DNA of 64,000 nucleotides, taken from the NCBI GenBank assembly GCA_003389385.1, contig QQVM01000004.1, positions 62,001 to 126,000 of the forward strand, read 5' to 3'. This document shows, in pieces, positions 1 to 64,000 of the stretch. This stretch comes from Bacteroidota bacterium. Lineage in GTDB: Bacteria > Bacteroidota > Bacteroidia > AKYH767-A > 2013-40CM-41-45. Positions within the stretch are counted from its first letter, which is position 1. Each line of letters begins with the position of its first letter. The notes under the pieces are model-generated. The model was given only the letters and a program-made list of their open reading frames with translations, was not told the origin of the DNA and searched no databases. A program made the position numbers and the translations under genes.

Positions 1-67
1 CGGACTTTAGAAAGACATAGTATTCAGCTAAGATTAATAATAGAAATAACAGAGAAAGGAGTGAGCA

Positions 68-637
68 ATGCGGATCGCTAAAAATTTTGCAAAACATGTA
101 TTCTGCCTGGAAGGTGATTGGGATAAAGACTTGAGGAAAAAGTCAAGCGTAGGGGCAGCCCTTGATTTTCTTCAAACTAACTGCGACATCAAGTACATCC
201 ATAAAAGCTGTGGCACCAAAGAAAATCTCATGTACTATCTTTCCAGATGGAAACAGAAAAGGTACAAGGATTACACCATATGTTACCTCGCCTTTCACGG
301 ACATCCGGAAATAATTGAGGTGGGAAATGAACACGTGGATCTCACAGAACTCGCCGATATTCTGAACGGATCTTGTGTGAACAAAATCATCCACTTCGGT
401 TCATGTAATACGCTTGATACTGATGAAAAAAAAGTGAGAAAATTTCTGGACACCACTCAGGCTTTGTGTGTGTGCGGCTTCAGGACTGACATAGAGTTTC
501 TGGAAAGTTCAGTCTTCGACATGTTACTCATGCAGAAGTTTCAGCAGTATAAAGATATTAAGGCTGTTGATCGTGACCTCAAGAAGAATTACCGCAAACT
601 GATAACCAAACTGGATTTCCGCCTTATGTACAATTGA
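68..637 (+). CDS. Small protein with caspase-like His/Cys pattern
   Basis: This 189-residue protein has no signal peptide or membrane segment and should be cytoplasmic. I do not recognise a characterised family; it may belong to DUF6642, which I recall only from memory. A hydrophobic strand ends in Phe-His-Gly-His (His77) and a second hydrophobic strand ends in Gly-Ser-Cys (Cys113). That order and spacing are what caspase and CHAT-like peptidases show around their catalytic dyad. The length is close to a bare peptidase domain, with no fused sensor. The ATG at 68 is preceded by AAAGGAG at 55-61, a good ribosome binding site by this genome's standards. Acylphosphatase follows 23 nt downstream. 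Protease activity is inferred, not shown. Confidence 0.72.
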   Translation: MRIAKNFAKHVFCLEGDWDKDLRKKSSVGAALDFLQTNCDIKYIHKSCGTKENLMYYLSRWKQKRYKDYTICYLAFHGHPEIIEVGNEHVDLTELADILNGSCVNKIIHFGSCNTLDTDEKKVRKFLDTTQALCVCGFRTDIEFLESSVFDMLLMQKFQQYKDIKAVDRDLKKNYRKLITKLDFRLMYN

Positions 638-660
638 TCAGTGCCCTTTAAAAATTTCAG

Positions 661-933
661 ATGAGATCAGTGAAACTGAAAATTTACGGTAAAGTACAGG
701 GTGTGTATTTCAGGGTTCACACTCAGGAAAACGCACGGCAACTTTCGCTGAACGGATACGTTAAAAACTGTCCTGATGGAACAGTTGAAGCATTGGCAGA
801 AGGCGATGATAAGAATGTGGAGGCTTTCATAGAATGGTGCAGAAAAGGCCCGATTGAAGCATCTGTCCTGAGGGTGGATATTCACGAAAGTACGGTGAAA
901 AATTACTCCGGCTTCGCAATTCTGAGAGACTGA
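661..933 (+). CDS. acyP: Acylphosphatase
   Basis: A 90-residue protein of normal acylphosphatase length that hydrolyses carboxyl-phosphate bonds in small metabolites in the cytoplasm. The signature loop GKVQGVYFR near residues 10-18 contains the phosphate-binding Arg18, and GYVKN near residue 32-36 supplies the catalytic Asn. The usual alpha/beta sandwich order is visible up to the terminal strand. It starts 23 nt after the upstream gene and may be co-transcribed with it; the flippase gene follows after 75 nt. Nothing is unusual about it. Confidence 0.93.
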   Translation: MRSVKLKIYGKVQGVYFRVHTQENARQLSLNGYVKNCPDGTVEALAEGDDKNVEAFIEWCRKGPIEASVLRVDIHESTVKNYSGFAILRD

Positions 934-1008
934 ATTTGTGACATTTGACAGGGCATTTGTTTGCTTTGCCTTGGATGCCTGCCACTTCAGGCGATATCCT
1001 GAACATTT

Positions 1009-2493
1009 ATGTCTGTACTGAGAAAGCTGGCGGGACAGACCGCCGTTTATGGTCTTAGCAGCATCATAGGAAGGTTTTTAAACTACCTTCTGGTACCACT
1101 TTACACCAGGATTTTCGATACAGCAGAATACGGAGTGGTGACCCAGCTCTATGCTTACGTTGCATTCTTAAACATCATCTTTACTTACGGAATGGAGACT
1201 GCTTTCTTCCGTTTCTTTCAAACGGAAAAAGGAAATAAGCGGGTTTATTCCACGGCCTTGTCCTCCATAGCTCTTACTTCAATTATATTTTCTATTGCGA
1301 TCATTCTTTTTTCACCCGGAATCGCATCCGTCATTTCTTTGAATGGCTCACATGGTGGAAAGCTTGAAACTTACCTTCTTTGTTTTGCGGGCATACTCGC
1401 CTTTGACGCGCTCACTGCAATTCCGTTTGCACGCCTGAGGCAACAAAACAAGGCTTTGAAATTTGCTTCATTCAAGCTCTTCAATATCGTGCTGAACATC
1501 GGACTGAACTTGTTCTTTCTGGTACTGTGTCCTCATTTGCATGAAAGCGGATATCAGGCCGCCTGGCTGAGCAGTATTTACTCACCATCAGTCGGAGTGG
1601 GCTACATATTCCTTTCGAATCTGATTTCAAGTGCGCTCACATTGATTTTACTTTTACCCGGCTTGAAAGAAATTCGGTTTGGAATTGACATCCGGCTGTG
1701 GAAGCAAATGCTTTTGTATTCTCTTCCGCTGATGGTCGGTGGAATGGCAGGGATGGTCAACGAAACAATTGACAGAATTCTCATTCCTTACCTGATCAGC
1801 GACCAGTCTTCCGCAATGTCGCAACTGGGTATTTACGGAGCATGCTACAAGCTTTCGATTTTGATGACTCTTTTCATACAAACATTCCGTTATGCCGCAG
1901 AGCCTTTCTTCTTCAGCCAAAGCCAGGAGGAAAGCTCAGGAAAGATTTATGCTATGGTCATGAAATGGTTTGTAATTGTATGCTCTTTTATCTTCCTGGC
2001 GGTCTGGATGTACATAGACCTTGTGAAATATTTCATCGGAGAAGAGTTCAGGCAGGGATTGCATGTGGTTCCGGTACTTTTAGTGGCAAATCTCTTTCTT
2101 GGGGTTTATTATAATCTTTCTATCTGGTATAAGCTCAGCGGCAAAACAAGTTGGGGTGTATGGCTTGCACTGGGCGGTGCAGGAATTACTCTCTTGTTTA
2201 ACTTCATGCTCATTCCTGTACTTGGATATGCAGGCGCGGCATGGACTACGCTGATTTGTTATTTCTTGATGATGACAGGTGCGTATTTCTCCGGTCAAAA
2301 GTTTTATCCGATACCCTATCAGGTCAAAAACATTTCTGCATATTTCATTCTCGCGCTAAGTTTATTCTTAGCGAGTGAATTTTTACGGCATTCACTTTCA
2401 GTTTCAGGCTTTGTATTGTACGCTGTTAATACGGTCATTTTGCTTCTCTACCTTTTCATTGTTTACCACAAAGAAGCACGGAAAAATGGTTAA
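1009..2493 (+). CDS. MOP-superfamily polysaccharide flippase
   Basis: A 494-residue inner-membrane protein with about fourteen hydrophobic helices spread along its length. It resembles the oligosaccharide flippases (Wzx/MurJ-like, polysaccharide biosynthesis family). The N-terminal amphipathic stretch followed by a first helix with [10 protein letters not shown] is typical of these carriers, which move lipid-linked sugars across the inner membrane. The substrate cannot be read from sequence. It heads a same-strand run with dUTPase, a sugar nucleotidyltransferase, a TPR lipoprotein, a DUF4292 lipoprotein and an EnvC-like protein, an order I recall being shared by many Bacteroidota. The context favours a role in cell-envelope polysaccharide assembly. 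Confidence 0.88.
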
Positions 2494-2561
2494 CTTCGCG
2501 GGGTTTTCCGGCAATCGGGAAGTCCAACTTTGCAATCAAATTTGAACTAATATTTCAATCG

Positions 2562-2993
2562 ATGAAAATTAAAATTAAGAATAATTCTTCCCATGCATTA
2601 CCTGCATACGAAACAGAACACGCTGCAGGAATGGATCTGAGAGCAAACTTGAGTGAAGCGATAATCATTGAACCGATGGAAAGGGCTCTTGTTCCCACCG
2701 GACTCTTTCTTGAAATTCCTCCGGGATTCGAAGCTCAGGTCAGGCCCAGAAGCGGACTTGCCGCTAAAAAAGGCGTCACGGTGTTAAATTCACCCGGCAC
2801 AATCGATGCAGACTACAGGGGGGAAGTAAAAGTGATACTTGTGAATCTCAGCAGGGAGACTTTCACTGTGAATGACGGGGAAAGGATTGCCCAGTTGGTG
2901 GTTGCGCCTCATGCTAAAGTAGAATGGGAAAACGGCATCGAGCTCAGCGAGACATCAAGAGGAAGCGGAGGTTTCGGCAGCACCGGCTCATAA
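2562..2993 (+). CDS. dut: dUTP diphosphatase
   Basis: A 143-residue trimeric-type dUTPase that converts dUTP to dUMP and pyrophosphate, keeping uracil out of DNA and feeding dTMP synthesis. All five family motifs are present in order: AGMDLRA (motif 1), RPRSGLA (motif 2), the uracil-binding hairpin with [10 protein letters not shown] (motif 3), RIAQLVV (motif 4) and the Gly-rich tail [10 protein letters not shown] (motif 5). The length is standard. It lies 68 nt after the flippase gene and 34 nt before the nucleotidyltransferase gene on the same strand, so all three are probably co-transcribed. Confidence 0.97.
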
Positions 2994-3027
2994 AATTTAA
3001 CCTTATGCAACATCATTTTATATCATT

Positions 3028-4029
3028 ATGAAAATTATTGTTCCAATGGCGGGTATGGGGAAGAGAATGAGACCTCATACGCTTACTGTTCCCAAACCGC
3101 TGATTCCTGTGGCGGGAAAACCAATTGTACAGTGGCTTGTTGAAGACATTACCAAGATGTGCAATGAGAAAGTTGATGAGATAGCATATATCATAGGCGA
3201 TTTCGGCAAGGAAGTTGAAAATGATCTTCTTAGAATCGCAGCAAGTCTGGGTGCAAAAGGAAGCATATACTATCAGGATGAGCCACTTGGAACGGCGCAT
3301 GCAATAATGTGCGCTAAGGATTCGTTGAAAGGAAAAGTGATTGTGGCTTTTGCTGACACATTGTTTCGTGCTGACTTTAAAATCGACAGCGAGATGGACG
3401 GTGTGATCTGGGTGAGCAGAATTGATGATCCAAAAATGTTCGGAGTGGTGAAACTTGATAATGACGGAGTAATCACTGATTTCGTTGAAAAGCCTCAGGA
3501 ATTCATTTCAGACCTTGCCATTATCGGTATTTATTATTTCAGAGATGGAGATTATCTTAGGTCCGAGCTTCAATATTTGCTTGACAATAACATCAGGGAA
3601 AAAGGGGAATATCAACTAACAAATGCCCTTGAGAACATGAAAAAGAAAGGTACTCGCTTTGTTCCCGGCAAGGTGGATGAATGGCTTGACTGCGGAAACA
3701 AAGACGCCACGGTTTATACCAATAAAAGAGTGCTTGAAATCCACAAGGACAATAACATGGTGGCCGCATCAGCTAAGCTTCATAATTCAGTAATTATTCC
3801 TCCCTGTTTTGTCGGCGATTCGGTGGAACTTGTCAATACTGTACTCGGTCCTCACGTTTCTATCGGCAGTAACTCGAAGGTTCAAAATTCCGTAATCTCG
3901 AACAGCATCATTCAATCGAACACAAGCATACAGAACAGTATCTTGGACAACTCAATGATCGGACATTATTCAGAATTCGTTAATAAGCCCGAACAAGTAA
4001 GTCTGAGTGATTATTCATCCAGCAGGTAA
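3028..4029 (+). CDS. Sugar-1-phosphate nucleotidyltransferase
   Basis: A 333-residue nucleotidyltransferase of the RmlA/GlmU class that makes a nucleotide-activated sugar from a sugar-1-phosphate and an NTP. The N-terminus carries the nucleotide-binding signature GMGKRMRPHT followed by Pro-Lys-Pro. The mid-region contains the sugar-binding segments around the FVEKPQ strand and the WLDCGN loop. From about residue 245 the chain turns into short hexapeptide-like repeats rich in Ile, Val, Asn and Ser, a left-handed beta-helix, but I see no clear acetyltransferase motif. The sugar specificity (glucose, mannose or other) is undetermined. Its neighbours suggest envelope glycan synthesis. Confidence 0.9.
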   Translation: MKIIVPMAGMGKRMRPHTLTVPKPLIPVAGKPIVQWLVEDITKMCNEKVDEIAYIIGDFGKEVENDLLRIAASLGAKGSIYYQDEPLGTAHAIMCAKDSLKGKVIVAFADTLFRADFKIDSEMDGVIWVSRIDDPKMFGVVKLDNDGVITDFVEKPQEFISDLAIIGIYYFRDGDYLRSELQYLLDNNIREKGEYQLTNALENMKKKGTRFVPGKVDEWLDCGNKDATVYTNKRVLEIHKDNNMVAASAKLHNSVIIPPCFVGDSVELVNTVLGPHVSIGSNSKVQNSVISNSIIQSNTSIQNSILDNSMIGHYSEFVNKPEQVSLSDYSSSR

Positions 4030-4064
4030 GTCTTTTCTTATTCCTGCAACAGATCTGCAACAGA

Positions 4065-5795
4065 ATGTTTAAAGTGAAATATTTATTGTTTATGCTGCCC
4101 CTGATCTGGTCATGCAAAAGCAGTCAGACTAGCCCCACACCGGCAGTAAAGAAAAGCACTCTGAGTGAAAGCCAGCGGGCAGACGTCACTCATGTATTCT
4201 TCAACGCAAACAAGGAAAAGATCCTTGGAAACCTGAACAATGCAGCCAGCCTTTTTGCAGAAGTGATCCGAAAAGATCCTTCCAATGCTGCAGCCATGTA
4301 TGAGTTGGCGAATATTTATGTGGAACAGAAAAAATATGCTGATGCTCTCTATTTTGCCAAAACTGCATGGCAGATTGACTCAAAAAATATCTGGTATTCT
4401 CTGAGTTACGCAGATATTCTGGAAAAGAACAGGAAGTTCGACGAAGCTGCTAACGTGCTGAACCAACTCGTGAAGGACTATCCAGAACGGATTGACTTTT
4501 ATTATGAACATGCTTCAGCATTGATCTATGCCGAAAAGTTAAATGAAGCGATTAAGGTGTATGATAAAGTTGAGGAGAAGTCCGGTATTTCCAAGGAGGT
4601 GAGTTTGCAAAAAGCTCGCCTGTATCAACGACTCAATAAAAATGACAAAGCAATTGCTGAGCTTCAGAAGCTGATAGACTCGAATCCTTCCGATGCACAG
4701 TCATACGGCATGCTTGCCGAAATGTACCAGAGCATGGGCGAGAAACAGAAAGCGCTGGACACTTATAATAAAATACTGAAGGTTGATCCTAACAATCCGT
4801 ATATCCATTTATCTCTTGCTGATTTCTACCGCAGCAATGGTGAGAAAGAAAAATCGGTTGAGCAATTGAAACTCGCATTTGCCAATAAGGAGCTGGATAT
4901 CGAGACAAAGATCAGCATTCTTGTTTCCTATTATGCACTGATAGAATTGCATCCTGAGCTTCGCGATCAGGCAATGGATATGGTTCAGCTGCTTGTGGAA
5001 TCACATCCGTCTGAACCAAGAGCTTTTGCTGTTCAAGGCGATTTTCTTAGTCAGGACAATAAACCCATGGAAGCTCTTGCAGCCTATAGAAAAGCAAAAG
5101 ATCTGGGGTCAAAAGATTTTCTGGTGTACAGCAGAATTCTGTACCTGGAATCACAGGTGGAAGATTGGGATAATATGCTGAAAGACGGAGAAGAGACGAT
5201 CAGCCTTTTTCCGGATCAGCCTTTGGCTTATTTTTTTACCGGTCTTGCACACATGCAGAAGAAAAGCTACGCTGAAGCAGTGACAGTCCTGAATCGCGGA
5301 GTGAAAATGGTGGTAGACAATGCTTCACTTGAAGAACAGTTTTTTGCAAGTTTGGGAGACGGATATCAGGAGTTGAAGGACTTCAAAAAATCAGAGGAGA
5401 ATTACGAGAAGGCCCTTGAGATCAATCCAAACAATGCGAACGTGTTGAATAACTACGCGTATTATCTTTCCCTGCGTGGAGAGAAACTAATGAAAGCAGA
5501 GGAAATGTCGAAATTATCCAATGAACTGGAACCTGAACAGCCTTCTTACCAGGATACCTACGGCTGGGTTATGTTCAAGATGGGAAAATACAAAGAAGCT
5601 GAAAAATGGATCGCCATGTCACTGAAGAATTCGAAGGACAGCAGTGCCACTGTACTTGAGCATTACGGCGATGTCCTTTACAAAATTGGCGATACAAGCA
5701 AAGCGATGGAGTACTGGCAAAAGGCCCGGCAGGCAGGAGATGGTGCCTCAGAGTTTCTGGAAAGAAAAATTCTTGAGAAAACTTACCTGGAATAA
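4065..5795 (+). CDS. TPR repeat lipoprotein
   Basis: A 576-residue lipoprotein. The N-terminus is a short hydrophobic signal ending in LIWSC, a lipobox that puts the lipidated Cys near residue 17. The rest is almost entirely tetratricopeptide repeats, visible as recurring 34-residue units of the type A-x-x-x-Y-x-K-A-x-x-x-x-P-x-N from about residue 50 to the C-terminus. TPR arrays are protein-interaction scaffolds, so this is likely a periplasm-facing adaptor. It is followed 43 nt later by a DUF4292 lipoprotein and then an EnvC-like factor. I infer a role in envelope or peptidoglycan-associated assembly from this order only. Confidence 0.88.
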   Translation: MFKVKYLLFMLPLIWSCKSSQTSPTPAVKKSTLSESQRADVTHVFFNANKEKILGNLNNAASLFAEVIRKDPSNAAAMYELANIYVEQKKYADALYFAKTAWQIDSKNIWYSLSYADILEKNRKFDEAANVLNQLVKDYPERIDFYYEHASALIYAEKLNEAIKVYDKVEEKSGISKEVSLQKARLYQRLNKNDKAIAELQKLIDSNPSDAQSYGMLAEMYQSMGEKQKALDTYNKILKVDPNNPYIHLSLADFYRSNGEKEKSVEQLKLAFANKELDIETKISILVSYYALIELHPELRDQAMDMVQLLVESHPSEPRAFAVQGDFLSQDNKPMEALAAYRKAKDLGSKDFLVYSRILYLESQVEDWDNMLKDGEETISLFPDQPLAYFFTGLAHMQKKSYAEAVTVLNRGVKMVVDNASLEEQFFASLGDGYQELKDFKKSEENYEKALEINPNNANVLNNYAYYLSLRGEKLMKAEEMSKLSNELEPEQPSYQDTYGWVMFKMGKYKEAEKWIAMSLKNSKDSSATVLEHYGDVLYKIGDTSKAMEYWQKARQAGDGASEFLERKILEKTYLE

Positions 5796-5838
5796 CACAG
5801 GTATTGGCAATTAAACATTCACAACAATCAGCTCAGAA

Positions 5839-6672
5839 TTGAACTCTATTTCCTTCAAATTCTTTTGTTGCTTTTTTATCCCGGTCTTGTTGTTGCTTTC
5901 CGCCTGCAAGACGACCAGAAAGGTTGTTGAGGTCCATCCTGTTTCGGTCAAACTCAAAGGTGCAGATGTCATCCAGGTATTTGACAGCGTGATGCAGTAT
6001 TCATTCAATTATGAATATCTAAGTGCAAAAGCTTCTGTAGACTACACAGATAAAAAAGGAGAAACCAAATCATTTGATGTAAACCTCCGGGTTCGAAAAG
6101 ATAGTGCGATTTGGGTGAACATCACTCCATTGCTGGGAATTGAAGTGGCAAGAGTTCTTATTCGAAAGGACAGTATTATGGTGCTCGACCGGGTGAACAA
6201 AGTCTGCATGAGAAGAAGCTTTGATTTCCTTGAAGAGATGTTCAAAAGCAAAATCAGCTTTGAAATTCTGCAGGCTTTGATTGTAGGTAATTACTTTCCT
6301 TATCAGAAAAGCGAGAAGATAAAGTCTCTTTACGAGGAAGATCCTTACGTAATTCTGAGTACTCTCAATAAAAGACAGACGAAAAGAATTCAGGAAGAGA
6401 AGGATCCAACCAAACCAATCATTCAGGACTTCTGGATTGACGGCAACTACAGAATCGTGAAGTCCAGGATTACGGACGAGAAAGTGGATCGGTGGCTTGA
6501 AGCCAGTTATAAAAATTTCAGGGAGGTGAGCGGGTATTTATTCCCTGGCAATATGGTAATGACGATTTCCGGATCGAGTCCGACAATCATGAGTATCGCC
6601 TACAGCAAAGTTAGCACCGGCGAGGCTCTCAGCATGCCTTTCACCGTTCCGGAAAAGTACGAAATGAAGTAA
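5839..6672 (+). CDS. DUF4292 family lipoprotein
   Basis: A 277-residue lipoprotein matching the DUF4292 family, which I recall as common in Bacteroidota and located next to TPR and EnvC-like genes as here. The signal peptide ends in the lipobox LLSAC with the Cys near residue 23. The mature part is predicted beta-rich, with regularly spaced amphipathic strands that resemble LolA/LolB-type lipid-binding folds. A lipoprotein-handling role is therefore possible but unproven. The start codon is TTG at 5839. There is an in-frame stop at 5812 and no ATG or GTG that would keep the signal peptide, so the TTG is the best choice. Confidence 0.85.
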   Translation: MNSISFKFFCCFFIPVLLLLSACKTTRKVVEVHPVSVKLKGADVIQVFDSVMQYSFNYEYLSAKASVDYTDKKGETKSFDVNLRVRKDSAIWVNITPLLGIEVARVLIRKDSIMVLDRVNKVCMRRSFDFLEEMFKSKISFEILQALIVGNYFPYQKSEKIKSLYEEDPYVILSTLNKRQTKRIQEEKDPTKPIIQDFWIDGNYRIVKSRITDEKVDRWLEASYKNFREVSGYLFPGNMVMTISGSSPTIMSIAYSKVSTGEALSMPFTVPEKYEMK

Positions 6673-6786
6673 TTTCTGGTTGCCGTTCCGAAACTCCTCC
6701 GTACCTTCATCTTTCACGGAAATCCATAACTTTTTCGGAAAAATTCCGTTAGAGGTAATCCCTACCTCAAAGCTTGGTGGCTATAA

Positions 6787-8094
6787 ATGCGAGTAAGAAA
6801 TAAAATATCAGGTCAGGTTCAGTCAGGTCAACATTTAATTTTGATGTTGACATTGGCGTTTTGTGCCTTTTTAATTGACACTGTTGCACTTGCCCAGTCA
6901 AAGAGGGAACTCGAAAAGAAGAAAGAAAAGCTGAATAAAGAGATCGCTTACACCAACCAGCTGCTCAGCCAGACTAAAAAGAACAAGTCTGCATCCATGA
7001 ATCAGCTGGTTACTCTGAACAGAAAAATTACTCAGAGAAAAGAATTAATTTCTACGATCAATTCTGAAATTTCAGTTGTTGACACTGAGATGAAGCAGGT
7101 GAGCACAGATATAGAAAACATCAACAGTAATCTTGAAAAGCTCAAAAAGCAATATGCAGAAATGGCGTATTATGCTTACAAGAACCAGAATACCTATTCC
7201 ACAATCATGTTTGTGCTTTCTGCAGAAGATTTCAACCAAGCATGGAAGAGGATGAAATATCTGAGAACACTGAGTGATTACAGGGTTCAGCAGAGAAATC
7301 TCATCATAAAACTACAGGACTCTCTCAGTGGCCAAAAAGCAGCCTTGCTCAATGTTAAGCAAAACAAGGTTCAGCTGCTTGCTCAGGAAGAAAAACAAAA
7401 GCAGCAACTTGACAAGGAGAAGAAAGACCAGGTCCTGATGCTCAACAATCTGACCCAGAGAGAAAAAAAGCTCAGGACTGACCTGAAAGAAAAACAGAGG
7501 CAGGAGCAGGTACTTGCAGCAAAAATCGAATCCATCATTCGACGGGAAATTCAGTTGGCACAGGAAGCAGCCAGAAAGAAAGCTGCATCGAGTGTAAGTG
7601 CGGATGCTTCCAAACGAAAGATTGAAAGTCCGGCTTCAGCTTCATCCGCGCTTACGGCTACGCCTGAAGCCATCAGGCTCAGCAATGATTTCGAAAGCAA
7701 TAAAGGAAGCCTGCCCTGGCCGGTCGAACAAGGTTTTATAAGCAGCCGTTTCGGAAAGCATCCACATCCGGTATGGAGAGATGTGGTGTTGAATAATAAT
7801 GGTATTGACATAAAATCATCCAAAGGCGCAAGAGCCAGAACTGTGTTTGAGGGAAAAGTTCTTCGCGTAATCATGGTGATGGACAAATACGCCGTACTGA
7901 TTCAACACGGTGAGTATTTCACGCTTTATTCAAACCTGAATGAAGTGTATGTAAAAGCGGGTGATAAAGTCATCACCAAACAGGTGCTCGGACTCGTTCA
8001 TACCAACGAAGACGACGGGAAAACGGAACTTCATCTGGAAATCTGGAAAGGCAGTTCGAAAATGGACCCTGAAAGCTGGCTGGCGCGCAGATAA
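6787..8094 (+). CDS. EnvC-like murein hydrolase activator (coiled coil plus LytM domain)
   Basis: A 435-residue exported protein. A signal segment is followed by a long Lys/Glu/Gln-rich coiled coil (about residues 35-260), a low-complexity linker, and a C-terminal LytM/M23 domain (about residues 310-430). The architecture is that of EnvC, which activates periplasmic N-acetylmuramyl amidases at the septum. The metal site looks degenerate: the usual H-x-x-x-D is N-x-x-x-D in NNGID, and the usual H-x-H near the end reads E-L-H. That supports a catalytically inactive activator rather than an endopeptidase. TatA follows 30 nt downstream. In other bacteria the partner amidases are often Tat substrates, which makes the adjacency suggestive. 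Confidence 0.9.
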   Translation: MRVRNKISGQVQSGQHLILMLTLAFCAFLIDTVALAQSKRELEKKKEKLNKEIAYTNQLLSQTKKNKSASMNQLVTLNRKITQRKELISTINSEISVVDTEMKQVSTDIENINSNLEKLKKQYAEMAYYAYKNQNTYSTIMFVLSAEDFNQAWKRMKYLRTLSDYRVQQRNLIIKLQDSLSGQKAALLNVKQNKVQLLAQEEKQKQQLDKEKKDQVLMLNNLTQREKKLRTDLKEKQRQEQVLAAKIESIIRREIQLAQEAARKKAASSVSADASKRKIESPASASSALTATPEAIRLSNDFESNKGSLPWPVEQGFISSRFGKHPHPVWRDVVLNNNGIDIKSSKGARARTVFEGKVLRVIMVMDKYAVLIQHGEYFTLYSNLNEVYVKAGDKVITKQVLGLVHTNEDDGKTELHLEIWKGSSKMDPESWLARR

Positions 8095-8124
8095 GACGAA
8101 GAGTTAATTTCTCAATTTCAATTC

Positions 8125-8325
8125 ATGAATACTGGACATTTGCTGTTCATAGGCGGATTGGGCACAGGTGAGATTGTCCTGATTGTTTTATTGCTGATTT
8201 TTTTCTTCGGAGCGAAGAAGATACCGGATTTGGCAAGAGGACTTGGAAAAGGAATTAAAGAATTCAAAGACGCCAAGAATGGTGTCGAATCTGCAGACAA
8301 GGAGAAGTTAAAGGATTCTGATTAG
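8125..8325 (+). CDS. tatA: Twin-arginine translocase subunit TatA/TatE
   Basis: A 66-residue TatA-type subunit of the Sec-independent twin-arginine export pathway for folded proteins. One N-terminal membrane helix (about residues 10-28) is followed by the hinge [17 protein letters not shown] and a charged amphipathic helix with a short acidic-basic tail. This is the canonical TatA plan and length. It is the last gene of the envelope run. No tatC is present in the window, so the pathway's other component must lie elsewhere. Confidence 0.94.
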
Positions 8326-8329
8326 AGAA

Positions 8330-8590
8330 TTAACCTTTCGTAGATCTGATTCTTTCTATTAGTCCGACCGGAATGGATTCAGAATATTTTAGTAGAATCG
8401 ACATGTCGTGGTTTTCGAGCGCGCTCCAAATGCGTTTGCCTTTCTGTACGCTGATGAAGTAAATTTCTTTTAAGACAGGATTTGTTTTTTGAAGCTTGTC
8501 CACGAAGATCCAGCCTACTTTCCTCTTGTTGTTCTTAAGGTAAAGGGTCGAAATTTTATTCAGGTGAGGTGTAATTTCATCAAATCCCAT
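8330..8590 (-). CDS. Hypothetical protein, second gene of an overlapping pair
   Basis: An 86-residue protein of unknown function, rich in Lys, Ile and aromatic residues and predicted to be a small alpha/beta cytoplasmic protein. I place the start at the ATG at 8590, giving MGFDEIT. The longer reading to 8689 begins with a run of Lys, Ser and Thr that is the shadow of the upstream gene. The start overlaps the last 11 nt of the upstream gene, indicating translational coupling. The gene converges on tatA with only a few bases between their stops. I do not recognise the family. Confidence 0.62.
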   Translation of the reverse strand: MGFDEITPHLNKISTLYLKNNKRKVGWIFVDKLQKTNPVLKEIYFISVQKGKRIWSALENHDMSILLKYSESIPVGLIERIRSTKG

Positions 8591-8906
8591 ATTCGAGTTT
8601 TCTTGTAGTTGTGAAGTGTTGATAGATGGTCGAGACGATTTTTTCTTCGATGACCTCTTCTGCGCGCCTGTTGTTTTTGTTGTTTTCAATGGTGGCGGTT
8701 ATATCTATGCGGGTTAGGTTGTCTTCCACTTTGCTGAACCTGAAAATGATATTCCTTGAACTCCGAAACCAGTTTCCATTTTGAAAGGCTTGTAATTCGG
8801 GCAGTTTATCTTTTGATCCCACTACCACAAACCCGAGCCGGTCGAGCAGAGCTTTAAGTTTTTTAATTACGATGGGCATGGCATAGCCAACCAGCGCTGT
8901 TTCCAT
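8580..8906 (-). CDS. Hypothetical protein, first gene of an overlapping pair
   Basis: A 108-residue protein of unknown function. It begins with an amphipathic Lys/Leu helix and continues with alternating strands (FVVVGS, NIIFRFS, RIDITATI), then a Glu-rich helix. The pattern suggests a small compact alpha/beta domain with no signal or membrane segment. Its stop overlaps the start of the downstream partner by 11 nt in a different frame, so the two are probably made in equal amounts and may interact. I considered a frameshifted single gene but both parts look self-contained. Confidence 0.6.
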   Translation of the reverse strand: METALVGYAMPIVIKKLKALLDRLGFVVVGSKDKLPELQAFQNGNWFRSSRNIIFRFSKVEDNLTRIDITATIENNKNNRRAEEVIEEKIVSTIYQHFTTTRKLEYGI

Positions 8907-9366
8907 AGCTGTTATATGTTTAATTATTTTTTTGGAAATCCTTTATTCAGGTCGTGCTGATGGTGAGTTCAGCAAATAATCGGCAGAGACATATGCAAAC
9001 TAACCTGATTCAGTACCCTGTTCCATTTTATTCGGTAAATGCAGGCATGAATTCCACGAACGGCACATCCAAATTGGTTAAGTGAGGCACTCATGAGCCT
9101 TGAATGTATTTCAAAATGTAAGCGTATGTCAATTTGAGAAGTCTTTTTCAGCTCTTTTTCAACTTTGCGTATGACTTATCCAGAAAGTTTAGCATCCGGG
9201 TAGTTAATTCAAAAAAATCTGATCTTTATTAATCTGGATTATTGTGACAGATATAGGAGAAAAGATGAAATTCAACTGAATATGAGCATATCTTGTATGT
9301 ATGCTTAGTCTGAAATTTTATATTTGCCGGAACCGAAAGCTTATGTAGAATTTTAAATTGATTTGC
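8907..9366. other. 460-nt intergenic region
   Basis: This AT-rich stretch separates the divergent hypothetical pair and the lytic transglycosylase gene. I find no tRNA, long hairpin or convincing small ORF. The only signal I can support is a -7-like box upstream of the transglycosylase gene, listed separately. Most of the region is unexplained. Confidence 0.6.
9293..9326 (+). promoter_or_regulatory. Candidate Bacteroidota promoter for the lytic transglycosylase gene
   Basis: TATATTTG at 9319-9326 matches the -7 consensus TAnnTTTG of the Bacteroidota housekeeping sigma factor. A TTG at 9293-9295 could be the -33 element, but the 23-nt spacing is at the long end. The box lies 40 nt before the chosen ATG at 9367. 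Confidence 0.5.
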
Positions 9367-10926
9367 ATGAAACACAAAAAGCATTTATTTCAGATTTTAG
9401 TACTGGCAGTTTTGCTGATGCTGAATTTTCAAGCATTTGCTCAGGGCGAAAGCAAGATTGAAAACCAGGAAACTGAAGCATATGATCCGATCATTGCAAG
9501 TTTGGATAGCTTGGTCAGCCTCAATTATACACTTAAATATCTCGAAAATTCAGATTTTTCAAATACAGATGCCAATTTCAGCAAGGGCGAAATACCATCA
9601 TTTACTGATGAAGTATATGCTGCACGCATTGCTCGTCTTCAGACCCCTATTCCGCTGACATTCAACGCAGAAGTTAAGCAATATCTGGAATTGTACGCCA
9701 TGAAGCGCAGGGGGACAACCCAGCGGGTAATGGGATTATCTTATCTGTATTTCCCTCTTTTTGAACAGATTCTGGATCAGGAAGGCATTCCTCTTGAAAT
9801 GAAATATCTGGCGATCGTGGAAAGCGCCCTCAATCCTGTGGCTGTTTCCCGAATGGGTGCAACCGGAATCTGGCAATTCATGCTGGGAACAGGTAAAATG
9901 TATGACTTGAAAATCAATTCATACATCGATGAAAGAAGAGATCCGGTTAAATCGACATACGCGGCATGCAAGTATTTCAAAGATATGTATGCCATCTACA
10001 ACGACTGGCTGCTGGTGATCGCATCTTATAATTGTGGTCCTGGCAATGTAAACAGAGCCATCGCAAGGTCTGGCGGTAAAAGAACCTTTTGGGAGATCAG
10101 CCCTTACCTGCCAAAAGAAACAAGAGGATATGTTCCGGCATTCATTGCAGTCACTTACCTGCTGAACTATGCTAACGAGCACAATTTAGTACCTGTAACT
10201 CCTTCGATTACCTATTTCGAAACAGATACGGTTATGGTCGAGCAAAAAGTCTCTCTGCGAGATGTGGCTGCGAACATTGATATTCCGACAGAGGTGCTTT
10301 CTTATCTGAACCCGGTTTACAAAAAAGGCATCATTCCCGAATCTGAAGAACCTATGCCTCTTCGCTTGCCCGTTGGGAAAATCAATTCGTTCATCGCAGC
10401 ACTGGATAAAATTTATCAGCCTAACCAACAATCTGCAAGCCTTGTGTATGCTTCCGTTCAAACAGTCAGCTCAGATTACGATACTCACACTTCAATAGTA
10501 AAGAAAAGCCATCTTATTAAAAGAGGTGAGCATTTAAGCATGATAGCAGGGAAGTACCGGGTCAGTGTACAGGATATCCGTAAATGGAATAATCTGAAGA
10601 GCAATCATCTTATTGCTGGAAAATATCTAACGGTATATGTAAAGAAAACGCAAAAAGCACCAGCTGCAACAGAAACGGTTTCATCACAAAAGTCAAATCA
10701 AAATACAGAAACCAAACAAGCAGACACCCCGGCAAAGACGACATCTTCTTTGGCTTCAAGCAATGATTCCAATATTGTCTATCACGTAGTTCAGCCAGGA
10801 GATACTTTGTGGGCAATCGCCAAGCGATATGAAGGCGTGACGGTGGAGCAAATCAAACAGGTGAACAAACTGAACAGCAACGACCTCAAGGTAGGGACCA
10901 AGCTGAAAGTGCTCTTGAATAGTTAA
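9367..10926 (+). CDS. mltD: Membrane-bound lytic murein transglycosylase D-like, two LysM domains
   Basis: This 519-residue secreted enzyme cleaves peptidoglycan glycan strands with formation of anhydromuramic acid. A signal peptide ending near NFQAFA is followed by a goose-type lysozyme (SLT) domain. The catalytic Glu lies in AIVESALNP, followed by SRMGATGIWQFM and the substrate loop ASYNCGPGNV. The C-terminal half has two LysM peptidoglycan-binding modules, one starting near IKRGEHLSMIA and one near VQPGDTLWAIA at the very end, joined by a Thr/Ser/Gln-rich linker. I use ATG 9367 because the alternative TTG at 9358 would put a Cys before the basic N-region. A rho-independent terminator follows. 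Confidence 0.92.
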   Translation: MKHKKHLFQILVLAVLLMLNFQAFAQGESKIENQETEAYDPIIASLDSLVSLNYTLKYLENSDFSNTDANFSKGEIPSFTDEVYAARIARLQTPIPLTFNAEVKQYLELYAMKRRGTTQRVMGLSYLYFPLFEQILDQEGIPLEMKYLAIVESALNPVAVSRMGATGIWQFMLGTGKMYDLKINSYIDERRDPVKSTYAACKYFKDMYAIYNDWLLVIASYNCGPGNVNRAIARSGGKRTFWEISPYLPKETRGYVPAFIAVTYLLNYANEHNLVPVTPSITYFETDTVMVEQKVSLRDVAANIDIPTEVLSYLNPVYKKGIIPESEEPMPLRLPVGKINSFIAALDKIYQPNQQSASLVYASVQTVSSDYDTHTSIVKKSHLIKRGEHLSMIAGKYRVSVQDIRKWNNLKSNHLIAGKYLTVYVKKTQKAPAATETVSSQKSNQNTETKQADTPAKTTSSLASSNDSNIVYHVVQPGDTLWAIAKRYEGVTVEQIKQVNKLNSNDLKVGTKLKVLLNS

Positions 10927-10946
10927 AATTCAAGAAAATCATTTAT

Positions 10947-10974
10947 AAAAGGCAGTTTAATCAACTGCCTTTTT
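10947..10974 (+). terminator. Rho-independent terminator after mltD
   Basis: The arms AAAAGGCAGTT and AACTGCCTTTT flank a 5-nt loop and run into a T tract, about 20 nt after the mltD stop. Confidence 0.88.
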
Positions 10975-10995
10975 AGTTTCCAGCATTGAAATTCA

Positions 10996-11003
10996 TACTT
11001 TTG
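10996..11003 (+). promoter_or_regulatory. Candidate -7 promoter box
   Basis: TACTTTTG is an exact TAnnTTTG match, 19 nt before the ATG of the T9SS cargo gene and just after the mltD terminator. No good -33 TTG is seen at the expected distance. Confidence 0.5.
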
Positions 11004-11022
11004 AATAATAATAGAAATAACC

Positions 11023-11928
11023 ATGAAAATTAAAATTACCATTTTCGTCTGCATGCTGCTTGCCATGTCAGCTTCATTGCACTCTCAGAATATTATCAAT
11101 CCGGGATTTGAAACCTGGTCACCTTACTCTTTAGGAGAATACCCAGACGGATGGACAACCAGCGACAGCCTGTCCCGTGCCCTGGCCGGAGTGCCTACAG
11201 CTACCAAAACCACAATCGCAGCAGAGGGAAGTTTTGCAATTGATCTGCAAAGTGCATTTGTCGGATTTCTCACAGGCCCGGGTGTTGCTACAAATGGCAT
11301 CATCACGTTTAGTGCTCCCACATTTACTTTCAGTGGCGGAACTCCCGATACAGCCCGTTCAGAAGCCCTTACCGGAAAATACAAATATCTGCCGGCCAGT
11401 GGAACAGATGCCGCAGTGGTAAGTGTATTCCTGCTTAAATGGAATGGTACTTCCCGTGATACAATTGCCTCCGGCCGCCTTGAAATCACCGATTCCTCCG
11501 CAACGTACGCGACTTTTACTGTCAATCTACTGTATAGGGATTTTGTAAACCAACCTGATTCAAATATTATTATTCTACAAAGCGGACGCGACATTAATAA
11601 CACCACTGCCGGAAGCAAATTCACAGTGGATGATTTAGAGTTCACAGGATACATCGGGATACAGGAAAATTTCAATCCTGTTAAGTCTGTGACATTGTAT
11701 CCTTCTCCAGCCAGCGACGTGCTTTATATCAAGACAGAATTAAAGCAAAACCTGAAGTTGCAGTATAACATTTACGACATAAGCGGAAGATTCGCCGCTG
11801 CAGGAGTTATTGAACCCGGACAAACGGGAGTTGAAGTTGGACAACTTAGTCCGGGTAAATACCATTTGCAAATTGCTGGGGACAAAGGAGAAAGATATTA
11901 TTCCGGGTCATTTCTGATCAATCGTTGA
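11023..11928 (+). CDS. Secreted protein with T9SS type A sorting domain
   Basis: A 301-residue exported protein. A cleavable signal peptide (about 21 residues) leads into a domain starting NPGFETWSP, a beginning typical of carbohydrate-binding-like beta-sandwich domains in Bacteroidota. The middle is rich in Thr, Ser and Gly strands. From about residue 215 the chain has the type IX sorting domain: a YPSPASDVLYI segment, then an YDISGR motif and a terminal strand ending SFLINR. The protein should cross the outer membrane by T9SS and be attached to or released from the surface. No enzymatic motif is visible, so the ligand is unknown. It has its own terminator. Confidence 0.85.
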   Translation: MKIKITIFVCMLLAMSASLHSQNIINPGFETWSPYSLGEYPDGWTTSDSLSRALAGVPTATKTTIAAEGSFAIDLQSAFVGFLTGPGVATNGIITFSAPTFTFSGGTPDTARSEALTGKYKYLPASGTDAAVVSVFLLKWNGTSRDTIASGRLEITDSSATYATFTVNLLYRDFVNQPDSNIIILQSGRDINNTTAGSKFTVDDLEFTGYIGIQENFNPVKSVTLYPSPASDVLYIKTELKQNLKLQYNIYDISGRFAAAGVIEPGQTGVEVGQLSPGKYHLQIAGDKGERYYSGSFLINR

Positions 11929-11954
11929 ATGTGACATTTCATTCAAATAATATT

Positions 11955-11984
11955 AAAGACCGGTCAATGAGGCCGGTTTTTTTT
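11955..11984 (+). terminator. Rho-independent terminator
   Basis: ACCGG pairs with CCGGT across a 9-nt loop, with an A-rich run before and eight T's after, 26 nt after the T9SS cargo stop. Confidence 0.85.
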
Positions 11985-12133
11985 ATGAATATCGCTTTCC
12001 TCTGAATTCCGATTGGATTTTTGATCATTTTCTGAATCTCTGGCCATGTAATACCAAAGCCTTGTTTTTCAACTATTGACCTTCTTGTGAATGTATTATT
12101 GTAATTGAAACGCACATCAATTTATTAACCGTC

Positions 12134-12856
12134 ATGAAAAAATTACTTTACCTAATCTGTGTATTATTAATTTCATCCGTCTCTTCATACGGTCAGGGAG
12201 AATCAACCGTGTTGAAAAACAATTTTAAAGTCAACCTCACTTCTCTTGCAGCATACAATATTTCAATGCAGTATGAGAGGAGCCTGACTTCACATACTGC
12301 ACTCGCACTCGGCTTCAGTGTGCTTCCTCTCAGAGGACTGCCTTCATTTGTAATTCCTGAAGGTGATCCAGATGATCTTGCAAGTCTTCGTTTTTCCGGA
12401 TACAGTGTAACTCCTGAGTTTAGATTCTATCTGAGCGGGAAGCGATCAAAAGGTTTCTACTTCGCACCGTATTACAGACACAGCAGTTATAATTGTTCCT
12501 ATTACGAACTTGAATATAATATTCAAGACCAGGTGAAAGGTGTTATTCTCATGAGCGGTGATTACAAGCAATCTGCAGCCGGTCTGATGATAGGTTCACA
12601 GTGGAATCTTGGAAAAAGAATGTCATTCGACTGGTGGATACTTGGTGCGGCCAAGGGAAGCCAGGTTGTTACACTGAGAGGAAACGGCGATTTCAGTCTT
12701 GCACAGCAGGTTGATCTGAGTGATCAGTTTTCTGAATTCGAAATCCCATACGGAGAACTTAGTTATACAGTTGACCAGTATTCGGCTGAAATTGTTTATA
12801 AGACCGGATTACCAACGATTCGCGGACTAGGTTTCTGTCTCGGATACAGGTTTTAA
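12134..12856 (+). CDS. Outer-membrane beta-barrel protein (DUF3575-like)
   Basis: A 240-residue exported protein. The signal peptide ends around SSYGQ. The mature region alternates short amphipathic strands and turns, including a first strand pair resembling FKVNLTSL...NISMQYERSL, the start seen in DUF3575-type small barrels. It ends in an aromatic residue (GYRF), as outer-membrane barrels do. It probably forms an 8- or 10-stranded barrel of unknown function. It stands alone between two terminators, and the downstream one serves both this gene and hflX. Confidence 0.75.
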   Translation: MKKLLYLICVLLISSVSSYGQGESTVLKNNFKVNLTSLAAYNISMQYERSLTSHTALALGFSVLPLRGLPSFVIPEGDPDDLASLRFSGYSVTPEFRFYLSGKRSKGFYFAPYYRHSSYNCSYYELEYNIQDQVKGVILMSGDYKQSAAGLMIGSQWNLGKRMSFDWWILGAAKGSQVVTLRGNGDFSLAQQVDLSDQFSEFEIPYGELSYTVDQYSAEIVYKTGLPTIRGLGFCLGYRF

Positions 12857-12874
12857 TGAGAGCTATATGAACTG

Positions 12875-12902
12875 AAAAGCCCTGCATTGCAGGGCTTTTT
12901 TT
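12875..12902. terminator. Bidirectional terminator between the barrel gene and hflX
   Basis: AAAAGCCCTGC and GCAGGGCTTTT form a strong stem with a 3-nt loop. T tracts lie on both sides depending on strand, placed between two convergent genes. Confidence 0.85.
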
Positions 12903-14109
12903 ATGCGTCCTCTTCGTCTTTGTATAGATAATTCGGATATCTCTGAAAATGAATTTCCTTTACAAGGGAAGTTAGCTTGTTTCTTAATTCATCGATATTT
13001 GTCTTGTCAGTCGCGGAAATGAAAACACAATTGTCTCCGATTCTTGATATCCAGCTTCTTTTAAGCTCTTCCAGCGTCATGTTTTCCCGCGTTGCAGGAA
13101 GCAGGTCATCTTCTTCTTTCTCGACATGACGATATGCGTCAATTTTATTGAATACGATAATGCTGGTTTTTTCTGCTGCCCCAAGCTCAAGCAAGGTCTG
13201 ACGCACCACGCTGATATGGTCTTCGAATTGCGGATGAGAAATATCCGCAACATGAACTAGTATGTCTGCTTCCCGCACTTCGTCCAGTGTGGATTTGAAG
13301 GATTCTATCAGGTCATGTGGCAGCTTCCTGATGAAACCAACCGTGTCGCTGATAAGAAAAGGAATGTTTTCATAAACCAGTTTTCGAACAGTTGTGTCGA
13401 GGGTTGCAAACAATTTGTTTTCTGCAAACACATCACTTTTGCAGAGAAGGTTCATCAAAGTTGATTTACCTACATTGGTGTAACCTACCAGGGCGACGCG
13501 TACCAGATCTTTCCTGAGCTTACGCTGAGTTTCACTCTGCTTCTCAATTTCTTTCAGCTTTGCCTTCAGTCTGCTGAGTTTGTCTTTGATGACCCTTCTG
13601 TCGGTCTCAATCTCTGTTTCACCGGGTCCTCTGAGTCCGATTCCGCCTCTTTGCTTTTCAAGGTGGGTCCACATTCTCGTGAGCCGTGGAAGCAGGTACC
13701 TGTATTGGGCAAGTTCAACCTGAGTTTTGGCTTGTGCGGTTCTTGCACGCTTCGCGAAAATGTCAAGGATGAGATTGTTTCTGTCAAGAACCCTGCAGGA
13801 AAGAACCTTTTCAATATTTCGAATCTGCGAACCGCTGAGTTCGTCATCGAAAACTGCAAGATCAATTTGATTCAGCTTTACATATTCCTGGATCTCTGCC
13901 AATTTGCCGCTGCCGATAAATGTAGTGTGATCGGGCTTCTCGAGTCTTTGGGTGAAACGTTTTTTACTTACGGCACCGGCAGTTTCTGCGAGAAATGCCA
14001 GCTCATCCAGATACTCTGCAACTTGTTGTTCGTTTTGATGTTTGTGAATGAGACCAATTAGGACTGCGGTTTCTTTCTTCCTGGTATAATTGACGGGTTG
14101 ATGAGGCAA
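12901..14109 (-). CDS. hflX: Ribosome-associated GTPase HflX
   Basis: A 402-residue GTPase that binds the large ribosomal subunit and splits stalled ribosomes under stress. The N-terminal HflX domain is followed by the helical linker with the diagnostic stretch GIGLRGPGETEIETDRR (residues 157-173). The G domain has G1 GYTNVGKS (209-216), a DTVGF G3 motif and NKID as G4. The start is TTG at 14109: there is no in-frame ATG before the conserved domain, and the next upstream codons encode Ala and Pro without another start. The adjacent upstream gene is a membrane cytochrome c, 14 nt away on the same strand. Confidence 0.94.
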   Translation of the reverse strand: MPHQPVNYTRKKETAVLIGLIHKHQNEQQVAEYLDELAFLAETAGAVSKKRFTQRLEKPDHTTFIGSGKLAEIQEYVKLNQIDLAVFDDELSGSQIRNIEKVLSCRVLDRNNLILDIFAKRARTAQAKTQVELAQYRYLLPRLTRMWTHLEKQRGGIGLRGPGETEIETDRRVIKDKLSRLKAKLKEIEKQSETQRKLRKDLVRVALVGYTNVGKSTLMNLLCKSDVFAENKLFATLDTTVRKLVYENIPFLISDTVGFIRKLPHDLIESFKSTLDEVREADILVHVADISHPQFEDHISVVRQTLLELGAAEKTSIIVFNKIDAYRHVEKEEDDLLPATRENMTLEELKRSWISRIGDNCVFISATDKTNIDELRNKLTSLVKEIHFQRYPNYLYKDEEDA

Positions 14110-14123
14110 GGCAGGGGCAAAAA

Positions 14124-14780
14124 TTAATTTTGAACTTCAGTCTCAGATGCAGCGCTTCTGAGTTTAACTACATACTTTGATACAGCATCTATTTCTTCGC
14201 TGCTGAGCACATTCTGATAAGCTGGCATTTTATTCCTGCTTCCTTCCCGAACCATCTGACTTATAAGTCCGGGTTCAAAGCGGCTTAGAGAGAGGTCTGT
14301 AGCAGTTCTATATGCTTTTTTTCCGTCGCTCCCGTGACAGAATGCACAATTTGCTTCATACACCCTTGCCCCTTCCGCTGAAGGTGCGTTCACATCTCCC
14401 TTCAAAATCACATTGGCTGGAATAAAGGGTTTGTTCTTGCTCATTTCTGCAAGCCCGTAAGATCCAATGATCAAAAGTGTGGAAAGCAGCGCAAGTGCTT
14501 TTCTCTTCTTTTTAAAGCCAATGACGCCGAGTGGAATTGCTATGAAAATGAAAGCAAACTTGATGATGTGAAAAAACTTCACCCCCTCAAGAATAACCAG
14601 TAGCCATACTCCTGTAACAAGGAATAGGGTGGAAATAATCATTTCAGGCACTTTGGTGATGCGACTGTAAGAGTCAAGTCCGGATTTAGATGAAAAGAGC
14701 AAAACAGTTTTAATCAGGTATGTGACCAGAAAGATCAATACCGAGATCATATGTATTTTGGCGAGAAGTACAGAGTCCAT
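14124..14780 (-). CDS. Membrane-anchored cytochrome c with four-helix N-terminal domain
   Basis: A 218-residue protein. Four hydrophobic helices (about residues 8-28, 45-65, 70-88, 95-110) form a SirB-like membrane domain. A periplasmic cytochrome c domain follows, with the haem motif CAFCH at 145-149 and a likely axial Met in RNKMPAY near residue 185. It is probably an electron carrier feeding a terminal oxidase or another membrane enzyme. A longer reading would start at 14825. The promoter at 14796-14825 argues for ATG 14780 instead, because its start site would fall just upstream of it. HflX follows 14 nt later and may be co-transcribed. Confidence 0.85.
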   Translation of the reverse strand: MDSVLLAKIHMISVLIFLVTYLIKTVLLFSSKSGLDSYSRITKVPEMIISTLFLVTGVWLLVILEGVKFFHIIKFAFIFIAIPLGVIGFKKKRKALALLSTLLIIGSYGLAEMSKNKPFIPANVILKGDVNAPSAEGARVYEANCAFCHGSDGKKAYRTATDLSLSRFEPGLISQMVREGSRNKMPAYQNVLSSEEIDAVSKYVVKLRSAASETEVQN

Positions 14781-14795
14781 TTTTCTTGTTTGGCT

Positions 14796-14825
14796 CAAAA
14801 ATAGGCAGAAAAAAGAGAAGGACAA
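14796..14825 (-). promoter_or_regulatory. Bacteroidota promoter (TTG-N19-TAnnTTTG)
   Basis: Read on the minus strand, TTG (14825-14823) is followed after exactly 19 nt by TATTTTTG (14803-14796), the best full promoter match in the window. It lies 15 nt upstream of the cytochrome c ATG and would drive that gene and hflX. Confidence 0.7.
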
Positions 14826-14925
14826 GCTTAATGTTCTATAAGCAAATCAGAGCAATTTATTCATCCTGGTTAAATTAGGTTAATCAAAGGCTATGCTGAT
14901 GCTTTTTTAATATTTTCGCCTTTCT

Positions 14926-17900
14926 ATGCACCGATTTATGAATAAAGTATGTTTGGTTTTATTTGCCTCATTTATATGGATGAACGCATCCAGAGCCCAG
15001 GAGACATTTCCTGAGAACGGTACGAGTGATCCCAGGAATGCAGTTTATGCACTGGTCAATGCCAAAGTTTTTGCAGATGCATCTTTGAGCATTGATTCAG
15101 CTGTATTACTGATCAGTAAAGGAAAAATTCTGGACGTAGGAAAAAACATTTCCATTCCTGGTCATGCTCTCATGATAGATATGGGTGGCAGACATATTTA
15201 TCCGTCATTCATTGATTTGTTTTCAGAATATGGATTACCGGAAATTAAGAAGGAGCACCGTCATGATGCCGGTCCTCAGTTTCTCAGTTCTGTCAAAGGA
15301 GCTTATGGTTGGAATCAGGCAGTTCGTCCGGAATATAATGCGCACAAGCATTTTTCTGTAGACGAGAAAAAGGCAGAAGAGCTTCGCAAGTTAGGTTTTG
15401 GTGCAGTGATGAGCATAAACCGCGACGGCATCGTGCGCGGAACTTCGGTTCTCGTCTGTCTTGGAAATGATAGGGAACATGAAATGATAATCCGGGACCG
15501 AGCCGCTGCAAACTATTCTTTTCACAAAGGTACGTCCACTCAGGATTATCCCTCGAGTCTGATGGGAAGCATTGCATTGCTTCGTCAGACTTACTACGAT
15601 GCGTTGTGGTATAAGAATGGAGGCTATCGGAAAGAATACAATATTTCGCTTGATGAATTCAATAAAATTCAAAACCTGCCTCAGATGTTTGAAGCAGGTG
15701 ACAGGCAGAATATTCTGAGAGCTTCCAGAATTGCCGGTGAGTTTGGAGTTAAATATATTATCAAGGGTGCAGGAGACGAGTACCGTCGTGCGGATGAGTT
15801 AAAAGATTCCGGACTTGAATTAGTGATACCTTTAAATTTTCCTGAAGCATTTGATCTTTCGGATCCTTACGACGCGCTCAATGTAAGTCTTGAGCAAATG
15901 TTGCATTGGGAACATGCTCCAGCGAATGCTTCACGCATTGAAAAAAGTGGAATTCGATTTGCTTTCACTCTTTCAGATTTGAAGAATAAATCCGACTTCA
16001 TGAAAAACCTTCGCAAAGCAATTGAGGCAGGCTTGAGTGAACAAATGGCATTGGCCGCATTGACTGAAGTTCCTGCTTCAATGATTGGTGCACAGAATGA
16101 AATAGGACGGCTTCAAAAAGGGATGATTGCCAACTTCATGGTATGCAGCCGTTCCCTGTTTGAAAAAGACAATGTCATTCTTGAAAACTGGGTGAAAGGA
16201 GTGCGTTATAAAATTCATGATACGGACTTGCCTGACATTCGCGGAAATTATTCACTTCGAATCGGCAATGATAGCCTTATCAGGCTCAGAGTAAGCGGTG
16301 AAATCATTGCACCGGAATTCCATTATTTTCAAGATACAAGTTTCAGGAAAATTCAATCATCCATTTCAGGAAAAGTATTGAATCTTGTCATCCAGCGAAA
16401 GGAGCAAAAGCAAGAAAAAAGCATCCGGCTCACCGCTGTGCTTGGAAGCAGTGCAAAACAGGGCCTTTCAGGTGATGCTTTGTTGCCAGAGGGAAAATGG
16501 GTGAAATGGACTGCACAGTTTGATTCTTCTCTCAGTATGATTGCTCCGAAAGATACATCAGCAAAGAGTGTTTCCCGAATTTCTGAGATATCATACCCGA
16601 ATATGTCATATGGTTGGAAAGAAAAGCCGAAGCAGATTGATGTCTTGTTTCGAAACGCCACCGTTTGGACAAACGAAAAGGAGGGAATTCTAGAAAATGC
16701 GGATGTGTATATATCTCAGGGACGAATTGTGCAAGTAGGACAAAATCTGAAAATGCCGGCAGGTGCGACTGTAATCGATGCAAGCGGAAAACATCTGACC
16801 AGCGGAATTATTGATGAGCATTCTCATATTGCTGTCAGTGGATCGGTGAACGAATCCACACAGTCTTCATCAGCCGAAGTGCGCATTGGAGATGTAATCG
16901 ATTCGGATGATATTCAGATTTACAGACAGCTCGCTGGAGGAGTCACCTCTACCCATATACTTCATGGCAGCGCGAATGCTATCGGCGGTCAGACTCAGCT
17001 AATCAAACTGAGATGGGGCCAGTCTGCTGAAAAACTGAAGTTTGAAAATGCGCCGGGTTTCATCAAGTTCGCTTTGGGTGAGAATGTGAAGCAAAGCCAT
17101 TGGGGAGATAAGCAAGTCGTTCGCTTCCCACAGACCCGGATGGGAGTGGAGCAGGTTTATGTGGATTATTTCACCAAAGCCCGAGAATACATTGAGTCTC
17201 AAAAATTGCAGGATAAGAAAGTCAAACACGCTTCACAAGATCCTCTAAGAAAAGATTTGGAGCTGGATGCAATTGCCGAAATCCTCCAGTCGAAAAGATT
17301 TATCACTTGTCACAGTTATGTACAAAGCGAAATCAACATGCTGATGCATGTGGCTGACAACTTTGGCTTTAAAGTAAACACTTTCACACATATACTTGAA
17401 GGATACAAAGTCGCTGACAAAATGAAAAAGCACGGCGTATTGGGAGCATCTTCTTTTTCCGACTGGTGGGCATATAAATTTGAAGTATATGAATCGATAC
17501 CGCACAACGGAGCTATTTTGCACCGAATGGGAGTGAATGTCGCATTCAATTCTGATGATGCTGAGATGGCCAGGCGTTTGAACCAGGAAGCAGCGAAAGC
17601 AATTACTTACGGAGGAATCAGCCGTGAAGAAGCATGGAAATTTGTAACCCTGAACCCTGCAATAATGCTGAGAGTGGATCAGCGGGTTGGAAGTATCAAA
17701 GCCGGCAAGGATGCAGACCTGGTTCTCTGGAGCGATGATCCTCTTTCAGTGTATGCAAGGGCTATTCAGACTTATGTGGATGGCGCTTTATACTACGATG
17801 AAAGCCTGGATCTTCAATTGCGAGGAAACATTGAAAAGGAAAGAGCTCGCCTGACAGCACTCATGCTTGAAGCTAAAACAAAAGGAGAACAGACTCAGAA

Positions 17901-17952
17901 ACCTGTTCAGAAAAAACAGATTCTTAAACACTGCATGGATGATGAGCACTAA
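14926..17952 (+). CDS. Two-domain amidohydrolase-family protein, N-terminal domain degenerate
   Basis: A 1008-residue exported protein with signal peptide ending NASRAQ. It holds two consecutive amidohydrolase (TIM-barrel metallohydrolase) domains. The first (about residues 40-430) keeps the family's flanking strands but lacks the metal-binding H-x-H: the segment after YPSFIDL has no His pair. The second (about 570-990) carries HSH in GIIDEHSHI, His in CHSYV and THILEG, and Asp in NSDDAE, a full metal site. The second domain is probably the active one, acting on cyclic amides, imides or peptides in the periplasm. A second ATG at 14938 could be the true start. A related protein follows 31 nt downstream. 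Confidence 0.86.
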   Translation: MHRFMNKVCLVLFASFIWMNASRAQETFPENGTSDPRNAVYALVNAKVFADASLSIDSAVLLISKGKILDVGKNISIPGHALMIDMGGRHIYPSFIDLFSEYGLPEIKKEHRHDAGPQFLSSVKGAYGWNQAVRPEYNAHKHFSVDEKKAEELRKLGFGAVMSINRDGIVRGTSVLVCLGNDREHEMIIRDRAAANYSFHKGTSTQDYPSSLMGSIALLRQTYYDALWYKNGGYRKEYNISLDEFNKIQNLPQMFEAGDRQNILRASRIAGEFGVKYIIKGAGDEYRRADELKDSGLELVIPLNFPEAFDLSDPYDALNVSLEQMLHWEHAPANASRIEKSGIRFAFTLSDLKNKSDFMKNLRKAIEAGLSEQMALAALTEVPASMIGAQNEIGRLQKGMIANFMVCSRSLFEKDNVILENWVKGVRYKIHDTDLPDIRGNYSLRIGNDSLIRLRVSGEIIAPEFHYFQDTSFRKIQSSISGKVLNLVIQRKEQKQEKSIRLTAVLGSSAKQGLSGDALLPEGKWVKWTAQFDSSLSMIAPKDTSAKSVSRISEISYPNMSYGWKEKPKQIDVLFRNATVWTNEKEGILENADVYISQGRIVQVGQNLKMPAGATVIDASGKHLTSGIIDEHSHIAVSGSVNESTQSSSAEVRIGDVIDSDDIQIYRQLAGGVTSTHILHGSANAIGGQTQLIKLRWGQSAEKLKFENAPGFIKFALGENVKQSHWGDKQVVRFPQTRMGVEQVYVDYFTKAREYIESQKLQDKKVKHASQDPLRKDLELDAIAEILQSKRFITCHSYVQSEINMLMHVADNFGFKVNTFTHILEGYKVADKMKKHGVLGASSFSDWWAYKFEVYESIPHNGAILHRMGVNVAFNSDDAEMARRLNQEAAKAITYGGISREEAWKFVTLNPAIMLRVDQRVGSIKAGKDADLVLWSDDPLSVYARAIQTYVDGALYYDESLDLQLRGNIEKERARLTALMLEAKTKGEQTQKPVQKKQILKHCMDDEH

Positions 17953-17983
17953 GAATAATTGCTGATAAGATTAAAATTCAGAT

Positions 17984-19300
17984 ATGAAAAGTTTGGTAAT
18001 ATTCACACTCGCATTGCTGACGCTGGTATTTAAAGCTGAAGCTCAAAATCCGGCACCTGCCGACTCACAGAAATCATCCGTTCTTATCATGAATGCAACG
18101 GCGCACATTGGCAATGGAACCGTCATTCCAAATTCTGCGATTGGTTTCGAGAATGGCAAATTGACTTTAATTGCAGATGCACGACTAATACGCCTTGATA
18201 AGAATGCATACGATCATGTAATTGATGCCGGTGGGATGCATGCCTACCCGGGACTTATTGCATGCAACACAATACTCGGTCTTGCAGAAATCGATCTGGT
18301 CAGAGCTACGCTTGATCACCGTGAAGTAGGGGAGATGAATCCTCACATCAGAAGCCTGATTGCATACAACACGGATTCGCGCCTGATCCCTACTGTTCGA
18401 AACAACGGAGTGATGCTTGCTCAAGTGGTTCCGCAGGGAGGCAGAATAAGCGGACAATCTTCTGTACTCATGCTTGATGGATGGAATTGGGAAGACGCAG
18501 CTTATAAAACCGATCTTGGCATTCACCTTAACTGGCCCAGGATGTATGTGGCTCAGTCAGGCGATGCTGATAAAGAAAAGGAAAGAGAAGAGAATCAAAG
18601 GAAGAAAATGACTCGTGATCTGGAGGAGCTGAAAAAATTCTTTGATGAAGCGCGTGGGTATTTTTTGGAAAAGAAGCCTGCTGAAGTGAATCAGAGGTTT
18701 GAAGCCATGAAAGGACTTTTCAGCGGTGAAAAAAAATTGTTTGTTCATTGCAATTATGTAAAAGAGATTCGGGCAGCAGCGGAATTTGCAAGCACCTATA
18801 GGCTTAAAATGGTTTTGGTGGGAGGTGCGGATTCATGGAGAGTTACCGACTTCCTTAAAGAAAAAAATATACCTGTTGTCATAACATCGACTCATGCGCT
18901 TCCTGGCAGGGAAGATGATGACATTGATCTGCCTTATCGTCTTCCTTACCTGCTAAAAAAAGCAGGAGTGGATTTTGCAATCAGCACAGACGGTTCCTGG
19001 CAGGTTCGCAACCTCGCTTTTCATGCAGGTACTGCGTCCGCATACGGTCTCACGAAAGAAGAGGCACTTGAGAGCATTAGCCTGTCTCCTGCAAAAATAC
19101 TGGGCATAGATGCTTTAACAGGCAGTCTTGAAACAGGCAAAGATGCAACGCTTATAATTTCAGAAGGAGATATTCTTGATATGTCCACGCACAAAGTTGT
19201 GAAAGCATTTATACAGGGACGGGAGTTAAACCTTGATGATGTGCAAAAGCAACTCAATGAAAAATACCTGCAAAAATACGGATTGGAAAAAGCCAAATAA
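17984..19300 (+). CDS. Amidohydrolase-family protein lacking the H-x-H metal motif
   Basis: A 438-residue exported protein (signal peptide about 20 residues, ending KAEAQ) of the amidohydrolase superfamily. It resembles the first half of the preceding 1008-residue protein. Where active members have H-x-H after the PGLID strand, this one reads PGLIACNT, so the first metal site is missing. A His remains in FVHCN and an Asp in STDGSW. An Arg/Glu/Lys-rich helical insertion occupies about residues 195-245. It may be an inactive partner that pairs with the active domain upstream. The genes are 31 nt apart, with an M49 peptidase 19 nt further on. Confidence 0.82.
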   Translation: MKSLVIFTLALLTLVFKAEAQNPAPADSQKSSVLIMNATAHIGNGTVIPNSAIGFENGKLTLIADARLIRLDKNAYDHVIDAGGMHAYPGLIACNTILGLAEIDLVRATLDHREVGEMNPHIRSLIAYNTDSRLIPTVRNNGVMLAQVVPQGGRISGQSSVLMLDGWNWEDAAYKTDLGIHLNWPRMYVAQSGDADKEKEREENQRKKMTRDLEELKKFFDEARGYFLEKKPAEVNQRFEAMKGLFSGEKKLFVHCNYVKEIRAAAEFASTYRLKMVLVGGADSWRVTDFLKEKNIPVVITSTHALPGREDDDIDLPYRLPYLLKKAGVDFAISTDGSWQVRNLAFHAGTASAYGLTKEEALESISLSPAKILGIDALTGSLETGKDATLIISEGDILDMSTHKVVKAFIQGRELNLDDVQKQLNEKYLQKYGLEKAK

Positions 19301-19319
19301 TAATTAACATACAATCATT

Positions 19320-21371
19320 ATGAAATTAAAGACGCTGTTTTATTTAGCACTAATTGTTCTCGCTGCTTTGCTGTCATGCAAACAAGGAGAAAAAAAACAA
19401 GAAGCCGGCAAAGAGTTCAATCCTGTGGCAGATCGTTTCGCAGACATACAGGTGCTGCGCTACCAGATCGACGGATTTGACGAATTGAGTCTTAGTCAGA
19501 AGGAGTTAGCCTATTATTTGTATGAAGCCGGTTTGTCAGGCCGTGATATTTTTTATGATCAGAAAAACAGAAATAACCTGAGAATTCGCAAAACACTGGA
19601 GGCGGTTCTGGAATCATATAAAGGGGACAAGGACAATCCTGACTGGAACGGATTTCTTACTTATTGCAAACGCTTTTTCTTTTCAAACGGAATCCATCAT
19701 CATTATTCTTCAGAGAAAATGATTCCTGAATGTTCAGCGGAGTATTTTGCCTCTCTTGTCAAATCTTCTGATGAATCGCTTCTCCCACTGGAAAACAGGA
19801 GCGTGGAGGATTTTACAGCCTTTATAACTCCTTTGATTTTCGACCCCTCGATTGATTCAAAAGGTGTTGACCTGAGTGAAGGAAAGGATGTCATAGCAAG
19901 TTCTTCAAATAATTTTTACAGAAACGTCACTCAAGCCGAAGTAGAAAAGTTTTACAGTGATAAGCGTAAATCTGATCCTGAAAACAAGGCGCAGATCGGG
20001 TTCAATTCACAATTAATCAAGGAGAACGGAAAGATTTATGAAAAGACATGGAAAGTCGGAGGCATGTATACATCAGCGATAGAAAGAATTGTGTACTGGC
20101 TGGAGAAGGCTGAGAGTGTTGCCGAGAATGATGCTCAGAAAAATACCATCCGCACACTGATAAAATCATACAAGACCGGAGATCCTGCCGACTTTGATTT
20201 ATACAACATTGCCTGGGTGAAAGATACTGCTGCCAGAATAGACTTTGTGAACGGCTTCATTGAAGTGTATCAAGACGCGCTTCAGAAGAAGGGAAGCTAC
20301 GAAAGTATAGTGAGCATGAAAGATATGAATGCAACCAAGAGGATTGAAGCAATTTCAAAGGAAGCACAGTGGTTTGAAGATAACTCTACCATCATGGATG
20401 CTCACAAAAAGAAAAATGTGAAAGGCATTTCCGCGAAAGTTATAACAATAATAGGTGAGGTAGGAGATGCTGCTCCGAGCACACCCATCGGAATTAATTT
20501 ACCGAACAATGAATGGATCAGAGAACAGCATGGTTCAAAGTCTGTGTCTCTAGGGAACATCGTGAATACATACAATTACTACAGATCAAAAAGCCCCATG
20601 ATAGAGGAGTTCGGTTCATCACCTGAAGTCATCGCCAGGTCAAAGAAGTACGGTGCTCTGGCAGGGGAGCTGCATACAGATATGCATGAAGTAATCGGTC
20701 ACGCTTCTGGTCAAATCAACCAGGGTGTAGGAACTACAGATGAAACCCTGAAAAATTATGCAGGTGTACTTGAAGAGGCAAGAGCAGATCTTGTCGCATT
20801 GTATTTTGCACTTGACTCAAAGCTGGTTCAGATAGGTGTGATGCCTGAACTGGAAGTCGGTAAAGCAGAGTACGATTACTATATTCTGAACGGCCTGATG
20901 ACACAACTTCAAAGAATTCAGCCTGGTAAAAATCTTGAACAGGCGCATATGAGAAACCGTCAATTGGTTGCCTCTTGGGCCTATGAGAAAGGCAAAGCAG
21001 ATAAGGTAATTGAAAAAATTAACCGTGATGGAAAGACCTTTTATGTCATCAATGATTATGAAAAGCTTAGAGTTCTCTTCGGAGAGTTATTGCGGGAAAT
21101 CCAGCGCATCAAATCCGAAGGCGATTTCAATGCAGGAAAAAATCTCGTTGAAAATTACGGGGTGAAAGTGGATCAGGATATTCTTAATGAAGTTCATCGC
21201 CGCTATGCTGCGATCAATATTGCGCCGTACATGGGATTCATACAGCCCCGACTTGTTCCGGTACTTGATGGGGATAAGGTCAAAGATGTAAAAGTTGAAT
21301 ATCCTGAAGACTTCATCACTCAGATGCTTGAGTACGCTAAAAAGTACTCATTTCTTCCTCTGGAAAATTGA
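19320..21371 (+). CDS. Dipeptidyl-peptidase III-like (M49) lipoprotein
   Basis: A 683-residue zinc peptidase anchored as a lipoprotein: the signal ends in LLSC, with Cys near residue 20. The M49 signature H-E-x-x-G-H appears as HEVIGH at 456-461 (a shorter insert than H-E-L-L-G-H but the same pattern), followed by EEARAD at 485-490, which supplies the third zinc ligand. M49 enzymes release N-terminal dipeptides from oligopeptides. The length and order fit the family. It is the third gene of a run with two amidohydrolase proteins, so the group could act on periplasmic peptides or cyclic peptides. That link is inference. Confidence 0.9.
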   Translation: MKLKTLFYLALIVLAALLSCKQGEKKQEAGKEFNPVADRFADIQVLRYQIDGFDELSLSQKELAYYLYEAGLSGRDIFYDQKNRNNLRIRKTLEAVLESYKGDKDNPDWNGFLTYCKRFFFSNGIHHHYSSEKMIPECSAEYFASLVKSSDESLLPLENRSVEDFTAFITPLIFDPSIDSKGVDLSEGKDVIASSSNNFYRNVTQAEVEKFYSDKRKSDPENKAQIGFNSQLIKENGKIYEKTWKVGGMYTSAIERIVYWLEKAESVAENDAQKNTIRTLIKSYKTGDPADFDLYNIAWVKDTAARIDFVNGFIEVYQDALQKKGSYESIVSMKDMNATKRIEAISKEAQWFEDNSTIMDAHKKKNVKGISAKVITIIGEVGDAAPSTPIGINLPNNEWIREQHGSKSVSLGNIVNTYNYYRSKSPMIEEFGSSPEVIARSKKYGALAGELHTDMHEVIGHASGQINQGVGTTDETLKNYAGVLEEARADLVALYFALDSKLVQIGVMPELEVGKAEYDYYILNGLMTQLQRIQPGKNLEQAHMRNRQLVASWAYEKGKADKVIEKINRDGKTFYVINDYEKLRVLFGELLREIQRIKSEGDFNAGKNLVENYGVKVDQDILNEVHRRYAAINIAPYMGFIQPRLVPVLDGDKVKDVKVEYPEDFITQMLEYAKKYSFLPLEN

Positions 21372-21405
21372 ATTGCCTGAGCTGAGTGCGAATAGCATGT
21401 GATTA

Positions 21406-24400
21406 TTACTTAATCGCATGCATGATCATCTGTGTGTACATTTTCTCAAGTAAGACGGACTTTACGAATGGCTTCGCAATGAAGTCATTCATACCGTTGT
21501 CATAACACCTGGAAACTTCATCCTGAAGCGCGCTGGCAGTCATTGCCATGATTCTTACATTTGAAAAAGGCGTAGGCAAAGTCCTGATCATTCTGGAAGC
21601 ATCATACCCGTTCATCTCCGGCATTTGAATATCCATCAGTACAATGTCATACTGGGTTTTAGCAGCTTTCTCAACCGCTTCCTTGCCGTTTACTGCGATA
21701 TCAATTTCAATGTTTTCTAGTTCCTCATGCAATGTGTCCATCGCAACCATACGGTTAAATTCATTGTCTTCGACAAGCAGGATTTTAATTCCCCTGAGGG
21801 CTTGTTTCAAATCTGAAATCGGGATTTGTTCGTCAAGTTTTGGAGCTTCAAGAATTCCTTTTTTATATGGAATCACACATATGAATGTAGCTCCTTTTTC
21901 CGGCTGACTCCTGACACTGATCTGTCCCTGATGCATCTCCACCAGTTTTTTTGAGATGGCCAGGCCCAGTCCCGTTCCTCCGTAGATTCTGGTTGTGTCA
22001 CTTCTTTCCTGCGTAAAGGACTCAAAAATCTTTAGTTGATTTTCCGGTGCGATACCAATACCGCTGTCGATGACTTCGAAGCGCACATTGTAAATTTCAT
22101 TGTGTACTGACTCCACAGTGCAGAATAATTTCACATCACCCTGGCTGGTAAATTTTATCGCATTACTGACAAGGTTGAGGAGTATCTGAGACAGCCGAAC
22201 GGGGTCCCCAATGAGATAAGTTGGAACGTCATCACTTACGTGTGTGATCAAATTAATTCCTTTTTCTGCGGCTTTAAATTCAAATGTATTGTAGACTCCC
22301 TTTATTACTTTTCTGACAAGGAATGAAGTGTGTTCAAGTTCAATTTTGCCAGCTTCAATTTTTGAAATGTCCAGAATGTCATTGATGATTACGAGCAGAT
22401 TGTCTGAAGATTGAGTGATGGCTTCAAGGTAGTGCTTTTGATCAGGTCGTGGATTCTTATCTCGCAGCAAGCGTGTCATACCCACGATTGCGTTTAATGG
22501 AGTTCTGATTTCATGGCTCATATTGGCCAGAAACTGCTCCTTCAGTTCGGTTGTCTTCAGAGCGATTTCTTTTTCTTTTCTGAGTTCTATGTTCTTGATT
22601 CTTGCTCTGTTTATGAGCAGGATTACGGTTGTAATCACCAGCGCGAGCATTCCCCGAAACCACCAGGTTTTGTAAAATGGAGGTACAATCACCAGCTTGA
22701 ATGAAGCAGTTTCTTCATTCCAAACGCTGTGATTATTAGATCCCTTCAATTGGAAAATATATTCACCCGGATCCAAATTGGCAAATAATGCAAATCGGCG
22801 ATGTTTATTGTCAACCCACTTGTCATCATATCCTTTTAACTGATAAGTATAATTGTTCTTTTCCGGAGAAATATAGTTAAGAGAAGAAAAGTTAATTTCA
22901 ATGCTGTTCTTTGAAAAGGGAAGTCTGATCTCCTTTTCGTCAATGATTGCCTTTCTGAATGATTCATTACCATCGGAAAAAATCGACGAACCATGAATTT
23001 TTATATCTGTAATTCCAACTTGAGGAACATAAGTATTGGTTTTAATTTGGTCAGGTTTGAAAACTGAAACTCCTTTACTATGGCCCCATATTTTATTTCC
23101 GTCTATTAATGTCAGAGAAGCCTGGTTCAAGAAGGAAACTTCATCCAGCCCGTCCTTTTCATCAAAATTAAGAATACTGAAATCCTTCGTATTAATTCTT
23201 GATATTCCGTAATTAGTACTGCACCACAAGTACCCGGCTTGATCGGCCTCTATGGATTGAATCACATTATTAGCCAGACCGTCCTTTTGAGTGATATTTC
23301 GAATGTGATCTGAATATAGGTTTATAATGAATATACCCAGTCCGTCAGTACCCACATACAGTTTTTTCCCTTCTGTCAGCAGCGAGTGAACAATTATATC
23401 GTGATTGCGAGATGATAATTTTATCTTTTCATATTGACTTTTTTGTTCATTGAACTGGAATAATCCTTCGTCTGTCCCAACCCATATATTTCCGTTCTTA
23501 TCACAATGAACTGTACGAACGATATTTGACGGAGAGAAATTTTTAGTTTTAACAAAGAGCGGCATTTTTTCAAGGATGTTTCTCTCGTACTGATAGCGGT
23601 TCAAGCCTCTGCCGCTTGCAAACCAAATATTTCCATCCCGGTCTTCATCAATCTTAAATATTACACTGCTGTATAAGCCGATGAATTCATCGTCTGAGAG
23701 TTCGAAAATTTTACAGTTAATTTTTAACGTTGAATCTTTTGTCTGAGGGAATTGTAGCAGTTCATTCAGTCTTACAGCAACAAGCTTTCTACCGGCCGCG
23801 AACCAGACATTGTTTCTGGAGTCAATTTTTATTGCACGGCTGCCAAATTCATAATTATTATTGCCTAAGCGAATCCATGGCCAGTTTTTTAACTCATTTG
23901 TTTCCCGGTTGTAAATAAAAAGTCCGGAGGTGAGAGAGTTGATAATAATATGCTTGCCACTTTCTTCAATAGCGGTGATGATGGTTTCTGGAATTTTATT
24001 GGTCAATGATGATAAACTTCCGGACGAGAATTGCTGGAGAATCGGGTGCATAGCAGAAATCCCTGTGATTGTGCATATCCAGACTGAACCTGCTCTGTCA
24101 ATGTCTACATAATTTGTGATGTCATTTGAAATGCTTTTTCTATCATATCTGTTGTGTTTGAAAAGTTCGAAGTCAGTGATGATAAAATTGTCTCTCTTTG
24201 CTGTTATTTTAAATTTCGATAAACCCACGCTGTTCAGACAGGTCCAGAAGTAACCGTCTTTATCCTGTACAATTGAATAAGGATTAGGGTATGCGTGGCC
24301 AGATAAACTTATTAGAGCAGGCAGCAAGTGATGAAAGGTTAATTCTCCAGGCTTGTTATATTTTTCTGCAGATGAAATTACATCCATCATGTTGTTGAAT

Positions 24401-25194
24401 GACAGCAGAATGATATGGCCATCTTTGTCTTCCAAAATTTTCCAAATTTCATTTCGCTGAGTGCCACTCTTTTCTGTAGTTCCGCTATTGAACACATCAG
24501 GTTTTACATTTAGAAGATCAGAGTTGTCAATTTTAAATCTCCATAATCCTGTGCTGGTTCCAACCCATGCGTAATCTGATTTGTCGAAATGAAGATCCCA
24601 TATGTTTTTATTTTCTCTGTTTAATGGAAGTTCTGCATTCAGGTAAAGAAAGTTATACTTCACATTTCCGTTGCTTTGAGTATCAGTCTCACATATGACT
24701 AATCCGCCCACTGTTCCCACCCATAATCGTTTGTATTGATCCATTTTCAGGCAAAGTATGTTATCATCCTTCAGTTGACCTGACTTATTTGGGTTTTTAA
24801 GAAAAGTTTTGAAATCATTTGTATAGTAATTATATACGGTGAGCCCCTGTTTTGTACCAATCCAGATATTTCCTTGATTATCCTCGAGTAAGCAGTTTAT
24901 CAAATTACTTTGCAATCCGACTGTATCACCGGGAGTGTAGTTGTACTTAACAAAGTTAATTCCGTCAAAACGATTGAGTCCGTCCTTAGTTCCAATCCAG
25001 ATAAATCCCCGGCTGTCCTGCATGCTGCACATAGCAAAATCAGTGGAAAGGCCATCCCTGATACCGTAATTGACAAAATTCAAATGATTATTCCCTCCAT
25101 TTACATGCATTGAAAGCAAGAATAAGGGCAGTATCAGTGCCGTTAGTTTAATCATGTGTTTTAGATCCTTCAACATTGCATAGATGATTTTCAT
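21406..25194 (-). CDS. Hybrid sensor histidine kinase with propeller sensor and receiver, no DNA-binding domain
   Basis: A 1262-residue hybrid two-component protein. A signal segment is followed by a long series of two-component propeller repeats (recurring W-x-G-T/S-x-x-G-L units) over about residues 40-680. Next come a Y_Y_Y domain (about 685-790), a single membrane helix (about 800-820) and a coiled linker. The HisKA box has phospho-His 894 in MSHEIRTPLN. An HATPase domain is followed by a receiver with phospho-Asp 1188 in LMDIQMP. Unlike many propeller hybrids in this phylum it ends after the receiver with no AraC-type domain, so a separate output partner is needed. ATG 25194 is preferred to TTG 25206. 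Confidence 0.93.
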   Translation of the reverse strand: MKIIYAMLKDLKHMIKLTALILPLFLLSMHVNGGNNHLNFVNYGIRDGLSTDFAMCSMQDSRGFIWIGTKDGLNRFDGINFVKYNYTPGDTVGLQSNLINCLLEDNQGNIWIGTKQGLTVYNYYTNDFKTFLKNPNKSGQLKDDNILCLKMDQYKRLWVGTVGGLVICETDTQSNGNVKYNFLYLNAELPLNRENKNIWDLHFDKSDYAWVGTSTGLWRFKIDNSDLLNVKPDVFNSGTTEKSGTQRNEIWKILEDKDGHIILLSFNNMMDVISSAEKYNKPGELTFHHLLPALISLSGHAYPNPYSIVQDKDGYFWTCLNSVGLSKFKITAKRDNFIITDFELFKHNRYDRKSISNDITNYVDIDRAGSVWICTITGISAMHPILQQFSSGSLSSLTNKIPETIITAIEESGKHIIINSLTSGLFIYNRETNELKNWPWIRLGNNNYEFGSRAIKIDSRNNVWFAAGRKLVAVRLNELLQFPQTKDSTLKINCKIFELSDDEFIGLYSSVIFKIDEDRDGNIWFASGRGLNRYQYERNILEKMPLFVKTKNFSPSNIVRTVHCDKNGNIWVGTDEGLFQFNEQKSQYEKIKLSSRNHDIIVHSLLTEGKKLYVGTDGLGIFIINLYSDHIRNITQKDGLANNVIQSIEADQAGYLWCSTNYGISRINTKDFSILNFDEKDGLDEVSFLNQASLTLIDGNKIWGHSKGVSVFKPDQIKTNTYVPQVGITDIKIHGSSIFSDGNESFRKAIIDEKEIRLPFSKNSIEINFSSLNYISPEKNNYTYQLKGYDDKWVDNKHRRFALFANLDPGEYIFQLKGSNNHSVWNEETASFKLVIVPPFYKTWWFRGMLALVITTVILLINRARIKNIELRKEKEIALKTTELKEQFLANMSHEIRTPLNAIVGMTRLLRDKNPRPDQKHYLEAITQSSDNLLVIINDILDISKIEAGKIELEHTSFLVRKVIKGVYNTFEFKAAEKGINLITHVSDDVPTYLIGDPVRLSQILLNLVSNAIKFTSQGDVKLFCTVESVHNEIYNVRFEVIDSGIGIAPENQLKIFESFTQERSDTTRIYGGTGLGLAISKKLVEMHQGQISVRSQPEKGATFICVIPYKKGILEAPKLDEQIPISDLKQALRGIKILLVEDNEFNRMVAMDTLHEELENIEIDIAVNGKEAVEKAAKTQYDIVLMDIQMPEMNGYDASRMIRTLPTPFSNVRIMAMTASALQDEVSRCYDNGMNDFIAKPFVKSVLLEKMYTQMIMHAIK

Positions 25195-25212
25195 GGAAAA
25201 CTTCAATACAAT

Positions 25213-25671
25213 TTATTCAGGAAATGATTCTGATAATTCGGAATTTATAGGCGGACACTCATTTGCGATATCATGTACACAACAAGGCGAACAAGTGCAG
25301 GATTTATAAGACAAGTCCATGTAAACCGGAGGGTCGTTATTGTCATCGGATGCTGCCCAGGCATAAATTTTAAATTTGCAATCTACAGTCTGTCCGTGTT
25401 TTACAAATACTCCAGTGAATTTTTCCTGATCCATCAGATCCAGCAAATCATTTTTACAGATGAAGGCCTCAGTGATTGAGTTCCCATAGACAGTGTCAAA
25501 GCGAGCAAGATTCGCTTTCATTTCATCCAAGTTTTTGACAGGATTGGCACACGGCGGAATTGAAGTTATTCCTGAAGAGCTTGAATAATCACTTTTAAAG
25601 AAATTGTAAAAGTTCAGAAACAATGAAATTACAAGGAGGATCAAGATTAATGGAGAACCGGTGTTTTTCAT
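25213..25671 (-). CDS. Hypothetical anchored protein with Cys-rich tail
   Basis: A 152-residue protein of unknown function. The N-terminus is a single membrane helix (about residues 8-24), after which the chain should be periplasmic. It has scattered Cys residues and a dense cluster, CTCSPCC, near residue 130, likely disulfide-bonded or metal-binding. Its stop lies 6-18 nt before the start of the hybrid histidine kinase, so they are probably co-transcribed. A role as a periplasmic partner of the sensor is possible, but I have no family match to support it. Confidence 0.65.
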   Translation of the reverse strand: MKNTGSPLILILLVISLFLNFYNFFKSDYSSSSGITSIPPCANPVKNLDEMKANLARFDTVYGNSITEAFICKNDLLDLMDQEKFTGVFVKHGQTVDCKFKIYAWAASDDNNDPPVYMDLSYKSCTCSPCCVHDIANECPPINSELSESFPE

Positions 25672-25847
25672 AAGGTGTTAGAAGTTTTGTTATAAAAGCT
25701 TATTCGAATGCTATTGATGGGAGCATTGTAAGCATTTTTAATAAATGGTACAGAACGTTAATTCAGACTGAAAAAAAATTCAGAATTAATAAGCTTATCA
25801 AATATAATAAAAGGAAGATTAATTGTGCAATTTAATGATGGTTTAAT

Positions 25848-26339
25848 TCATGAATAAATGAATTGCATCATATGAACATCTAAAAAGTGGCCGAATTTAT
25901 AACCCACTTCTTTCATAATTCCGATATGCCGATAGCCAAGTTTTTCATGGATGTGTATGCTGGTTTCATTGCCCTGTGTTATCCTTGATATGACAGTATG
26001 ATTGCCTTTTTCACCCCCTTTGAGTGTAACAATTTTTAGCAACATGGTTCCCAATCCCTTCGACCTGTGTGCTGAATGAATATAGACTGACACCTCTACA
26101 GTGGTATCATATGCGCATCGATCGCTCCAGGGACTCAATGAAGCCCAGCCCGCGATCATGCCGTCCAGTTCTGCAACCAGTACAGGATGCTTTTCCTTGT
26201 GATTCCTGAACCACTCAATTTGCTTTTGCATACTCCTGGGTTCTGTGTCGAATGTGGCAGTAGTATTCAATACCGCATCATTGTAAATATCTAAAATAGC
26301 TTTTAAGTCGGCTTCAGTTGCAGCCCGGATATTCACCAT
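25848..26339 (-). CDS. GNAT N-acetyltransferase (phosphinothricin acetyltransferase-like)
   Basis: A 163-residue GNAT-fold acetyltransferase of the Pat/MnaT subgroup, which acetylates small amines or amino-acid analogues such as methionine sulfone or phosphinothricin. The start IRAATEADLKAILDIYNDAV, the strand VLVAELDG and the WASLSPW segment are typical of that subgroup. The acetyl-CoA loop appears as HRSKGLGTMLL, a variant of R-x-x-G-x-G/A. The substrate is not determined. The gene is 12 nt downstream of a barrel protein on the same strand and seems metabolically unrelated. Confidence 0.88.
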   Translation of the reverse strand: MVNIRAATEADLKAILDIYNDAVLNTTATFDTEPRSMQKQIEWFRNHKEKHPVLVAELDGMIAGWASLSPWSDRCAYDTTVEVSVYIHSAHRSKGLGTMLLKIVTLKGGEKGNHTVISRITQGNETSIHIHEKLGYRHIGIMKEVGYKFGHFLDVHMMQFIYS

Positions 26340-26351
26340 GCACTAATTTGA

Positions 26352-26876
26352 TTAAAATGTGAACCTGAATGTGAATGCGCCGTCCCAGTAAGAATATGCA
26401 GCTTCATGAAAATCAACAAAAGGTTTTAAGTCCAAGCCAAGAGTGATGGGAACATTATTGAACTTGTATTCCAGTCCGAGAATAAAATCTATTCCAAATC
26501 CTCGTCGGTCCATTCTGTCTTCGTAAACGTAGACGCGGTTTTTATTCCTGTAATAATAGTAATAATAGCCTTCATTATAAAAGCCAATATGAGCGCCGCC
26601 ACCCAGAAACCAGTTGAAACCCTGGGCATTTCCTAATGGACGATGATACTCATAGAGTCCCGTGAGTATCAGACTTCTTCTGCCAGTACTTGCAATGAGT
26701 TCCAAAGCGTCTGCTCCTCCGAACTTGTGTTTATATGTTATTCCATGTGAAAATCCTCCAAGGCGAACGCCAATTCCATTGGAGTAATCTTGTGCCGGGG
26801 CATTTTGAGGAGACAGAAATGATATGGCAATCATTCCGGTAAGCAGCCCTAGTTTTAAGCTCTTTCTCATCTTCAT
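26352..26876 (-). CDS. Small outer-membrane beta-barrel protein
   Basis: A 174-residue exported protein. A basic start and a hydrophobic signal end near NAPAQ. The mature region alternates amphipathic strands (GIGVRLGG, GITYKHKF, ALELIAS) with an unusual six-Tyr run, and closes with FTFRFTF, a terminal aromatic typical of outer-membrane barrels. It probably forms an 8-stranded barrel, and the function is unknown. A second possible start lies two codons in (ATG 26870). It is divergent from the DUF885 gene with 64 nt between starts. Confidence 0.72.
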   Translation of the reverse strand: MKMRKSLKLGLLTGMIAISFLSPQNAPAQDYSNGIGVRLGGFSHGITYKHKFGGADALELIASTGRRSLILTGLYEYHRPLGNAQGFNWFLGGGAHIGFYNEGYYYYYYRNKNRVYVYEDRMDRRGFGIDFILGLEYKFNNVPITLGLDLKPFVDFHEAAYSYWDGAFTFRFTF

Positions 26877-26940
26877 ATTTTGATATTGTTCCTACTTTTG
26901 TGTGATTTTGGCAAGATAAAATTCAATATTGTTTTGAATA

Positions 26941-28803
26941 ATGAAGATTCTGAAACATTCTTATAAAGCATTGTTATACAGCTGCTTAGTAATTTTAACA
27001 TCTTGTGCTGAAGAAAAAAAGCACGGTAAAATTGTTTACACCGAAGCTGAGATGATAGCTGAATCTTCCAAGGCCAATGAGTTTTTTGCGCACTCCTGGC
27101 AAGGTCGTCTGGAAAGAAATCCTGAACTGCAAACGTTTCTGGGGATAAAGACTGATTACGGTAAATGGTTGGACAGGAGCGATTCTTTTGCAATTCGGGA
27201 ATATCAGATCATCAGTGCTGAACTGAAGGAGCTGAAGTCAAAAATTGATTTTGACAAACTGGATGCAGAAACTCAACTGAGTTTTCGGTGCTTTGAGTTT
27301 GAAGCGCAGCAGGAGATAAACATGTTTCAATGGAGGTTTCACAATTACCCGGTGAACCAAATGGATGGTATACAATCATCTGCTCCAGCCTTGCTAATCA
27401 ATATGCATAATATTGATTCATTAGAGGATGCAGAAGCATACATTTCCAGACTTGACGGAATTCTTGTGATGTTCGATCAGGTGATTGAAGGATTGAAAAT
27501 CCGCGACAGTCTTGGCATTAATCCACCTGCATTTGTATTTCCAAGAGTGATTGAAGATTGCAGGAATATACTCGACGGAGCCCCTTTTAACAACACCGCC
27601 AAGCGAAGTCCGCTTCTTTCAGATTTTATAAACAAGGTGAATGCCTGCTCCAGGATCAATGCCAATGACAAAGCAAGACTTATGCAGCAGGTAAACCAGT
27701 CATTGCTTAAATCTGTCGGTCCTGCATACAATAATCTGATAAAGTTTCTTTCGGAGCTTGAGAAAAAATCTACAGATAATGACGGATGCTGGAAGTTTCC
27801 TGATGGAAATAAGTTTTACAAAGCAGCATTGTACCACGCTATAACCCTTGATATGACACCCGAACAAGTGTATGAATTGGGTGTGAAGGAGGTTGACAGA
27901 ATACATAAGGAGATGCGTCAGATCATGAAAAAGCTCGGATGGAAAGGCGACAGTCTGATTGAGTTTTTTGAATACCTGAGAAAAGACAAGCGTTTCTATT
28001 TTGAAAACAATGACTCAGGAAGAAAAGCTTACATGAAACTTGCGACTGCTATCATCGATACCATGCGTAACAGTCTTGACGATTTGTTTCTCACCAAACC
28101 GAAGGCGAATATCGTAGTGAAGGCCGTTGAGCCTTTCAGGGAAAAATCTGCCGGTGGCGCATTTTATGAAAATCCTGCGATTGACGGATCCCGTCCTGGT
28201 ATATACTACATCAACCTGTATGATATGGCTGACCAGCCAATTTACCAGGCGGAAGCCTTGGCTTATCATGAAGGCATTCCCGGACATCACATGCAGATAG
28301 CCATTGCCCAGGAATTGCAAGGAATACCGGAGTTTCGCAAATACGGAGGCAATGTAGCTTATGTGGAGGGCTGGGCTTTGTATACTGAACTTCTTCCGAA
28401 GGAATACGGCTATTACAAGGATTTGTATTCAGACTTCGGACGACTGTCTAACGAATTGTTCCGTGCAGCCCGGCTTGTGGTTGATGTAGGTATTCACTAT
28501 AAACGATGGAGCAGGGAAAAAGCCACGGAATATTTTTTGCGTAACACATCGAATCCGGAAGGTGATTGCAGAAAAGAGATTGACAGGTACATAGTCTGGC
28601 CGGCTCAGGCGACAGGATATAAGGTTGGGATGAACTACATGCTTGAACTACGTGAGTATTCAAAAGCTCAATTGGGAGAAGAATTTGACATCAGGGAATT
28701 CCATGATGTTATTCTCACATCGGGACCTCTTCCTATGATACTGTTGAAGGAACAGGTGAGAAACTGGGTGGAAAAGAAAAAATCTCGTGCTAATCCAAAT
28801 TAA
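26941..28803 (+). CDS. DUF885 family lipoprotein, gluzincin-like
   Basis: A 620-residue lipoprotein: the signal peptide ends in LTSC with the Cys near residue 22. The body matches the DUF885 family. A metal-binding motif H-E-x-x-P-G-H-H sits near residue 443 (YHEGIPGHHMQ), followed by a conserved YVEGWALYTE helix that supplies a further Glu, as in zinc gluzincins. The family is thought to be carboxypeptidase-like, but I know of little direct biochemistry. Its location between peptidase genes suggests a role in periplasmic peptide breakdown. It converges on the M1 peptidase gene with 16 nt between stops. Confidence 0.88.
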   Translation: MKILKHSYKALLYSCLVILTSCAEEKKHGKIVYTEAEMIAESSKANEFFAHSWQGRLERNPELQTFLGIKTDYGKWLDRSDSFAIREYQIISAELKELKSKIDFDKLDAETQLSFRCFEFEAQQEINMFQWRFHNYPVNQMDGIQSSAPALLINMHNIDSLEDAEAYISRLDGILVMFDQVIEGLKIRDSLGINPPAFVFPRVIEDCRNILDGAPFNNTAKRSPLLSDFINKVNACSRINANDKARLMQQVNQSLLKSVGPAYNNLIKFLSELEKKSTDNDGCWKFPDGNKFYKAALYHAITLDMTPEQVYELGVKEVDRIHKEMRQIMKKLGWKGDSLIEFFEYLRKDKRFYFENNDSGRKAYMKLATAIIDTMRNSLDDLFLTKPKANIVVKAVEPFREKSAGGAFYENPAIDGSRPGIYYINLYDMADQPIYQAEALAYHEGIPGHHMQIAIAQELQGIPEFRKYGGNVAYVEGWALYTELLPKEYGYYKDLYSDFGRLSNELFRAARLVVDVGIHYKRWSREKATEYFLRNTSNPEGDCRKEIDRYIVWPAQATGYKVGMNYMLELREYSKAQLGEEFDIREFHDVILTSGPLPMILLKEQVRNWVEKKKSRANPN

Positions 28804-28819
28804 AGGATAAAGCAGTGGT

Positions 28820-30682
28820 TCAGTTTTGGTACAGTATTTCATCAATTGATGATTGCGTAACCGAGTGATAATTCGGCCTGGATGTTTTGTAAATTTCTTC
28901 AGCCATTTTCCGGCCTTCCGCAGTTTTAATCATTGCCTTGAAAAGCGGCCTTACAAATTTTCTTCTTCCCACTTCATTCAGGAATGATTTCAACACAGGA
29001 TATGCTGGTTCGTAAGCATTGACTACAGCTTTTTCAAGCCAGGCAAATAAAATTTCAGAATTGCTGCTATTTGAAAACTGAAATGTATTGTCAAGCTCCA
29101 GCATTTGTTCAGGCCTCAGCTTTTCCGGCAGAAGATGAATGAAGCGAAGCCACTCGTTGGTGCTGTAATTTTTCGTGTTCAAGGTTGAAGCTTTGTTCCC
29201 TTTTATCCACCTGTCTACTTCCAGCGCAACTTGCTCAAATCTTTCCGATCTGATTTGTGGTGCATTTTCAGGTATTCCCGGACCGTACACCCAGCGTTCA
29301 ATATCTATTGCTTTCTCTGCTGCACTGTCTCCTTTGACTAGTTCCGACCTGTAATATTCAATAAATTGTTCGGTGTTTATTGTTTTGAATGCATTTTGAC
29401 TGAAATGATTTTTTAAAAACTGATCAAACTTTTCTCTCCCAAAAGTTTGTTCCATCAAGACCAACAGCAAACGTCCTTTTTCATAAGCTACTTCATTCAT
29501 GCCCTCATCTGGATCACGACCGTCTAGTTGGAGCTTAAGATGCGAATCAATGCTTCGATCTCCGAATCCCTCAATTGTTTTTTTGAGTTCTTCCACTCCC
29601 AGAAGGAATTGCATGTCAGCGAAATCTTTTCCATATAATGCTTCCATAATACGAGCTTCAAAGTAAACCGTAAATCCTTCGTTTATCCAGAAGTCGTTCC
29701 AGGTTGCGTTAGTCACAAGATTGCCGCTCCAGCTGTGTGCCAGCTCATGCGCTATAAGTGAAGTGAGAGACCGGTCCCCGGCAAGAATTGTCGGCGTAGC
29801 AAATGTAATTCTTGGATTTTCCATGCCACCAAAAGGAAAGCTGGGAGGAAGGACAATCACATCATACTTGTCCCATGCATAAGGTCCGTAAAGACTCTCA
29901 GCAATCTCAAGCATTTTGGGCAAGTCAGAAAATTCATATGTGGCTTTTTCTATGGTGACAGGTTCGGCATACACTCCTGTGCGCCGATCAAGAGGTTCAT
30001 ACACGAAGTCTCCAACCGCTAAAGCAAGGAGATAAGCAGGAATCGGTTGCTTCATTGAAAAGCGGTATAAGCCTTCCGTGTTTTTCTCTGTCGGATTTTC
30101 AGCACTCATCACAGCCATCAATCCCGAAGGAACTTTGACTTCAGCTTCATAGGTGAATCTGATTCCAGGGCTGTCCTGAACAGGTACCCAGGTTCTGGCA
30201 AGTATCGCTTGTGATTGGGTGAAAAGAAAAGGAAACTGCTTTCCCGCAGTTTGTTCCGGAGACAGCCACTGCAATGCGTCTGCTCCATCCGTTGTTGAAT
30301 ATTGAATACTGACAGACTTAGTCTCAGGATGAATCGGAATTATCAGCGCCTGCCCAAGAAACTCCACTTCACTTTCCAGATGAAAGGGACTTACTTTGGA
30401 TTCATCATCAAGTCGAACACCTTCAATCTTCAGGTTACGAGTGTCGAGTATGATTTTGTCTGATTTGGCCCTGTTGCGAAAATGTATTCTTGCATTTCCT
30501 TTCAGTTGTTTCAATTCAAAATTCACTTCAAGTTTAAGATCAAGGTGATGAATTATGGCAGCTGCAGGATCAGCGAAAGAATGAGGATCATTTGTTGCTT
30601 CAGCAATGTTTGGAGTGGTTTTTTGATCTTTCATTTGACAGGATATGAAAATCAGGATTGATATGAGAAGTATTCTATGCAT
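28820..30682 (-). CDS. M1 family aminopeptidase lipoprotein (leukotriene-A4-hydrolase-like)
   Basis: A 620-residue zinc aminopeptidase with a lipobox FISC (Cys near residue 15). The N-terminal beta-saddle domain is followed by the catalytic domain with the exopeptidase motif GGMEN (285-289), the zinc motif HELAH (312-316) and the third ligand Glu335, the exact H-E-x-x-H-x18-E spacing of M1. The C-terminal helical part resembles the leukotriene A4 hydrolase domain. It should trim N-terminal residues from peptides in the periplasm or at the surface. It has no neighbours on its strand and is presumably transcribed alone. Confidence 0.95.
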   Translation of the reverse strand: MHRILLISILIFISCQMKDQKTTPNIAEATNDPHSFADPAAAIIHHLDLKLEVNFELKQLKGNARIHFRNRAKSDKIILDTRNLKIEGVRLDDESKVSPFHLESEVEFLGQALIIPIHPETKSVSIQYSTTDGADALQWLSPEQTAGKQFPFLFTQSQAILARTWVPVQDSPGIRFTYEAEVKVPSGLMAVMSAENPTEKNTEGLYRFSMKQPIPAYLLALAVGDFVYEPLDRRTGVYAEPVTIEKATYEFSDLPKMLEIAESLYGPYAWDKYDVIVLPPSFPFGGMENPRITFATPTILAGDRSLTSLIAHELAHSWSGNLVTNATWNDFWINEGFTVYFEARIMEALYGKDFADMQFLLGVEELKKTIEGFGDRSIDSHLKLQLDGRDPDEGMNEVAYEKGRLLLVLMEQTFGREKFDQFLKNHFSQNAFKTINTEQFIEYYRSELVKGDSAAEKAIDIERWVYGPGIPENAPQIRSERFEQVALEVDRWIKGNKASTLNTKNYSTNEWLRFIHLLPEKLRPEQMLELDNTFQFSNSSNSEILFAWLEKAVVNAYEPAYPVLKSFLNEVGRRKFVRPLFKAMIKTAEGRKMAEEIYKTSRPNYHSVTQSSIDEILYQN

Positions 30683-30841
30683 GATCGATTGAATCGTATA
30701 AAATTAATACTTCTGGCCCGTTTATATACCTAATACTGGTTTTCGAGGATAATAAAAGTAAATCTGGCAGTCCAAACTGTACTTCAGATGAAATGTTTTA
30801 GGCTGAATTGTCTTATCTTTTTATAAATGAGATCAGTATTT

Positions 30842-30849
30842 TATCTTTG
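30842..30849 (+). promoter_or_regulatory. Candidate -7 promoter box
   Basis: TATCTTTG is an exact TAnnTTTG match, 18 nt upstream of the DUF4920 ATG at 30868. The -33 position has only a T-rich tract rather than TTG. Confidence 0.5.
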
Positions 30850-30867
30850 TGCATCAAAATCAATCCT

Positions 30868-31335
30868 ATGAAAAAAGTTACTCTTATCGTCGTTTTTGCA
30901 TTGAGTATGGCAGGCCTCAATCTTGTGAATGCTCAGGATAAAATGTCTTATTTCGGTGAAAAAATTAGTCAGGATGGAGCTATGCCTGTGCAGGATCTTG
31001 CTGATAAGCTTTCAGGAGCTGATACGATTCATGCTAAAATCAGCGGAACAGTAAGCAGCGTATGCCAGAAAAAGGGATGCTGGATTAAGATGGATTTGAA
31101 AAACGGAGAATCAATGATGGTGAGATTTACCGACTATGCATTTTTTCTTCCCAAAGACTGCGCAGGTAAAAAAGTGATATTGGACGGAATGGGATTTGTC
31201 ACAAAAACTTCTGTGGAGGAGTTAAGGCATTATGCAGAGGATGCCGGAAAATCTAAGGAGGAAATAAGTGCTATTGTAAAACCGGAACACCAGATGTCAT
31301 TTGAGGCAAGTGGAGTAATTCTATACAATGAATAA
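30868..31335 (+). CDS. DUF4920 domain exported protein
   Basis: A 155-residue exported protein with a clear signal peptide (about 21 residues, ending VNAQ). The mature part is a DUF4920 domain with the conserved core VCQKKGCW, in which two Cys probably bind a metal or form a disulfide. I place the start at ATG 30868 because it gives the classical signal peptide and lies just after a -7 box; the in-frame start at 30808 would add an implausible extension. Its stop overlaps the start of a CxxCH protein by 8 nt. That coupling suggests a redox role, but the exact function is unknown. Confidence 0.83.
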   Translation: MKKVTLIVVFALSMAGLNLVNAQDKMSYFGEKISQDGAMPVQDLADKLSGADTIHAKISGTVSSVCQKKGCWIKMDLKNGESMMVRFTDYAFFLPKDCAGKKVILDGMGFVTKTSVEELRHYAEDAGKSKEEISAIVKPEHQMSFEASGVILYNE

Positions 31336-31786
31336 AGAAAAATTCATTCTTGTTGCCCTGGTGATCTTGTCATATATGGGTATTTGGCAGGTTGTGTCTG
31401 GGCGCACTGAGTCCACTCATCAGATTTCAATTGCGGATACTTCTGATGTAAATCCAAATGGATCCAGTGAGTTGTCCATGCTCATGCGCGACATGTTTGA
31501 GCATGCCGCGCTTGCAAAGAAAATGCTTGCAGAGAATAAGAAGATTGATGTTTATCCTGAAAATTTCGATAAGATTTATACTGCTGCACCGACTGATGAT
31601 GAAACAAAGAATTCTTTTTACGACACTTTTGCAGATATTTACTTAAAAGCACTCAAAGGCTATGTGAATTCAAGCAATGCGGATCTAAAAGAAGATTACA
31701 ATAATCTTGTGAACACCTGTCTGGCGTGTCATTCCACACATTGCCCTGGGCCTGTGCCCAGAATAAAAAAGCTGTTAGTAAAATAA
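31328..31786 (+). CDS. Exported haem protein with C-terminal CxxCH
   Basis: A 152-residue protein with an N-terminal signal anchor (about residues 5-24). The rest is mostly helical, with one haem motif CLACH at 131-135 very near the C-terminus and an N-terminal Met-rich helix around residues 51-55. A helical bundle with a C-terminal CxxCH is the layout of cytochrome c' and c556, not of ordinary class I cytochromes c. I infer that fold from the layout only. Its ATG overlaps the DUF4920 stop by 8 nt, so the two are translationally coupled. A terminator follows immediately. Confidence 0.8.
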   Translation: MNKEKFILVALVILSYMGIWQVVSGRTESTHQISIADTSDVNPNGSSELSMLMRDMFEHAALAKKMLAENKKIDVYPENFDKIYTAAPTDDETKNSFYDTFADIYLKALKGYVNSSNADLKEDYNNLVNTCLACHSTHCPGPVPRIKKLLVK

Positions 31787-31787
31787 G

Positions 31788-31815
31788 AAAAACCGGAAAT
31801 TCTCCGGTTTTTTTA
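31788..31815. terminator. Terminator between the haem protein gene and sdhB
   Basis: AAAAACCGGA and TCCGGTTTTTTT form a stem with a short loop between convergent genes. It can stop transcription from both sides. Confidence 0.85.
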
Positions 31816-31818
31816 TGT

Positions 31819-32574
31819 TCATTTTTTAAGGCTGGCGGAAACATAATCCCTGTTCAGCCTTGCGATATGCGATATTGAAATCCCTTTTGGGCATTCTGCT
31901 TCACATGCACCGGTATTGGTGCAACTTCCGAAACCTGCTTCATCATGCGCTTCAACCATTTTCAGTACACGAATATCTTTCTCTGGTTTTCCCTGAGGCA
32001 ATAAAGAGAGTTGTGAAACTTTAGCAGCAGTGAAAAGCATGGCTGATGCGTTTTTACAGGCGGCTACACATGCACCACAACCTATGCAGGCAGCTGCGTC
32101 AAAAGCTTCATCAGCCACAACTTTCGGGACAGGGATGCTGTTCGCATCAGGTGCATTGCCTGTATTCACAGAAATATATCCTCCTGCCTGAATGATTTTT
32201 TCAAATCCAGAACGGTCTACAACCAGATCCTTAATTATTGGGAATGCAGCCGCTCTCCATGGCTCTATTGTTACGGTTTCTCCGTCGCTGAAAAAACGCA
32301 TGTGAAGCTGGCATGTGGTTGTGCCTTTCAAAGGACCGTGTGGCCTGCCGTTGATGTACATTGAGCACATGCCGCATATGCCTTCCCTGCAGTCGTGATC
32401 AAATGCCACCGGATCTTTGCCTTCTCTGATCAGGCGATCGTTCAGTACGTCCATCATTTCCAGGAAGGACATATGAGTATTCACTCCAGGCATATCATAA
32501 GTTTCAAAATATCCTTTTGTGACTGTGTTTTTCTGACGCCAGATTTTTAATTTTAAATTGATCGTTTCCTCCAT
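31819..32574 (-). CDS. sdhB: Succinate dehydrogenase/fumarate reductase iron-sulfur subunit
   Basis: A 251-residue iron-sulfur subunit that passes electrons from the flavoprotein to the quinone site in the membrane subunit. A plant-ferredoxin-like domain binds the [2Fe-2S] cluster through CREGICGMC and a downstream Cys in TTCQL. The C-terminal domain binds [4Fe-4S] and [3Fe-4S] clusters through [11 protein letters not shown] and [14 protein letters not shown]. It is the last gene of sdhC-sdhA-sdhB and lies 23 nt after sdhA. The sequence looks like the B-type enzymes common in Bacteroidota, which may work as succinate dehydrogenase or fumarate reductase. Confidence 0.96.
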
Positions 32575-32597
32575 CTGTGGATTCTTAATAATTTGAT

Positions 32598-34517
32598 TTA
32601 TTTATAGCTTCTTTGTGAAGGGTGTACCACTTCAAAATGAAGTTCTTCCTTATTCAAAACAGGCTCAGCATTTTCACCTGCAAATTCCCATGCAGAAACA
32701 AAGCTGAAATTTTCATCATCACGGCGTGCTTCTCCGTCTTCAGTTTGAGATTCTTCTCTGAAGTGACCACCACAAGATTCTCTTCGGTTCAGGGCGTCTC
32801 TCACCATGAGTTCTCCAAGCTCAATGAAATCTGCCACACGACCGGCTTTGTCAAGCTCAGGGTTAAATTCGTTTATACTGCCAGGAATTTTTACGTCGCT
32901 CCAGAATTCAGCTTTTAGGTCTTTCAGCATTTGCAAAGCCTTAGTGAGTCCTTCCTGATTTCTTGCCATTCCGCAATAATCCCACATAATCTTTCCGAGT
33001 TTTTTGTGAAGATCTTCCACTGTCTGCCGGCCCTTTACATTCATCATCCTGTTGATTCTTTCCTTCGCAGCGTTTTCAGCCTCGTCAAATGCCGGATGAG
33101 TCACGGGAGTAACAGGGTTTCGGATTTCATCTGCGAGATATTCTCCGAGTGTGTATGGGATCACAAAATAGCCGTCAGCAAGACCTTGCATCAATGCTGA
33201 TGCACCAAGCCTGTTTGCTCCGTGATCCGAGAAATTGCATTCGCCCAGTGCATATAATCCTTTTACCGTGGTCATGAGATTGTAGTCAACCCACAATCCG
33301 CCCATTGTATAATGCACGGCAGGATATATTCTCATAGGCGTGGAGTAAGGATCTTCGCCGGTGATTTTTTCATACATCTCAAACAAGTTACCATAACGTT
33401 CACTGATCACATCTCTTCCAAGGCGATTGATTGAATCTCTGAAATCAAGGTACACGGCAAGTCCGGATGAGCCTACACCGCGGCCTTCATCGCAGGCCTG
33501 CTTGGCTGCACGGCTGGCCACATCACGAGGAACGAGATTTCCAAATGCAGGATACCTTCTTTCGAGATAATAGTCGCGTTCATCATCTGGTATCTCGGAA
33601 GGTTTTCTCTTATCTCCCTGTGCTTTCGGTACCCACACTCTGCCATCATTTCTAAGACTTTCGCTCATCAGCGTAAGCTTGGACTGATATTCACCGGATA
33701 CCGGAATACAGGTAGGGTGAATTTGCGTGAAGCATGGATTTCCGAAGAAAGCCCCCTTCTTATATGCCTTCCATCCTGCCGTGACGTTGCTACCCATCGC
33801 GTTTGTAGAAAGGTAGAACACATTACCATAACCACCGGTACAAAGCAAAACTGCATGAGCGGAGTGCCTCTCTATTTCACCACTGATCAGGTCGCGAACT
33901 ATTATCCCTTTGGCAACATTGTCGACCGTAACCAACTCAATCATTTCATGACGATTGTACATTCTAACCTGTCCTTTGGCAATTTGCCTTGACAAAGCGC
34001 TGTAAGCACCCAACAATAATTGTTGTCCGGTTTGCCCTCTTGCGTAAAAGGTTCTCGATACCTGTACACCTCCAAAAGACCTGTTGTCCAGCAGACCGCC
34101 GTATTCACGCGCAAATGGAACGCCCTGCGCAACGCACTGGTCGATGATGGCAGCTGACACTTCTGCGAGACGGTAGACATTAGCCTCTCTTGCCCTGTAA
34201 TCACCGCCTTTTACTGTATCATAAAACAAGCGGTACACACTGTCACCGTCATTGGAATAGTTTTTTGCGGCATTGATTCCGCCTTGTGCTGCTATTGAGT
34301 GAGCACGACGCGGACTGTCCTGAAAACAGAAACATTTTACCTTATATCCAAGTTCTCCAAGTGTCGCTGCTGCTGAGGCTCCTGCCAAACCAGATCCGAC
34401 TACAATCACCTCGAGTTTTCTTTTATTGGCCGGGTTTACAAGCTTGACACTGGATTTGTAATCCCTCCATTTATTTTCCAGTGATCCTGCAGGTATTTTC
34501 GAATCTAATTTTCCCAT
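32598..34517 (-). CDS. sdhA: Succinate dehydrogenase/fumarate reductase flavoprotein subunit
   Basis: A 639-residue flavoprotein that oxidises succinate to fumarate, or the reverse, on the cytoplasmic face. The N-terminal FAD fold has [10 protein letters not shown], and the covalent-flavin His lies in [13 protein letters not shown]. The substrate-binding capping domain includes [11 protein letters not shown] and [11 protein letters not shown]. The length is typical for B-type enzymes. It sits between the cytochrome b gene (80 nt upstream) and the iron-sulfur gene on one strand. Confidence 0.97.
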
Positions 34518-34597
34518 TTGGAGATTGAATTTTTAATGTATGGTTGTTAAAAACGCTTCTTGTTTTAATTTTAATTGACAAAATTCCGGATGATAAA

Positions 34598-35281
34598 TTA
34601 TCCTCCTAGAATATTCGTAGCAATACCGAACATATCGAAATAGAAGATGACCGGAAATGAAGAGAAACCTATCATGATTAGCAGTGAAAAAACTGTTCCT
34701 GCAATCTTGAGTGGCTTAAGGTATTTGTGGTTATTAAGTCCCAGTGTCTGAAATGCGGATTGAAATCCATGGTTGAGATGTGCGCCAAGAAGGACCATGG
34801 CAACAAGATACAAGGCTGCGTACCAATTCGATTGAAAGGCAGCTGCCACATCATAAGCGATGCTGTTCTCTGCATGAAAAATTCTGTGAGGCACAAAAAA
34901 TGTGCGAAGGTGAATAATCAGAAAAATAAAAATAATTGAACCTGTGAGACCCATGTTTCTGGAAAACCAAGAACTGTCTCCGCTTTGCCTGCTTACCTGA
35001 TATGCAACCGGCCTTGCACGTTTGTTATGCAGTGTGAGATAGAGACCATCAATTACGTGAATGATAATTCCTGCAAAAAGTCCGAACTCAATAGTTCGGA
35101 TGATAATATTACCGGTAAGGAATTTTGTCCATTCAATGTATGCCTGGCCTCCGTCCATCTTGTACAAAAGCAAGTTTGCATATAAATGTTCTATGAGAAA
35201 GAGGCAAAGAAACAATCCTGTTAATGCCATTACTAATTTGCGTCCTACTGTAGTATAGAACATTTTAAGTGATGCAATCAT
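34598..35281 (-). CDS. sdhC: Succinate dehydrogenase cytochrome b subunit
   Basis: A 227-residue membrane anchor with five hydrophobic helices, the single-polypeptide cytochrome b of B-type succinate:quinone oxidoreductases. His residues within helices (IEHLYANL, IIHVIDGLYL, LIIHLRTFF, GAHLNHGFQ) are placed to bind two haems b, as known for this class. It is the promoter-proximal gene of the sdhC-sdhA-sdhB run. The upstream gap to the divergent HNH gene is 152 nt and should hold its promoter, though I could not identify a convincing box. Confidence 0.94.
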   Translation of the reverse strand: MIASLKMFYTTVGRKLVMALTGLFLCLFLIEHLYANLLLYKMDGGQAYIEWTKFLTGNIIIRTIEFGLFAGIIIHVIDGLYLTLHNKRARPVAYQVSRQSGDSSWFSRNMGLTGSIIFIFLIIHLRTFFVPHRIFHAENSIAYDVAAAFQSNWYAALYLVAMVLLGAHLNHGFQSAFQTLGLNNHKYLKPLKIAGTVFSLLIMIGFSSFPVIFYFDMFGIATNILGG

Positions 35282-35370
35282 GATGATGGTACATTTAATA
35301 TTGTGAAGGCTTGCAAATCAGTCTGAACAATATTCCGGAATTTTGGTTTAGTGATAGGCAAATGTAAAGT

Positions 35371-35401
35371 CCCCTTCTCTTATTTCAAAAAAAGGAAGGG
35401 G
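35371..35401. repeat. Inverted repeat between sdhC and the HNH gene
   Basis: CCCCTTC at 35371-35377 pairs with GAAGGGG at 35395-35401 around a 17-nt AT-rich loop. It lies 33 nt before the ATG of the HNH gene and has no T tract after it in either direction, so it reads more as a leader hairpin or operator than as a terminator. Confidence 0.45.
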
Positions 35402-35433
35402 ATTCAAAATAATAATCTTTAAAAATTTCAGCT

Positions 35434-35988
35434 ATGACAAAAACTCCAAAAAATGAAAAGTGGAAGCTAATTAAACTGAACGTCAAATTTGACCGGACAA
35501 AGTATGCAGTGTCTGATCATGGAAGGGTGAAAAGTTTCAAGGAGGATATTACTGACGGCAAGATTTTAAAAGGCACAATAGTTAATGGTTATCCAGCGTT
35601 GAAGCTGAAAATCAGAGAGAAAGACATTCAGTTTTACATTCACAAGCTTGTAGCTGAGCATTTTCTGAATCACAGGAAGAAGAACCAGACTTATGTCATC
35701 CACCGTGATCATGATAAAATGAATAACAGGCTGAGCAATTTGCGTTGGGCCAGTAAAGATGAGATGCATTCCCATCAGCAAAAAAGTCCACATGTAAAAT
35801 CATACCGTTCAAGAACCCGCCTGAAAGGCCATAAACTTACAGCGGCCAAAGTGAGGAGCATCAAGCAGAAAATTTTCTCTCCAAAGCGTCAGGTACGTTT
35901 GAAGGATATCGCTAATGAGTTTGGAATCAGTGAAATGCAGCTATACAGGATCAAGTCTGGCGAGAATTGGGGGCACATTGATTATTAA
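35434..35988 (+). CDS. NUMOD4-HNH endonuclease-like protein with C-terminal helix-turn-helix
   Basis: A 184-residue protein of the free-standing homing-endonuclease type. The N-terminal NUMOD4 motif (about residues 8-60) shows W-K-L-I and YAVSDHGRVKSF with NGYPALKL. An HNH_3-like nuclease core follows, with H-K-L-V-A and HRDHDKMNNRLSNLRW (about residues 70-110). The C-terminus has a helix-turn-helix resembling phage or intron DNA-binding modules (KDIANEFGISEMQLYRIKSG). The usual N-x-x-H pattern appears intact. It sits alone between sdhC and nrdA with its own downstream hairpin and no interrupted gene beside it. The activity and target are unknown. Confidence 0.87.
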   Translation: MTKTPKNEKWKLIKLNVKFDRTKYAVSDHGRVKSFKEDITDGKILKGTIVNGYPALKLKIREKDIQFYIHKLVAEHFLNHRKKNQTYVIHRDHDKMNNRLSNLRWASKDEMHSHQQKSPHVKSYRSRTRLKGHKLTAAKVRSIKQKIFSPKRQVRLKDIANEFGISEMQLYRIKSGENWGHIDY

Positions 35989-36039
35989 ACCAGTTTATTT
36001 GATGCAATAGCATAGTAATGGCAGCCTTGATGAAAGAAA

Positions 36040-36070
36040 AAAGCCCTGAAGCATTATGCATCAGGGCTTT
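36040..36070. terminator. Terminator between the HNH gene and nrdA
   Basis: AAAGCCCTGA (36040-36049) pairs perfectly with TCAGGGCTTT (36061-36070) between convergent genes. It probably serves both. Confidence 0.85.
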
Positions 36071-36090
36071 GTTCATGGCAAAAGCTAAGA

Positions 36091-38463
36091 TTAACTTCCG
36101 CAGGCTTCGCAAGCTTCGGGGTTATCAAGCGAGCAAGCCATTTGTTCATAGGCTTCTTCTTTGCTGAGCTGATTCGAATTGTTTTCCTGACCCTGGCGCA
36201 GCAAATTTGTATCTACAGTAAACTTGATTGCATCAGCAGCCGATTTCGATCTCAGGTAGTACATTCCGGTCTTAAGGCCTTTTTTCCATGCGTAAAAATG
36301 CATTGATGTTAGTTTAGCGTAATTTGGATCCTGAATAAAGATGTTCAATGACTGACTTTGGCAGATGTATGCACCGCGATCGGCAGCCATATCAATCAGT
36401 GAGCGCTGTTTGATTTCCCAGACGGTTTTGTAGATATCTTTTAAGTCTTGAGGAATTTCAGGTATGTCCTGTATGGAACCGTTCGCAGCGATTACTTTGT
36501 TCTTCATTGTCTCATTCCACAGGCCAAGTCTCACAAGATCCTTGAGCAAATGCTTGTTCACGATCGGAAATTCACCGCTCAGAACCCTACGTGTGTATAT
36601 GTTCGACGTGTAAGGTTCGAAGCATTCGTTGTTCCCGAGAATTTGAGACGTAGATGCAGTTGGCATTGGAGCCACCAGCAAGGAGTTTCTAACACCGTAT
36701 TTTTTCACTTCTTCTTTCAGCACGTCCCATTCCCAACGCGAACTAGGAGTAACATTCCACATGTCGAACTGGAAAATACCTTGTGAAACAGGAGAGCCGG
36801 AATAAGTAGGGTAAGGGCCATCCGTTTTCGCAAGATCCTTTGAGGCAGTCATTGCCGCGTAGTAGATCGTTTCATGGATTTCAGAATTCAGCTGCCTTGC
36901 TTCATCGCTGTCAAATGCCATTCTCATAAGGATGAAAGTGTCGGCAAGTCCCTGTACACCGATACCAATCGGGCGGTGCCTCATGTTGCTGTTCCTTGCT
37001 TCCTCAACTGGATAATAGTTGATGTCAATTACCTTGTTCAGGTTTTTAGTCACCACGTAAGTGATATCAAAGAGTCTTTGATGGTCAAACTTCCCGTTAA
37101 TCACAAATCTTGGCAAAGCAATGGAAGCAAGGTTGCATACGGCGATTTCATCAGGTGCGGTGTACTCCACAATTTCAGTGCATAGGTTCGAGCTCTTGAT
37201 GGTACCAAGATTTTTCTGATTGCTTTTTTGGTTGCATGCATCTTTGTAAAGCATGTACGGAGTGCCTGTTTCAATCTGTGATTCAAGAACTGCAAACCAG
37301 AGCTCCTGTGCTTTCACGGTTTTTCTTGCTTTGCCTTCCTGTTCATAGCGGAGATAAAGTTCACGGAATTTCTCACCGTAGCTTTCGCACAGACCTGGTG
37401 CTTCGTTAGGGCAGAAGAGGCTCCATTCTCCGTCTGCTTCTACGCGCTCCATGAAGAGGTCCGGAATCCAGAGTGCATAAAACAAATCTCTTGCCCGGAG
37501 TTCTTCTTTTCCGTGATTCTTTTTCAGTTCGAGAAAATCGAATATGTCAGCATGCCATGGTTCAAGATAAACAGCGAAGGAACCTTTTCTCTTTCCTCCG
37601 CCCTGGTCGACATAGCGGGCTGTATCGTTGAATACGCGCAGCATGGGCACAATTCCGTTGGATGTTCCGTTGGTACCGCGGATGTACGAACCTGTCGCAC
37701 GGATATTGTGGATGCTAAGACCGATTCCGCCGGCTGACTGAGAAATCTTGGCGCAGTTTTTCAAAGTGTTGTAAATCCCTTCGATGCTGTCATCCTGCAT
37801 TTGCAAAAGAAAACAAGAGGAAAGCTGAGGTTTTGGCGTTCCGGAGTTGAACAGGGTTGGAGTGGCATGAGTGAACCAGCGTTCGCTCATCAGGTTATAG
37901 GTTTCAATTGCTGATTCAATATCATTTTTGTGGATGCCGACTGCGACACGCATGATCATGTGCTGAGGCCTCTCAGCCACTTTGCCGTAAAGTTTAAGCA
38001 GGTATGATTTCTCAAGGGTCTTGAACCCGAAGTAGTCATAACCGAAATCCCTGTCATAGATGATGGTAGAATCCAGGATATCCTTGTTATTCCATATGAT
38101 TTCGAACACATCATCAGCAATCAGAGGAGCTTTTTTGCCTGTGTTCGGATCAATGTACTCGTAGAGATCTTTGATTGTTTCACTGAAAGACTTCTTCGTG
38201 TTCTTATGCAGATTGCTTACTGCGATTCTTGCGGCGAGAAGTGCGTAATCCGGATGACGTGTAGTCATTGATGCTGCGATCTCTGCTGCAAGATTGTCGA
38301 GCTGAGTTGTCGAAACGTTGTCATAAATACCTTCAATGACTTTCTGTGCCACAAGGAAGGTATCCACATGATCAGAAAGACCATAAGCCAATTTCTGAAT
38401 CCGTGCAGTTACTTTATCAAATTTTACCGCTTCCTGGCGGCCGTCTCTTTTAACAACGAACAT
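36091..38463 (-). CDS. nrdA: Ribonucleoside-diphosphate reductase class Ia, large subunit
   Basis: A 790-residue catalytic subunit that reduces ribonucleoside diphosphates to deoxy forms. An N-terminal ATP-cone (residues 1 to about 90) gives allosteric control. The active-site Cys pair is visible as SSCFLLQM and SNLCTEI, with the thiyl-radical Cys in [10 protein letters not shown], and the catalytic [11 protein letters not shown] loop follows. The C-terminus ends CEACGS, the flexible redox Cys pair that thioredoxin or glutaredoxin regenerates. The sequence is closer to the eukaryotic large subunit than to the E. coli one, as I recall for this phylum. nrdB lies 56 nt upstream on the same strand. 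Confidence 0.96.
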
Positions 38464-38519
38464 GTTTTTACTTTGTGTTTGCTATGGTGAATTTTTGTGT
38501 TATCGTTTAGTATGGATTT

Positions 38520-39485
38520 TTAGAAGTCTTCATCCATTTTGAATACATTGTCTTCCTTCTGCTGTCCCACTCCGGCTTTCTTGTATTCGCTCACTCTTTT
38601 TTCGAAGAAGTTGGTTTTGCCTTGCAGGGAAATCATTTCCATAAAGTCGAATGGATTTGAGCTGTTGTATACTTTCTCGCATCCCAGAGAGACCAGCAAG
38701 CGGTCTGCTACGAATTCGATGTACTGGCACATCATCTTCGCGTTCATTCCGATGAGGGAAACAGGCAGTGCATCTGTGACAAACTCATGTTCCAGACTAA
38801 CGGCATTTGTAATGATTTCCGTTACCTGAGCTTTTGGAAGCTTGTTTTCGAGCATTCCATAAAGCAGGCAGGCAAAATCACAGTGCATTCCTTCATCGCG
38901 TGAGATGAATTCATTGGACGTACTCAGGCCAGGCATGAGACCGCGCTTTTTAAGCCAGAAAATGGAGCAGAATGAACCGGAGAAGAAAATTCCTTCAACT
39001 GCGGCAAATGCGATGAGGCGCTCTGCAAAGCTTCCATTTCCAATCCAACGCAAAGCCCATTCAGCCTTTTTCGTCACGCAGGGTATTGTATCAATGGCGT
39101 TGAAAAGCTTACTTTTTTCCGCATTGTCCTTTATATATGTATCAATAAGCAGTGAGTACATCTCACTGTGGATGTTTTCTATCATGATCTGAAAACCGTA
39201 AAAGCATCGGGCTTCAGGCAATTGAACTTCGCGCATGAAATTCACAGCAAGGTTTTCATTCACAATTCCGTCACTGGCTGCGAAAAAGGCCAATACGTGC
39301 TTGATGAAATGTCTTTCATTGTCATTGAGTCTTTCCCAGTCTTTCAAGTCTGCATGCAGGTCTACTTCTTCTGCTGTCCAGAAGCTTTGCTCTGCTTTCT
39401 TGTACATCTCCCATATTTGAGGATATTTAATAGGAAACAGTACAAACCGATCCTTATTCTCTTCGAGTAAAATCTCTTTTTTCAT
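38520..39485 (-). CDS. nrdB: Ribonucleoside-diphosphate reductase class Ia, small subunit
   Basis: A 321-residue radical-generating subunit holding a di-iron centre and a tyrosyl radical. The stretch [20 protein letters not shown] contains the radical Tyr (FYGFQ) and metal ligands and is almost identical in pattern to mammalian R2. The DLKDWERL and NERHFIKHV segments supply the other ligands. The tail NVFKMDEDF is the docking peptide for the large subunit and also looks eukaryotic-like. nrdB precedes nrdA here. The 460-nt upstream region holds a notable hairpin. Confidence 0.96.
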
Positions 39486-39545
39486 AATGTGCTTTAAAAG
39501 GGTTTTTATATGTTTTGTTTTAAGTTTAGAGGCGACGATTTCTTG

Positions 39546-39589
39546 TCACTCCGGAAAAGGCAAAACCAAATTTTCCCGGACCGGAGTGA
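39546..39589 (-). promoter_or_regulatory. Leader hairpin upstream of nrdB
   Basis: TCACTCCGG at 39546-39554 pairs perfectly with CCGGAGTGA at 39581-39589, with A and T tracts inside that can extend the stem. It begins 61 nt upstream of the nrdB ATG. No T tract follows on the minus strand, so a structured mRNA leader or a bound operator fits better than a terminator. I did not recognise an NrdR box or a cobalamin riboswitch. Confidence 0.5.
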
Positions 39590-39828
39590 TGATGTTCCGT
39601 TATCCTAAATTCTATTGATTGACCGGTGAATGAAAATTACCGATGTGCTGAACAAAAATTCTTATTTCAATTTACCTGTGCAAGAGTCAGGAAAATATTT
39701 TTCTAACAATTATGCACCAGCCGATGTTTGTAAATCTGAGGCGGCTTTCGAAAGCTTTGATTGTCTTGACATTTGAAGGTTTTGAACAAATTTTGTTAAA
39801 AAAAATCATTAGGAAATAAGCACAGAGT

Positions 39829-39850
39829 TCATTGATATTATCATCAATGA
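39829..39850. repeat. Perfect inverted repeat
   Basis: TCATTGAT and ATCAATGA flank a 6-nt spacer. This is the spacing of a dimeric regulator site. It lies about 340 nt upstream of nrdB and about 100 nt downstream of the DUF3109 stop. Confidence 0.4.
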
Positions 39851-39945
39851 TTTAGACAGTTTAATGTTGAATTTATTGAAGGAATCGTAAAACAAAATTA
39901 CAAAAGCAAGCTTCGCTCATTACAAAGTCTTCGGTGTCTGACAGC

Positions 39946-40536
39946 TTATTTTGATTTTGATTTTTTCGAATTCTGGAACAGGTCCACAGCAAGTTCCAGT
40001 TTTTTATACCAGCGCTTTCCGTATTTCCTGACGAGTGATTCCTTTAAAAATTTATATACAGGTACTTTCAGCTGATCACCCAGCTTGCATGCCGGTTGGC
40101 AGATACTCCATTTGTCGTACTGCAGACTGTCAATTCCCAGCTTATTGCTGTTTATTCGAACGGGATACAGATGGCAGGAAATTGGTTTTTTCCATTTAAT
40201 CTTGCCATCAAGAAAAGCTTTTTCTATGGCGCATTTGGCGATTCCTTTTTCAAAGTAGGTATAAGCGCATTCTTTCCCCTCAATCAGTGGTGTGACCCAT
40301 TCTTTTTTTTCATACAGAAGATATCTGCCCTGATTTTCAATGGCCTGAAGTCCGCGTTCGGTGATGTATGGCTTGATGTGCTTGAAATTCCTGTCAATGA
40401 TGCCTAGTTCTTTCTCTTCCAGTGGGGCTCCGTAGTCACCTTTCACGCAACAGGCACCCTTGCAGGCATTCAGGTCACAGACGAATTTCTTCTCAATCAG
40501 TTCCTCCGACACGAAGGTGTTATCAATCGCAATCAT
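39946..40536 (-). CDS. DUF3109 family Cys-rich protein
   Basis: A 196-residue cytoplasmic protein of the DUF3109 family. The N-terminal CDLNACKGACC and later Cys in CAYTYF, CAIEKAF, CHLYPVRI and CQPACKLG form a pattern like the YkgJ-type Fe-S or zinc-binding proteins. The start MIAIDNTFVSEELIEKKFVC matches the family's usual beginning, so the ATG at 40536 is secure. An exact -7 box lies only 4 nt upstream of that ATG, hinting at a leaderless or very short-leader mRNA. The function is unknown to me; it may help load a cofactor. Confidence 0.85.
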   Translation of the reverse strand: MIAIDNTFVSEELIEKKFVCDLNACKGACCVKGDYGAPLEEKELGIIDRNFKHIKPYITERGLQAIENQGRYLLYEKKEWVTPLIEGKECAYTYFEKGIAKCAIEKAFLDGKIKWKKPISCHLYPVRINSNKLGIDSLQYDKWSICQPACKLGDQLKVPVYKFLKESLVRKYGKRWYKKLELAVDLFQNSKKSKSK

Positions 40537-40540
40537 TTTG

Positions 40541-40548
40541 CAAAGATA
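40541..40548 (-). promoter_or_regulatory. Candidate -7 promoter box giving a leaderless transcript
   Basis: On the minus strand this reads TATCTTTG, an exact TAnnTTTG, ending 4 nt before the DUF3109 ATG. A start site 5-7 nt downstream would make the mRNA begin at or near the start codon. I see no TTG at the ideal -33 spacing. Confidence 0.4.
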
Positions 40549-40650
40549 CTGAAATAAGACCTTGATGAGGGTTCTGCTGCATGACTGTAATCACCAAAGC
40601 TCTTTCAGTTCATTTCTTCACATGCTGATATTTGCCTAATTTAGCGCCCT

Positions 40651-42204
40651 ATGTCAAATATCACCAGCGAAGACCTCTTTAAAAATATCATTTCCCATGC
40701 CAAGGAGTATGGGTTTATTTTTCAGTCATCCGAAATATATGACGGCCTGAGTGCTGTATATGATTATGGGCAGAATGGATCTGAGTTGAAGAAAAACATA
40801 CGGGAATACTGGTGGAAGGCAATGGTTCAAATGAATGAGAATATTGTAGGGATTGATGCTGCCATTTTTATGCATCCTACTACATGGAAAGCTTCAGGAC
40901 ACGTCGATGCATTCAATGATCCGCTGGTAGACAACAAAGACTCCAAGAAGCGCTATCGCGCTGATGTTCTCATTGAAGACCACCTTGCAAAGATCGAAGC
41001 CAAGATCAGTAAGGAAGTGGAGAAAGCCCGGACACGTTTTGGCGATTCATTCAATGAAGAAACGTTCAGGACAACCAATGCCCGGGTGCTGGAAAATCAA
41101 AAAAAGATTGATGAGATAAACATGCGCTTTAAAAACGCGCTGGAGGTGGGCGATCTGAATGAAGTGAGACAGATAATCATTGATTTGGAAATAGTCTGTC
41201 CTGTATCAGGAACCAGGAACTGGACGGATGTGAGGCAGTTCAACCTCATGTTTAATACACAATTGGGTTCTGTGAGTGAGGAGTCGAGCACAATTTATCT
41301 CAGGCCAGAGACGGCTCAGGGAATTTTCGTGAACTTTTTAAATGTGCAGAAGACAGGGCGAATGAAAATTCCTTTTGGCATTGCACAGACTGGTAAAGCA
41401 TTTCGAAATGAAATTGTCGCAAGGCAGTTTATTTTCAGAATGAGAGAGTTTGAACAAATGGAGATGCAGTTTTTTATCAAGCCAGGAACTGAGATGGAAT
41501 GGTATAAGCATTGGAAAGATGTTCGTTTGAAGTGGCATCGTTCTCTTGGTTTTCCTGAAACAGTGCACAGATTTCATGATCATCTGAAACTGGCTCATTA
41601 TGCGAATGCAGCTTGCGACATTGAATTTAAGTTTCCATTCGGATTCAAGGAACTTGAAGGCATTCATTCCAGGACGGATTTCGACTTGGGTAATCATGAG
41701 AAATTCAGCGGCAAGAAGTTGCAGTATTTTGATCCGGATTCCGGTCAAAGTTACGTGCCTTATGTGATTGAAACCTCGATTGGACTTGACCGCATGTTCC
41801 TGGCGATACTTTCGCAAAGTTATGCGGAAGAAAAGCTGGAAGATGGCTCTGAAAGAGTAGTTCTGAGGATTCCTGAATTTTTAGCTCCTGTGAAATGTGC
41901 TGTACTTCCTCTTGTGAAAAAGGACGGACTTCCAGAAAAGGCAAGGGAGATAATGGATCGCCTGAAGTTTGACCATCTGTGTCAGTATGAAGAGAAGGAT
42001 TCAATCGGTAAAAGATACAGAAGGCAGGATGCCATCGGTACTCCATTCTGCATCACTGTGGATCATCAGACTTTGGAGGATCAGACTGTCACCATTCGTT
42101 ACCGGGACAGCATGGTTCAGGAAAGGATTGAAGTTGGAAGCATTGAAAAAATCCTCATTGATAAAGTGGATATGAAAAAAGCTCTCAGGCAAATTAGCGG
42201 ATGA
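40651..42204 (+). CDS. glyS: Glycyl-tRNA synthetase (dimeric type)
   Basis: A 517-residue class II aminoacyl-tRNA synthetase that charges tRNA-Gly. It is the single-chain alpha2 type rather than the two-subunit alpha2-beta2 enzyme. Class II motif 2 appears as FRNEIVARQFIFRMREF and motif 3 as ETSIGLDRMFLAIL. The C-terminal anticodon-binding domain begins about residue 415 (LAPVKCAVLPLV) and ends normally. The gene stands alone with a terminator just after it. Confidence 0.96.
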   Translation: MSNITSEDLFKNIISHAKEYGFIFQSSEIYDGLSAVYDYGQNGSELKKNIREYWWKAMVQMNENIVGIDAAIFMHPTTWKASGHVDAFNDPLVDNKDSKKRYRADVLIEDHLAKIEAKISKEVEKARTRFGDSFNEETFRTTNARVLENQKKIDEINMRFKNALEVGDLNEVRQIIIDLEIVCPVSGTRNWTDVRQFNLMFNTQLGSVSEESSTIYLRPETAQGIFVNFLNVQKTGRMKIPFGIAQTGKAFRNEIVARQFIFRMREFEQMEMQFFIKPGTEMEWYKHWKDVRLKWHRSLGFPETVHRFHDHLKLAHYANAACDIEFKFPFGFKELEGIHSRTDFDLGNHEKFSGKKLQYFDPDSGQSYVPYVIETSIGLDRMFLAILSQSYAEEKLEDGSERVVLRIPEFLAPVKCAVLPLVKKDGLPEKAREIMDRLKFDHLCQYEEKDSIGKRYRRQDAIGTPFCITVDHQTLEDQTVTIRYRDSMVQERIEVGSIEKILIDKVDMKKALRQISG

Positions 42205-42235
42205 TAATTAGTCTGATTTATTAAATTTTATAAAT

Positions 42236-42269
42236 AAAAAAGGAGCAGCTCGAAAACTGCTCCTTTTTG
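42236..42269. terminator. Bidirectional terminator between glyS and the SnoaL-like gene
   Basis: AAAAAGGAGCAG pairs with CTGCTCCTTTTT across an 8-nt loop. The A and T tracts on the two sides allow termination from both convergent genes. Confidence 0.88.
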
Positions 42270-42289
42270 TTGTGAATAATAGTCACTTG

Positions 42290-42829
42290 TTACTTTTGTT
42301 CTTCCATGGTTTGTGGAACTTCAGGAGCGCCCATGAGTCCGAGTTGCTCCATGAATTTTGATTCTTCCCAGTATCCCCAATGCTCGGTAGCTTTGCCATC
42401 CTTGAATTTTACCACATCCACACCATTCACGTTCATTGATTTTCCGGTTGGTGGCATTTCACCCATGGGGCCAGAATTAGTGCCAGTCATGTTGTAGTGA
42501 GTGATTACCATGTCCCCTTCTGCGGTCATGGACATAATATTAACTTTCATGTCGGGGAATGATGAACGATACATTGCAATCATTTGTTTAACTCCTTCGA
42601 GTCCCGTAGCGCTGATATTTGGATCAGGAGTGTGTTCCACGCAATCATCTGCAATGTAATTTCCAAGATTATCTACATTCCCAGTACTGAATGATTCCAG
42701 GATTTTTTGCATAGCCACTTTATTTTTTTCCAACTGCTTGTTCTGGGCGTCTGAGCCTGGATTCGAACATGAAATTAACAATGCGCATGAAAGTATGCAT
42801 GCCGTTAGTAAGGAGAATAAGTTTTTCAT
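42290..42829 (-). CDS. SnoaL-like (ester cyclase) lipoprotein, copy 1
   Basis: A 179-residue lipoprotein: the signal ends in LLISC with Cys near residue 21. The mature part is a SnoaL-like polyketide-cyclase/NTF2 fold, recognisable from the ESFSTGNVDNLGNYIADD start, the central EGDMV strand and the conserved HWGYW near residue 150. Such domains bind small hydrophobic or polar molecules in a cone-shaped pocket, and many are enzymes of unknown substrate. It is a clear paralogue of the next gene upstream, with the same signal, same core and same HWGYW motif. The gap between them is 85 nt. Confidence 0.8.
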   Translation of the reverse strand: MKNLFSLLTACILSCALLISCSNPGSDAQNKQLEKNKVAMQKILESFSTGNVDNLGNYIADDCVEHTPDPNISATGLEGVKQMIAMYRSSFPDMKVNIMSMTAEGDMVITHYNMTGTNSGPMGEMPPTGKSMNVNGVDVVKFKDGKATEHWGYWEESKFMEQLGLMGAPEVPQTMEEQK

Positions 42830-42914
42830 TTGAAAGGAGTTTTTAAGTTCAGAATAAAATTATAAGAGTATAAAACAAGATCAAAACTAAAATATCAGAA
42901 ATGTATGGAACAAT

Positions 42915-43433
42915 TTACTCCAATCCATTGTCGGGATTTGTCCTGCCCATTTGAATCAAAAACTTCTGTGTATCCCAATACCCCCAATGCTCAACGATTT
43001 TGCCATCTTTCAGTCTGATGACATCAACGCCATCAATATCGATTTTACGGCCACTGGATGGAATGTTACCTAAGCTGCCAGTATATGTGCCGTTAAAATT
43101 GAAGTGAGCATACACATAGTCTCCTTCCGCACTCATGTTGTAAACTTTTATCTTAAGATCTGGAAAAGCCTGTTTGTTCACACTAATTAACTCCACTAAT
43201 CCTTCAATTCCTTTTTGCATGATGGCTGGATCAAGCGTATAATCAATCATGTATGGATGGACATAGTTTTCAATTCCCTCCGTATTCCCTGACTCAAACA
43301 TTCCGTAAATAATTGAAACAGTTTTTTTATTTAATTCAGTCTTGTTTTCCTGATTGGCATTTGAATCTGAACATGACGAAAAAAGAAAAGCAAAAAGAAT
43401 TAAAAACAGAAATTGGGGGTATAATCGAAACAT
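42915..43433 (-). CDS. SnoaL-like lipoprotein, copy 2
   Basis: A 172-residue lipoprotein paralogous to the preceding copy. The lipobox is FSSC (Cys near residue 21). The NTF2-like core carries MFESGNTEGIENY, the strand SAEGDYVYAHFN and the same HWGYW motif. The two proteins diverge considerably in the remainder, so the duplication is not recent. They may bind different ligands or form a heterodimer, as this fold usually dimerises. I see no promoter box immediately upstream; the T9SS gene further upstream is separated by a terminator at 43496-43522. Confidence 0.8.
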   Translation of the reverse strand: MFRLYPQFLFLILFAFLFSSCSDSNANQENKTELNKKTVSIIYGMFESGNTEGIENYVHPYMIDYTLDPAIMQKGIEGLVELISVNKQAFPDLKIKVYNMSAEGDYVYAHFNFNGTYTGSLGNIPSSGRKIDIDGVDVIRLKDGKIVEHWGYWDTQKFLIQMGRTNPDNGLE

Positions 43434-43495
43434 AGCCTATCATTTAAGGTATATCAATTTTATGAAAAAATTTTAATTTGTCAAAGAAAAGAAAA

Positions 43496-43522
43496 AAAAA
43501 GAGGCCCAATGAGGCCTCTTTT
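43496..43522 (-). terminator. Terminator after the T9SS cargo gene
   Basis: AAAAGAGGCC and GGCCTCTTTT flank a 6-nt loop 20 nt after the T9SS gene stop. On the minus strand a T tract follows the stem. Confidence 0.85.
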
Positions 43523-43542
43523 AACTAAGGAATAGAGTACTA

Positions 43543-44313
43543 CTATTTTCTAATCACAATTCTCTGTGTGAATTCACCGAATTCGCTTTTCACATGAACC
43601 ATGTACACCCCGGCATCAAGGTCAGAAAGGTTGACTTGGTAATAGGCTGAAGGGATGTTCATCTGAAGGTTTTTGACTTCTCTGCCGAGTACATTGGAAA
43701 CAGAAACAGAGAGCGATTTTGGTTGGAAAGTTCCGGTTTCAATATTTAACATACCGCTGGTAGGGTTAGGGAAAATTGAAGCGGTAAATTTTCTGACAGG
43801 ATTGAGGTTTGTAAAAATCCCAGAGAAGATCGATACATCATCAATACCGACATTGTAACCAAGAGAATCTTTTTGGTATTGAAATTTGATGTAATTGTAC
43901 GCAGAGCCTATGGGGAGAGTGACAATTTGGGATGCAAGCGGGATACTGTCAAAAGTACGGAGCAGGGTCCAGGTCATGGTGTCCGGACCAGCATAAATAT
44001 GAAATTTATTCGGCTGAAAAGAGCCGTTTCCTTTCATATAAAATCTAAGGGAGTCTGCATTAGAAAATGAAGGCGTGATTACATATGCGCCATTGATGCC
44101 AAACTTATAGGCAGGACAGCTGATTCCGCAACTGCCTGCACTGGTATAGTAAGATCTGCTGGTAGCTGCAGTGTCATTCCATGAGTAGAACCAGCCCGGA
44201 GCTATCGTTGAAGATAGTCCGTTGTAGCCTGTAAAATCATTATGCACTAAGATCTGTGAAGTTGAGACCAGAGAAAAACTGCAGAATACAATTAGAGTAA
44301 ATAATCTTTTCAT
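43543..44313 (-). CDS. Secreted protein with T9SS type A sorting domain
   Basis: A 256-residue exported protein. The signal peptide ends near STSQ. The mature domain, with HNDFTGYNGLSSTIAPGW and several Trp/Tyr/Phe strands, looks like a choice-of-anchor/MAM-like beta-sandwich, frequent in Bacteroidota surface proteins. The last 75 residues are the type IX sorting domain: FPNPTSGMLNIE, then SNVLGREV and a closing strand ending RIVIRK. The protein should be exported through T9SS. No catalytic motif is visible. The 162-nt upstream gap to pth contains nothing else I can name. Confidence 0.85.
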   Translation of the reverse strand: MKRLFTLIVFCSFSLVSTSQILVHNDFTGYNGLSSTIAPGWFYSWNDTAATSRSYYTSAGSCGISCPAYKFGINGAYVITPSFSNADSLRFYMKGNGSFQPNKFHIYAGPDTMTWTLLRTFDSIPLASQIVTLPIGSAYNYIKFQYQKDSLGYNVGIDDVSIFSGIFTNLNPVRKFTASIFPNPTSGMLNIETGTFQPKSLSVSVSNVLGREVKNLQMNIPSAYYQVNLSDLDAGVYMVHVKSEFGEFTQRIVIRK

Positions 44314-44475
44314 ATGAGGTGTTTAATAATAGCAATTAATTCGTAAATATATAGATTCAGGGGTATTTTCAAATAGGATTTCTGTAAAATTTTCTGGTTA
44401 ATTTATAATGAGTTATTGGAAATATCGAATTGAATTTAAGTGTTTCAGCGGATAAATAGCCAGTTTTAATAAAAA

Positions 44476-45063
44476 TCACTTGTTATTGTACTCTGACATT
44501 GTTTTTCCAATTCCAATACTTACAAAGCTGTTGACCATTTCAACCGCCTTGTCAATCCTTTCTTTGAGCTTGTCTTTTTCCTCTTGTGTCCATTCACCCA
44601 GAACATAGTCAACCTGACGACCTTTGGCGAATTCATTCCCTATGCCAAAGCGCAATCGTGCAAACTCCTGTGTATTCAGGGTCTGAATGATGTCAGTCAG
44701 ACCATTATGGCCTCCGTCACCACCTTTATTTTTCATTCTCAAAGTACCAAAGGGTAGTGCAAGGTCATCAGTAATGACCAGGAGATTTTGCAGAGGTATA
44801 TTATGAAATTGTAACCAATAATTGACAGCCTTACCACTCAGGTTCATATAAGTGTTTGGCTTGATGATGCAGATGGATTTACCTTTCAGTCTTGCATCGC
44901 ACACTGAGGCCAGACGATCATTCCTGAAAAGACCATAAGTTCCTTCCTTTTCCTTGTGCAGTGCTGAGGCAAGCGCTTCTGCTACCAGAAAACCTACATT
45001 GTGACGCGTGTTAGCATATTCGTCTCCTATATTTCCGAGTCCTGCGATGAGAAATTTGCTCAT
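44476..45063 (-). CDS. pth: Peptidyl-tRNA hydrolase
   Basis: A 195-residue hydrolase that recycles peptidyl-tRNAs released by stalled ribosomes. The N-terminal strand with GLGNIGDEYANTRHNVGF contains the catalytic His (TRHN), and a second signature appears as KNKGGDGGHNGL, with the substrate-binding loop ITDDLALPFG. The length and order are standard. It is the third gene of prs-rplY-pth, a neighbourhood shared by many bacteria. However, a terminator hairpin separates it from rplY, so its expression may be lowered or come from a separate promoter. Confidence 0.96.
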   Translation of the reverse strand: MSKFLIAGLGNIGDEYANTRHNVGFLVAEALASALHKEKEGTYGLFRNDRLASVCDARLKGKSICIIKPNTYMNLSGKAVNYWLQFHNIPLQNLLVITDDLALPFGTLRMKNKGGDGGHNGLTDIIQTLNTQEFARLRFGIGNEFAKGRQVDYVLGEWTQEEKDKLKERIDKAVEMVNSFVSIGIGKTMSEYNNK

Positions 45064-45105
45064 GGCGCTAAGATAATTCTTGTTTTGCCAACTACGTATA
45101 AAACA

Positions 45106-45136
45106 AAAAGCTTCGGGTCACAAACCCGAAGCTTTT
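45106..45136 (-). terminator. Terminator between rplY and pth
   Basis: On the minus strand, AAAAGCTTCGGGT and ACCCGAAGCTTTT form a 13-bp stem with a 5-nt loop and a T-rich tail (TTTTTGTTTT). It sits 17 nt after rplY's stop and about 45 nt before pth's start. Confidence 0.85.
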
Positions 45137-45153
45137 CATAATTTCAAGAAAAA

Positions 45154-45789
45154 TTATTTTTTCTTTTCGTCCTTTGCAGGCGCTGCAGCAGCAGCAGCAG
45201 CAGGCGCTGCAGCAGCAGCAGGTGCAGGTTCAGCAGCAGCGGCCACAACACGTGTTGTTTTAACTGCTGTAATAACGCTTGAAGGGGAATCCAGCAATTC
45301 AACTCCTTCGAGTTCAATGTCGCGCACTCTGATGTCATCTCCGATATTGAGATTGTCAATTTTCACTTCAATGTGATCAGGGAGGTGCTTTGGCAATGCT
45401 GAAATTTTAAGCTTCCTCAGTTTATTGATAAGAAGTCCACCGGCGCGCACACCCGGAGCGTTTCCGCTCACTTTCACAGGCACGTGCATGCTAACTTCTT
45501 TTTCTTCATTCAGTTCGAGGAAGTCAATGTGTTGAATCCTGTCTGTCACTGCATGAAACTGAATATCTTTCATGATAGCCTTGTACACTTTGCCGTCGAC
45601 GTTCAATTCAACTGTGTATGCGTTAGGTGTGTACACCAGGTTTTTCAGGGCAAGGACCGGCGTACTGAAATGGACCTGTTCTGATCCACCGTAAAGCACA
45701 CACGGAACCATACCCTCTGCCCGCAGTTTTTTTGTCTCCTGCTTTGATTGAGCTGCTCTCTTTGTTCCGTTAATTGAAATTGATTTCAT
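45154..45789 (-). CDS. rplY: Ribosomal protein L25 (Ctc form) with Ala-rich tail
   Basis: A 211-residue two-domain L25/Ctc protein that binds 5S rRNA. The L25 domain begins SISINGTKR and includes VLYGGSEQVHF. The C-terminal TL5-like domain contains HVPVKVSGNAPGVRAGG and DIEVKIDNL. The last 35 residues are a low-complexity Ala/Pro run ending DEKKK, encoded by repeated GCA/GCT/GCC codons, longer than in most L25 proteins. It lies 35 nt downstream of prs and before pth. Confidence 0.95.
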   Translation of the reverse strand: MKSISINGTKRAAQSKQETKKLRAEGMVPCVLYGGSEQVHFSTPVLALKNLVYTPNAYTVELNVDGKVYKAIMKDIQFHAVTDRIQHIDFLELNEEKEVSMHVPVKVSGNAPGVRAGGLLINKLRKLKISALPKHLPDHIEVKIDNLNIGDDIRVRDIELEGVELLDSPSSVITAVKTTRVVAAAAEPAPAAAAAPAAAAAAAPAKDEKKK

Positions 45790-45824
45790 TTTGTTTGTTT
45801 GATTTAATAGATGTTTGGATTTAT

Positions 45825-46757
45825 TTACACTAAGAATAATTTGCTGATTGATTCGTATACGTACACCCTGCGGATGATTCTTGCAAACAGATCAGCCGTA
45901 GGAATCACTTTAATTTTATCGTTGCCCGGCTTCACAGGCAATGTGTCAGTGACGACAAGTTCAGTGAGTCGTGAGTTGTTGATGCGCTCATACGCTTTCC
46001 CGGATAGTACCGGATGTGTACAGAATGCTCTCACGCTGTTGGCGCCTTTGTCGAAGAGCATTTCAGCTGCGGTGGTCAGTGTGCCTGCAGTGTCCACGAT
46101 GTCATCCACGAGGATAATATCCCGGCCTTCCACATCACCGATTACAGTCATGGTTCCGATCTCGTTTGCCTTCTTTCTCTGCTTGTCGCAGATAACCATT
46201 TCCGCATTGAAATACTTGGCATATCCTCTTGCACGGTTTACACCACCCATGTCAGGAGCGGCTATGCAGAGGTTTTTCAGGTTGAGTGATTCTATGTAAG
46301 GAACGAACAGTGATGAAGGCTCAAGATGGTCAACGGGAATATCGAAGAAGCCCTGAATCTGCGGTGCATGCAGATCCATAGTCATGATGCGGGTGATCCC
46401 GGCAGTCTGAAGCAGGTTCGCCACAAGCTTCGCTGCGATTGCTACCCTTGGTTTGTCTTTCCGGTCCGACCTTGCGTACCCGAAATAAGGTACTACCGCA
46501 GTGATGTAGTGGGCTGATGCCCTTTTCGCTGCATCGATCAGCAACAGGAGCTCCATGAGATTGTCTGCGGGAGCAAAAGTTGACTGAATTATGAACACAT
46601 CGCAACCTCTTACGGATTCATCGAATGAAGGAGAGAATTCGCCGTCGCTGAACTTAGCGACATTGACCTCACCCAAAGGAAGTCCGTAAGCCAATGCTAT
46701 TTTTTCGGCCAGATAATGCGTGGCAGTACCTGAAAACAGTTTAACCGTGCGTTCCAT
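45825..46757 (-). CDS. prs: Ribose-phosphate pyrophosphokinase
   Basis: A 310-residue PRPP synthetase that makes 5-phosphoribosyl-1-pyrophosphate for purine, pyrimidine, His and Trp synthesis. Diagnostic segments are SDGEF near the N-terminus, the ATP-binding FGYARSDRKDKPR, the divalent-cation motif MDLHAPQIQGFF, and the PRPP-binding DDIVDTAGT. I start at ATG 46757, which gives MERTVKLFSG; the longer reading would need a TTG at 46778. It heads prs-rplY-pth and is divergent from tRNA-Leu. Confidence 0.96.
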   Translation of the reverse strand: MERTVKLFSGTATHYLAEKIALAYGLPLGEVNVAKFSDGEFSPSFDESVRGCDVFIIQSTFAPADNLMELLLLIDAAKRASAHYITAVVPYFGYARSDRKDKPRVAIAAKLVANLLQTAGITRIMTMDLHAPQIQGFFDIPVDHLEPSSLFVPYIESLNLKNLCIAAPDMGGVNRARGYAKYFNAEMVICDKQRKKANEIGTMTVIGDVEGRDIILVDDIVDTAGTLTTAAEMLFDKGANSVRAFCTHPVLSGKAYERINNSRLTELVVTDTLPVKPGNDKIKVIPTADLFARIIRRVYVYESISKLFLV

Positions 46758-46939
46758 CAGCTTTTTTTGGGGATGCAAAGAAAAGAAAATCAGGCGGATC
46801 AGTCAAGCCTGAAATGCCATTTCATCAATAAATTAACCCTCATTATCAGTCATTTTCGTGCTTTTTCATCAATGTAAGCAGGGAAGTTTTCAAAACCTGA
46901 AATAATCCATATTTTCGCAGGCTTGCTTGAAGGATCATT

Positions 46940-47023
46940 GCCCGGGTGGCGGAATTGGTAGACGCGCTGGTCTCAAACACCAGTGATAGCAATATCGTAT
47001 CGGTTCGACCCCGATCCCGGGTA
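46940..47023 (+). tRNA. tRNA-Leu (anticodon CAA)
   Basis: The sequence folds as a class II tRNA of 84 nt: acceptor GCCCGGG against CCCGGGT, a D arm, an anticodon stem CTGGT/ACCAG with loop CTCAAAC giving anticodon CAA, a long variable arm with stem GATA/TATC, and a T arm ATCGG/CCGAT with TTCGACC. The 3' CCA is not encoded; ACA follows. The outermost acceptor pair is G-T. Confidence 0.95.
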
Positions 47024-47030
47024 CATTTTT

Positions 47031-47074
47031 CCTCCGTAATTTATTCATTTAGAATATCTTGCGGAGGTTTTTTT
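47031..47074 (+). terminator. Terminator after tRNA-Leu
   Basis: CCTCCG (47031-47036) pairs with CGGAGG (47062-47067) across a 25-nt loop, followed by seven T's. The long loop makes it weaker than the others here. Confidence 0.65.
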
Positions 47075-47115
47075 ATTTAGGGGGCAGTATAGGGGACAGT
47101 TTATTGCAATTTATT

Positions 47116-48348
47116 TTAACTACTTTCTTTTTCAGAAAAAATTTCTTCAATGAGGAAATAGATTATCAATAAATATGACCCGTACATGTATACCGGCAGA
47201 GGCGGAAGGTAGAGTATGTATGAGAGCGATGCTGCAGATATCAGCAATATTGCTTTCATGTTCTTTCTGTATATGAAAAATGAAAATATGATCAGTCCGC
47301 ACAGAGTTGACAAATAACTTAAACTAAGCGAGCTCCTGAAGTGCCCAAAACCAAATGACTGAAAGTAATTCAATGCAGCATTACGAAGAATCATCAATGG
47401 CTCTTCCTTTGCGATTTGTGTATACTCTCTCAAACACCATTCTGATTCAGCAAAGAAGACTGAAGCATCATACATTCCCGGTTTGCTCTGATAGTCGAAT
47501 TGTTTTCCTGTATGCTTCCTGTATGCGTTCCAGGCGACAGTGTCGCTGAAGCCTTGTACATACTCATTCGGATAAGCCCCGAGAGAAACATACATTATAT
47601 GTCCGGGATGTTTATGTTCAGTGTGAGGATAAAAAAACCAAACCAGTACAAGGAAGATTGAGAATGCTCCCCAGCGGCGTAACCTTCGGATGTGCTCAGG
47701 AAATAATAGCAGACATACAATGATGACCAATATTGATGTTGAACGTATGTGAAACATTAATGCAAACAAAATTGCGGTCAGGTAAAGAAATCCTACTGAA
47801 TAATTTTTTCGCCTCAGCAGGATAATTGCAATTGCTGAAGGAACTACCTGCCAGAAATAATAGAATGGATAAATCGCATAGTAAACAACAAAGGGATTAA
47901 TGATATAAAGAAAAAAGAAAAGCAGTTTTTGCCTGGAGCTTTTCAGCTGAATCAGAATCAGGAATGATAAAAGGGAGTGAATGAGCAGCTGAAATAATTT
48001 TACTGCGGCAATGTCTCCCATCCAAGGGAATAGCCAGGTGGAGACAAGCACAATAAAAATATATCCCTTTTGATTCAAGCTGTAAGACCTGGAATCATCC
48101 GGCTCTCTGTTGAATTTGAATTTATTTAAACTGCGAATTCTTTCTTTGTCATCCTCAATTTGATTGATTCTTCTGAGGGAATCAGCATCTGCAGGACTGA
48201 AATTCCAGTCAAAATTTGTGTTGAGTATGGCTGACCCGGAAAAATATGGGGTGGTGAATTCCGGTATCATCATTCGGCCATTGTCCATGATACGGCCAAT
48301 AAACACAGTCAGAACAAGAATAAATAAAAGCTGAATTGCATTTTTCAT
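47116..48348 (-). CDS. Polytopic membrane protein, unknown
   Basis: A 410-residue inner-membrane protein with roughly ten hydrophobic segments and a large early loop (about residues 25-85) that includes an acidic/basic stretch. The general look, with a short TM, a long extracytoplasmic loop and then a helix bundle, resembles glycosyltransferases of the dolichyl-mannose type or O-antigen polymerase-like proteins, but I see no decisive motif. It lies between tRNA-Leu and guaD on the minus strand. It has no obvious link to purine metabolism. Confidence 0.68.
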   Translation of the reverse strand: MKNAIQLLFILVLTVFIGRIMDNGRMMIPEFTTPYFSGSAILNTNFDWNFSPADADSLRRINQIEDDKERIRSLNKFKFNREPDDSRSYSLNQKGYIFIVLVSTWLFPWMGDIAAVKLFQLLIHSLLSFLILIQLKSSRQKLLFFFLYIINPFVVYYAIYPFYYFWQVVPSAIAIILLRRKNYSVGFLYLTAILFALMFHIRSTSILVIIVCLLLFPEHIRRLRRWGAFSIFLVLVWFFYPHTEHKHPGHIMYVSLGAYPNEYVQGFSDTVAWNAYRKHTGKQFDYQSKPGMYDASVFFAESEWCLREYTQIAKEEPLMILRNAALNYFQSFGFGHFRSSLSLSYLSTLCGLIIFSFFIYRKNMKAILLISAASLSYILYLPPLPVYMYGSYLLIIYFLIEEIFSEKESS

Positions 48349-48384
48349 CTGTCATTTTGAAAAGAATTCAAGTTAGTCCCGTAA

Positions 48385-48861
48385 TCAATAATCTATCTTG
48401 TCCGGTTTGATGATCCAGTCCCGGAATACTTGCTTTGCTTCTGCATCTGGCACATGTTCCATACGGATTTTACGGTCATGCGGAGGCACATTGATTTCAT
48501 CATATATAAACGCGTCATCAAAACCTGCTGCCGCGGCCTCATCCCTGCTGTTTGCAAAATATACCACTTCAGGTCTTGCCCAGTAAATTGCTCCAAGGCA
48601 CATGGGGCAAGGCTCGCAGCTTGTATAAATTTCACAGCCATCAAGTTGGAAGTCATTCAGGTTTTTACAGGCATCCCGTATGGCCACTACTTCAGCATGT
48701 GCCGTCGGGTCATTGCTGGAAGTCACCATGTTTGACCCTTTTCCTATAATAATGCCATCTTTAACAATCACACAGCCGAAAGGGCCGCCTACATTGCTAT
48801 TACTTCCTTGTCTTGAAAGTGCAATAGCTTCCTTCATAAAAATTGCCTGAAACTTTTTCAT
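48385..48861 (-). CDS. guaD: Guanine deaminase
   Basis: A 158-residue deaminase of the cytidine-deaminase superfamily that converts guanine to xanthine. The zinc site is HAE (His55, Glu57) with PCPMC (Cys85, Cys88). The surrounding stretches DPTAHAEVVAIR and SCEPCPMCLGAIYWARP, and FDDAFIYDEI near the end, match the Bacillus-type GuaD closely, unlike tRNA adenosine deaminase, which usually lacks that C-terminal part. It is 36 nt upstream of the membrane protein gene, and divergent from xdhC, at the edge of the purine cluster. Confidence 0.9.
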   Translation of the reverse strand: MKKFQAIFMKEAIALSRQGSNSNVGGPFGCVIVKDGIIIGKGSNMVTSSNDPTAHAEVVAIRDACKNLNDFQLDGCEIYTSCEPCPMCLGAIYWARPEVVYFANSRDEAAAAGFDDAFIYDEINVPPHDRKIRMEHVPDAEAKQVFRDWIIKPDKIDY

Positions 48862-48883
48862 CTGTTTAATCCTTGATTTAATG

Positions 48884-48891
48884 CAAATCTA
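48884..48891 (-). promoter_or_regulatory. Candidate -7 promoter box for guaD
   Basis: The minus strand reads TAGATTTG, an exact TAnnTTTG, 22 nt upstream of guaD's ATG. The -33 position 19 nt further upstream has TGG rather than TTG. Confidence 0.45.
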
Positions 48892-48957
48892 AATCTCTTC
48901 CAGTAAAATGCCATTTAAAATAATAAATTTACATTTAACCGGGAATTTATTTTTTCA

Positions 48958-49767
48958 GTGAAGAAACAGGAAAGCATATACAAGAAACTTACAGAGGCTG
49001 AACTCGCTGGTAAGAGAGCTGCTTTATGTGTGATCACAGGAGTGAGAGGCAGTACGCCAAGATCAGTGGGCGCCAAGATGATTGTCTACGAGGATGGAAA
49101 CATTTTTGGTAGCGTGGGTGGGGGAGACCTCGAGAAAAGTGTGATTGAAAATGCGCTGAAAGCGATACAAAACTCAAAAGCTGAAACGTTTCGTCATGAT
49201 TTACTTCACCAGCACAGCATGTGCTGTGGTGGCAGCGTGGACATTTTTATTGAACCAATTCAGAGGAAGAATAAACTTTACATTTTCGGGGCCGGACATA
49301 CCGGCCATGCGCTTGCTCAACATGCCGTCCATCTCGATTTTGAAGTGGTACTGATAGATGAACGCCGGGAATATATTGATTCGATTCACATCGAGGACAT
49401 CAATAAACTTCCTCTTCATTACAAAGAAGCCTTAACATTACTTCCCTTTGATCAACATACTTACATCTGTGTGATGACCTACAGTCATCAGCATGACCGG
49501 GACATTCTGGCTTATTGCATTACTAAACCTTGGGCATATCTGGGCATGATCGGCAGTAGGAGAAAAGTGGAATTAACTAAAAAGATGTTTACCGCAGCTG
49601 GAATTGCTGATAAAGAACTACTGGAAAAAGTTGACATGCCTATGGGAATTGAGATTGAAGCTGAAACTCCGCATGAGATTGCCATCAGCATTCTGGCGAA
49701 GTTGGTAAACGTAAAGAGAAATTCAATTTCGAAAAGTCCTGCATCGGCAAGTTCAATTTCCAGTTAA
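48958..49767 (+). CDS. xdhC: XdhC-family xanthine dehydrogenase accessory protein
   Basis: A 269-residue XdhC/CoxI-type protein that helps load sulfurated molybdenum cofactor into xanthine dehydrogenase. The N-terminal part has the conserved GSTPRSVGAKM, VGGGDLE and MCCGGSVDIFIEP segments. The C-terminal Rossmann part begins at about residue 104 with YIFGAGHTGHALA and continues to GMIGSRRKV. The start codon is GTG at 48958; no upstream ATG precedes the conserved domain. It is divergent from guaD, 96 nt apart, and convergent overall with the xdh operon, so it appears to be expressed from a separate transcript from xdhAB. Confidence 0.93.
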   Translation: MKKQESIYKKLTEAELAGKRAALCVITGVRGSTPRSVGAKMIVYEDGNIFGSVGGGDLEKSVIENALKAIQNSKAETFRHDLLHQHSMCCGGSVDIFIEPIQRKNKLYIFGAGHTGHALAQHAVHLDFEVVLIDERREYIDSIHIEDINKLPLHYKEALTLLPFDQHTYICVMTYSHQHDRDILAYCITKPWAYLGMIGSRRKVELTKKMFTAAGIADKELLEKVDMPMGIEIEAETPHEIAISILAKLVNVKRNSISKSPASASSISS

Positions 49768-49834
49768 AGGTTGATTTCATTTTATCAAACCAAAGTTTTA
49801 TTCAGACTCTTTAAATTGTTCTAGTAATTTTTCA

Positions 49835-50713
49835 ATGAGAATATCAACTGTTGTTGTTTTAAGCTTTATCCTGATTCATACTTCTGCCTTTGCACAGGAT
49901 CTGATTGTCAATTCAGCAGGAGATTCCTTGAATTGTAAAATAATAAGAATAAAAGACAAGCATATATTTTTTTCTTTCAGTAGCAATAATGAAGTGAAGC
50001 AGGGCATCATCCAGCTTCAGCAGGTTCGTTATTATCAGGAAGGTTTTTATCCGAATTCTGAAATTATATTCAGCAGACCATTCCTCGGTGAAAGTAATTA
50101 CAAATTTAGAATAGGTGCTTACGGAGGCTGGAGTTATCTCCTGGCAAGAATCAATGAGAATATCAATTCAGATTTGCTGTCATATATGAAGGATTTGAAA
50201 TCCGGTTATCACTATGGAGCGGATTTTACAGTATTTAAATCTGAGAACATTGGTTTCGGTGGAAAATATTCCATGTTCCGTACAAGCAATCAGCTGGAAA
50301 ACGTATATGTGGTAAGCACTACAAACGGACAAATTCGAACTGGAATTCTCAGAGACGATATACGCATTCAGTATTTCGGACCTGCAATATGTACAAGGCT
50401 CAATACTTCAAATCCGAATGCCAATGTCTTGCTTGATTTCTCATTGGGCTATATGACATACAAAAATAATGCGACATTAATTGAAGATTTTACTTTGCAG
50501 AGTGATGCATTGGGACTGATGTGGAATGTGGGAATTGATAAGCCCATAGATGAAAACCTGGTTTTAGGAATTTTTCTTGCTTTTAAATTCGGAGCTTTGC
50601 GGTATTACGATTATCAGGATCAAAATCAAATCAGGAGAATTGAACTTGATGAAGATAATTATGAAAATATAACAAGGATTGATTTGTCAATTGGTTTGAG
50701 GTGGAGGAAATGA
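49835..50713 (+). CDS. Exported beta-barrel protein, unknown
   Basis: A 292-residue exported protein. A signal peptide ends near SAFAQ. It then opens with a small beta domain (DLIVNSAGDSLNCKIIRI...), common in Bacteroidota outer-membrane proteins, followed by an alternating strand pattern and a terminal barrel-like strand, DLSIGLRWRK. I do not know its substrate. Its stop TGA overlaps the next gene's ATG by the ATGA pattern, and the next gene encodes a T9SS tail-like domain. It lies between xdhC and the purine operon but shows no sign of being a transporter. Confidence 0.75.
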   Translation: MRISTVVVLSFILIHTSAFAQDLIVNSAGDSLNCKIIRIKDKHIFFSFSSNNEVKQGIIQLQQVRYYQEGFYPNSEIIFSRPFLGESNYKFRIGAYGGWSYLLARINENINSDLLSYMKDLKSGYHYGADFTVFKSENIGFGGKYSMFRTSNQLENVYVVSTTNGQIRTGILRDDIRIQYFGPAICTRLNTSNPNANVLLDFSLGYMTYKNNATLIEDFTLQSDALGLMWNVGIDKPIDENLVLGIFLAFKFGALRYYDYQDQNQIRRIELDEDNYENITRIDLSIGLRWRK

Positions 50714-50958
50714 TAGTTGAAGATCCTTCAAATGGATTTACAAGCATTGATGTGATTTCAAGGAATGCAAGTACTATCGAGCTTCGAATCTGCGATATGC
50801 CTGGCAGAGAAATTTATTCCGAACGAAAAGCCAACACACATAGTGATAAATTTACATTTCACCTGGACACACGATCATGGAGTCCGGGAATTTATATATA
50901 CACGCTTGAGTCGAAAGGAAAGAAAATAAGCAGGCAACTCATGGTTGCCAATGATTAA
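50710..50958 (+). CDS. Free-standing T9SS type A sorting-domain-like protein
   Basis: An 82-residue product with no signal peptide that looks like an isolated type IX sorting domain. It starts IVEDPSNGFTSIDV (compare the usual IYPNPxxG start), then ELRICDMPGREIY, a strand pair and a closing VAND. The ATG overlaps the upstream stop in an ATGA junction. A GTG three codons earlier is possible, and a GGAGGAA run immediately upstream (50703-50709) is a strong ribosome binding site. Sorting domains normally sit at the end of a secreted protein, so a free-standing one should not be exported by itself. Decay, a frameshift or real separate translation are all possible. Confidence 0.65.
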   Translation: MIVEDPSNGFTSIDVISRNASTIELRICDMPGREIYSERKANTHSDKFTFHLDTRSWSPGIYIYTLESKGKKISRQLMVAND

Positions 50959-50981
50959 AATTATTCAAGAGCGGAATAATT
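50959..50981. repeat. Inverted repeat between the tail gene and the CitE-like gene
   Basis: AATTATTC and GAATAATT flank a 7-nt loop between convergent genes. It lacks a GC-rich stem and T tract, so it is at best a weak terminator. Confidence 0.35.
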
Positions 50982-50990
50982 GCCAGGTTA

Positions 50991-52427
50991 TCACACCTTC
51001 ACTCCACGTCTTCCCTGAAGAATCCTGTAGAAAGATCTGGAGCGTATCTCTTCAATGCTTAATCCTGTTACCAGGGCTTCTTCTTCTGTGATGGCGCCGG
51101 AGTTCAAGGCGCGAAGGAAATAATTCAAAAGTCCCTGGCCAGTGGCGGCATCATCAAATATGTCTCCTGATAAAGTCGCTTGCGCTGCTTTTTCTACAAA
51201 GTGTTTCAGACGGACTGCGGCATCTTCGTAACTCTCCAAAAAGAAATTATAAACAGCCGCATAACGCATTGGAAGTTGGGCAGGGTTGAGATCCCATCCC
51301 TGGTAAAGCCCGTTGCGAAGTGAATGTGTACTATGTCCGTAGCATAGTTTCCATGCACGGTGAACAACGGCGGTGTTCTCCTTAATTTGTTCCGGACTTA
51401 GATTATCTCCTTTGTGCGGACCAATTGGCATTACATTGGTTGCTCCGTCAGATAAAAATATTCCTGTTCCGCCCAGTGCTACTTTAGTCATGTGATGAGC
51501 AAAGTCGCAAACCGGATGATCCATTGTCTGATACTTGGCTGTGATATTCGCGGATGCGGTATAGTCGTAAGTGCCGAAGTGAGCTGCAATGCAACGACCT
51601 TTTCCGGCCATGATAAGACGACGCAATGGATTTCTTCCCTCGGAATCCATGACAGCCTGAGTGGCTTCCACCATCATTTCCAGTTTTAAAGAACCGGATT
51701 CCATTTTGAATGCATCTTCAATGATCTCGAAAAATTTCACCAGCGCTTCGATCTGTTCAGGAATGGTGACTTTGGGAAGCATCACGATGAAATTATCCGG
51801 CAGTTTCCCTCTGGTTTCGCTGAGCAGAGTGCTCAGGAATATATCAAGCGTTCTCAGTCCTCTGTGTTTGAGGTCTTCTGTAAATGGTTTTATTCTGATG
51901 CCGATGAATGGTGATACCGTTTTTTCCTTCATGGCTCGTGCCAGTTCCATTGCAGCATTCACAGCAGTAGAATCCTCTTCTTCGTCAGGCCTGTTGCCAA
52001 AACCATCCTCAAAGTCAATGCGGAAATCTTCCACCGGCTCACGCTGTAACTTTGCAACAATTTTTTCATAAACGGTAAAAGCAAGCCATGCCGGATCTTT
52101 CTTACGTGCTGCCGGACTCATTTTTTCTAGCTTGGTCTTCAGCGAGTCTATTTCAGACTGCACTGTCGGAAGAGATTCATGTCCCTGCAGCTCCAGCACT
52201 CTTGCAAGCACAGTGAAATCAGGAGCATAAGTGCGAAGACTTCTCAATGCGATCTCACCCATCTTGGAGGCAGAATCGTATTTGTAAAGATTAGCTCCTC
52301 CATACACAGTGTGCACAGCCTGCCTGTCGGGTTTGTCACCCGGATAGATTTTTTGAAAAGCGAGATTTGCGTTTCGCAATTCGCTGAATATTTTTTCTCC
52401 TGCAGATTGAGTGATTACAGTTTTCAT
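50991..52427 (-). CDS. CitE/malate-synthase-like TIM-barrel protein (DUF6986-like), last gene of the purine operon
   Basis: A 478-residue soluble protein I place in the HpcH/CitE/malate-synthase-like superfamily, probably DUF6986 (recalled, not checked). Motifs in order: RIDFEDG at 136-142, RIKPF at 178-182, MLPK at 216-219, LEMMVE at 249-254 and AAHFGTYDYTAS at 281-292. These sit on successive barrel strands and provide the acidic Mg-binding and Arg/Lys substrate residues seen in citramalate, malyl or CoA-ester lyases. It follows uraH by 21 nt and ends the operon. Enzymes of this fold handle glyoxylate, the expected C2 end product of ureidoglycolate breakdown. A role in that last step is inference. 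Confidence 0.78.
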   Translation of the reverse strand: MKTVITQSAGEKIFSELRNANLAFQKIYPGDKPDRQAVHTVYGGANLYKYDSASKMGEIALRSLRTYAPDFTVLARVLELQGHESLPTVQSEIDSLKTKLEKMSPAARKKDPAWLAFTVYEKIVAKLQREPVEDFRIDFEDGFGNRPDEEEDSTAVNAAMELARAMKEKTVSPFIGIRIKPFTEDLKHRGLRTLDIFLSTLLSETRGKLPDNFIVMLPKVTIPEQIEALVKFFEIIEDAFKMESGSLKLEMMVEATQAVMDSEGRNPLRRLIMAGKGRCIAAHFGTYDYTASANITAKYQTMDHPVCDFAHHMTKVALGGTGIFLSDGATNVMPIGPHKGDNLSPEQIKENTAVVHRAWKLCYGHSTHSLRNGLYQGWDLNPAQLPMRYAAVYNFFLESYEDAAVRLKHFVEKAAQATLSGDIFDDAATGQGLLNYFLRALNSGAITEEEALVTGLSIEEIRSRSFYRILQGRRGVKV

Positions 52428-52448
52428 CTTTCAATTTCTATTATTCAT

Positions 52449-52787
52449 TCAACTCCCCCGGTAAGTGGAATAACCAAAAGGATTCAACAGCAATGGCACA
52501 TGGTAATGCTCGGTTCCGCTGATTTCAAATGTGATTTCTATATATGGATAAAATGTCTTTATGTTTTTGCTCTTGTAATAATCTCCGGTTTCAAAACGCA
52601 GACGATATATTCCTGATTCCAATGTTTTATTACTTACCAGATCACTGATTCTTCCGTCTTTGTTTGTGATTCCCTTGGCGACAAATTCAAAACTATTTTG
52701 CAGATTGAGTTTTTCCAGGTAGGTATTGACCCCTTCTGCCGGTTTTCCGACTGAAGTGTCAAGTATATGAGTGGTGATTTGGCTCAT
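52449..52787 (-). CDS. uraH: 5-Hydroxyisourate hydrolase
   Basis: A 112-residue transthyretin-like hydrolase that converts 5-hydroxyisourate to OHCU. The N-terminus has THILDTSVGKPAEGV, with the conserved first His, and the C-terminus ends in the family signature YRGS. A second conserved His is in HYHVPLLL. The length is standard. Its ATG overlaps the uraD stop by 4 nt (ATGA), so it is translationally coupled. Confidence 0.96.
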   Translation of the reverse strand: MSQITTHILDTSVGKPAEGVNTYLEKLNLQNSFEFVAKGITNKDGRISDLVSNKTLESGIYRLRFETGDYYKSKNIKTFYPYIEITFEISGTEHYHVPLLLNPFGYSTYRGS

Positions 52788-53287
52788 GCGAACATTTTTG
52801 TAATTCTCAGTCGTGTGATTTTGTGTTGCTCAGCAGCGGCAATTCTTATTTCACTGTAACGGTCATTGTTCATTCTTTCATTGAGTATACCCAACATTTC
52901 TTCGGCCCTCTTTCCGCTTGCGTAAACTATGAAAATAAATCCAAATTTTTCTTCGTAATCCCTGTTTCCCTCTGCCAGCGCCTGTAAAATCTTCATGTCC
53001 GCGTTTTTTACTCCGGATTGCTCATCACCGGCCATGTTCGAAGTGGATGCGAACTTTTTAGCAAGACTCTCAATGTCTCCGATTTTCGGATGATGATGAA
53101 ATGATTCCAGCCAATCTTCTTCGTTCGTCTGTTCCCAGCATTTGTCTGCTATTTCAAGCATCTGATCAAGTCCATTGAAGGGACGGCTTGACAACATGCA
53201 ATTTACCCAATTGCGTGAGCCGCAGCATCTGGAAAGTTCTTCCCTGATCTGCTCTTCGTTCTTGCTGTTGAATTCAGAAATATCCAT
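52784..53287 (-). CDS. uraD: OHCU decarboxylase
   Basis: A 167-residue enzyme that decarboxylates 2-oxo-4-hydroxy-4-carboxy-5-ureidoimidazoline to (S)-allantoin. The catalytic His lies in HHHPKIGD near residue 68, and the substrate loop KYNSDG-like segment is replaced by EEKFGFIFIVYASG, as in many bacterial members. I start at ATG 53287, because the longer reading overlaps the allantoicase gene; from 53287 there is a 1-nt gap to that gene's stop. Overlap with uraH (ATGA) is at the other end. Confidence 0.94.
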   Translation of the reverse strand: MDISEFNSKNEEQIREELSRCCGSRNWVNCMLSSRPFNGLDQMLEIADKCWEQTNEEDWLESFHHHPKIGDIESLAKKFASTSNMAGDEQSGVKNADMKILQALAEGNRDYEEKFGFIFIVYASGKRAEEMLGILNERMNNDRYSEIRIAAAEQHKITRLRITKMFA

Positions 53288-53288
53288 G

Positions 53289-54308
53289 TTAAACTTTATT
53301 CCCCCAAAGCCGGAGTCTGCTGACACCACCGTCAGGGAAAATATTCAGACGCACATGACTCAGCGCATCATGCTTCATTATTTCATTTTCAAAATAATGT
53401 TCATGATCCGCCTGCAGTTTCTGACGGTCGAGAATCGGAAACCATTTTATGGACGGATCATCAGGATTAAACGCATTGTCATTATTGACCAATGTTCCTT
53501 CTATGCTGCATGTGTCAGGGTAGTTTCCCTTAAAGTGACAGGTATCAACCAATATTTTTTGGATACGTCCTTTGTGTCCAAGTCGAATAATAACCCAGTC
53601 ACGGTTTCCAGGGGTACGGTTTCTCTTCGTTTCCCATCCGTCGCCCATATTCACACCTCTTCCGGGCATGAGCAGGTTATCCATATGTGAAAAGAACATG
53701 TCATTGCATAATACTGCTTTAGCACCGTTGAGTGCCGAAGCCAGATCAATGACTTCATCATTTTTTACTTTACTCCAGTCTTTGAAAACTTCACCGTACA
53801 CTTTTAGTCTGGCGACACCTCCATCAGGATAAATATTTAATCTCAAGTGGGTGTACACATTTTCAGAGCTGCAGGGATAAAAATTTTGTGAGCCTGGATT
53901 TAAAGGTGATTTGGCCAGAATTTCTGTCCATTTGATTTCAGAAGAAGTCAGAGTTTTTACATCAGGATCACCTTCCAGATTAACAGCTTCTATGGAGGCG
54001 AAGGGAGGGTGATTTCCCAGAAAATGATTCGTGTCAATGTCAAAACCGTGAATACGTCCTGGCGCACCGAGTTTCAGTATACACCAGTCGTGACCAGGTA
54101 CTCTTTTACGCCTCGATTCCCAGCCATCCATCCACTTGCCGCGGTCTGTATATTTATCCGCGATAAAAATCCCTCGCCCTGGTTTTACAAGATTTTCCAT
54201 CTCAGCGAAAAAATCATCGCTGCAGGCAAGCGCTCTTGCTCCGAGTTTTTCAGCCGCAAGATTGAGCTTACTTGTGTAAGCGGGGCTCTCTTTCACTGTT
54301 TCAGTCAT
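53289..54308 (-). CDS. alc: Allantoicase
   Basis: A 339-residue hydrolase converting allantoate to ureidoglycolate and urea. The chain holds two allantoicase repeats. In the first, GWESRRKRVPGHDW leads to DIDTNHFLGN; in the second, GWETKRNRTPGNRDW leads to DTCHFKGN. The length is normal for the eukaryote-like allantoicase. Its start overlaps the allB stop by 8 nt and its stop is 1 nt from uraD, so it is firmly inside the operon. Confidence 0.96.
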   Translation of the reverse strand: MTETVKESPAYTSKLNLAAEKLGARALACSDDFFAEMENLVKPGRGIFIADKYTDRGKWMDGWESRRKRVPGHDWCILKLGAPGRIHGFDIDTNHFLGNHPPFASIEAVNLEGDPDVKTLTSSEIKWTEILAKSPLNPGSQNFYPCSSENVYTHLRLNIYPDGGVARLKVYGEVFKDWSKVKNDEVIDLASALNGAKAVLCNDMFFSHMDNLLMPGRGVNMGDGWETKRNRTPGNRDWVIIRLGHKGRIQKILVDTCHFKGNYPDTCSIEGTLVNNDNAFNPDDPSIKWFPILDRQKLQADHEHYFENEIMKHDALSHVRLNIFPDGGVSRLRLWGNKV

Positions 54309-55656
54309 TGTTTCTCAATAGAATTTTTCCGGGGGGCGAAGATACAAATGAACCTTTGTCATAGACAAGTGCTCCGCCAACATAAGTTTTTTCCACCAGT
54401 CCGGACAGCAACAGACCCTCATATGGACTCACCGGGTGCTTGTATTTAATGAGTGGTTTTGTCACCTTCATTTTTTTGTGTGGGTTCCATATCACAAGAT
54501 CAGCGTCATTGCCAACTTTGATTTCGCCTTTTTGGTGCAATCCAAGAAATTCCGCTACTCCCCGGCTCATCCATTGATTGATATCCTTCACATATTTATT
54601 GTTTTTCTCAGCCAGGCTCCACATAATCGGAAGCGAGAATTGTATCGATGCGATCCCTCCCCAGGCATCCAGAAGATTTCCAGTGAATAGTTCTTTCATT
54701 TCGGGAGGCGCAGGACTGTGATCAGTCACTACGAAATCAATTAGTCCTTCTGCAAGCGCATTCCACAATTTTTCATTGTTTTCTTTTTCTCGAATGGGCG
54801 GTGCACACTTGAATCGTGTATCTGCATCAGGAATTTCTTCCGCATTGAAATACAGATAATGCGGACAGGTTTCAACGCTCAAAGGCAATCCCTTAGCTTT
54901 AGCTTCGCTGATCATCTGCAATGCATTTGATGAGGAAAGATGCACGATGTGCGAACGGACTTTGTGTTTTTCACAAAGCTGAATGATGGCTTCAATGGCT
55001 TTATCTTCCCAGCTGGCAGGACGTGAATGAAGATAAGCGAGGTAGGAATGAGGATTCTTTCTTAATTCTTGAATGCCTGGTCCGGGTACATCTAACTCTG
55101 CATGTACCAGCAATGGAATGTCAAGCTTTGACAGGAGAGAGGCGATTTTCTCCAGGTGTTTCAGAGTCGTGTTTGGAAACTCATCAATACCGGAATGAGT
55201 GAGAAAAACTTTGAAACCAAAAACTCCATCTTTAGCAAGAGGCTCAAGTTCTTTCTCATTGTCTGGAACAATGCCTCCCCAGAATCCGCAATTGACAAAA
55301 AGTTTTCCAGCAGAGGCTTCTAACTTTGCTTTCAAATTTTTCGTACTTGTTGTAACCGGACTGGAATTCAGCGGCATATCTATAAGTGTCGTCACTCCGC
55401 CGGCTGCCGCGGCTTTGGTGGCAGTTTCGAATCCTTCCCAGTCAGTCCGGCCCGGTTCATTAATGTGAACATGGCAGTCGATCAGACCGGGCATCAGAAC
55501 GGATTCTCCGGCAGACTCGATTTTCTTTGCCATCTCCTTACCTGCTTTACCTTCTACAATACCGCTGATCTTTCCTTCGGAAATCAGTACGCTTACATCA
55601 CTCAATCCTTCGGGAAGCAATGTTTTTTTGCAATAGATGGCAAGATCGGCAGTCAT
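54301..55656 (-). CDS. allB: Allantoinase
   Basis: A 451-residue cyclic amidohydrolase that opens allantoin to allantoate. The binuclear metal site includes HVH (His62, His64), the carboxylated Lys149 in GFKVFLTHSG, His185 in VHAELD, another His in IVHLSS near residue 240, and Asp in VTDHSPAP near 313. These match the allantoinase/dihydropyrimidinase subfamily, and the neighbours decide for allantoinase. It is preceded by puuD (110-nt gap, the largest in the operon) and overlaps alc by 8 nt. Confidence 0.95.
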   Translation of the reverse strand: MTADLAIYCKKTLLPEGLSDVSVLISEGKISGIVEGKAGKEMAKKIESAGESVLMPGLIDCHVHINEPGRTDWEGFETATKAAAAGGVTTLIDMPLNSSPVTTSTKNLKAKLEASAGKLFVNCGFWGGIVPDNEKELEPLAKDGVFGFKVFLTHSGIDEFPNTTLKHLEKIASLLSKLDIPLLVHAELDVPGPGIQELRKNPHSYLAYLHSRPASWEDKAIEAIIQLCEKHKVRSHIVHLSSSNALQMISEAKAKGLPLSVETCPHYLYFNAEEIPDADTRFKCAPPIREKENNEKLWNALAEGLIDFVVTDHSPAPPEMKELFTGNLLDAWGGIASIQFSLPIMWSLAEKNNKYVKDINQWMSRGVAEFLGLHQKGEIKVGNDADLVIWNPHKKMKVTKPLIKYKHPVSPYEGLLLSGLVEKTYVGGALVYDKGSFVSSPPGKILLRNND

Positions 55657-55766
55657 ACGCTCAGTAACTGTTTTATATCAACATGCTCTGAATTCTCAGA
55701 GTCCTTAATTGTCCGAAGATCTGAATAAATTATATTCCTGAGTAGAGAAAAATTCCCAAAGAACAT

Positions 55767-57095
55767 TTACTGGTTAAGCACAGAGCCCTGGCTGATCCAA
55801 CGACCCAGCAATTCCCTTTCCTCTTCGGTGATTTCAGTTTTATTTCCCTGAGGCATCGTTTTGGTCTGGACTACTCTCACCATTATTCTATCTGCCATGT
55901 TCCTGATCTGATCCGGACTTTCAAGAATGACTCCGCCTGCAGCTGTAGCATGTTCCGGATCGCTTGGTTTTTGTGCATGGCAACTCTGGCAGCGCTTTTG
56001 GATTACCGCGCTGACTTCAGTGAATGATGCAGGTTCACCTCCTATTTCTGTCTTCTTCGGAGCGGTTACAATGACAAGTGATATGAGAGCGATAAAACTG
56101 AATGGCAGAATCCAGAATGCGTTTCTTCCTTTTTCATATAAGTTGATATAATGTCTTACAGCTACACTTGCCAGAGTGAGTCCGGCAAGTACCGCCCAAT
56201 TGAAAGCATTACCATAGGTTGTAGGAAAATGTCCGCTGATCATGATGAAGATCACCGGAAGCGTGATGTAATTGTTGTGAAGAGATCTGAGGCCGGCGGT
56301 TTTTCCCAGTGTCGGATCAAGAGGCAGCCCGAGCTTTGCTGCTTTTACCAGGGCCTTCTGCGAGGGAATAATGGTAAAGAATACATTGCCGGCCATGATT
56401 GTTCCGAGCAAGGCGCCAACATGCATGAAAGCTGCCCTTCCGCTGAGGAATTGGGAAAGGAAAAAAGATATAAGGATTACAATTGAGAATCCTGTGAGGG
56501 CGAAGGTTTTTTTCTTTTCGAGCAATTTTGTCTTGCATAGAAAGTCATAACAAAACCATCCTGCTACAAGGGTCCCGACACTCAAAAGAATTGCATTTAA
56601 AGGAGAGATGTCTGAAACGGCAGGATCCACAAGCACGGATTTGGCGTTTATATAATATACCAATACCAACAGGATGCACCCCGTCAACCATGTGAAATAA
56701 GCTTCATACTTAAACCAGTGCAGGTGTTGCGGAATTTTTTCCGGAGCCACTTTGTATTTTTCTACATAGTAAAATCCGCCGCCGTGTATCGCCCAAAGAT
56801 TTCCTGCAAGTTCATCACGAAGATTTTCTGTGCGGTTCAGACTGTTTTCTAAAAAAATGAAATAGAACGATGCTCCTATCCAACTGATACCTAAAATTAC
56901 GTGAGCCCAGCGGAAAACAAGATTCATCCATTCCAGAACATGAGCTTCAGTTCCTGAGAAAGTTGCTGCAATGTAAATTCCATATCCAAGCACAATTAGT
57001 ACAGCAAGCCAAATAGTGACTTTCCTGTACATTGTGATCTGATCCAAAGATTCTCTCAGGTGTTCTAATTCCTGTTGCTCCTTCTTTTCCTGCAT
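55767..57095 (-). CDS. puuD: Urate oxidase, membrane cytochrome c type (PuuD)
   Basis: A 442-residue membrane protein of the PuuD type, which oxidises urate to 5-hydroxyisourate and delivers electrons to a respiratory chain instead of oxygen directly. About eight or nine hydrophobic helices form the urate-oxidising domain in the first 330 residues. The C-terminal periplasmic cytochrome c has the haem motif CQSCH (369-373) and an axial Met at TKTMPQG (Met414). The usual soluble uricase is absent from the window, so this is probably the urate oxidase of the pathway. Xanthine dehydrogenase lies 39 nt upstream. Confidence 0.92.
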   Translation of the reverse strand: MQEKKEQQELEHLRESLDQITMYRKVTIWLAVLIVLGYGIYIAATFSGTEAHVLEWMNLVFRWAHVILGISWIGASFYFIFLENSLNRTENLRDELAGNLWAIHGGGFYYVEKYKVAPEKIPQHLHWFKYEAYFTWLTGCILLVLVYYINAKSVLVDPAVSDISPLNAILLSVGTLVAGWFCYDFLCKTKLLEKKKTFALTGFSIVILISFFLSQFLSGRAAFMHVGALLGTIMAGNVFFTIIPSQKALVKAAKLGLPLDPTLGKTAGLRSLHNNYITLPVIFIMISGHFPTTYGNAFNWAVLAGLTLASVAVRHYINLYEKGRNAFWILPFSFIALISLVIVTAPKKTEIGGEPASFTEVSAVIQKRCQSCHAQKPSDPEHATAAGGVILESPDQIRNMADRIMVRVVQTKTMPQGNKTEITEEERELLGRWISQGSVLNQ

Positions 57096-57134
57096 GTATT
57101 ATTTACTCCGATTTTAATGAAAGCTACTCCATTA

Positions 57135-59468
57135 CTAATTGGCTTTTTCAATTTTCATCCTTTGCTTAATATCTTCTACTGATAGAAGGATCAATTCATT
57201 TGTAGCCGGAAGTTTAAACATCGGCTCCAGTTTATGATCGGCAACAGATGAAATTGCATCCTTAATTGCAAGCCATGTGCTCATTGCAAGCATGAAGGGT
57301 GGCTCTGCTACAGCCTTGCTTTTGCGTATGGCATTAGGATTCGGAACGTTTTTCAGCAGACTTACACGAAAGTCTTCGGGCATGTCTGTCACAGCCGGGA
57401 TTTTGTATGTATCAGGTGAATGATTCAACAGGTTTCCCGCTTTGTCGTGTTTCACTTCTTCTGTCGTGACCCAGCCAAGTCCTTGAATGAAGCCCCCTTC
57501 AATTTGTCCAATGTCTATACCTTCATTGATTGTGTCACCTACATCGTGCAGTATGTCAGTTCGCAGATGTTTTACATAACCTGTCAGAGTATCCACCAGA
57601 ACTTCACTTACAGCCATTCCGAATGCAAAATAATTGAATGGTTTTCCCCAGCCTTTAACTTTATCCCATCCGATATTAGGCGTTTTATAGAATCCGGTTG
57701 CGCTTAAACTTACCTGGTTCAAATGTGCAAGTACACATGCTTCGTCGAGTGATATCTTTCTGTCAGGATACAAACTATCAATAATGCTGTTATTTTGAAA
57801 GAGGATATGTTCAACATTTGTGATCTTTTCCGGCCTCTTTTTATTAAACTCATCCACCATCAAAATTGCCAGTCTTCTTTTGATTTTTTCAATCGCGTCT
57901 TTGACAGCCATTCCGTTGAGATCTGTTCCGGCTGATGCTGCTGTGGCTGATGTGTTCGGAACTTTTGAGGTATTGGTGGCATTCACTTTCACTTTGTCAA
58001 GCGTTACTCCCATTTCAGCAGCTGCAATTTGGGCGATCTTGGTATGTAGTCCCTGGCCCATCTCTGTGCCTCCGTGATTCACCAGCAATGTTCCGTCTTT
58101 ATACAAATTCACCAGTGCGCCAGCCTGGTTCAGGAATGATGTTGTAAAAGATATTCCGAACTTCACAGGTGTCATCGCCATTCCTTTTTTAACATAAGGT
58201 GATGTTTGATTGAAGCGGTTTATTTCCTTCCTCCTCTGATCATAATCTGATGACTTTTTAATTTGATCGTATATAAGGTCCAATCGGTTCAATTCGACCT
58301 TTTGTCCGTAGTGTGTGACATTGTTGCTCTCATGTTTGTAAAAATTAAGCTTCCGGATTTTTTCAGAATCAGTTTTAAGTTGTCGCGCAATCCGATCCAT
58401 GATTTGCTCAATACCGGCCATTCCCTGTGGTCCGCCGAATCCCCTGAAAGCTGTATTAGACGGTAGGTTTGTACGGTATGCCTTGCCCCTGACAAGCATG
58501 TGTGGAATAAAATAACAATTGTCTGCATGTAACATAGCTCGCTCAAGAATAGCCATGCTGAGATCTGTTGCGCATCCTGCATCTGTATGCTGGTCGACAA
58601 TTAATGCATGAATTTTTCCTTCATGATCAAATCCAGCTTCATATTGAATTATGAAAGGATGTCTCTTTCCCGTAATTTTTTGATCATCATCCCTGAAAAG
58701 ACGGATTTTTACAGGCCTTCCAGTTTTATATGCAAGTAGTGCCGTCCATGCCGCTGTATGATTGGCTTGTGTTTCTTTTCCTCCGAAAGCTCCACCCATA
58801 CGTCTTGTCTCCACTACGATTTCATTTTTCGGAAGTCCGAGCACTTCGGCAACTATTGCCTGAGTTTCGGAAGGATGTTGGGTGGATGAAAATACATTCA
58901 TCTCATTCCCTTCTCCCGGGATACAAAGACAACTTTGAGTTTCCAGATACCAATGTTCCTGAGCGCCGGTTTCTATTTCGCCGACGATTCTGTGTTTGCA
59001 GCTTAAGAGCTCTTGTTCAGGATCGCCTCGTTTCATTGTTCTTTCAGGAGCCAATAGAAGATTGCGGCTGATGGCACTGCGTAAATCTGTGACTGCTTCA
59101 AGAACTTCGTATTGTATCCTTATAAGTTTTTCTGCTTCAATAGCCGCACTTTCTGTTTCGGCTGCGATGAGGACAATGGCTTGTCCGACACATATCACTT
59201 CAGATTCCGCAAGGCAGGGTTCATCGTGCACTACAGGACCCATCTGATTTTGTCCGGGAATATCTTTCCAGCTGAGGATAGCATGAACCCCTGCAATTTT
59301 CTTCGCTTCCGCTGTATCTATTTTAAGGATTTTAGCATGTGCATGTTTGCTGTATACCACCCGTCCATGCAGAATTGTAGACGGCATTGGAATGTCATCA
59401 ATGTACACCGATTTGCCGCTCACATGTTTCGCGGCGCTGTCATGCGGTATATTTAGTTTCATGTTCAT
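57135..59468 (-). CDS. xdhB: Xanthine dehydrogenase, molybdopterin-binding subunit
   Basis: A 777-residue large subunit that oxidises hypoxanthine and xanthine to urate. Its molybdenum cofactor site shows GGAFGGKE, FRGFGGPQG (substrate Arg) and QGLHTKIAQ. The catalytic Glu722 lies in AEPPFMLA, where the usual GEPP has become AEPP but the Glu is kept. The length is standard for a three-subunit-type enzyme. The start overlaps the xdhA stop by ATGA; another ATG at 59462 is possible. puuD is 39 nt downstream. Confidence 0.95.
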   Translation of the reverse strand: MNMKLNIPHDSAAKHVSGKSVYIDDIPMPSTILHGRVVYSKHAHAKILKIDTAEAKKIAGVHAILSWKDIPGQNQMGPVVHDEPCLAESEVICVGQAIVLIAAETESAAIEAEKLIRIQYEVLEAVTDLRSAISRNLLLAPERTMKRGDPEQELLSCKHRIVGEIETGAQEHWYLETQSCLCIPGEGNEMNVFSSTQHPSETQAIVAEVLGLPKNEIVVETRRMGGAFGGKETQANHTAAWTALLAYKTGRPVKIRLFRDDDQKITGKRHPFIIQYEAGFDHEGKIHALIVDQHTDAGCATDLSMAILERAMLHADNCYFIPHMLVRGKAYRTNLPSNTAFRGFGGPQGMAGIEQIMDRIARQLKTDSEKIRKLNFYKHESNNVTHYGQKVELNRLDLIYDQIKKSSDYDQRRKEINRFNQTSPYVKKGMAMTPVKFGISFTTSFLNQAGALVNLYKDGTLLVNHGGTEMGQGLHTKIAQIAAAEMGVTLDKVKVNATNTSKVPNTSATAASAGTDLNGMAVKDAIEKIKRRLAILMVDEFNKKRPEKITNVEHILFQNNSIIDSLYPDRKISLDEACVLAHLNQVSLSATGFYKTPNIGWDKVKGWGKPFNYFAFGMAVSEVLVDTLTGYVKHLRTDILHDVGDTINEGIDIGQIEGGFIQGLGWVTTEEVKHDKAGNLLNHSPDTYKIPAVTDMPEDFRVSLLKNVPNPNAIRKSKAVAEPPFMLAMSTWLAIKDAISSVADHKLEPMFKLPATNELILLSVEDIKQRMKIEKAN

Positions 59469-60928
59469 TGTCCTGACTTTGTTTTTAACTCTTCAGAATG
59501 AAAATGAAATTTTGTCAGCAAATTTCTTGCAGCAAGACGGCGAAATTCATCACCGGATCTTGCGTCAGAAATAGGTGTGAAGAAACTGTAAACTAATTCA
59601 CCTGCCTGTTCCGCATTGGAAGCTGTCCATTCCTTGCCTTGCAGAAATTCTTCAGCCGCAGCCGCTCGCATGGTTTTAGCTGCCATCCCTCCAAATGCAA
59701 GTATCGCACTTGAAATAAAACCATTTTCAATTTTCAAATTGAATCCTGCATTTACGGTCGCTATATCGAGATCTTTTCTTTTGGAGACTTTGTGTGACCA
59801 GATGATTTCATTTTTACCGGGGATTGGTATCCTTACTCCTGAAATGATTTCATCAGGCCTGATGACAGTCTTTCTGTATGAAACTATAAATTCATTCATT
59901 GAAACTTCTCTCTTTCCGGATAAACTTTCCAGAATCACACTAGCATTATAAGCCATTAGGACAGGCAGGGTGTCTCCGATTGGAGATGCTGAACCCAGAT
60001 TGCCGCCAAGAGTTGCCAGCATACGAATTTGCCTGGAGCCAAATACGGAAAGAATATCATACAAGGCCGGAAGTTTTTCCTTTATACCTACTCTAAGGTC
60101 CTCAAGGTTTAGTCCTGAGCCAATTTTTATTTCAGCAGATGATATGCTGAGTTCCTTCAATTCCTTAATTGCAGACAAATCCAGAATGGAACTCAATAGT
60201 TCATGCTTTTTTGTTACTCTTAATGCTGTGTCTGTCGCGCTTGATATAATGATGCCCTCCTGATTATCTGCTCTCCACTTTAAGGCATCCTGTATATTAT
60301 TGGGTTGAAAATATCTTTGTGAAGATGTCTCTATGATGACATCAGGATGCTCAGCGCGAAGAGCTAGGAGCATTTGAGACATATCTTTTTCAGATTCACT
60401 GAAATGATCTTTCCCTTTCTGAACACATGCCTTTGCTGCAGCTTCAACGATGGGTCTGTAACCTGTGCAACGACATAAGTTTCCGGTTAGGGAATCCTTT
60501 ATTTCTGCTGTATCTGGATTGTTGCAATTTTTGTAAAGCCCAAAGAGTGACATTACAATTCCGGGAGTACAGTATCCACACTGACTTCCATTCTCTTCCA
60601 CCATGCTCTTCTGAATAGGATGCATTTCGCCGTCTTCCAAATGTTCCACAGTGATGATCTGTTTGCCATGCATCATTGGAAGAAAAACCAGGCAGGAATC
60701 TATTGCAGAATATTTCAATCGTCCATCATGAGTTTCTGCCATGACCACAGTGCATGCCCCACAGTCCCCTTCAGCGCATCCTTCCTTTGTTCCTGTCATG
60801 CATTCAGTTTCACGCAGGTAACGTAACAAGGTAGTTGTGGGTGAAAGATTTTTGCCGTCAATTGTGATGGTTTTTTTCTCTTTACCCAGCAGAAAGCTGA
60901 TTTTGTCCGTCTTCGAGTTTGCTGACAT
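59465..60928 (-). CDS. xdhA: Xanthine dehydrogenase, FAD and iron-sulfur subunit
   Basis: A 487-residue small subunit that passes electrons from the molybdenum site through two [2Fe-2S] clusters to FAD and NAD. The first cluster ligands are Cys51, Cys56, Cys59 and Cys79 (GCAEGDCGACT), the second Cys117, Cys120, Cys152 and Cys154 (QCGYC and LCRCTGYRP). The FAD domain occupies about residues 205-370, with TLGGNLGSASPIGD as a signature, and is followed by the CO-dehydrogenase flavoprotein C-terminal domain. It is the first gene of the purine operon. The 172-nt gap upstream should carry the promoter; the minus strand contains TAATTTAG, one mismatch from the -7 consensus. Confidence 0.95.
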   Translation of the reverse strand: MSANSKTDKISFLLGKEKKTITIDGKNLSPTTTLLRYLRETECMTGTKEGCAEGDCGACTVVMAETHDGRLKYSAIDSCLVFLPMMHGKQIITVEHLEDGEMHPIQKSMVEENGSQCGYCTPGIVMSLFGLYKNCNNPDTAEIKDSLTGNLCRCTGYRPIVEAAAKACVQKGKDHFSESEKDMSQMLLALRAEHPDVIIETSSQRYFQPNNIQDALKWRADNQEGIIISSATDTALRVTKKHELLSSILDLSAIKELKELSISSAEIKIGSGLNLEDLRVGIKEKLPALYDILSVFGSRQIRMLATLGGNLGSASPIGDTLPVLMAYNASVILESLSGKREVSMNEFIVSYRKTVIRPDEIISGVRIPIPGKNEIIWSHKVSKRKDLDIATVNAGFNLKIENGFISSAILAFGGMAAKTMRAAAAEEFLQGKEWTASNAEQAGELVYSFFTPISDARSGDEFRRLAARNLLTKFHFHSEELKTKSGQ

Positions 60929-61100
60929 AGTCTGAATAAGATGGCTAAATTAATCATATTGCAAGCAAATACGTTCCTGCCTGCTTTCATTTTTAAGACT
61001 TATTAAGCAGCTTCTTGTGTATAAAAATTGACGAACCAGCATATTGCCTTCCTTTATTAGCAGGGCCTTTCGTAAATTTACATGACAGAAATATGCTGCC

Positions 61101-61586
61101 ATGCTGACTTACAGGTATTCATTACTTCTATTAATTCTTGCATTGAAATTCTCCCTGGCTTCTTTCGCGCAGAAACCCGGAAATGACAATGCTGGTGTGC
61201 GATCTGCGGCTATAATACTTACAGTTAAAGGGCAGGCTGCGAGAATCCAGAACGTGGAATTGTATAGTTTGAAAGTTTATACTGGTAGCGCCAAGTTTCT
61301 ATACGGGCCGGAGTCAGTATTTACGAATAATCCGGTATTCATTCAGGTATATGATTCTGAAGGGATGGAAATATTTAATGGCTATGTCGACAATCCACTT
61401 CAAGAGCGACTTGAGAGCTTTAACCCAGATGGAAGCATAGAACGTACGGAAATCATCAGAGATAAGGGGGCATTAAATTTCAAATTCAGATTATCAGATT
61501 CCATCGGATACTATACAGTAAAAGTTTATCAGATTTTAAGTGAAGAGAAAGTGTTGGCAGACACACTGCAAATTGAGGTCAAATGA
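61101..61586 (+). CDS. Small exported beta-rich protein coupled to an M64 peptidase
   Basis: A 161-residue protein with a signal peptide ending near SFAQK. The mature chain is a sequence of short strands, with the strongest (FIQVYDSEGMEIFNGYV) in the middle, likely a beta-sandwich of about 100-130 residues. I do not recognise the family. Its TGA overlaps the next ATG (ATGA), so it is translationally coupled to an M64 peptidase. M64 enzymes often carry an N-terminal beta-sandwich domain in one chain, so this gene may be that domain encoded separately. That is inference from layout alone. Confidence 0.72.
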   Translation: MLTYRYSLLLLILALKFSLASFAQKPGNDNAGVRSAAIILTVKGQAARIQNVELYSLKVYTGSAKFLYGPESVFTNNPVFIQVYDSEGMEIFNGYVDNPLQERLESFNPDGSIERTEIIRDKGALNFKFRLSDSIGYYTVKVYQILSEEKVLADTLQIEVK

Positions 61587-64000
61587 AAATTATTAAAACG
61601 CTTTTATTTTTCATCCTGACAGGAAACATTTCCACGGGACAAGTTTTTAATGTGGATACTGTGCTTTACAATGGTGATCCAAATAACCGAATCAACCTCA
61701 TCATCATGGGTGACGGCTATACCAATGCAGAGATGAGTCAGTTTCGTACCGACGCTCGAACAGTATCAAATTATTTGTTTTCCATCCCCCCATTTCTTCA
61801 GTATCAGGAGTTTTTCAATGTCTTTGCCATTGAAGTCGTGTCCAATGAATCCGGAACCGATCACCCTGCCACCGCAAGTGATGAAGGAAGCTATTCTGTT
61901 CCTTTCAGCTCAGTGGATAATTACCTTCAAACTACATTCGATTACGGAGGCACACATCGTTGCCTTTTTTCTTCTCAGTCTGCTTTGATTTATTCGATTG
62001 CGAATACAAATTTTCCCATGTGGGATTATTTGAATGTAATTGTGAATACAAGTCATTACGGAGGTTGCGCAAGCAGTATTGCTTATACGAGTATGCATTC
62101 CGCATCGCCTGAAATTTTTGTACATGAGCTTGGGCACATGTTTGGAAATCTTGCAGATGAATATGATTATGGCGGAAGCAATTGCAATGCCGGCACCTCA
62201 CAGAACATCAATGTAAGCCAGCAGACTGATACCAGTTTACTGGTTTGGAAAAACTGGCTCAGCACAGCACCGATCCCAACCCCTGCCGGGACAAATTGTG
62301 GCTTGATAGGGTTATATGAAGGTGCCCGCTATTGCACATCTAATTGGTACCGTCCTAAGTGCAACTGCAAAATGCGTTCCCTTAACCAGCCGTTTTGCGA
62401 AGTATGTACGGAGCAGTTTATTTACAAAATCAGCACATTGGTTAATTACATCGAAAGTTATTCGCCTTCCAACACCACAACAATTTCAGTTTGCCAGAAT
62501 TCCAGTCTGAATTTCAATTCTGACATATTGAACAATACTACCGGCACCGTTAGGGTTCAATGGCTCGTTGACAACAATGTCGTTCTTACAAACTCCTCTG
62601 CATTTACGCTTAATCCATCTCAGCTTAATCCCGGTCCACACCAGATTAAACTGATTGCATATGATACCACAGTTTCAGCAAGACGGACACTCACATCACG
62701 GCAGGTGACATGGACAGTCAATGTAATCGCTGCACCAGTCGCCCAGGCTTCTGCGAATAACACTGTATTTTGTACCGGACAAACACTCAATCTCTCCGCT
62801 AATGGCAACGGTACTTTTTCCTGGACAGGCCCATCCGGGTTTAGCCAGAATTCACAGAATCCAAGCATCAGCAATATTACGGTATCAAGGTCTGGAACAT
62901 ATACAGTTACAGTTACTAATTCCTGCGGAAGTTCTGCTTCAAGTGTCAATATATCTGTATCACCGCCTTTGAGCGCGGCAATAAATCCGCTCGGACCTCT
63001 GACTTTTTGTGCCGGATCAGGAGTGATACTGGAAACAGCTTATTCATCAGACTATTCTTATCAGTGGCTTAGAAACGGAGTATCTTTTCCAGCCCCAGAC
63101 ACTTCAAGGGTTTTCACAGGACAATCGGGATCATATACAGTAACCATTACTTTGAAAGGAACAACCTGCACAGCGACTTCCAGTCCTGTGAATGTAAATG
63201 TTAATCCTCTGCCAAGTGCTGTCATAAGCACTTCAGATCCCCTCATCTTTTGCAATGGAAACTCTGCATTGCTGTCAGCAAATCCTGTTGCAGGTACTTC
63301 ATACCAATGGTTCAGAAACAATACAATTGTGACAGGAGCGACATCTTCTCAGTTGAATGTTTCGAGCCAGGGAAATTATCATGTAGTGGTTTCATTGAAC
63401 GCTTGCTCTGATACTTCATCTTCCTTAACTGTTACTGTGAATCCTCTGCCAGCATCAAATGTGACTGTTCAGGGAAGCAATATTTTCTGTGATGGTGATT
63501 CAGTTCTGGTGAATGTTCCTCCGTGCAATTCCTGTACATATGTATGGAGTGTAGGTGCTGTCCCAATAAGCGGAGCTACTATGTCATCTGTATACGCCAC
63601 TCAAAGCGGGAATTACGAAGTAACAGTTAGCGATACATCCACTGGTTGCATCAGTTCGGGTACTTCTATCACAATAAATGTGTTGAATGTTCCGTCCGCC
63701 TCAGTCACCGCATCCGGACCGCTCACATTTTGTGAAGGCGATTCCCTCACTCTGCAAGCTAATTCCGGATACACTTATATCTGGTACAGGAATTCCGGAA
63801 TAATACCTGGAGCAAATACGAATCAGATTATAGTCAGACAAGGCGGTTCATATCAGGTAAATGTGAGCAATGGTTTTTGTTCTGTTTTGTCAAATAACTT
63901 TCTTGTGAATGTAAATTCCAGACCTGTTGTGTCAATGTCTGCTTTGCCCGATACTTTGTGCGTCAATTCAATGCCTGTTCCGCTGAATGGGATTCCGTCC
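61583..64000 (+). CDS. M64-family metallopeptidase with Ig/PKD-like repeats (partial, runs off the end)
   Basis: The first 806 codons of a large exported protein, cut by the window's edge. A signal peptide (about 20 residues) precedes an M64 peptidase domain. The zinc motif HELGH is at residues 181-185 and is followed by FGNLADEY (187-194), the M64 pattern. After about residue 290 come repeated Ig/PKD-like modules of about 80 residues, each with a conserved FCxGxS, a Trp in Y-x-W and a SGxYxVxV strand; at least five are visible, starting near 62.74, 62.97, 63.22, 63.46 and 63.70 kb. Such proteins are usually surface-exposed. The C-terminal sorting domain would lie beyond 64 kb. Confidence 0.88.
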   Translation, partial: MKIIKTLLFFILTGNISTGQVFNVDTVLYNGDPNNRINLIIMGDGYTNAEMSQFRTDARTVSNYLFSIPPFLQYQEFFNVFAIEVVSNESGTDHPATASDEGSYSVPFSSVDNYLQTTFDYGGTHRCLFSSQSALIYSIANTNFPMWDYLNVIVNTSHYGGCASSIAYTSMHSASPEIFVHELGHMFGNLADEYDYGGSNCNAGTSQNINVSQQTDTSLLVWKNWLSTAPIPTPAGTNCGLIGLYEGARYCTSNWYRPKCNCKMRSLNQPFCEVCTEQFIYKISTLVNYIESYSPSNTTTISVCQNSSLNFNSDILNNTTGTVRVQWLVDNNVVLTNSSAFTLNPSQLNPGPHQIKLIAYDTTVSARRTLTSRQVTWTVNVIAAPVAQASANNTVFCTGQTLNLSANGNGTFSWTGPSGFSQNSQNPSISNITVSRSGTYTVTVTNSCGSSASSVNISVSPPLSAAINPLGPLTFCAGSGVILETAYSSDYSYQWLRNGVSFPAPDTSRVFTGQSGSYTVTITLKGTTCTATSSPVNVNVNPLPSAVISTSDPLIFCNGNSALLSANPVAGTSYQWFRNNTIVTGATSSQLNVSSQGNYHVVVSLNACSDTSSSLTVTVNPLPASNVTVQGSNIFCDGDSVLVNVPPCNSCTYVWSVGAVPISGATMSSVYATQSGNYEVTVSDTSTGCISSGTSITINVLNVPSASVTASGPLTFCEGDSLTLQANSGYTYIWYRNSGIIPGANTNQIIVRQGGSYQVNVSNGFCSVLSNNFLVNVNSRPVVSMSALPDTLCVNSMPVPLNGIPS

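Follow-up and report, generated by a model that had tools for sequence, protein, structure and literature searches.

A lone type A sorting domain overlapping the end of an outer-membrane barrel gene in a Bacteroidota genome is a probable 3' remnant of a lost type IX secretion cargo gene

In this work, we are presenting an analysis of an open reading frame (ORF) of 82 codons from a Bacteroidota bacterium, which encodes a genuine type A sorting domain of the type IX secretion system (T9SS). It was found in a window of 64,000 nucleotides, by which we mean the whole stretch of DNA that was analysed, belonging to a 3.36-Mb genome of 24 contigs. The ORF is probably all that remains, at the 3' end, of a T9SS cargo gene that has been lost. 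Such an orphaned remnant of another gene is the reading that fits best, and it was absent from an earlier description of this DNA (the original prediction), whose observation was partly confirmed and whose interpretation was partly supported. The features concerned are as follows.

49835..50713, + strand: exported outer-membrane beta-barrel gene, 292 aa, complete (AlphaFold, Foldseek, family C-terminus)
50703..50709, + strand: GGAGGAA word within the last codons of the barrel gene (sequence)
50710..50713, + strand: ATGA in which the barrel stop and the tail start overlap, -1 frame (sequence)
50713..50724, + strand: probable join, degenerate motif A with IVED in place of YPN before P (tail comparison)
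50710..50958, + strand: lone type A T9SS sorting domain ORF, 82 codons (PF18962, TIGR04183, model)

Both genes are flanked by xdhC and a convergent DUF6986 gene, in a part of the window (48958-60928) which we take to be a purine catabolism cluster, presumably made up of XdhC-like, DUF6986, hydroxyisourate hydrolase-like, OHCU decarboxylase-like, allantoicase-like and allantoinase-like genes and a large xanthine dehydrogenase-like pair.

The tail product matched Pfam PF18962 with 33.9 bits (cut-off 27) and NCBIfam TIGR04183 with 32.9 bits (cut-off 23), in both cases over residues 6-79, while the score against the type B family CHU_C was 20.3 bits, under its cut-off of 27. The type A assignment of the original prediction is thus upheld by two profiles above their curated cut-offs. 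Its description of the domain as complete goes slightly too far: the profile match begins at position 5, and VEDP takes the place of PNP, the motif-A word of 64 of the 65 other tails compared. According to the review PMC10202324, motif A is possibly dispensable for secretion. By its profile score the tail is therefore filed as a degenerate member of the type A sorting domains. The AlphaFold model, built on a seven-row alignment, shows six strands in a beta-sandwich (pLDDT 85). Foldseek placed it near the T9SS C-terminal domains (CTDs) 8qb1_A (TMq 0.71) and 8glk_D (TMt 0.77) with E-values of only about 0.01-0.04; no hit reached E <= 0.001, generic Ig-like folds ranked equal to or above the T9SS CTDs, and the tail sequence gave no match to PDB chains. 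In its profile match and Ig-like beta-sandwich the tail resembles PF18962/TIGR04183 domains such as those of mirolase (8qb1) and the NucA substrate (8glk chain D). It differs from them in standing alone, without signal peptide, cargo or linker, and in its degenerate motif A.

The reading frame of the tail is intact. It starts with ATG at 50710 and ends with the stop codon at 50956-50958; translation could alternatively begin with GTG at 50701, giving 85 aa. Upstream, the frame closes at about 50683, which falls within the last strand of the barrel, so that no linker or cargo is concealed there; the domain fills the whole ORF and no cargo precedes it. By eye, the product has no hydrophobic N-terminus that could serve as a signal peptide, since it begins with MIVEDPSNG (or MEEMIVEDP). 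It therefore has neither the N-terminal Sec signal peptide nor the folded cargo of a T9SS substrate; the review PMC10202324 states that all T9SS effectors carry a signal peptide. The 82-residue length, the lack of signal peptide and cargo and the ATGA overlap of 4 bases had all been described correctly, whereas the feature start given at 50695 falls within the barrel gene. Codon usage of the tail is normal for the genome (47th percentile of 332 gene segments). The profile scores, together with coding statistics that at this locus are positive in the tail frame only, exclude a chance origin of the domain.

The upstream gene ends where its family ends. In the AlphaFold model of the barrel (pLDDT 85.9), a signal helix precedes a small N-terminal domain and eight long strands, of which the final one comprises residues 281-291 of 292, and Foldseek related it to OmpA, OmpW and NspA. 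A scan of genome contigs yielded 30 barrel relatives with 27-43% identity; loci L144, L151 and L152 among them apparently come from the same genomes as L068, L071 and L069, and locus L067 (G003) was left out of the locus analysis. All 30 stop within 0-10 codons of the match end and share the C-terminal motif, which is DLSIGLRWRK in the window and typically DLSIGLRFNK. With the same C-terminus across relatives, the stop at 50711 is the normal family end. No tail is fused to the barrel in any of the 30, and the 11 aligned relatives agree. Pfam PF13505 matched 15 of the 20 family members scanned (20 of the 31 sequences to hand), the window protein having no Pfam match of its own; PF11751 (PorP/SprF) matched none of the 20 at E <= 0.01, and one further relative gave a sub-threshold match (E 0.07). 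The window protein is thus predicted to be a complete OmpA/OmpW-like 8-strand barrel and not a T9SS cargo, which bears out the earlier remark that it would be an odd one.

As for the start of the tail, the GGAGGAA word pointed out as a strong signal is indeed present, but it does not count as one in this phylum. It is the codon sequence of the barrel gene (AGG TGG AGG AAA), and Shine-Dalgarno (SD)-like words precede 6 of the 52 window genes (11.5%; gene set defined by longest ORF) compared with 11.4% of 5000 random positions. PMC6728339 reports that Bacteroidetes use SD sequences neither for initiation nor for reinitiation, and PMC9976891 that Bacteroidia ribosomes fail to recognise them, the 16S tail being sequestered. 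An SD-driven start of the tail was consequently rejected, on the random SD frequency in the window and on PMC6728339 as cited. Judging by gene arrangement, the tail may possibly be started by coupling through the overlap itself; among co-directional gene pairs in the window there are three other 4-base overlaps.

The same observations bear on two ways in which barrel and tail could belong to one protein. The original prediction had offered a frameshift splitting a longer secreted protein, and had named a fused frame in close relatives as the thing to look for. Such a frameshift within a single barrel-plus-tail protein could be genuine or result from misassembly. The two frames do overlap in register -1, and one base change could join them. 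Against this, all 30 relatives compared end at the barrel without a fused frame, the last strand reaches residue 291 and leaves no linker space before the tail, and the tail frame is open only as far back as that strand. We regard such a split as highly improbable, and it was discarded on the relatives and the barrel structure. Programmed frameshifting or stop read-through, giving some barrel-tail fusion, was considered because an SD-like word stands shortly before the stop and the stop is TGA. Here, however, no slippery heptamer was seen by eye at the junction (TGG AGG AAA TGA), RNA folding is ordinary (z -0.36) and offers no stimulator structure, SD pairing is blocked in Bacteroidia (PMC9976891), and in the 30 relatives no tail is fused or found directly behind the barrel in another frame, except for the separate gene of L152. 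With no conserved fusion (0 of 30), a programmed frameshift gene was rejected, and we consider this reading extremely improbable.

The surroundings of the two genes were compared with those in relatives. The xdhC-DUF6986 junction was readable in four of them (G001, the only same-genus genome compared, G006, G009 and G010), with spacings of 163, 390, 747 and below 0 bases, respectively, and both barrel and tail are absent there. The two flanking genes are on separate contigs in G003 and apart from each other in G007, and the remaining genomes are without one or both. No full-length barrel was found in the other 41 genomes of the order, and some barrel match occurs in 28 of 395 genomes of the class, own genome included. 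Since the block is absent in near relatives and the order has no full-length barrel elsewhere, barrel plus tail form a lineage-specific island. No conserved barrel-plus-tail pair turned up in the relatives search (61 genomes), the class (395) or the order (42), which are overlapping sets, or in the contig scan, and a plasmid search gave no match. At L069 (the same as L152), a separate T9SS gene of 154 aa lies about 20 bases downstream of a family barrel; its product has a hydrophobic, signal-peptide-like N-terminus, and its tail has no special likeness to that of the window. By analogy, a neighbour of this type trimmed to its tail would yield the window arrangement. With our own-built tail profile (E <= 0.01), T9SS tails were found in the flanks of 5 of the 30 barrel loci, one of them weak, and given the density of tails, T9SS genes beside this barrel family appear unremarkable.

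That density is high in the own genome, which has SprA and at least 150 T9SS tails over the cut-off (150 of 215 candidates scored), so that stray tails are to be expected. Among the 150 scored, the window tail ranks 148th by E-value and has the shortest open frame, 91 codons from stop to stop. The next-shortest, 112, is at C15:15299 (around 15299-15517), where a tail is severed from its cargo by one in-frame stop, either a pseudogene or a sequencing error. The shortest tail frame of G001 (102, among 150 scored), at C6:155510, lies in a small repeated element, in a copy that carries a frameshift. In G004, with 150 candidates scored, a 101-codon tail-only frame (C2:453055-453282, 65.9 bits) separates two T9SS cargo genes, each of 437 aa, in tandem. 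It is in frame with the first gene, beyond whose stop it lies, and overlaps the start of the second; from this layout it appears to be a scar between them. Tail-only frames thus occur now and then where tails are so common. The window tail resembles these three remnants as a tail-only frame without a signal peptide (101-112 aa in theirs), but their lost cargo or tandem copy is still visible upstream, and at the window tail it is gone. Across the 395 genomes, where no more than 14 candidates per genome were scored, the tails most like that of the window include no other frame shorter than 120 codons, and the one of 120 codons has a hydrophobic, signal-peptide-like start.

Two small tail-bearing architectures were observed in the course of these comparisons, all signal-peptide judgements being made by eye. 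A locus in G254 (C28, reverse complement 1156-1518) encodes a nearly cargo-less secreted sorting domain of 118 aa from its ATG, in which a linker of about 20 residues connects a hydrophobic, signal-peptide-like N-terminus to a type A tail. The small element of G001 occurs at C6:155510, C50:510, C3:223546 and C8:152032 and carries a type A tail behind the words CPLSGGKAVYRARAMYSIIDPEKTYDN. Upstream DNA is near-identical in the first three copies and more distant in the fourth; the element has no clear in-frame signal peptide, and the copy at C6:155510 is frameshifted.

The nearest tail in the own genome, C5:101093, belongs to a 672-aa cargo with sub-threshold BNR matches and is 40% identical to the window tail, with identities of 60/67/29% by codon position. 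These figures indicate that the lineage leading to the window tail was long under selection as a tail, which does not show anything about selection after it was stranded. A recent copy of another own-genome tail was rejected on the same values, any copy being old. In the tail tree the window tail was placed without support and was not joined to C5:101093.

Taken as a remnant, the arrangement could have come about as follows. A barrel gene with a T9SS cargo gene behind it would have been assembled between xdhC and DUF6986, or have arrived there as such. A deletion or recombination, an event that we infer, would then have removed the signal peptide and body of the cargo and joined the barrel stop almost directly to motif A. 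The tail frame would have remained open, with ATGA by chance offering a start that ribosomes ending the barrel may reuse. The peptide, if made, would lack a signal peptide, reach neither the periplasm nor the T9SS, and be a small folded or degraded by-product in the cytoplasm; most likely it has no function and no export role. We counted for this reading the complete barrel, the lack of fusion in relatives, the absence of the block, the tail-only remnants elsewhere, the alteration of motif A exactly at the joint and the separate T9SS gene just downstream of the family barrel in L069. Against it stand the 4-base overlaps, also an arrangement of ordinary coupled genes in this genome, the search for a donor cargo, in which the nearest tail, the above-mentioned C5:101093, was only 40% identical, and the lack of a breakpoint signature at the locus. 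The neutral chance of the frame staying open, ignoring indels, is 0.54, 0.29 and 0.12 at 0.05, 0.1 and 0.2 substitutions per site, respectively. From these values, the intact frame and the normal codon usage it follows that a pure remnant must be fairly recent; the frame is presumably still open owing to a recent loss or to chance.

The intact frame, the normal codon usage and the confident CTD-like fold would also suit a real coupled small gene, the tail being made by termination-reinitiation as a functional peptide, cytoplasmic or barrel-associated, such as a binding partner or decoy. Its ATGA junction resembles other operon junctions of the genome, and known systems include pairs of a type B tail and an adjacent PorP/SprF barrel (PMC12618676 and PMC10202324). 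The SprB-SprF pairs likewise join a barrel gene to a sorting-domain gene, but in the window the domain is type A, the barrel is OmpA/OmpW-like, the gene order is reversed and there is no cargo. Moreover, the tail lacks the signal peptide that all known T9SS effectors have (PMC10202324), the pair was in no other genome searched and motif A is altered, which makes this explanation unlikely. Support for a cytoplasmic function extends as far as the open frame, the fold and the overlap, and a functional cytoplasmic tail peptide is unlikely; that a coupled free sorting-domain peptide is kept by selection there, titrating a pre-export recogniser of sorting domains or joining the barrel, we hold to be very unlikely. 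A young gene under exaptation, in which the stranded domain is retained for some other reason, is quite unlikely too. One such reason might be a 3' terminator for the convergent DUF6986/purine operon: the minus strand carries a terminator-like hairpin with a T-rich tail at 50949-50933, and the DUF6986 gene ends 42 bases ahead of it. With two sites of this kind detected against 0.6 +/- 0.8 in shuffles, chance is possible, and the hairpin would account for the last 6 codons only.

In a literature search for stand-alone or orphan CTDs we found no paper on a lone sorting domain without a signal peptide, which does not prove its absence from print. In PMC12618676, "orphan CTD" denotes a substrate without an adjacent shuttle gene, and in PMC4804311 "standalone CTD" is a recombinant domain for structure work. 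If functional, the window tail would contradict the rule by which sorting domains work solely as the tails of Sec-exported cargo. If it is a remnant, it would mainly mean that wherever a genome has 150 or more tails, tail-only frames arise easily, and that scraps of this kind will be counted among the secreted proteins when annotated automatically as "T9SS type A sorting domain-containing protein".
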